Source: a virus. From it: DNA of 25,277 nucleotides. The stretch covers positions 1 to 25,277 of the IMG/VR virus record IMGVR_UViG_3300023175_000183, one strand, 5' to 3'. Positions 1 to 25,277 of this stretch are shown here, piece after piece (the first letter of the stretch is position 1; each line of letters starts with the position of its first letter). Below the pieces are notes generated by a model, which worked only from the letters and a program-made list of their open reading frames with translations, searched no databases and was not told the origin of the DNA. The position numbers and the translations under genes are program-made.

Positions 1-1019
1 TGTTAGAAGATGGTCGAGAAGTTACTAGTGACTTGTGGATGGACTGTACAGGCTTGGGCAGGTTGCTGATTGGCAAACTAACAGATGAGTTTATCCAAAC
101 ACCTGCTAACAAAATGAACAGTGCTTGGGTGTGTCCTATCAGTTACAAAGACAAAGATGCAGAATATGTAAACTACACAAGAAGCATTAGACAAGACATG
201 GGTTGGCAGTTCCAAATATGTTTAGATGCAAGAATAGGCACAGGCATTATCTACAGTGACGAATACTTCAGTGATGACGAAGCAAGAGATTGGTTGTTGG
301 AACAAGTTGAAGGCAGAAATCTGCGTCCACCTAAACAACTAAAATGGAAGCCAGGTAGATTGGCAAAACCAAATGTTGGAAACTGTTTTGCTATTGGTAT
401 GTCTGCAAGTTTTGTTGATCCATTAGAAGCAAACGCAGTGGTTAGTATCATTGCCAGCATTAAAAACATTGCGTGGATGTTGCAACGTGGATATGATAAA
501 AACTATTACAACGAAAAAATGAATCATTACTTCCAAGACATAGCAGATTATCTTGCTGTGCATTACACACTGTCACCTAAGGGCGACAATCATTTTTGGA
601 ATGACATGAGACGACTAGGTGAAGAACTTAATCACAAAGAACTTGTGAAACAAAAATATTATGACAAGGCAAACTGCATGGACGGTGTAATAGGATACCG
701 TACAGCGTTTCCAGATGTAAACTGGATTGATATTGCAAACAACTGGATGAGCAAAGAAGACTTGAGCAGTTGGCCAGTAAAGTCAACACCAGAACAACAA
801 CAAGAATACATTGCAAAGATGCGTAGTGAAAAATCTACACACGAAAGTCAAGCAAATAAAAATAAAAAATCGATTGACAAGTTCATGCAGATGTATAACA
901 ATGTACAAGAACACGACAAAGGCTTAAACAAATGGCCCTTGGACTACTTCAGTAAAATGTTTAGTCGTGAGGGTTGGCAATCACACGTAGGCAAACCAAA
1001 AACGGAATCTCAAATTTAA
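1..1019 (+). CDS. Flavin-dependent (tryptophan-type) halogenase, 5'-truncated by window edge
   Basis: The reading frame is open from base 3 to the stop at 1017-1019, so the gene starts left of the window; an internal TTG at 33 is not a credible start. The visible part matches the C-terminal two thirds of the tryptophan-halogenase family, enzymes that use FADH2, O2 and halide to halogenate an aromatic substrate. Visible landmarks are the segment DLWMDCTGLGRLL (the family's Rossmann-type 'DASG' region), GWQFQICL at 201-224 in the place of the WxWxIP halogenase motif, RIGTGIIYS, and FVDPLEANAV near 411-440, corresponding to the family's F-x-(E/D)PLE motif. The N-terminal FAD motif and catalytic Lys lie outside the window. 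The WxWxIP signature is altered (second Trp to Phe, Pro to Cys), so substrate or even activity may differ. A halogenase from cyanophage Syn10 (VirX1) is a known viral precedent. A C-terminal extension of about 100 residues is Lys/Gln-rich. Family membership is strong; the substrate is unknown. Confidence 0.85.
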   Translation, partial: LEDGREVTSDLWMDCTGLGRLLIGKLTDEFIQTPANKMNSAWVCPISYKDKDAEYVNYTRSIRQDMGWQFQICLDARIGTGIIYSDEYFSDDEARDWLLEQVEGRNLRPPKQLKWKPGRLAKPNVGNCFAIGMSASFVDPLEANAVVSIIASIKNIAWMLQRGYDKNYYNEKMNHYFQDIADYLAVHYTLSPKGDNHFWNDMRRLGEELNHKELVKQKYYDKANCMDGVIGYRTAFPDVNWIDIANNWMSKEDLSSWPVKSTPEQQQEYIAKMRSEKSTHESQANKNKKSIDKFMQMYNNVQEHDKGLNKWPLDYFSKMFSREGWQSHVGKPKTESQI

Positions 1020-1037
1020 TCCAACGGTAAACATATT

Positions 1038-1463
1038 ATGAGTTGGATGTACAAAGGCAAAACTGTAGAATCAATACCTGACGAATACGAAGGCTTTGTA
1101 TATCTGATCACAAACAAAAAGACAAAACAAAAATACGTAGGCAAGAAGTTAGCAAAATTTAAAACAACCAAGCCACCATTAAAAGGCAAAAAGAACAAGC
1201 GTCGAGGCTACAAAGAAAGCGATTGGCGTGAATACTGGGGAAGTTCAGATAGACTGAACGAAGATGTAAAAACACTAGGCGAAAAAAACTTTACTCGTGA
1301 AATACTTTACTACTGCAAAAGCAGAGCAGAGATGAGTTACATTGAAGCACGAGAACAGTTTGATAGGCGAGTATTAGAAACAGACGAATACTACAACGGC
1401 ATCATCAATGTAAGAGTTGGTGGTTCAAACAAACTACGCCAGGCACTACTAGAACACAAATAG
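1038..1463 (+). CDS. GIY-YIG nuclease-domain protein, putative
   Basis: A 141-aa basic protein starting at ATG 1038, 18 bases after the halogenase stop. Residues about 20-37 read GFVYLITNKKTKQKYVGKK, a fit to the GIY-YIG fold signature (here VYL...YVG) including the strand-loop-strand spacing. Later conserved-type elements are the YWGSSD segment and an ELxY-like stretch with a Glu-rich helix (SYIEAREQFDRR). Many T4-like phages carry such small free-standing GIY-YIG proteins (Seg-like homing nucleases or relatives). Lys/Arg richness between residues 36 and 65 suits DNA binding. No DNA-recognition domain follows, so it may cut with low specificity or be an accessory recombination nuclease. The stop codon abuts the structured non-coding region beginning at 1463, a layout that could mean a mobile or cis-acting RNA partner, but that link is inference. 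Confidence 0.72.
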   Translation: MSWMYKGKTVESIPDEYEGFVYLITNKKTKQKYVGKKLAKFKTTKPPLKGKKNKRRGYKESDWREYWGSSDRLNEDVKTLGEKNFTREILYYCKSRAEMSYIEAREQFDRRVLETDEYYNGIINVRVGGSNKLRQALLEHK

Positions 1464-1780
1464 GCTATATAACGAGCTCTGAAAAAAATCCAAGATCCAG
1501 CCGAGGTAATGCTCGTAGCCGGTGGTGTGGTATGCTCGCGTGAAGAAACATACGATAGGTTTTAAAGGATTGTGGCTCTGAGAAAAAGCAACCACAGGGT
1601 AAGTGTTTTCGCTTGTTAGGGAACGACTGCCTTCCGTTGATATGACGAAGCTAGAGTAGGAGGATACAGGTCAACCGCCTCCGACAATGTAAATTGAATC
1701 TCTTTTGACAAGATGGCTGAAGCGACTCGAATAATGCTCAAAAGCTACCTTCGCCCGGCAACGGGCGAATTATGACTTCA
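1463..1780 (+). ncRNA. Candidate structured RNA downstream of the GIY-YIG gene
   Basis: There is no credible ORF here on either strand, and GC is locally higher than in the neighbouring genes. Visible pairings on the plus strand: GGCTA (1463-1467) and CGAGC (1473-1477) pair with GCTCGTAGCC at about 1511-1520; TGTGG near 1570 pairs with CCACA near 1592; AAGTG-TTTT-CGCTT near 1602-1615; GGAGG 1659-1663 pairs with CCTCC 1678-1682, with GT/AC extending it; and TTCGCCCG 1750-1757 pairs with CGGGCGAA 1762-1769 around a GCAA (GNRA) tetraloop. I do not recognise the class. I see no convincing tRNA T-arm, no group I intron core, no RNase P core and no tmRNA tag frame. It could be a trans-acting RNA or a long 5' leader of the 1934 gene. 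The strand is assigned from the terminator downstream and the gene direction. Confidence 0.5.
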
Positions 1781-1800
1781 CAATCTGAATAATACTAAAA

Positions 1801-1819
1801 GCATATGCTTTGCATATGC
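1801..1819. repeat. Inverted repeat GCATATGC-TTT-GCATATGC
   Basis: Two copies of the self-complementary octamer GCATATGC (1801-1808 and 1812-1819) are separated by TTT, giving an 8-bp hairpin in RNA. No T-run follows, so it is a poor terminator. It lies in the 470-base non-coding gap and could be an RNA element or a protein-binding site. Confidence 0.5.
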
Positions 1820-1874
1820 CTTATTAATATTGTTATCAAGAACAAATAGTTCGTGTTGAGTGTAACGAAAACAC

Positions 1875-1896
1875 AGTTGAACGTAGTTCAACTTTT
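1875..1896 (+). terminator. Rho-independent terminator-like hairpin
   Basis: GTTGAAC (1876-1882), loop GTA, GTTCAAC (1886-1892), with the flanking A1875-T1893 pair extending the stem, followed by TTTT. The GC content is modest. It would separate the structured RNA region from the late promoter and gene at 1934. Confidence 0.55.
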
Positions 1897-1900
1897 AATA

Positions 1901-1908
1901 ACTAAATA
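1901..1908 (+). promoter_or_regulatory. Late-type promoter box ACTAAATA
   Basis: ACTAAATA resembles the T4-family late promoter TATAAATA, with the last six bases matching. It sits just downstream of the terminator and 25 bases before ATG 1934. With T4 late spacing the transcript would start near 1914, leaving a 20-base leader. Confidence 0.45.
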
Positions 1909-1933
1909 CATTATACAGCTGGAACACTTGTGA

Positions 1934-3367
1934 ATGAAATTATCTGACTTAATCTTTGAAACGCAAATATTATTGGAAGAAGAAACATTTGTAGTAAGAA
2001 AAACACCTAATGGAAAGAAATGGGGTGTTTACAATACTACATCTGGTACTAGTGTATATGTGAGCAGTCATAAATCAGAAGGTGCTGCTGAAAGAGCAGC
2101 TGAAAAATTAAGAAATCCAACTCCGCCTAAGCCTAAAGATACCAACACTACAAAAAAAAGCGAAACAAAATCTAAAACCAAAGCACCTGCTACTCCAGAT
2201 ACAAAAAATATAAAATTTAAGTCTGGTTTATCAATGGTAGGTGATAAGTTTTACTATTATTTGCCTGATGAAAAAAATGCTGTAATACTTAAAACCAAGA
2301 AAGATGCAAAAATATTTCAAGCACTTGTTGATGAATTAGTAGATGAAGGAAAAACACCTGCTCAAATTACAAAATTAACCAATGCAACTAATATTAGTAA
2401 TACACTAGCTGCAAAAGATTTATCTCTAGACAAAATTCCATCACGGGTTGAAATAAAAACTAGATCGTTTACAGGTAAAACTATACAAGAATTTAAAAAC
2501 TTTTTTGAAAAAGGCAATGCTACTAATACAAAGATTGCAAACTTTGTTAATAAAAGCAAGATTATGAGATTTTTTATAGGAGCGATACAAAAACTTGGAC
2601 CGTTGTCGGCTCCGTTTGGATTATTCTTTGGTGCAATGATGGCTATTGGAGAAATTGAAGCTGAAATTGCAAGTGGACAAGGTAATGAGAAAGAACTTAA
2701 TACAGAAGCTGATATAATTCGTGGACAATTATTAATTTTATTGGTTGCAGGTATTATTCCTTATTTAAGAGTTGCACGATATGTATCAATTATTCTAAAC
2801 ATACTAAAAACTGCAATACGATTAGGCGCAGTTACAGTAGCAGGAACAGCAACAGTTGTAACTGGAGGAGCAGCAGCACCCGTAGCAGGAGCAGGCATTG
2901 GCTTAACTTTTATAATCACTGAAGCAATATCTTGGGCAGCAATTTTAGTATTGTCAATGCCTCAAACACATAGAGCTATAGCTCAAGTGATAGCAGGCAC
3001 TGTGTTAGGTGAATATCTTGGTAACGTAGGTGCATTTGTAAACGATGTATTGGGAGATTTAGATCAGCAGTTTGATGGAAAGTTTGGCACAGGATTTTTG
3101 AAAGATGCACTCACTACTGAAAAGAAAACTATCGGCGGTGTATCTGGAGAGTATTATGGAAACAGTGAATGGGCAAAAAATGTTTTTGGTGCATTGTTGT
3201 TTCCGGAAGGTGAAGACACTAGACTGGTTCCGTATATCAGTGAACAAAAAAGAGAAGATTTATTAAAAGCTGCTCTAAGTATAGAAGATGTTCCCGAAAT
3301 GCCAAATTCACAAGAACCCGAGCCAAGTGTGAACAGTGGCGCCCCGGGATTTAGACCAGGACAATAA
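1934..3367 (+). CDS. Hydrophobic protein with capsid-targeting-like N-terminus; candidate ejected internal head protein
   Basis: A 477-aa protein with no family I recognise. The N-terminus MKLSDLIFETQILLEEE is built like the T4 internal-protein capsid-targeting sequence (for example MKTYQEFIAE): a short amphipathic stretch ending in I-x-E, the cleavage specificity of prohead protease gp21, which is encoded in this window. Residues about 20-60 hold a small domain rich in Tyr/Ser (WGVYNTTSGTSVYVSSHKS), then a Pro/Lys/Thr-rich linker (about 62-90). From about 205 to 350 there are several long hydrophobic segments (near 211-235, 263-290, 295-345), including a Gly/Ala-rich stretch, suggesting membrane insertion. 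The C-terminus is Pro/Glu-rich and acidic. A late promoter box sits directly upstream. Inference: it is packaged, trimmed by gp21 and ejected into the host envelope or cytoplasm. An alternative is a tail or baseplate membrane-piercing component. Confidence 0.6.
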   Translation: MKLSDLIFETQILLEEETFVVRKTPNGKKWGVYNTTSGTSVYVSSHKSEGAAERAAEKLRNPTPPKPKDTNTTKKSETKSKTKAPATPDTKNIKFKSGLSMVGDKFYYYLPDEKNAVILKTKKDAKIFQALVDELVDEGKTPAQITKLTNATNISNTLAAKDLSLDKIPSRVEIKTRSFTGKTIQEFKNFFEKGNATNTKIANFVNKSKIMRFFIGAIQKLGPLSAPFGLFFGAMMAIGEIEAEIASGQGNEKELNTEADIIRGQLLILLVAGIIPYLRVARYVSIILNILKTAIRLGAVTVAGTATVVTGGAAAPVAGAGIGLTFIITEAISWAAILVLSMPQTHRAIAQVIAGTVLGEYLGNVGAFVNDVLGDLDQQFDGKFGTGFLKDALTTEKKTIGGVSGEYYGNSEWAKNVFGALLFPEGEDTRLVPYISEQKREDLLKAALSIEDVPEMPNSQEPEPSVNSGAPGFRPGQ

Positions 3368-3547
3368 TTAAAGCAGTGGTAATTTACTGTTTTTAGTATT
3401 TTCTATATTATCCTTTATGATTTTACTCATAATTTCATGATCTTCTAAATCTGTATCATAAAGTAGTTGCTCAATGGTTACGCCACCACGCATATACCAA
3501 GACAAACGATAACAACCTTCTTTGATACTTTTAATTTCATTTTCCAT
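3368..3547 (-). CDS. Small conserved-type protein encoded after gp26 (59 aa)
   Basis: A minus-strand ORF from ATG at 3547 down to TAA at 3368-3370. Its reading is MENEIKSIKEGCYRLSWYM then RGGVTIEQLLY, ending NTKNSKLPLL. The stop is immediately next to the converging stop of the 477-aa gene, and the start is about 40 bases after the gp26 stop, so the two minus genes look like one operon. The open frame extends further upstream but has no start codon there. In T4 the gene after 26 is 51 (baseplate hub assembly); this product is much shorter than T4 gp51, so the position fits but the homology is unproven. The composition resembles small tail-assembly chaperones (helical, with an LSWYMRGGV core). 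It is likely real, because it has a clean gene-like sequence filling the gap exactly. Confidence 0.65.
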   Translation of the reverse strand: MENEIKSIKEGCYRLSWYMRGGVTIEQLLYDTDLEDHEIMSKIIKDNIENTKNSKLPLL

Positions 3548-3588
3548 TTCATCGGCTAGCGAAATAATCGCTGTATCATCTAACTTCG

Positions 3589-4431
3589 CTAGCCTGTAAC
3601 GAAAAAATCCGATGTATCTAAACTTACTCTAAGTTTGTCTTTGTGATTGCATTTATCGCATTCAATGTCTTCTGTTGGTAAACTCCAGTTTGTAATGTTG
3701 CTTTCGATAACACTTTTTACATGATGAAAAAACTTTACGTCTTGACCAGATGCTAAAAAGTTTACAATTTCTTGAGGATCTGTTTCAATTTCACCGTCAA
3801 CTTCTATGCTCTTGACTTGATTAATAATACTCATAATTGTCAATTCATTTATTTGTGCAATAATACTTTCAATAGCTTCTTCTTTTTTTGCTTCATCTTC
3901 AATCAAAGGAATTTGTAAGTTTAATGCCCTTTGAAAACTAGTTTGTTTCTTTTGTACTTCTGTCCATTGTCTATAAGTCAAAGGTTGCAGTTTTACAATA
4001 AAATTTTCATATTCAACAGTATCATTATAGGTTTTTGTAACATAATAATCTAAATATTTTTGCAAATCAATTTCATATGCATTATCTTCACTGCATTTTT
4101 TACAAACAGTGTTTACAGTCATTTGTTGTCCATATGTAGCTATTCTTATAGCAATCAAAATGCTATCAATATCAACTGTCCTAATATTCCAAGGATCAAG
4201 AATACTAGGAATACAACTTTTCATGTTATTAGCAGTGGCTTCGCCATTGACTAACGCATCAGGTGTTTTAAAAGCTATTTCATCATTGGCTGTCATACTA
4301 AAAACTGCCAAAGACGTTGATGTACCATCTGCAATTATATTTTCATTGTACCATTTTCCATTACTAGGTAAATCAATGTACAACTTAGGTTGTCGCTGAA
4401 ATTTCTGCAAAGGACTTTTTTTGTTTTCCAT
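3589..4431 (-). CDS. gp26: Baseplate hub subunit, T4 gp26-like
   Basis: A 280-aa protein starting at ATG 4431, with an AGGAAA ribosome-binding site 6-11 bases upstream on the minus strand. It has the hallmarks of the T4-like gp26 baseplate hub family: an N-terminal LYIDLPSNGKWYN segment, MTANDEIAFKTPDALVNGEA, a central Zn-binding type pair Cys110-x-x-Cys113 matched by Cys258-x-x-Cys261 near the C-terminus, and LQPLTYRQWTEVQK. In T4, gp26 takes part in assembling the baseplate central hub that caps the tape measure. It is the only substantial gene on the minus strand in this window and is followed by a 59-aa ORF on the same strand. A late-type box (AATAAATA) lies 32 bases upstream on its strand. 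The assignment rests on recognised motif layout and T4-like context. Confidence 0.8.
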   Translation of the reverse strand: MENKKSPLQKFQRQPKLYIDLPSNGKWYNENIIADGTSTSLAVFSMTANDEIAFKTPDALVNGEATANNMKSCIPSILDPWNIRTVDIDSILIAIRIATYGQQMTVNTVCKKCSEDNAYEIDLQKYLDYYVTKTYNDTVEYENFIVKLQPLTYRQWTEVQKKQTSFQRALNLQIPLIEDEAKKEEAIESIIAQINELTIMSIINQVKSIEVDGEIETDPQEIVNFLASGQDVKFFHHVKSVIESNITNWSLPTEDIECDKCNHKDKLRVSLDTSDFFVTG

Positions 4432-4446
4432 GAGGTTTTCCTATTA

Positions 4447-4454
4447 GGTAAATA
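4447..4454 (+). promoter_or_regulatory. Late-type promoter box GGTAAATA (plus)
   Basis: GGTAAATA followed by C lies 41 bases upstream of the TTG start of the tape-measure-like gene. By T4 late spacing the start would be near 4460. It faces a minus-strand box at 4463-4470. Confidence 0.45.
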
Positions 4455-4462
4455 CTATAGCA

Positions 4463-4470
4463 TATTTATT
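4463..4470 (-). promoter_or_regulatory. Late-type promoter box AATAAATA (minus, for gp26)
   Basis: On the minus strand the sequence reads AATAAATA, a one-mismatch match to TATAAATA. The predicted start is near 4457, giving a 26-base leader with an AGGAAA site before ATG 4431. Confidence 0.5.
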
Positions 4471-4495
4471 TAATCATTAAGTAGGAGTTTTATTT

Positions 4496-6595
4496 TTGGC
4501 AGAAGAAAGTAGAGCAGCAAGTTTATTCGGCTCAAGTCTAGATACATTAACCAAAGCCTTAGGTGGAACCGCAAAAACCGCTATAGGTTTAGGTGGAGCC
4601 CTACTTACTGGACAACAACAACTTAGTGCATACAGTGGTGCATTAGCAGAAAACACTGATGCTTTTGGCAAACTAGGCGGAGCACTTGGTAAAGTTGTAA
4701 ATGGTTTAACACAATTTGCTGAAGCAAGCCTAGCAGAATATCAAGCTCTCACAGGCATCGGTGCTACGTTTGGCAAAGAAATAAAAGATATCAAAGTAGC
4801 TGCTGCTGAATTAGGAATGACAGTTGAAGATATGACTGGCTTCCTAAGAGAAAATGCAAAAGGTTTAAGAGCATTTGGTGGTACTACTGACGAAGCTATG
4901 GCACGTTTCAAAGCTCTAAGTAACACTGTATTAGACAGTGCTGAACTTGGAATGGAACTACGTAGATTAGGATACACTACTAAAGATATCAACGAAGGAC
5001 TTGCTTTGTTTGGCGAAATTACACGAGCCAATGCTAACGAAGAAAGACAAACATTAGCACAGCAAGCAGTCAGTGCAAAAGCTCTAATGGTAGAATTAGA
5101 TGGATTATCTAAATTAACTGGAAAACAAAGACAAGAACTTGCTGATGAAATGAGAGCAAGAAGACGTCAAGGTGATATTAATGCATTCTTAATGGGCAAG
5201 AACGCTGATGAACAAGCTGCATTTACTGCACAACTTACAGAACTACAAGCAAAACTAGGACAAGATGCTGCTGATGCATTTGTTGATATTGCATTAAGAG
5301 GTGCTCCTACCACAGAAGGTGCTCGCAATGCTATGCTCGCTATGGGAGACGGCGCTGATGAATTATACAATGCGGCTGCTCAATTCAACAGAGGCGATAT
5401 TACAGCATTCCAAGAGAGTTTACGCACTGCAACTGGATTAGCAGTAGACTTTCAAGACACTGAAGAATTTAGGAACACTGCTATTTTAGGAAGTGTGACT
5501 GGTGTTTCTGATGCTTTTGCTAAAGCCAGTGGCGCAGCAATCGATTACAAAAATTCAATTGATTCTACTAAAGACGACACAATGACTGCTCAACAAGCAG
5601 AAAAAGAAATACGTGCTCAAATTCAAGAACAACAACTTACTCAAATGGAGCAAGTAACTGGTGTGTTTGATGAAACAATGAAAGTGCAAGAAAATCTGCG
5701 TAAATTAACATCGCAGGTTATGGAAGAAACTATTCCACACATTGAAAATGTTGCTATTGCAGGTTTGGAAAAAATGCAAGCTGCAATGCCTTCTGCTAAA
5801 GAAATTGCAGATGGTATTACTACTGGTGTGAATAATTTATTTAATGCAGCTGATCGCACTGATGCACTTGCAGAAGCACAAACTGAAACTACTCGTAGTA
5901 TAGACCAACTAGGTCCAAAAGTGGAAAGTGGAATACGAGAAAGTGCTGAAGAAACACAAGAAAAAACAGAAGAAGAATTAAAAAAATCAACAGAAAAAAC
6001 TGTTAGCTCTATATCAACAGCAGAAGACAGATTAGCTAAAGCAAATGCTAAGGTAGCAGAACTTACAAGTCAAGGCTTTGACGACATGGATCCTCCAATG
6101 CGAGCAGCAAAAGAAGCAGCAGAAAAAGCTGCTTTAGCAGTTGAAAGATTAGCCGAAGCTCAAGAATTTACTATGACCAAAATTGATGCGTACAATAGAG
6201 CAAGAGCAGGCATGGGTACATTCAGTGGTGGATTTGCAGATGGTGGTAATATTCCTGCTGGAGGTTTTGGAATGGTAGGAGAAGCAGGTCCAGAATTTGT
6301 CACAGGTCCTGCAAATATAATGAGTGCAAAAAATAGTATGGGTGCAATGCAAACACTTATGAAAAGCATAAGAACATTAGATACAAATGTTCAAGAAGTA
6401 AGTTCTAATATGGAAAATAACATAAGTACTAGTAGCGAACCTAATATGTATAATATGGAAAGCAATAAAAAATTAGACACAATGATTAGTCTTTTAGGTC
6501 AACTAATACAAGTTGAAAACATGGCAGTCGGAACACAACGACAAACAATGAAAGCCACTAAAGGATTAACTGGGAATATGTTGAGAGGTGTATAA
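4496..6595 (+). CDS. Tail tape-measure-like protein
   Basis: A 699-aa protein. The start is TTG 4496, supported by AGGAG at 4483-4487 with an 8-base spacer; no closer ATG fits. It is long, Ala/Gln/Glu-rich and mostly helical. A Gly-rich hydrophobic N-terminal stretch covers residues about 22-50, and a coiled-coil-prone region with many Gln/Glu/Lys runs from about 355 to 560 (for example EEELKKSTEKT). The C-terminal segment FADGGNIPAGGFGMVGEAGP near residue 580 is the Gly-rich motif commonly seen near the C-terminus of tape-measure proteins. Tape measures set tail length inside the tube and are released at infection. In T4 that role belongs to gp29 (590 aa); I cannot show homology to gp29, so no symbol is given. 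The stop is directly followed by the portal ATG (TAA-ATG), indicating co-translation. Confidence 0.7.
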   Translation: MAEESRAASLFGSSLDTLTKALGGTAKTAIGLGGALLTGQQQLSAYSGALAENTDAFGKLGGALGKVVNGLTQFAEASLAEYQALTGIGATFGKEIKDIKVAAAELGMTVEDMTGFLRENAKGLRAFGGTTDEAMARFKALSNTVLDSAELGMELRRLGYTTKDINEGLALFGEITRANANEERQTLAQQAVSAKALMVELDGLSKLTGKQRQELADEMRARRRQGDINAFLMGKNADEQAAFTAQLTELQAKLGQDAADAFVDIALRGAPTTEGARNAMLAMGDGADELYNAAAQFNRGDITAFQESLRTATGLAVDFQDTEEFRNTAILGSVTGVSDAFAKASGAAIDYKNSIDSTKDDTMTAQQAEKEIRAQIQEQQLTQMEQVTGVFDETMKVQENLRKLTSQVMEETIPHIENVAIAGLEKMQAAMPSAKEIADGITTGVNNLFNAADRTDALAEAQTETTRSIDQLGPKVESGIRESAEETQEKTEEELKKSTEKTVSSISTAEDRLAKANAKVAELTSQGFDDMDPPMRAAKEAAEKAALAVERLAEAQEFTMTKIDAYNRARAGMGTFSGGFADGGNIPAGGFGMVGEAGPEFVTGPANIMSAKNSMGAMQTLMKSIRTLDTNVQEVSSNMENNISTSSEPNMYNMESNKKLDTMISLLGQLIQVENMAVGTQRQTMKATKGLTGNMLRGV

Positions 6596-8353
6596 ATGAG
6601 TTGGAAGAAATATTTTACTCCAGTTCCAACTGCGGATAATAGAAATGGTGGATATTCACCATTTAGTTTAAAAGGTAACAACGGCGTTGGCCCTGCTGCT
6701 GCTAACTATTCCTCACACCTTCCAGACGTATATGTTGGATCACCTAATCGTATTGAACGTTACAATCAATACAACACAATGGACAGTGATTCAGAAGTTA
6801 ATGCTGCACTAGATATACTTGCAGAATTTTGCACACAAAAAAATAAATCAAACGATACACATTTTAAATTAGATTTTAAAGGCAATCCTACTAACAGTGA
6901 AATACAGGTTATTGGACAATATTTGCAGCAGTGGTGCAAACTAAACAAGTTTGAAACACGTATGTTTAGAACTATCCGCAATGCATTCAAATATGGCGAT
7001 CAATTCTTTATCCGTGATCCAGAAACACAAAAATTGTTCCATGTAGATCCTAGCCAAGTTACAAAAATTATTGTAAACGAAAGCGAAGGCAAAAAGCCTG
7101 AGCAGTATGTTGTTAAAAATCTAAACTTTGCATTTGAAGCATTAGAAGCAACACCGCTTAACACACAAAACAGTTACGGTCCAGGTGGCACCAACGGTTA
7201 TCAGCAAGTTAAACAACAAGGTATGACTGGTGGCAATCATACACCAAGTGGTAACACCAGTAGATTTGCACAAGAACACGACGAAACTTATGTAGATGCT
7301 AATCACGTATTGCATTTGAGCATGAGTGAAGGACTTGATCAAAACTATCCATTTGGTAACAGCCTACTAGAAAGTATTTTTAAAGTATACAAGCAAAAAG
7401 AATTATTAGAAGATGCGATTATTATCTATCGTGTCCAACGTGCGCCAGAGCGCAGAGTATTCTACGTTGATGTGGGCAATATGCCTTCACACCTTGCTAT
7501 GCAGTTTGTGGAGCGTGTAAAAACGGAAATACATCAAAGACGAATCCCATCCAAGACAGGTGGTGGCACAAATGTTATAGACAGTTCATATAATCCACTG
7601 TCAATCAACGAAGATTACTTCTTTCCACAAACTGCTGAAGGGCGTGGATCAAAAGTTGAGACTCTACCAGGCGGTACTAACCTAGGAGAGATTGATGACC
7701 TTAGATACTTTACTAATAAGTTGGTACGCGGCTTACGTATCCCAAGTTCGTACTTACCAACTGGAGCAGATGACGGCGCTTCACAGTATAATGATGGACG
7801 TGTGGGTACTGCCTATATACAAGAACTACGCTTCAACAAATATTGCGAACGTTTGCAATCCATGGTTGAAGAAGACTTCAACAAAGAGTTCAAACTATTC
7901 TTACAAAGCAAAGGCGCAAACATAGACTTTAGTATGTTTGATTTGAGGCTAACACCTCCACAAAACTTTGCAGCATACAGACAAGCAGAACTTGATAACA
8001 ATCGTATTAGTACATTTACAAGTATGGCAGCAGTGCCTTATATTTCAAATAGATTTGCATTACAGAGGTTCTTAGGACTTAGCGAAGAAGAGATTGCAGA
8101 GAATGAACGTTTATGGCAAGAAGAAAATGATGAAAACTTAACAGATCTAGTTACAGACGATATGGCAGGAGAAATGCGAGGCGCAGGACTTAGTGGTGCT
8201 GACCTTGCAGGCGACTTAGGTGGTATTGAAACTGATCTAGGTGGCGATGCTGGCGGCATTGATGGCGGCACAGGCGAAGGTGTAGATACAAACACAGAAG
8301 ACGACCTCGGCGACCTCGGCGGCGGTGGAGAAGAAACAGCACAAACTATATAA
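6596..8353 (+). CDS. gp20: Portal vertex protein gp20
   Basis: A 585-aa protein starting at ATG 6596, immediately after the preceding stop. It carries T4-like portal hallmarks: MSWKKYFTPVP at the N-terminus, YNTMDSDSEVNAALDILAEF (residues about 58-80), FKYGDQFFIRDPE, YPFGNSLLESIFKVYKQKEL, RAPERRVFYVDVGNMP, and the region ending in a DDGASQYNDGR loop. The dodecameric portal starts head assembly and is the DNA channel and packaging-motor docking site. It is slightly longer than T4 gp20 (524 aa); the extra length includes a C-terminal tail (about 520-585) extremely rich in Gly and Asp (DLGG-type repeats) that looks disordered and is unlike the body of the protein. It is the first gene of the head-assembly cluster that continues to gp23. 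Confidence 0.95.
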   Translation: MSWKKYFTPVPTADNRNGGYSPFSLKGNNGVGPAAANYSSHLPDVYVGSPNRIERYNQYNTMDSDSEVNAALDILAEFCTQKNKSNDTHFKLDFKGNPTNSEIQVIGQYLQQWCKLNKFETRMFRTIRNAFKYGDQFFIRDPETQKLFHVDPSQVTKIIVNESEGKKPEQYVVKNLNFAFEALEATPLNTQNSYGPGGTNGYQQVKQQGMTGGNHTPSGNTSRFAQEHDETYVDANHVLHLSMSEGLDQNYPFGNSLLESIFKVYKQKELLEDAIIIYRVQRAPERRVFYVDVGNMPSHLAMQFVERVKTEIHQRRIPSKTGGGTNVIDSSYNPLSINEDYFFPQTAEGRGSKVETLPGGTNLGEIDDLRYFTNKLVRGLRIPSSYLPTGADDGASQYNDGRVGTAYIQELRFNKYCERLQSMVEEDFNKEFKLFLQSKGANIDFSMFDLRLTPPQNFAAYRQAELDNNRISTFTSMAAVPYISNRFALQRFLGLSEEEIAENERLWQEENDENLTDLVTDDMAGEMRGAGLSGADLAGDLGGIETDLGGDAGGIDGGTGEGVDTNTEDDLGDLGGGGEETAQTI

Positions 8354-8356
8354 ATA
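8349..8356 (+). promoter_or_regulatory. Perfect late promoter box TATAAATA at gp20 end
   Basis: An exact TATAAATA overlaps the gp20 stop codon. T4 late spacing puts +1 at 8362, the A of the next gene's ATG, so that transcript would be leaderless for that gene. It may mainly serve the downstream genes, or be a chance match in AT-rich sequence. Confidence 0.4.
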
Positions 8357-8361
8357 ATAAT

Positions 8362-8610
8362 ATGATACTAAGAGAACTATATTACTTTAACAAAGAAACA
8401 ATGGAACCGGAAGAGGATAAAACATACGATCCTGAAAACGATACCGATGTGATTAAAGTTGATGATGAACGTAAAAGTCGTTTGACTCTTAAAGATATCA
8501 ACAGAGCCCGCAAAGCAAGCGATGCCCATAGAGACCAAAAAGCCAAAGATTTGAATTATATTAGACAAATGTACGGATTAGCAGCACAGGCAGCACTTGG
8601 CGGAGTTTAA
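8362..8610 (+). CDS. Small core-position protein (gp67 position)
   Basis: An 82-aa charged protein starting at ATG 8362, 8 bases after the gp20 stop, with no visible Shine-Dalgarno site, so translation may be coupled to gp20. The N-terminal half is acidic (EPEEDKTYDPENDTDVIKVDD); the C-terminal half is basic and helical (RLTLKDINRARKASDAHRDQ) and ends in a hydrophobic QMYGLAAQAALGGV helix. In T4 the gene right after 20 is 67, an 80-aa prohead core protein of similar size; marine T4-like phages carry a small gene of this type at this place. Position and size support a prohead core role, but sequence homology to gp67 cannot be shown here. The stop TAA shares one base with the next ATG. Confidence 0.7.
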   Translation: MILRELYYFNKETMEPEEDKTYDPENDTDVIKVDDERKSRLTLKDINRARKASDAHRDQKAKDLNYIRQMYGLAAQAALGGV

Positions 8611-9203
8611 TGGCAAACAGAACAGCGTTTGTACTAGGTAATGGTACTAGTCGCAAAGAAATCAATAATCAAAAATTAAAAAATTATGGTGTAGTATATG
8701 GCTGCAATGCTTTGTACAGAGAGTTTGCACCTGATCATTTAGTTTGTGTAGATACAAAAATGATTACCGAAATAAATGATGTACAGTATCAACACAAACA
8801 TAATGTATGGAGCAATAGAAATAAACTTACAGAACGTACACCTAATGTTAAATTAATGGATCCAAACAAAGGTTGGAGTAGTGGACCTACTGCATTATTA
8901 CTTGCTAGTCAGCACGGTTATAAGACAATTTATATTTTAGGATTTGATTATGTAGGCATTGGTGAAAATAAAGAATTTGTAAACAACATATATGCAGGTA
9001 GTAAAAATTACAAAGGAACCAAAGACAGAGCAACATATTATGGAAACTGGCAAAGACAAACTATGATGTGTATAAATCAGTTTCCAAGGACTAAATACTA
9101 TCGAATACAAAAGTCAAAGAACGATTACGTTCCAGACCATCTTAAAGATTTATCTAATTTATCGCATATCACAGTAGAAGATTTTGCGAAAAAGTTCCAG
9201 TAA
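8610..9203 (+). CDS. DUF115 / glycosyltransferase-42-like nucleotide-sugar-type protein
   Basis: A 197-aa protein starting at ATG 8610, overlapping the previous stop by one base. The N-terminus AFVLGNGTSRKEI, then YGCNALYREFAPDHLVCVD, resembles the 'GNGPS' nucleotide-binding start of GT42 sialyltransferases and DUF115/MptE-like proteins. A second conserved-type block is SSGPTALLLASQHGYKTIYI then LGFDYVG (residues about 90-115), matching the 'SG..AL..A...G...I.L.G.D' motif of the same superfamily. These proteins transfer sugar or phospho-groups in surface-polysaccharide or pterin pathways. It interrupts the conserved 20-67-68-21 head cluster, so it is probably a passenger co-transcribed with virion genes; it may modify a virion or host glycan. 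The exact reaction is unknown. The C-terminal 50 residues are Lys/Tyr-rich. Confidence 0.6.
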   Translation: MANRTAFVLGNGTSRKEINNQKLKNYGVVYGCNALYREFAPDHLVCVDTKMITEINDVQYQHKHNVWSNRNKLTERTPNVKLMDPNKGWSSGPTALLLASQHGYKTIYILGFDYVGIGENKEFVNNIYAGSKNYKGTKDRATYYGNWQRQTMMCINQFPRTKYYRIQKSKNDYVPDHLKDLSNLSHITVEDFAKKFQ

Positions 9204-9207
9204 ACTA

Positions 9208-9235
9208 TAAAATGGGCCGTTTTGACCCCATTTTA
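9208..9235 (+). terminator. Hairpin, possible weak terminator
   Basis: TAAAATGGG (9208-9216) pairs with CCCATTTTA (9227-9235) around a 10-base loop. The T-run is inside the stem, so on either strand the hairpin ends in T or A runs. It separates the DUF115-like gene from the core gene and its promoter. Confidence 0.5.
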
Positions 9236-9255
9236 CACGTATATTTTCAAAAAAG

Positions 9256-9267
9256 TGTAAATATAAT
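9256..9267 (+). promoter_or_regulatory. Late-type box TGTAAATA overlapping a TATAAT
   Basis: TGTAAATA (9256-9263) overlaps TATAAT (9262-9267), upstream of the acidic core gene and downstream of a hairpin. No good -35 is visible at 17 bases. By late spacing, +1 is near 9269, giving a 28-base leader containing AAAGGAG. Confidence 0.45.
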
Positions 9268-9296
9268 AGACAGCCTTGACAATAAAGGAGAATGAC

Positions 9297-10340
9297 ATGA
9301 CTGATCGCAACAAGTTTGAAGAAATGCTTGAGCGCCTCGTCAACGAAGACAGAGAAGGTGCAGAAGCATTGTTCCACGAAATCGTGGTAGAAAAATCAAG
9401 AGATATTTACGAATCACTACTTGAAGATGAAGAAGAAGTAGAAGAAACAACTGATGAAGAAGTTGATGAAGCTACAGATGAAGAAGTAGATGAATCAGAA
9501 GAAGATCTAGACGAAGCAACAGATGAAGAAGTAGACGAAGCAACTGACGAAGAAGTTGACGAAGCTGCTGATGAAGATCTAGATGAAGCAGACGAAGAAG
9601 TTGACGAAAACTTTTTTGGTGACGAAGTCGCAGTAGAAGGTGACCCAGTAGACGATATGATGGGTGACGTAGAAGATCCAGATATGGCAATGGAACCAGA
9701 AATGGGTGACGACGATATGGGTATGGGCGACGAAGAAGGCGATGTAGAAGATCGTGTTGCAGACCTAGAAGACGAACTAGAAGCTCTAAAAGCAGAATTT
9801 GAAGCTATGATGGGCGACGAAGAGCCAGGTGATGAAGAGCCAGCTGATGATATGCCAATGGATATGGATTCAGAAGAAGGTGACGACGAAGAAGCTGAAG
9901 AAGAAGCAATTGCTTTCGAAGACGAAGAAGTAGAAGAAGCAGCTGACGAAGAAGTAGAAGAGTCAAAAGCACCAAAGTCACAAACAGAAATTATGCGTGA
10001 ATACACAGATAAAGTCACCGGCGGCGGCTTAGATGCTTCTAAAATTGGCGGAGACAATGGTGCGAATGCAAAATCAGTAGTTGCAGGTAAAAACGATATG
10101 GGCGGAACATCTGCAAATATCGCAAAAGGTGGAGACGCTGACACAGGCGGCACAACCGGCGGCTTAGCAGCACCATCAACGAAAGAAGATAACGCAGGGA
10201 ATGTAAACGTTCCAGGCGGTAAGGCTTCAAAATCAATGAAGTCACAACCCGGCCATGGTGCCGAGAAAAAAGGCAAGCCAGAAGGTGCTGACAAAAGCGC
10301 AGGCTCACCTTTAAATGGTGCTCCTAAAAGAGCAAAATAA
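9297..10340 (+). CDS. Highly acidic prohead core protein (gp68 position)
   Basis: ATG 9297 is chosen because AAAGGAGA lies 6-13 bases upstream; an in-frame TTG at 9276 lies before that site. The 347-aa product begins with a helical domain (NKFEEMLERLVNEDREGAEA, then FHEIVVEKSRDIYESLL) of about 45 residues. It is followed by an extremely acidic region with an 8-residue repeat of type ATDEEVDE, an Asp/Met-rich stretch (MGDDDMGMGDEEG), a heptad-like segment (RVADLEDELEALKAEFEAMM), and a Gly/Asn/Lys-rich C-terminus. Marine T4-like phages encode such a protein between gp20 and gp21, where T4 has core gene 68. Its charge and gp21 neighbour suggest a scaffold-core component that is degraded during maturation. 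It lies 10 bases before gp21 and is probably co-transcribed with it. Confidence 0.75.
   Translation: MTDRNKFEEMLERLVNEDREGAEALFHEIVVEKSRDIYESLLEDEEEVEETTDEEVDEATDEEVDESEEDLDEATDEEVDEATDEEVDEAADEDLDEADEEVDENFFGDEVAVEGDPVDDMMGDVEDPDMAMEPEMGDDDMGMGDEEGDVEDRVADLEDELEALKAEFEAMMGDEEPGDEEPADDMPMDMDSEEGDDEEAEEEAIAFEDEEVEEAADEEVEESKAPKSQTEIMREYTDKVTGGGLDASKIGGDNGANAKSVVAGKNDMGGTSANIAKGGDADTGGTTGGLAAPSTKEDNAGNVNVPGGKASKSMKSQPGHGAEKKGKPEGADKSAGSPLNGAPKRAK
9450..9608 (+). repeat. Tandem 24-base coding repeat (ATDEEVDE type)
   Basis: Imperfect tandem copies of a GAT-GAA-GAA-GTW-GAY-GAA-GCW-ACW-type unit encode about 6-7 copies of an 8-residue acidic repeat within the core protein. Some units are replaced by variants with DLDE. 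Synonymous differences between copies show that the array is not freshly duplicated. Confidence 0.7.
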
Positions 10341-10350
10341 GGACTGATTG

Positions 10351-10974
10351 ATGAAGGTACTAAGCGAACATCTGAATTTCGACCAGGCTAGAATTGTTGT
10401 TGAGTCTGCTAACGAAGGTAAAGATCTTTTTATGAAAGGTATTTGCATTCAAGGCGGAGTACGCAACGCAAATCAGCGTGTATATCCCGTTAATGAAATT
10501 GGCAGGGCTGTCACCACACTCAACGAACAAATTAGTGGTGGCTATTCAGTGTTAGGCGAAGTTGATCATCCTGACGGACTTAATATAAACTTAGACCGTG
10601 TAAGCCATATGATTACAGAAATGTGGATGGATGGACCAAACGGTTATGGTAAGTTAAAAATTCTACCAACTCCGATGGGACAACTAGTTAGAACAATGCT
10701 AGAAAGCAACGTTAAATTAGGTGTCTCATCTAGAGGGTCTGGTAATGTAAGCGAAAGTGGCGGTGGAGAAGTATCAGACTTTGAAATCATCACAGTAGAC
10801 GTTGTGGCGCAACCTTCTGCGCCAGGCGCATATCCAACACCGATTTACGAACATCTTATGAATAGCCGAGGCGGTTATAGGGCGTTCCAAACATCAAGGG
10901 AAGTTCAAGGCGACGAAAAGGCACAGAAATACTTAAAAGAGAGTCTATTAGATATAATAGACAAACTCCGCTAA
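10351..10974 (+). CDS. gp21: Prohead core protein protease gp21
   Basis: ATG 10351 is preferred over an in-frame TTG at 10348; AAGGA lies 9-13 bases upstream. The 207-aa protein is the T4-type serine protease that cuts scaffold, gp23 and internal proteins at (L/I)-x-E sites. Catalytic-type residues are visible: His73 in GEVDHPDG, Ser126/127 in GVSSRGSG, and Asp150 in FEIITVDVVAQPSAPGA. These correspond to the His/Ser/Asp arrangement of the herpes-assemblin-like fold. The N-terminal ICIQGGVRNANQRVYP is also typical of the family. It sits between the acidic core gene and scaffold gp22, exactly the T4-like order, with 17 bases to gp22. The C-terminus (KYLKESLLDIIDKLR) probably contains self-cleavage sites. 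Confidence 0.95.
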   Translation: MKVLSEHLNFDQARIVVESANEGKDLFMKGICIQGGVRNANQRVYPVNEIGRAVTTLNEQISGGYSVLGEVDHPDGLNINLDRVSHMITEMWMDGPNGYGKLKILPTPMGQLVRTMLESNVKLGVSSRGSGNVSESGGGEVSDFEIITVDVVAQPSAPGAYPTPIYEHLMNSRGGYRAFQTSREVQGDEKAQKYLKESLLDIIDKLR

Positions 10975-10991
10975 CAAGGAGAGGATAGACA

Positions 10992-12083
10992 ATGTTAGAT
11001 GCACTAAAATCACTCTTTGAAAATTCAGCACTATCGGAAGAAGTGCGCTCAGAACTAGAAGAAGCATGGAACGCTAAAGTAAAAGAAAACCGTTTACAAG
11101 CGACAGCAGAACTACGTGAAGAATTTGCTAAAAAGTATGAACATGATAAAACAACAATGGTTGAAGCCATTGATGCTATGATGACAGAAAAACTTAGTGA
11201 AGAAATTGCAGAGTTTGCTGAAGATCGCAAGCAATTAGCAGAAGCAAAAGCAAAATTTGCTATTGCACAGCGTAAAAATGCTAATCTAATGAAATCATTT
11301 GTTAGTGAAACACTAGCAAAAGAAATCAAAGAACTACACTCAGATCAAAAAGCAATGGCTGACAAGTTTGTTGCCCTAGAAGAGTTTGTAGTAGAGTCAC
11401 TTGCAAAAGAAATTGCAGAGTTTTACGAAGATAAAAAAGATCTTGCCGAAACAAAAGTACGTCTTGTACGTGAAGGCAAAGCTCACGTTAATAAAGTTAA
11501 AAAAGACTTTATTGAAAAAAGTGCAAAATTGGTATCGGAAACAGTTGCTAAAGGTCTTAAAAAAGAAATTTCAGCACTTAAAGAAGATATTGATGCAGCA
11601 CGTGAAAATGATTTTGGTCGTAAGTTATTCGAAGCATTTGCTAACGAATATCAACACTCATATCTAAACGAAAAGAGTGAAACTTCAAAACTTCTAAAAG
11701 TTGTTGGTACAAAAGACAAACAACTTGCAGAAGCAAGAGAAGCAGCGGCTAAAGCAATTAAACTTGCAGAAGCACAAGCAAATCAAAACAAAATGATCAC
11801 TGAAAGTGCTAAACGCAAAGACACAATTAACGATATGGTTGCGCCATTAAGCAAAGACCAGCGTGAAATTATGGTAGACTTACTGGAATCAGTTCAGACT
11901 GACAGACTACGTTCTGCGTTTGACAAATACCTACCGGCAGTTATCGACGGTAAAGGTCCAGCAAAGAAGAAGGCAGTATTAGCAGAAGGCAAAGAAGTAA
12001 CAGGCAACAGAGAACAATCAAATGACATCAAAGCAGACGCAGACAACAATGTTGTTGACTTAAAGCGTTTAGCTGGATTATAA
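10992..12083 (+). CDS. gp22: Prohead core scaffolding protein gp22
   Basis: A 363-aa protein starting at ATG 10992 with AAGGAGAGGA upstream (10977-10986). It is almost entirely charged helical heptads rich in Lys, Glu and Ala, with repeated ETLAKEI / ESLAKEI / ETVAKGL segments near residues 108, 133 and 184, suggesting internal duplication of a coiled-coil unit. gp22 forms the transient core on which gp23 assembles and is degraded by gp21. A conserved-type C-terminal domain is seen around 275-315 (DMVAPLSKDQREIMVDLLES). It lies between gp21 and gp23 with short gaps (17 and 12 bases), which secures the identity even though coiled-coil sequence alone would not. The last 40 residues are Lys-rich then acidic. 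Confidence 0.9.
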   Translation: MLDALKSLFENSALSEEVRSELEEAWNAKVKENRLQATAELREEFAKKYEHDKTTMVEAIDAMMTEKLSEEIAEFAEDRKQLAEAKAKFAIAQRKNANLMKSFVSETLAKEIKELHSDQKAMADKFVALEEFVVESLAKEIAEFYEDKKDLAETKVRLVREGKAHVNKVKKDFIEKSAKLVSETVAKGLKKEISALKEDIDAARENDFGRKLFEAFANEYQHSYLNEKSETSKLLKVVGTKDKQLAEAREAAAKAIKLAEAQANQNKMITESAKRKDTINDMVAPLSKDQREIMVDLLESVQTDRLRSAFDKYLPAVIDGKGPAKKKAVLAEGKEVTGNREQSNDIKADADNNVVDLKRLAGL

Positions 12084-12095
12084 GAGGAGAAACCA

Positions 12096-13265
12096 ATGTC
12101 AGAACTATTAGAAAGTCGCTGGCACGATACAAAAAGCGCACTTCTTGAAGGCCTATCAGGCAATAAGAAAGCAGTAATGGCTTCAACATTAGAAAATACA
12201 CGTAAGTATTTGGCTGAAACCGCGACTGCAGGTGCTACATCTGCCGGTAACATCGCAACACTTAACCGTGTGATCCTTCCAGTGATCAGACGTGTTATGC
12301 CAACAGTTATTGCAAACGAACTAGTTGGTGTACAACCAATGACTGGTCCAGTTGGTCAAATTCACACACTACGTGTACGCTACAGCGACACAGTGGGCTC
12401 AGGCGCTTCAGGCGCAGTAGCTGGTGAAGAAGCACTATCACCATTCAAAATTGCTGAAGCATATTCAGGTGACGGTACAAACGCACCTGCGCCAACAGCA
12501 TCTCTTGAAGGTGAAGCTGGCAACAGACTAAGCATTCAGATCTTGAAACAGACTGTAGAAGCAAAAACACGCAAACTAAGCGCACGTTGGACCTTCGAAG
12601 CTGCTCAAGACGCTCAGTCACAGCACGGTATTGACGTTGAAGCAGAAATTATGGCTGCTTTAGCTCAAGAAATTACAGCAGAGATCGACCAAGAAGTCTT
12701 GGCATCTTTGAAAACACTAGCAGGCACAGGTACAGACACATACAACCAAGCAGCAGTTTCAGGTACAGCTACATTCGTAGGTGACGAACACGCAGCATTG
12801 GCAGTGTTGGTAAACCGTGCAGCAAACAGAATTGCACAGAGAACACGTAGAGGCGCAGGTAACTGGGCTGTTGTTTCTCCAGCAATCCTAACTGTACTAC
12901 AGTCAGCAACAACATCAGCGTTTGCACGTACAACAGAAGGCACATTTGAAGCACCAACTAACACAAAAATGGTTGGTACACTAAATGGCGCAATGAAAAT
13001 TTACGTGAACACATACGCAGCAGATGATGACGTGCTAGTAGGTTATAAGGGTACTTCAGAGTCAGACGCAGCAGCGTTCTACTGCCCATACATCCCACTA
13101 ATGTCTTCAGGTGTTGTACTTGATCCATCAACATTTGAACCAACCGTATCATTCATGACACGTTATGGTTATGTTGAGTTGTCAAACACTGCGTCATCAC
13201 TTGGTAACGCAGCAGACTACTTAGAGACAGTTGAAGTTAACGCAAGTAACCTAAGCTTCTCATAA
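12096..13265 (+). CDS. gp23: Major capsid protein gp23
   Basis: A 389-aa protein starting at ATG 12096, with AGAGGAGAAA 3-12 bases upstream. N-terminal propeptide residues 1-41 end in KYLAE; the expected gp21 cut is after Glu41, giving a mature N-terminus TATAGATSAGNIATLNRV, a segment very typical of T4-like capsids. Other hallmarks are PVIRRVMPTVIANELVGVQP, MTGPVGQIHTLRVRY, ARWTFEAAQDAQSQHGIDVE, NRIAQRTRRGAGNWAVVSP and the C-terminal FMTRYGYVE. At 389 aa it is clearly shorter than T4 gp23 (521 aa), so insertion-domain parts are probably reduced. Codons look more GC-rich and optimised than in neighbouring genes, as expected for the most abundant protein. A strong terminator follows 21 bases later, closing the head cluster. 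Confidence 0.95.
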   Translation: MSELLESRWHDTKSALLEGLSGNKKAVMASTLENTRKYLAETATAGATSAGNIATLNRVILPVIRRVMPTVIANELVGVQPMTGPVGQIHTLRVRYSDTVGSGASGAVAGEEALSPFKIAEAYSGDGTNAPAPTASLEGEAGNRLSIQILKQTVEAKTRKLSARWTFEAAQDAQSQHGIDVEAEIMAALAQEITAEIDQEVLASLKTLAGTGTDTYNQAAVSGTATFVGDEHAALAVLVNRAANRIAQRTRRGAGNWAVVSPAILTVLQSATTSAFARTTEGTFEAPTNTKMVGTLNGAMKIYVNTYAADDDVLVGYKGTSESDAAAFYCPYIPLMSSGVVLDPSTFEPTVSFMTRYGYVELSNTASSLGNAADYLETVEVNASNLSFS

Positions 13266-13286
13266 GTTTTAATTTTAAGATTTACA

Positions 13287-13312
13287 AAATAGGCCCTACG
13301 GGGCCTATTTTT
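13287..13312 (+). terminator. Strong rho-independent terminator after gp23
   Basis: AAATAGGCCC (13287-13296), loop TACG, GGGCCTATTT (13301-13310), then further Ts. A 10-bp stem with a UNCG-like loop. It ends the capsid transcript. Confidence 0.9.
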
Positions 13313-13326
13313 ATGATAACTACATT

Positions 13327-14025
13327 ATGGACATAAGTGTAGAAAAAACCCCAAAACAAAAATTAAGTCAGTACGCAGTTGACACAGCAAGTAGTGTGAG
13401 CATTACACATTTACCTAAAACAGATTTATCACGTGTAAAAGATGCAGCAATAGAACTTAACGAACAATCAGGTAGTGCAAAAGCAGTTGCACACATTGCA
13501 GCACGTAATTTACAAAGTGAAAGTGAACTACATAAAAACTGTATTGCAATGCGCAAAGCAGGTGTAGATAAAGTGTTGCTTATAGGTGGTAGCACATACC
13601 AAGGTAAAGTATATCAAACTTTTTATGAAGTACGAAATGCTATCGAAGACTATGGATTTAAAATGTATTGCGGAGTATATCCGCAAAGCGAAACATATGC
13701 TAATATGGCTTTTACAAAATATATGCATTTTGCAGGAGGAATAAGTCAATTGTGTTTTAATCCAAGATTATTAAATACTTGGGAAAAGAAAACAAGATTT
13801 GGTGTTGCAACAAATTGCACACTGAATGGATTATGGAAATATGCAAAATTATGCGGACTTACTGATAGTGTTTCTTACGCTGTAGGAAACATACGTGGTT
13901 TGACTTATGTTAACACAAAAGGATTTAACACAGTTAAATTTGTAAAAGATTTAAGAGACAATCCTATTCATCTTTACAACTTTGGTAAGTTAGATCAAAC
14001 ACTATTGCAATTGGAGATGATGTAA
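13327..14025 (+). CDS. Methylenetetrahydrofolate reductase (MetF)-like protein
   Basis: A 232-aa protein starting at ATG 13327, just after the gp23 terminator; no strong ribosome-binding site is visible. The segment VSITHLPKTDLSRVKDAAIE, then KAVAHIAARNLQSESEL and GVDKVLLIGGSTYQG, follows the beta/alpha-barrel pattern of the MTHFR family (VTYLPGT..., PHIAAR, LLLxGD). MTHFR reduces 5,10-methylene-THF to 5-methyl-THF using FAD. Deviations: the usual Gly-Asp after the barrel strand is Gly-Ser (GGS), the N-terminal Glu-containing strand (FEFFPP) is not evident, and the length (232 aa) is below the usual 280-300. It may therefore be a reduced or altered-function relative. It overlaps the next gene by one base and is a probable host-derived metabolic gene. 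Family assignment is moderately sure; the reaction is not. Confidence 0.7.
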   Translation: MDISVEKTPKQKLSQYAVDTASSVSITHLPKTDLSRVKDAAIELNEQSGSAKAVAHIAARNLQSESELHKNCIAMRKAGVDKVLLIGGSTYQGKVYQTFYEVRNAIEDYGFKMYCGVYPQSETYANMAFTKYMHFAGGISQLCFNPRLLNTWEKKTRFGVATNCTLNGLWKYAKLCGLTDSVSYAVGNIRGLTYVNTKGFNTVKFVKDLRDNPIHLYNFGKLDQTLLQLEMM

Positions 14026-14219
14026 TGATAGTAACAGGACAAGTTTATAAATTTATAGGAATTCACGGATTGATACGTCCTGACGAATGGGGACAAAACA
14101 GAACTGATGTTTTATTTAAAAAGAAAGAACATAAACTTGTAATAGGTGATAGAGTACAATACGAAGCTATAGATCACAATGGAAGAAAACACGCAGAAAA
14201 TTTAAAAAAAGTTGAATAA
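14025..14219 (+). CDS. Small OB-fold, cold-shock-domain-like protein
   Basis: A 64-aa protein from ATG 14025, overlapping the MTHFR-like stop by one base (TAATG), so translationally coupled. The pattern G-x-V-Y-K-F...HGLIRPDEWGQNRTDVLF...L-V-I-G-D-R-V-Q-Y-E-A...NGRKHAENLKKVE follows the cold-shock domain: strand 1, the RNP1-like GxIxPD, the RNP2-like DVxF, GDxVxYE and the terminal AxNL. The aromatic residues that stack on nucleic acid in CspA (KGFGFI, VFVHF) are largely missing (GLI, VLF), so RNA binding would be weakened or altered. It could be an RNA chaperone for late transcripts, possibly of the candidate RNA encoded next. It is basic, as expected for a nucleic-acid binder. Confidence 0.6.
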   Translation: MIVTGQVYKFIGIHGLIRPDEWGQNRTDVLFKKKEHKLVIGDRVQYEAIDHNGRKHAENLKKVE

Positions 14220-14224
14220 AGAGG

Positions 14225-14252
14225 TTGATTTTTATTTTGTATATGCTATATT
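14225..14252 (+). promoter_or_regulatory. Sigma70-type promoter for the candidate RNA
   Basis: TTGATT (14225-14230), a 16-base spacer, then TATATT (14247-14252), with TGC before the -10 giving an extended -10. It starts right after the cold-shock-like stop codon and is unlike the late boxes used elsewhere in this window. Confidence 0.55.
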
Positions 14253-14258
14253 AAGTAC

Positions 14259-14514
14259 ATAACAAAGACGACGGTCCGAGTTAGATAGTGCAAGGAAACG
14301 ATGCTTACCCAGGCATTAACTTGACTCACACGCTGTGGTGGCGCTGTAAGACTTTGGAGACAAAGCATTGCAGTAAAAGTAGAACTAACCATTCTATTGT
14401 GAGGTTCCGTGCTGTTTTGAGCCTGATGGGGCATAGTGCGGTTGTTGGTAATCAGTAGTCCAGCCTATCAATAATATAGAGAAAGGTCTGCAACATAATT
14501 GCAGGCCTTTTTTT
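14259..14514 (+). ncRNA. Candidate stand-alone structured RNA, about 256 nt
   Basis: This non-coding segment has its own sigma70-like promoter in front and a strong terminator at its end. Internal pairing: CTGTAA (14344-14349) and CTTTG (14352-14356) pair with CAAAG (14361-14365) and TTGCAG (14368-14373) around a GAGA (GNRA) tetraloop; GTTAG near 14280 pairs with CTAAC near 14387; ATGC/GCAT pair near 14302-14317; and CAGGC near 14311 can pair with GCCTG near 14421, a possible pseudoknot or long-range helix. No ribosome-binding site and ORF pair is credible. I do not recognise tmRNA, 6S, RNase P or tRNA signatures. It is a likely phage small RNA of unknown class. Confidence 0.6.
14482..14514 (+). 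terminator. Strong rho-independent terminator of the candidate RNA
   Basis: AAAGGTCTGCAA (14482-14493), loop CATAA, TTGCAGGCCTTT (14499-14510), a 12-bp stem with one G-U pair, then a run of Ts to 14514. Confidence 0.92.
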
Positions 14515-14543
14515 ACGACATTATAACCCATTTTAATTAAAAG

Positions 14544-14551
14544 GATAAATA
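14544..14551 (+). promoter_or_regulatory. Late-type promoter box GATAAATA
   Basis: GATAAATAC lies downstream of the RNA terminator and 84 bases before ATG 14636. It is a one-mismatch T4 late box that would start the surface-protein operon near 14557. The leader contains two small hairpins (CCTCtagatGAGG and GCGGacccaCCGC). Confidence 0.55.
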
Positions 14552-14635
14552 CTTATGTCATAGAGAGAACCTCTAGATGAGGACTTATGCGGACCCACCG
14601 CGTAGACCTAGAACGTCAACATAAGGAGAAAAACA

Positions 14636-15025
14636 ATGGGACGTCCACTTAACAAAAGGTACTTTGGTGCTACTGAAGGTTCAGTTGGTACTGAAGGAAA
14701 TAATCTTACAGTAATGTGTAAAATTGGCGCTAACGCAGCAGTTGGCAACGGTGTGATTTTATCACAAAGATCAGAAACAAAATTTAATTGCCACGATGAT
14801 CCAGATGGAACATCAGGTAACACAGGTGTATGCACACTTGTAGATAAAGCAATTGGTGCTTTAGGTGCTGATGAAATGATTCTTCAAGGCTTTGTTTCAG
14901 GTGCTAGTGCAGTTAACATCAGAAAAGTACATAACCGTACAATGATTGATTTTAATAACAATAGATATACATGGACTGTAGACGACGATTCATCAGCAAA
15001 CGTATTAGTATTAACAGCCATCTAA
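14636..15025 (+). CDS. Virion structural protein, small (MGRPLNKRYFG type)
   Basis: A 129-aa protein starting at ATG 14636 with AAGGAG 8-13 bases upstream. The N-terminus MGRPLNKRYFGATEGSVGTE is of a type I associate with structural proteins of marine T4-like phages, but I cannot name a domain. The body is Gly/Asn/Ala-rich and beta-prone (NNLTVMCKIGANAAVGNGVI, and a C-terminal NNNRYTWTVDDDSSANVLVL), as in head-decoration or fibre-accessory proteins. Three Cys residues are present. It is the first gene after a late promoter box and heads a same-strand run of four or more virion surface genes with 0-11 base gaps. The role in the particle is unknown. Confidence 0.6.
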   Translation: MGRPLNKRYFGATEGSVGTEGNNLTVMCKIGANAAVGNGVILSQRSETKFNCHDDPDGTSGNTGVCTLVDKAIGALGADEMILQGFVSGASAVNIRKVHNRTMIDFNNNRYTWTVDDDSSANVLVLTAI

Positions 15026-15036
15026 GGAGCGGCTGA

Positions 15037-16116
15037 ATGGAACGCATCAATCGCATAGGCGCTGACAAGTATACCATAGAAGTAAATGATTCAGGCGAAA
15101 TTTTACTTAAAACTGGTTCTGGCGGTAAGGTTAAAGTTACCGGCGATCTAGAAGTTTTAGGTGCTACAACCACTGTTGAATCAACAGAAGTAGCAATTGC
15201 TGATAAAACATTTACATTGAATAAAAATGATGCAGGTGGTGATGGCGGAATCACAGACTTAGGTGATGGCTATGACAGACAGGCAGGTATAATTGTTTAT
15301 CGCGGCAGTGATAGATTTGATGCAAGAATATTTTACGATGAAGAATTAGACACTATTCGTGCAGGTGCTAGACAAACTTCTACAGAAGGTGCTTTTGTTT
15401 TCAAGACAGGCAGCGGAGAATATTCAGGTATACACACAAGTAGTATTATTACAGAAGACAATCAGGATTTGTACTTAATTGGTCACGGAACTGGTGTTGT
15501 TTCTGTATTTGATAGTACTGATTATCAGAGACAAGTTTGGTTGTATAATGGAGCAACCACAGACATTAACTTTCTTGCTGGACCTATAAATTCAGGCAAA
15601 GCAGATACGTTGATAAATGCTCAAGGTGTAGTTGAATATGTTGATAGTTATCATGATAACTTCTTTCAATATAAGATTGAAAAAGATACAGTAACAGTAG
15701 ATAATCCTAGCGGAACACCTAGTAGAGTAGAAATTTTTGATGCAGACATTGATGGCGGAACTAGTAGAGTAGAAATTGCTGTTGATGAAAGTTTATTTTC
15801 TACATTTTATGATACTAGAGTTGAGTTTGGCACACTGAGATTTTTACAAGACCCAGCCGATGTTGGTGTTATTACATCAAACAGTATTGACACTAACATT
15901 AGATTAAGAGGAAACGGCTTAGGACAAGTTCAAATTGATGGCTGGCAGAACTTTATGCTAGAATCAGATCCAGCTGATCCTCCTGCAGAAGGTGTAACAA
16001 TTTATAGTAAAACATTAGGAGACGGGGGTACTGGATTGTTTTTCAAAAACCAAGATGGTACAACTGACGAATTCGTAAGCAGGAATAAAGCCCTGCTGTA
16101 TAGTATAATTTTTTAA
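15037..16116 (+). CDS. Fibre/neck-like structural protein
   Basis: A 359-aa protein starting at ATG 15037 with AAGGAG upstream. Residues about 27-60 (GSGGKVKVTGDLEVLGATTT, then VESTEVAIADKTFTLN) match the beta-rich 'TGdLeVlGtTTtvnST' shaft motif widely seen in phage tail fibres. The remainder is beta-rich with Gly/Asp/Ser turns and a repeated pair SRVEIFDADIDGGTSRVEIA (around 230). No enzymatic motif is visible. The C-terminus ends in hydrophobic residues (ALLYSIIF), perhaps an interaction tail. It is likely a fibre or collar protein, sitting between two small structural genes and ahead of the giant fibre gene. Confidence 0.65.
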   Translation: MERINRIGADKYTIEVNDSGEILLKTGSGGKVKVTGDLEVLGATTTVESTEVAIADKTFTLNKNDAGGDGGITDLGDGYDRQAGIIVYRGSDRFDARIFYDEELDTIRAGARQTSTEGAFVFKTGSGEYSGIHTSSIITEDNQDLYLIGHGTGVVSVFDSTDYQRQVWLYNGATTDINFLAGPINSGKADTLINAQGVVEYVDSYHDNFFQYKIEKDTVTVDNPSGTPSRVEIFDADIDGGTSRVEIAVDESLFSTFYDTRVEFGTLRFLQDPADVGVITSNSIDTNIRLRGNGLGQVQIDGWQNFMLESDPADPPAEGVTIYSKTLGDGGTGLFFKNQDGTTDEFVSRNKALLYSIIF

Positions 16117-16125
16117 GGAATTGAG

Positions 16126-16458
16126 ATGGCAATAGTAAATGCAAATGTACTAACAACAGATACAACACTAGTCACTGTTCCTGCTGAAAAAAAGTATGCA
16201 CTAACTACTTTGATTATTTGTAACAACGGAGTAAACGACGGAACTGGCACAAATGATACAAGTGTAGATGTTCACGTAATTCCAGATGGTCAATCGAAAT
16301 CAGATGCAAATCGTATTTTAAACGACTTACCAATTGATAGTGCTGATACATTTACATTTTCAGCAGAACGATTGATTTTAGAAGAAGGTGACAGAGTTGT
16401 ATGTGTAGGTGCTTCACCTACTGTATTATCAGCTACATTAAGTTTTTTGGAAGTATAA
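16126..16458 (+). CDS. Small beta-rich virion protein
   Basis: A 110-aa protein starting at ATG 16126, 9 bases after the previous stop, with AAGGAATTGAG before it. It has the look of a single beta-sandwich: TTLVTVPAEKKYALTTLIIC at the N-terminal side, DVHVIPDG in the middle, and ERLILEEGDRVVCVGASPT then LSATLSFLEV at the end. Short proteins of this pattern occur in marine T4-like phages next to fibre genes and are thought to be tail or fibre accessory subunits; I know of no assigned function. The TAA stop directly abuts the ATG of the 2530-aa gene, so the two are probably translated together and in related amounts. Confidence 0.6.
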   Translation: MAIVNANVLTTDTTLVTVPAEKKYALTTLIICNNGVNDGTGTNDTSVDVHVIPDGQSKSDANRILNDLPIDSADTFTFSAERLILEEGDRVVCVGASPTVLSATLSFLEV

Positions 16459-19400
16459 ATGAGTTTTATTAAGAGACAGTCAATACATAGCAGAAAGGTT
16501 GGAGATAATACTTTTATCTTAACAGCTGACGGCAATATGGAGATGAACCTCGATGAAGGAAAGTCATTTTCCATAGATGCAAACGTAATTGTTACAGGCG
16601 ATCAATCAGGACCTAAAACACGAAATGTGTATTATGTCACTGAAGATGGCAATGACAGCAATGACGGTTTAAGCAGTGATAAAAATGGAGCCTTTGCTAG
16701 TATTAAACGTGCAGCAGAAGTAGCACCTGAAGGTTCTACAATCATTGTTGCACCAGGTGATTATTATGAAAATAACCCTATTACACTAAGAGATTTTGTG
16801 ACTGTCTCTGGACAAGGTGAATTACGTAACACAAGAGTATTTCCAAAAAATAACACAGACGATTTGTTCTTTATGGGTAATGGTTGTTACCTATTCCAAA
16901 TGACATTTAGAGGACTACGCTATCCAGGTTGGTGTGCAAGAATACGTCCAGGCGCACTTGTAACAACATCACCTTATGTACAAAACTGTACTAACATGAA
17001 TGGACCTTGGTTGAACGATGGTACAGAATTTATTCCTTTTGAAACTGTTCAAATTCCAGGAATTGAACCAAGTGCAAGACCTTTACAAGTTGAAGATTAT
17101 CCAACACTTCCTGTAGAAAAACAAGTGAATCCAACAGGCGGCGGCGGAGGTATACTTGTTGATGGTGACGAATACGATCCGGCATCACTTGTTTTCAGTT
17201 TCGTTGCAGATGCGTTTACACAAATTTCGCAAGGTGGTATTGGCTTCCACATTACAAACTTTGGTTATACACAGATTGTTAGTTGCTTCTCGGTTTTCTG
17301 TTCAACAGGATTCTTAACTACCAAAGGTGGCTATCTATCAATTTCAAACTCAGTTAGTGACTTTGGTTTAGAAGGTGTTGTTGCAGATGGATTTTATCCA
17401 ATTGCTTATACAACTGCTGTTCCTGCACAAGATTATTTTTCAAGTGTTGCCAGTGTTACAATGGATTTTGCAGGATTAGGATACACAGGAACACCTACAG
17501 TTACATTTGATCCTCCATTAGGCACAGGCGGCGTAACTGCTACAGGTACAGCACAAGTTGACCTTACAACAGGAACTGTTTCTGCTGTAAGTATTACCAA
17601 TCCAGGAAATGGATATACAACAATTCCTCAAGTAAGATTTACTGGCGGTGGCGCTAGTGTTGATGCAACAGCAGATGTAAATCTTAGAACAAACGGAACA
17701 TTATTACTTGATAGTTTAAGAGAAAAACCTGCAACAGGTAGTATTATTAAATTTGAAGATGATCCTCAATATTATTACGTTACAGGCACAGATGTAACAG
17801 TAAATCCTTTTACATACAATGTTGAAACTTGTAAGAGAGATGTAAGAAGAATTATTGATGCTGTAACTAGTGATATTGTTTTTGGCACTTACTATCAAAG
17901 TACAGCAGCAGCAACAAGTTATTTAAGAAGCACAAGTGCTAAAGTTATTATTGATCAGTTAGCACCTACTGTTTATGGTATTGAAGCAGCAAGAGATGAA
18001 TTAAAAGCTCTAACTTCAAACTTAGCACTTAAAGAAGAAATAGACCAAAGATTTGCAGTTATAACAGAAACACTTAATGCAGGTGATAGTAGTGTAACTG
18101 AATATTTAGGCAGTGACTTTGCAGCAAGTTTAAATGATTTATCAATCATTGATGATGAAGTTATTGAAGCAAAAGATAATATTTTAGCAAACAGAGATTT
18201 TATCATTGAAGAAATCACTGCATACATAAATGATCAATTCACAGAACTAAGTTATAATCAAGCTGTGTATGAATCAGAGCTAAGACAACTGTTTACAGAA
18301 ATGTCTTATTACATACCTACTGGTAGTACTCATAACATTGTAAGACAAGCACAAGAGTTTACATTTAGAACACGTTTCAAAGCAATGTTTATGTCTAGCT
18401 TTGATTATATGCAGCAACAGTTTTTAGCATTGACAGAAGTTGCAGATAGTACAGTAGCAACTAATGCTGTAATAGAAACATTCAATACATTGAAAAATGT
18501 TGTTGATGACGGTGATAGCTCAGGTATTGTATCAATATTCCCTGCAAGCACAGGGTCAACACAAAACGGTATAGATGCAAAGGATCATTTACAAGCAAAT
18601 AAAACTTACTTGCTTGCAGAATGGGTAGCATATCTTAACAGTATTAACACAACAATTACATATGATCAAGCAGAATGGGAAGGTTATGTAAGTGACTTTA
18701 TTGATGCATTATCATATGATATTATGTATGGCGGCAATTCTGCAACTGTTCAAGAAACAACTTTCTTCTTCAACAAAGTTACCTGGTCAAGTTTTACAAC
18801 TGCTGAGATAACAAGCATAGAAGATACATTTGCAAGATTAAGATTTGTTATACAAAGAGTTATTAGAGGATTAACTGTTACTGCATCAACAGGTAACGTT
18901 GAATCGCAAGATTTTTCAAGCGGCAATGCAACTCAAGTTGAAGCAAGCAGAATTGATGGTTTAATTCAAAATGTAGAATTAATTATTAATGAACAGGCAT
19001 TAACAAATCTTTCTTCAAAAATTTACCCAATTATTGATGATGAGCCAACTGAGCAAGTAGATGCTTCAAATGACATCCAAGGACAAATTGATAATATTAT
19101 CACTGATACTATTGCATATAACTTGTTGAACAATCCTACACTTACATACAATGTTGAAAAATGTAAACGTGACGTAGGATATTTGATTGATGCAGTTTAT
19201 AGAGATGCTCAACTAGGTACAAACCATCATAGCATAACAGCAGGCTTGGCTTACAGTAGAGCAAATGTTGCATACTTGAATTCAGAACAAAAGCCTGCAA
19301 CTTTGATTGCATTAAGATATGCAAAAACAGAAGCAGTTGAAGCAGCAAGTACAAATGCAGCATTCCAAACAACTGTTGGTAATTTGTTTGATGATATTTT

Positions 19401-22400
19401 TAATATTATTGAATATGATCAATTACCAAGTGAAGGAAACCTATATCCAGAACCAGGGCCAGCAAGTAATGCATTAATTAATGCCCACGACCAATTAGTA
19501 GCCAACAGAGCCTTTTTAGCAGCAGACGTTGTTGCATATATCAATGCTAACAACTTTACATATGACCAAGCCAAATGTGAAAGAGATACAGGACTTATCA
19601 TTGACGGTGCAGGTTATGATGCATTGTTAGGAACAAACTATAATGCAGTAACAAATGGATTAGCATACCAACGTGCAAACAGTGCAAAAGTTATTTCGGA
19701 TCAGTTAACTGAAACTATTGCTGCACTAAATTATGCAAAAGGTGAAGCAAGCACAGCTACAGCAAGTGATACAGCAACACAAACAGCAGTTGAAGCAAAC
19801 TTTGACGAAGTAATTGATATTTTACAGAACGGTGTTGTTAGTACAGACACAGCAGCTGATCCATTAACATTCACTAACCCAACTAGTGCAACAGCAGCAC
19901 AAATTGCAGCAAAAGATCAATTGATAGCAAACAGAGATTTCTTAGCAGCAGAAGCAGTATCTTACATTCAAAACAACTATCAAGACTTTACTTACAATAG
20001 ATCTAAATGTGAGCGCGATACTGGATTAATTATGGATGCAGTGGCACTAGACATTGCTTTAGGAACAAACTACAACAGTGTTACAGCAGGACTTGCTTAC
20101 CAAAGAGCAAGTAATGCATACTTACAAGATAATCAAAATATACAAACTTTAGCAGCATTAAATGAATTAAAAGATCAATTGATAACGTTAGGGCTTACAG
20201 ATGTAGTTGAGCCTCTGTCAAATGCTGCAATTGATGAAATAATTGATATTTTTACAAATGGAGTTATCAGCACAGATACAGCAGCAGATGCTCTAGTATT
20301 TCCTACACCAGGAACATTACCTACTACAAACGCAGTAGAAGCAAAAGATCAATTAATTGCAAACAAAAATTTCATTATTGCAGAAATTAATGCTTGGATT
20401 GCAGTAAACTTTCCTTCATTAGTTTATGATACATTGAAATGCGAAAGAGATGTTGGATACATTATTGATGCGGTATGTCACGATATTTTATACGGTGGCA
20501 ACAGTGCAACTATAACAGTAGCAAATAGTTACTTTGTTGACGGTGTAAGTCAATTAGGATCACCAAGTGAAGAAGCAGCAACACACGCTGCATATGGAAG
20601 ACTAAAAGATATAATTGGCGACATTGTTATGGAATTGCCAATTGTTAAAAGCACAGGAAACACTGCATTCCAAGATACAACTGGTACTCCTGCAAGTTCA
20701 ACAGAATCAGATGATGCCGAAGGTTTAGTAGATATTATTGAAACTGTAATACGTGAAGGCAACCTTGATAGCGTACCAGCAACACAACTGCCAAATATTA
20801 CTTGGGCAAGCGATGAATTACAACAAGGCTACAATACTATCAAAGCAAACAAAGATCTTGTAGCAGAAAACATTGTAATCTTTATTGCTAATAACTTCCA
20901 ATCATTTGACTACGACGAAGCTAAATGTCGTAGAGATGTAGGAATCATGGTAGAAGCAGTTGCTTATGACGGTGCTATTGGTACAAACTATAATAGTGTA
21001 ACTGCAGGACTTGCATATCAAAGAGCTAACAGTGGATATGTTCTAAGCGATCAAAATTTACAAACTATTAAGGCGATCGAGTATTTAAGAGATTATATTG
21101 ATACTGAATATTTTAGACTGTCTAGTTTGTTTAGAACAAGAGTAAAAGCAGGTTTTAACGAGATTATTGATATCATTGAGAACGGCACAGTAAGCACCGA
21201 TGATGCAGCCGATGCAATAGTATATCCAGATAGTGGTATTAATGCAAACTATCCAATCGGTGTAACTCAACTACAAAACAACAGAGAATTCTTAGCAGCT
21301 GAAACCACAGCATATGTGACAAATAACTTCCCATCATTGGTTTTTGATTCGGATAAGTGTGCAAGAGATGTTAAGTATATTGTAGATGCTATTAGTTACG
21401 ATATTATGTACACAGGTAACTTGGCAACAAAACAAGCCGCAGAAAGTTACTATGTAGGTACTACAAGTCAGTTAGGTGCAGGACAAAAAGCTGCAACTGT
21501 TGCAGCATACCAAGAACTTGCAAATCTACTATCTGACGTTGTACAAGACATACCACACGGTACATTAGAACAAGCAACAGTAACTCAAGATATTACTGGC
21601 GGCGATGCTGGTCCAGTTGTAGCAGGCATTGCAGATAACTTGATTCAGTATGTTGAAGATGTAATTAACTCAGAAAGTATTTCGGTACTACCAGCAGACA
21701 ATGATACAGATCTTAGCTGGACAAGTGTACAATTACAAGAAGATTTTACTTTGTTAACTACTCAAACAGAAGAACTACAAAATCTTGTAATAGATTACAT
21801 TAACTTTAGATTTACAAGAACATTTGAATTCAACGCAACAAAATGTAACAGAGATACAAAGTATATTGTGGATGCACTAACATACGATATACTATATGGT
21901 GGCAATGCTGCAACCTACTCTGCTGCACAAAGTTACTATGTTGGTACAGCAAGTCAGGTAAGTGGACAACAAACTGAGACAGCTAATGCACTTGCTTGGG
22001 TGAAAACCTTGTTAGGTAGTGTTTTACTTGATACTGTGTACTCTGATCCAGAACAAACAGTTGAAACACAAGACACAACTGCTGGTGCAGCAAGTGCTAC
22101 AGAAGTAACAAGAGCAGAAACATTGTTGCAAATCATCCAAGATGTTATCGAAAATGGCACAGATAACTTGCCAAGCACTGTAACTTATCCAGACACAACT
22201 TGGGCAAGTGCAGGTGCTCAAACTGCAATTGATAATTTACAATCACAGAAACAAACAATCGTCGATGGTACAATTAACTTACTAGAAACAACTTATAATG
22301 CGTTTAACTATAACGAAGCAAAATGCTTAGAAGACACTGGTCAAATCATTGATGCTGTGGTATATGACTTGTTATACACAGGTAACATTGCTACCTTGAT

Positions 22401-24051
22401 TGCAACTAGAGCATACTTCTTAGGAACAGCCAATTATCTACCAGATGAGCAAAAAGATCAAACTGTGGCAGCGTATGCACACTTGCAAGACATTGCAGTG
22501 AAGTGTGTCGAAGGTATTGCTGTAACACCACAAGTTGGTAACAGTGAATCACAAGTACTAAGCGGAAGCTATGGCACTAGCGTAGAAAGTACAACAGCAA
22601 ATGATTTGATTGAAATTGTAAAAAGTGCAGTTGATAATCAAACACTTGTAGGAACTCCAAGCGAAGTTGAACATGATTACAGTTGGTTGCCTTCTACAAT
22701 TAGAACAGCAGGTGCAGCATTATTATCAGAAAAAGCAAATATTCAAAACGATACTATTACATATATCAACAATACAATACTTGGATTTGATTACAACATA
22801 GACAAGTGTGCGAGAGACACTGGATATATTATTGATGCAGTAGTGTATGATGTTATGTATGGTGGTAATAAGCAATCACGTAGAGCAGGTGAAGCATACT
22901 ATAGTGGTGCTATATTGAACAATTTGACAAACACCGACTATGCAAACCAAAGTGATATCACTGCTTACACATATTTCTATCTTGGTACAATTATGAAAAA
23001 GGTTGCAGCAAATGATCCTGTTACCAAAAGTTATAATAACCTAACCAACCAAACGTTCTTGACAAACAACGATGCAAGTTCAACTGTAGGTGATAATGTT
23101 AAATTGCTTGTAGATAGAATCGGACTAGCAGTTCTTGAAAACAGCACTGAAGGTTGGCACGAAGTACCACACAATCACGAATTAGGTAGTGCTGTATATC
23201 ATAGTGAAAGAAATGCATTGTTGAGACAACAAGAAACTGTTGTAACTAATGCTATTGATGCATTGAATGCTGAATTTGGTGGATCTGCTGAAATTACTGT
23301 GTTCCCAGGACTAACAAGTGTTACACAAGATAAGAAAGCAGCACTGTACAATGTTAGTACAATTTCAACATCAGGACACGCATTTGAATATGTTGGTGCA
23401 GGCGTAACATACAACGCACTTCCGTTCTTTGGAGGTACAGCAGATGCAACAAAAGAAATCATTGAACGTAATCAAGGTAAAGTGTTTGCCGGTGGTACTG
23501 TTGACCAAATTGGTAACTTTAGAGTTGGTAACTTCTTTGGTGTTAACGCTCTAACAGGTGCAATTACATTAAACGCTAACGAAATTGACTTATCAGGTTT
23601 AACCAGTGTTGGTCCGTTTATTAGAGACGGTATTCCTGTTGGTGTTGAACTGAAAGAGGTAAGTGATAGTGCAAACTTGATATCTAGTATTGGTACTCAA
23701 GACTTTAACACTGTACCTACACAGAAAGCGGTTGCAACATATGTTGAAAACAGATACTTAAACAAACTTACAGGCGGCACTGTAAACGGTAGCACAACGT
23801 TTGATATTGACGTGACAGTTGATGGTACACTGATACTTACAAACAATGACTTAGAAGTACAGTATGGTGGTACAGGTGTAAGCACATTTACTGAAGATGG
23901 TATCTTATATGGTGATACTTCTAATCCAGTGAAAGTAACTGACGCAGCAGGCACAAGTGATGCAAGCAACAGTTTCCAAGTATTGACAGTAACAAGTGGT
24001 AGTGATACAACTCCAGTTTGGACTGATACACTCGACGGTGGTAGCTTCTAA
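16459..24051 (+). CDS. Giant fibre-like structural protein with 12 tandem repeats (2530 aa)
   Basis: ATG 16459 follows the previous stop without a gap. Domains in order: an N-terminal beta-helix/pectin-lyase-like module (about 50-340; NVYYVTEDGNDSNDGL, TIIVAPGDYYENNPIT, GGYLSISNSVSDFGLEGVVA). Next come two Gly-Tyr turn repeats (LGYTGTPTVTF and GYTTIPQVRF, about 345-400), then twelve degenerate repeats of 136-162 residues from 451 to about 2270, each opening with a (F/L)xYxxxKCxRDxxxIIDA-type helix. The C-terminal fibre module (about 2300-2530) has TVPTQKAVATYVENRYLNK and YGGTGVSTFTEDGILYG, common in phage fibres. The helical repeats are unusual for a beta-rich fibre and may form a long rod. 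The gene occupies 30% of the window, consistent with a long host-contact appendage. No signal peptide or protease domain is seen. The receptor is unknown. Confidence 0.75.
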   Translation: MSFIKRQSIHSRKVGDNTFILTADGNMEMNLDEGKSFSIDANVIVTGDQSGPKTRNVYYVTEDGNDSNDGLSSDKNGAFASIKRAAEVAPEGSTIIVAPGDYYENNPITLRDFVTVSGQGELRNTRVFPKNNTDDLFFMGNGCYLFQMTFRGLRYPGWCARIRPGALVTTSPYVQNCTNMNGPWLNDGTEFIPFETVQIPGIEPSARPLQVEDYPTLPVEKQVNPTGGGGGILVDGDEYDPASLVFSFVADAFTQISQGGIGFHITNFGYTQIVSCFSVFCSTGFLTTKGGYLSISNSVSDFGLEGVVADGFYPIAYTTAVPAQDYFSSVASVTMDFAGLGYTGTPTVTFDPPLGTGGVTATGTAQVDLTTGTVSAVSITNPGNGYTTIPQVRFTGGGASVDATADVNLRTNGTLLLDSLREKPATGSIIKFEDDPQYYYVTGTDVTVNPFTYNVETCKRDVRRIIDAVTSDIVFGTYYQSTAAATSYLRSTSAKVIIDQLAPTVYGIEAARDELKALTSNLALKEEIDQRFAVITETLNAGDSSVTEYLGSDFAASLNDLSIIDDEVIEAKDNILANRDFIIEEITAYINDQFTELSYNQAVYESELRQLFTEMSYYIPTGSTHNIVRQAQEFTFRTRFKAMFMSSFDYMQQQFLALTEVADSTVATNAVIETFNTLKNVVDDGDSSGIVSIFPASTGSTQNGIDAKDHLQANKTYLLAEWVAYLNSINTTITYDQAEWEGYVSDFIDALSYDIMYGGNSATVQETTFFFNKVTWSSFTTAEITSIEDTFARLRFVIQRVIRGLTVTASTGNVESQDFSSGNATQVEASRIDGLIQNVELIINEQALTNLSSKIYPIIDDEPTEQVDASNDIQGQIDNIITDTIAYNLLNNPTLTYNVEKCKRDVGYLIDAVYRDAQLGTNHHSITAGLAYSRANVAYLNSEQKPATLIALRYAKTEAVEAASTNAAFQTTVGNLFDDIFNIIEYDQLPSEGNLYPEPGPASNALINAHDQLVANRAFLAADVVAYINANNFTYDQAKCERDTGLIIDGAGYDALLGTNYNAVTNGLAYQRANSAKVISDQLTETIAALNYAKGEASTATASDTATQTAVEANFDEVIDILQNGVVSTDTAADPLTFTNPTSATAAQIAAKDQLIANRDFLAAEAVSYIQNNYQDFTYNRSKCERDTGLIMDAVALDIALGTNYNSVTAGLAYQRASNAYLQDNQNIQTLAALNELKDQLITLGLTDVVEPLSNAAIDEIIDIFTNGVISTDTAADALVFPTPGTLPTTNAVEAKDQLIANKNFIIAEINAWIAVNFPSLVYDTLKCERDVGYIIDAVCHDILYGGNSATITVANSYFVDGVSQLGSPSEEAATHAAYGRLKDIIGDIVMELPIVKSTGNTAFQDTTGTPASSTESDDAEGLVDIIETVIREGNLDSVPATQLPNITWASDELQQGYNTIKANKDLVAENIVIFIANNFQSFDYDEAKCRRDVGIMVEAVAYDGAIGTNYNSVTAGLAYQRANSGYVLSDQNLQTIKAIEYLRDYIDTEYFRLSSLFRTRVKAGFNEIIDIIENGTVSTDDAADAIVYPDSGINANYPIGVTQLQNNREFLAAETTAYVTNNFPSLVFDSDKCARDVKYIVDAISYDIMYTGNLATKQAAESYYVGTTSQLGAGQKAATVAAYQELANLLSDVVQDIPHGTLEQATVTQDITGGDAGPVVAGIADNLIQYVEDVINSESISVLPADNDTDLSWTSVQLQEDFTLLTTQTEELQNLVIDYINFRFTRTFEFNATKCNRDTKYIVDALTYDILYGGNAATYSAAQSYYVGTASQVSGQQTETANALAWVKTLLGSVLLDTVYSDPEQTVETQDTTAGAASATEVTRAETLLQIIQDVIENGTDNLPSTVTYPDTTWASAGAQTAIDNLQSQKQTIVDGTINLLETTYNAFNYNEAKCLEDTGQIIDAVVYDLLYTGNIATLIATRAYFLGTANYLPDEQKDQTVAAYAHLQDIAVKCVEGIAVTPQVGNSESQVLSGSYGTSVESTTANDLIEIVKSAVDNQTLVGTPSEVEHDYSWLPSTIRTAGAALLSEKANIQNDTITYINNTILGFDYNIDKCARDTGYIIDAVVYDVMYGGNKQSRRAGEAYYSGAILNNLTNTDYANQSDITAYTYFYLGTIMKKVAANDPVTKSYNNLTNQTFLTNNDASSTVGDNVKLLVDRIGLAVLENSTEGWHEVPHNHELGSAVYHSERNALLRQQETVVTNAIDALNAEFGGSAEITVFPGLTSVTQDKKAALYNVSTISTSGHAFEYVGAGVTYNALPFFGGTADATKEIIERNQGKVFAGGTVDQIGNFRVGNFFGVNALTGAITLNANEIDLSGLTSVGPFIRDGIPVGVELKEVSDSANLISSIGTQDFNTVPTQKAVATYVENRYLNKLTGGTVNGSTTFDIDVTVDGTLILTNNDLEVQYGGTGVSTFTEDGILYGDTSNPVKVTDAAGTSDASNSFQVLTVTSGSDTTPVWTDTLDGGSF
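17809..23270 (+). repeat. Twelve-copy degenerate protein repeat array, two length classes
   Basis: Repeat starts at protein residues 451, 597 (degenerate), 733, 895, 1033, 1177, 1321, 1483, 1627, 1789, 1949 and 2110. Copies with GTNYNSVTAGLAYQRA-type cores are 138-144 residues apart (starts 895, 1033, 1177, 1483). Copies with YGGNxATxxAxxYYxG-type cores are 160-162 apart (733, 1321, 1627, 1789, 1949). The final copy (2110) is also of the second type and runs into the C-terminal module. Nucleotide identity is low, so the array is old. The Cys in K-C-x-R-D is kept in most copies. Confidence 0.85.
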
Positions 24052-24075
24052 TAAAGCTGCCACTTTTACTCCTAT

Positions 24076-24083
24076 GATAAATA
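24076..24083 (+). promoter_or_regulatory. Late-type promoter box GATAAATA
   Basis: TGATAAATAAC lies 25 bases after the giant gene and 77 before ATG 24160, the same box and similar spacing as at 14544. The predicted start is near 24089. Confidence 0.5.
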
Positions 24084-24159
24084 ACATTACAGCGATTTCT
24101 ATCGTGTAGTTAGGGCGTCTATATAGACTTGACCCGTACCTAAATAGGAGGCAGCCTTA

Positions 24160-25277
24160 ATGGCAACAAGAATTAAACATAAACGTAGTGCGGTTGCGGG
24201 TAAGCAACCAATAGTTTCTCAATTAGAATCAGGTGAATTAGCAATTAACACAGCAGATGGTAAAGTATTTCTGCTACGTGATGATAACACAGTTCAAGAT
24301 ATTACAAAACGTATTTTTGTTAATGATACAGAAATTGATATTGATGATTTCAGTGATAGCGCAAGTGCTGAAATTAATTTTAGAATCAATGGTCAGCCAA
24401 GTGCAAACGTAACTGCTGCTGGATGGAACTACACAGCAGACATTGATATTGAAAATGCTAATACCTTAACTTTCAAAGAACTTACAGCTTCAGGTGATGA
24501 CGGTGTTGGACTAAAGGCACCAAATACACTAGACTCAGGATACACAATGACATTGCCTCCGTCAGTTGGTACAGTGGGTCAGCTTTTGAAAACAGATGGT
24601 TTTGGTAACTTAGAATTTACTGATGCTGACGTGTTTGGTGGTAACGTTGTTTACGTTAGTGCTGAACAAGGTGATGACGCTAACGATGGACAAAGTGCTC
24701 CGGTTAAAACTGTTAAGAGAGCCTGTCAGATTGCTTCAAGTTTGGTTTATAACAGTGATGGTACAATTAACTTTAAACGTGTTAACATCAAAGTTGCGGT
24801 TGGTGACTACACAGAAGACAACCCAGTTATTGTTCCAGACAACACAGTTATCAAAGGTGACGGTTTGCGTGGTTGTATTATCCGTCCTGCAAATGCTAAC
24901 TTGGATATGCTACGTGTTCGTAACGCTTGTTACTTTGGTGAATTTACATTCCGTGATGGCGTAGACGACAACTTTGTTCCAACTATTACTGCTGACTATG
25001 CTGTGGCGTTTGATGATCCGTTTGATCCTAATATTACAGACAGAGACGATTACACTAACTTACCAAACACTAGACCAACTATTGTTACTTCACCATATGT
25101 TCAGAACGCTTCGATTATTTCGTTCTTAGGTATGAACGGTGCTAAGATCGACGGTTCAAAAGTTGAATCTCCCAACGTTCCGACATATGGTATTGAGGCT
25201 GAGAATCCAGTTGTTGGTGCTATACCTGAACAAGGTAAATCAATGGTTGCTAACGCATTTACTATTCTATCATTTGG
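24160..25277 (+). CDS. Second fibre-like structural protein, 3'-truncated by window edge
   Basis: An open frame from ATG 24160 to the right edge (372 codons, no stop). AGGAGG lies at 24146-24151. The N-terminus MATRIKHKRSAVAGKQP then QLESGELAINTADGKVFLLR is the classic start of phage tail-fibre and structural proteins of marine T4-like phages. Residues about 165-330 carry a beta-helix module parallel to the one in the giant neighbour: VVYVSAEQGDDANDGQ, VNIKVAVGDYTEDNPVIVPD, NTVIKGDGLRGCIIRP, SPYVQNASIISFLGMNG. It is probably another long fibre or tail-surface protein, and its own repeats, if any, lie beyond the window. It has its own late promoter box, which suggests independent dosage from the giant gene. 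Confidence 0.75.
   Translation, partial: MATRIKHKRSAVAGKQPIVSQLESGELAINTADGKVFLLRDDNTVQDITKRIFVNDTEIDIDDFSDSASAEINFRINGQPSANVTAAGWNYTADIDIENANTLTFKELTASGDDGVGLKAPNTLDSGYTMTLPPSVGTVGQLLKTDGFGNLEFTDADVFGGNVVYVSAEQGDDANDGQSAPVKTVKRACQIASSLVYNSDGTINFKRVNIKVAVGDYTEDNPVIVPDNTVIKGDGLRGCIIRPANANLDMLRVRNACYFGEFTFRDGVDDNFVPTITADYAVAFDDPFDPNITDRDDYTNLPNTRPTIVTSPYVQNASIISFLGMNGAKIDGSKVESPNVPTYGIEAENPVVGAIPEQGKSMVANAFTILSF

Follow-up and report, generated by a model that had tools for sequence, protein, structure and literature searches.

A distinct phage halogenase clade with phenylalanine at the second tryptophan of the WxWxIP signature, encoded between gp46 and a GIY-YIG gene

Introduction

Genes for flavin-dependent halogenases (FDHs) are known from phages: prnA has been reported from cyanophages (PMC3037559), as has VirX1, described as preferring iodide in vitro (PMC8407142). 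BrvH, which has an intact WxWxIP motif, halogenates indole without the contacts to free tryptophan and prefers bromide (PMC5945002). Loss of the Trp4 motif has been tied to loss of tryptophan binding, and FDHs without it lack the contacts to free tryptophan and accept indole and other small aromatics (PMC8269204, PMC5945002). According to one proposal, the WxWxIP motif keeps the substrate away from the flavin and so prevents hydroxylation (PMC10696468); the role of its individual residues has been called unclear (PMC10696468, PMC5945002), and a 2023 review, in which the single-residue roles are regarded as unresolved, calls for engineering of the motif (PMC10696468). Since WxWxIP or its variants are missing in a number of FDHs (PMC8407142), the motif does not strictly define the family, and a departure from it was treated in the present study as a variant within the family.

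The gene described here lies at the start of a 25,277-base IMG/VR virus fragment (the window) and represents a distinct halogenase clade, separate from those of cyanophages, in which a W274→F replacement in the signature is fixed (numbering of PrnA from Burkholderia pyrrocinia, the reference for the alignments).

Results and discussion

Recovery of the complete gene and family assignment

The halogenase frame is open from the first contig bases and runs for 338 codons to a TAA, its 5′ side being truncated at the contig end and its 3′ stop lying inside the window (Table 1). Pfam Trp_halogenase (PF04820) matched these 338 residues with an E-value of 1.4e-42 and 146.6 bits (cut-off 21), and PHROG 2928 (“tryptophan halogenase”) with 1.8e-48; the PF04820 alignment begins at profile position 196, which shows that the window lacks the N-terminal portion. 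The full gene, whose recovery had been proposed in an earlier note on this DNA, was obtained from L002 (IMGVR 3300020055_001282), another contig of this species, which encodes the identical 338 residues with some differing synonymous codons and carries the complete gene at L002:2723-4378; the 551-aa product was named P0001. A 58.7-kb contig (G001) that ends within the halogenase gene shares 99.1% identity with L002 over 2,983 nt and thus belongs to the same species. Full-length members of the clade scored 244–283 bits against PF04820. A contig-end artefact or a frameshift as the source of the unusual signature was ruled out by the agreement of independent contigs, and sequencing error does not account for it either, since the independent contig L002 agrees and phenylalanine occurs in every sampled clade member.

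Table 1 Coordinates of features in the window
Feature	Position	Strand	Basis
Flavin-dependent halogenase gene, C-terminal 338 codons (residues 214-551)	3..1019	+	Frame 3 ORF, PF04820, PHROG 2928
Altered WxWxIP signature GWQFQICL	201..224	+	Alignment to PrnA
W281 (= PrnA W272), kept	204-206	+	Signature alignment
F283 (= PrnA W274), replaced	210-212	+	Signature alignment
Altered Fx.Px.Sx.G loop FVDPLEANA (S347→A, G349→A)	411..437	+	PrnA alignment
Catalytic Glu355 (= PrnA E346)	426-428	+	PrnA alignment
GIY-YIG gene (SegE-like, PF19835), closing the gp47-gp46-orf85-halogenase unit	1038..1463	+	PF19835 4.2e-33, PHROG 447
Non-coding RNA, conserved and structured; final element ahead of the virion genes, separate from the enzyme	1461..1790	+	Alignment
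Late promoter-like CTAAATA, 32 nt upstream of ORF1934, which opens the flanking unit	1902..1908	+	Motif match

The best solved PDB sequence matches of P0001 were halogenases (E 1e-48 to 1e-24), and the sole other flavoenzyme among the matches listed was CmlS; a CmlS-type or other monooxygenase was rejected as a better match (6e-5 against 1e-48 for halogenases). A search of NCBIfam with P0001 returned no family. Modelling, which had also been proposed earlier, gave an AF2 model without ligand from 91 viral homologues (pLDDT 89.4, pTM 0.90) that matches tryptophan halogenases: all of its top 50 Foldseek matches in the PDB were flavin halogenases (TM 0.70–0.79 for the ligand-free model), including PyrH, Xcc4156, RebH, Thal, PrnA, BrvH and VirX1. 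A model built from just 12 close homologues was discarded (pLDDT 44). By its intact FAD motif and catalytic residues and its sequence and structure matches, the gene at the window start belongs to the halogenase family, and the probable reaction of the encoded enzyme is the chlorination, bromination or iodination of an aromatic compound. The flavin-dependent halogenase proposed in the earlier note is thus borne out by PF04820, PHROG 2928, the full gene, its catalytic residues and the solved matches; of the observations that would have spoken against it, a better match to a non-halogenating flavin monooxygenase was not found among the solved matches, and the GxGxxG motif and catalytic lysine are present in the full gene as GGGFAG and K72, together with E355.

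Catalytic residues and the altered signature

In the alignment to PrnA, P0001 has its FAD motif GGGFAG at residues 7–12, with GVGES also present. Residues K72 (= K79), W281 (= W272), I285 (= I276) and E355 (= E346) are kept; W274, P277, S347 and G349 are changed to F283, C286, A356 and A358, respectively. K72, E355 and W281 are invariant among the 91 aligned viral homologues, and lysine stands at the catalytic position in 230 of 232 non-redundant FDH ORFs, a nearly entirely viral set whose counts mirror locus sampling and not natural frequencies. In place of WxWxIP the signature reads W-x-F-x-I-C: the first tryptophan and the isoleucine are kept, and the second tryptophan (PrnA W274), the only signature tryptophan replaced, is phenylalanine throughout the clade. 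The signature deviation reported earlier is therefore real, with W274→F as its only distinctive part; the P277 position is C, P, T or A within the clade, and its change was for this reason given no weight. The Fx.Px.Sx.G tunnel motif of P0001 likewise carries S→A and G→A changes. An A/A or A/S pair at S347/G349 occurs in 105 of the 232 ORFs, 74 of which have an intact W274, so the loop does not set the window clade apart and was dropped as its hallmark.

The residue at position 274 among the 232 ORFs is W in 200, F in 30, and Y and L in one each. Phenylalanine was found in all 25 sampled ORFs of the window clade (L211 included), encoded by TTT in 19 and by TTC in two of the 21 checked; five further F274 cases lie outside the clade, and the tree requires at least two changes. 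The clade is supported by SH-aLRT values of 99 with and 96 without L211, its basal member (signature GWIFKIGL); it sits on a long stem of about 1.0 changes per site and is separate from the VirX1, PrnA and HTVC008M/P-SSM2 groups. Plasmid-borne bacterial FDHs (25–31% identity) served as the outgroup, and the four sampled all keep W274; scanning of genome contigs with narrow patterns found no bacterial members of the window clade. The dN/dS was 0.036 against L003 and 0.05–0.13 for the other pairs with usable dS (0.036–0.127 overall), one near-identical pair giving a noise-prone 0.25 at dS 0.02. Phenylalanine in all 25 sampled members, together with purifying selection, argues that W274→F is a maintained lineage trait and not decay.

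A whole lineage under purifying selection that carries W→F with an intact catalytic pair offers a natural test of a debated residue, and the basal L211 and the unrelated W274→F occurrences add to the natural variants of WxWxIP. Among other phage halogenases with a replaced W274, the second halogenase of P-TIM40 (L036:3960-5597) reads GWCYNIPL, and further cases read GWILDVPL (L251), GWMFKIPV (L244) and GWMFRTPT (L232).

Comparison with known halogenases

VirX1 of cyanophage Syn10 (PDB 6qgm, L011:2986-4509), which the earlier note had named as a precedent, is related to P0001 but distant (27% identity over 77% of the protein). Both are phage FDHs of the same fold (TM 0.70–0.72) and of the open-site class, sharing GxGxxG, GVGES, the lysine, the glutamate and the lack of the Trp4 clamp, whereas VirX1 carries GWVWNVPL and FIEPLESNG where P0001 has GWQFQICL and FVDPLEANA, and its gene adjoins a gp37/38-like gene and another halogenase gene, a genomic place and a phage group that differ from those of the window. 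PrnA, RebH, Thal and PyrH share with P0001 the fold, the FAD motif, the K79/E346 pair and W272; P0001 differs from them in W274→F, P277→C, S347→A and G349→A and in the absence of Trp2 and Trp4, identity being about 23%. BrvH, Xcc4156 and the group C FDHs resemble P0001 (TM 0.73–0.75) in the absence of the Trp4 loop, shown for BrvH (PMC5945002), but BrvH has the intact WxWxIP that P0001 lacks. The prnA genes of T4-like cyanophages and Pelagibacter phage HTVC008M (T4-GC 212) are also phage-borne FDH genes, whereas their sampled enzymes keep W274 (one Y, in P-TIM40) and form a clade separate from that of the window. The earlier note called such enzymes rare in phages, but they are common: 64 phage records match P0001, and relatives of the cyanophage enzymes are encoded in no fewer than 593 IMG/VR stretches.

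Genomic place, cargo slot and phage lineage

Every clade locus with enough flank has the order gp47, gp46, short ORF, halogenase, GIY-YIG, non-coding stretch and virion genes, except that the short ORF (about 85 aa, orf85) lies behind the halogenase in L021 and L022 and was not found in some loci. In L002 the stop of the short ORF overlaps the start of the halogenase in the sequence ATGA, and the two may therefore be translationally coupled there. The PHROG 447 name “NAD synthetase” is doubtful for the GIY-YIG gene product, which is a GIY-YIG (SegE-like) domain protein; the name recurs in phage annotations.

A T4-late-like NTAAATA was found at most 75 nt upstream of 30 out of 30 starts heading the flanking virion units (background 2.5%) and of none of the 104 starts in the gp47-to-GIY-YIG unit. 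The unit heads considered were ORF1934, a T4_baseplate-family gene (3589-4431), a 699-aa ORF (4496-6595), the ORF at 9276-10340 and, on the opposite strand, the baseplate-side gene upstream of gp47. This difference makes it more likely that the halogenase is transcribed with the recombination genes than with the virion genes, and the expression that the earlier note had suggested from its place beside late virion genes is not supported, the gene lying within the gp47-gp46-orf85-halogenase-GIY-YIG unit. One NTAAATA about 210 nt upstream of the halogenase in L017 indicates that the lack of late promoter-like sites is not absolute and that late expression may occur in some members. Farther along the window, at 16459-24051, a 2,530-aa ORF with recurring similar blocks (e.g. 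YNxAKCxRDxGxIIDAV) probably encodes a large tail or structural protein.

The site between gp46 and GIY-YIG is occupied variably. Among 82 loci that were found via the neighbouring RNA and retain the gp46–GIY-YIG order, most have the two genes 2–80 bp or about 220–280 bp (orf85 only) apart; just one locus has the halogenase and others have longer inserts. Of the 18 loci whose gp46 is at least 85% identical, 17 lack the halogenase and have an empty slot (about 240–280 bp with orf85 alone). Other cargo comprises SufE together with SHMT or with glyoxalase, radical-SAM enzymes and a 2OG-Fe(II) oxygenase (L286, L303, L307, L325, L355, L273). In S-B64 the halogenase lies directly behind the recombination endonuclease (gp46) gene, and the gene that directly follows the halogenase in P-SSM2 carries the annotation “NAD synthetase”, as PHROGs call the GIY-YIG family of the window. 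The empty slot in close relatives, the alternative cargo and the S-B64 and P-SSM2 arrangements together argue that the halogenase is an accessory gene at a site used repeatedly for cargo, which places a phage halogenase in a cargo slot beside gp46.

The carriers are uncultured T4-like phages. Their genome is likely of the jumbo type, judging from the major capsid protein, which has 67–70% identity to its counterparts in Sinorhizobium phage Phosso (469 kb), Vibrio phage 2.275.O (349 kb) and PA5oct (287 kb), and from the portal protein, with 50–53% identity to that of related jumbo phages. Phage halogenases, known from cyanophages and pelagiphages, thereby extend to a probable jumbo-type group.

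Proposed function and alternative explanations

The Trp4 clamp (YYxxF...NFW...) and the Trp2 motif HxFG are absent from P0001, the window having WSNWH at Trp2; with the tryptophan-clamp motif missing, free tryptophan is an unlikely substrate. We favour, with moderate confidence, an active two-component halogenase with an aromatic substrate that is probably not free tryptophan, carried as cargo expressed with the recombination genes. The gene, its fold family, the intact catalytic residues, the clade-wide W274→F, purifying selection, the location and the alternative cargo are established; its activity, reductase source, substrate class and timing are the parts that we infer. Reduced FAD would be supplied by a reductase, probably the host's, and would react with O2 and halide to hypohalous acid, which would move through the internal tunnel to Lys72; Lys72 with Glu355 would then hand the halogen to an electron-rich aromatic substrate in the open site, probably other than free tryptophan. 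Phenylalanine at position 274 would retain the aromatic wall separating flavin and substrate, so that the change may tune the site without destroying it. The enzyme would be expressed alongside recombination rather than virion genes, and its target would be a metabolite or protein of the host (or of the phage). No match to flavin reductase PF01613 was found in nine incomplete fragments of the phage group (about 0.4 Mb in total), and a host-derived reductase is a possible partner. Counting against this explanation, P0001 departs from both FDH-specific motifs (W274→F; S347→A, G349→A), one of which has been ascribed a role in suppressing hydroxylation (PMC10696468).

With peptide-halogenating FDHs as the analogy, an active enzyme might instead modify a phage or host protein or peptide. 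The missing free-tryptophan clamp would suit such a role, the authors of the BrvH study discuss an FDH acting solely on peptide-bound tryptophan (PMC5945002), cyanophage FDH genes often adjoin tail-fibre, collagen-like and 2OG-oxygenase genes, and the window's phage lineage has many radical-SAM genes; the clade neighbours are, however, gp46 and GIY-YIG, with no adjacent tail-fibre or precursor-peptide gene, and we regard this alternative as unlikely. It is more doubtful still that W274→F and the changed flavin-tunnel loop together altered the reaction, to hydroxylation or to a halide or substrate preference unseen in known FDHs, acting on a host metabolite early in infection. A narrower proposal is that the enzyme has become a flavin-dependent hydroxylase, the loss of W274 exposing the substrate to C4a-hydroperoxyflavin so that oxygenation replaces halogenation. 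It would agree with the proposed shielding role of WxWxIP and the unclear single-residue roles (PMC10696468, PMC5945002), with the deviation of both motifs in P0001 and with the 2OG-Fe(II) oxygenase that another phage has in the same gp46/GIY-YIG slot, but is distinctly improbable because the invariant catalytic lysine and glutamate serve HOX delivery and not hydroxylation, W272 is retained, position 274 is still aromatic and the closest solved matches are halogenases. A degenerate or inactive relic, or an FAD-binding protein with a non-catalytic role, might explain the deviating motifs but is hardly credible given dN/dS values of 0.036–0.127, full-length open frames in complete clade members, invariant catalytic residues and fixed synteny.

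Radical-SAM genes and a neighbouring structured RNA

Radical-SAM genes occur in tandem in this phage group: a cassette lies at about 63–96 kb of G005 (L259-L263), a 97.8-kb contig with 20 PF04055 matches, and another at 0–18 kb of the incomplete 58.7-kb contig G001 (L256) of the window species, which has eight. Each of the eight tested radical-SAM ORFs matches NF033640 (“twitch domain-containing radical SAM protein”), and AMP-binding and Asn-synthase/GATase ORFs lie close to the cassette. An earlier study reported 12 radical-SAM genes in the genome of a T4-like marine phage (PMC5332604).

A structured RNA of about 300 nt lies behind the GIY-YIG gene, its core, GGCUCUGAGAAAAAGCAACC, having served as the search pattern and being thus invariant by selection. 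It is present in at least 119 IMG/VR loci (L265-L383), 97 of which have a detected GIY-YIG gene and 92 a detected gp46, as well as in the window, L043, L018, L008, L003 and L017. Rfam and tRNA/tmRNA searches and a search of the phage record collection gave no match. Single-sequence folding was no better than that of shuffled sequences (z 0.78), the structure being shown by the alignment alone: among 47 diverse sequences, 13 of the 19 predicted pairs are retained through two-sided changes, in up to 29 sequences, and none is broken. The RNA looks like a new phage RNA family.
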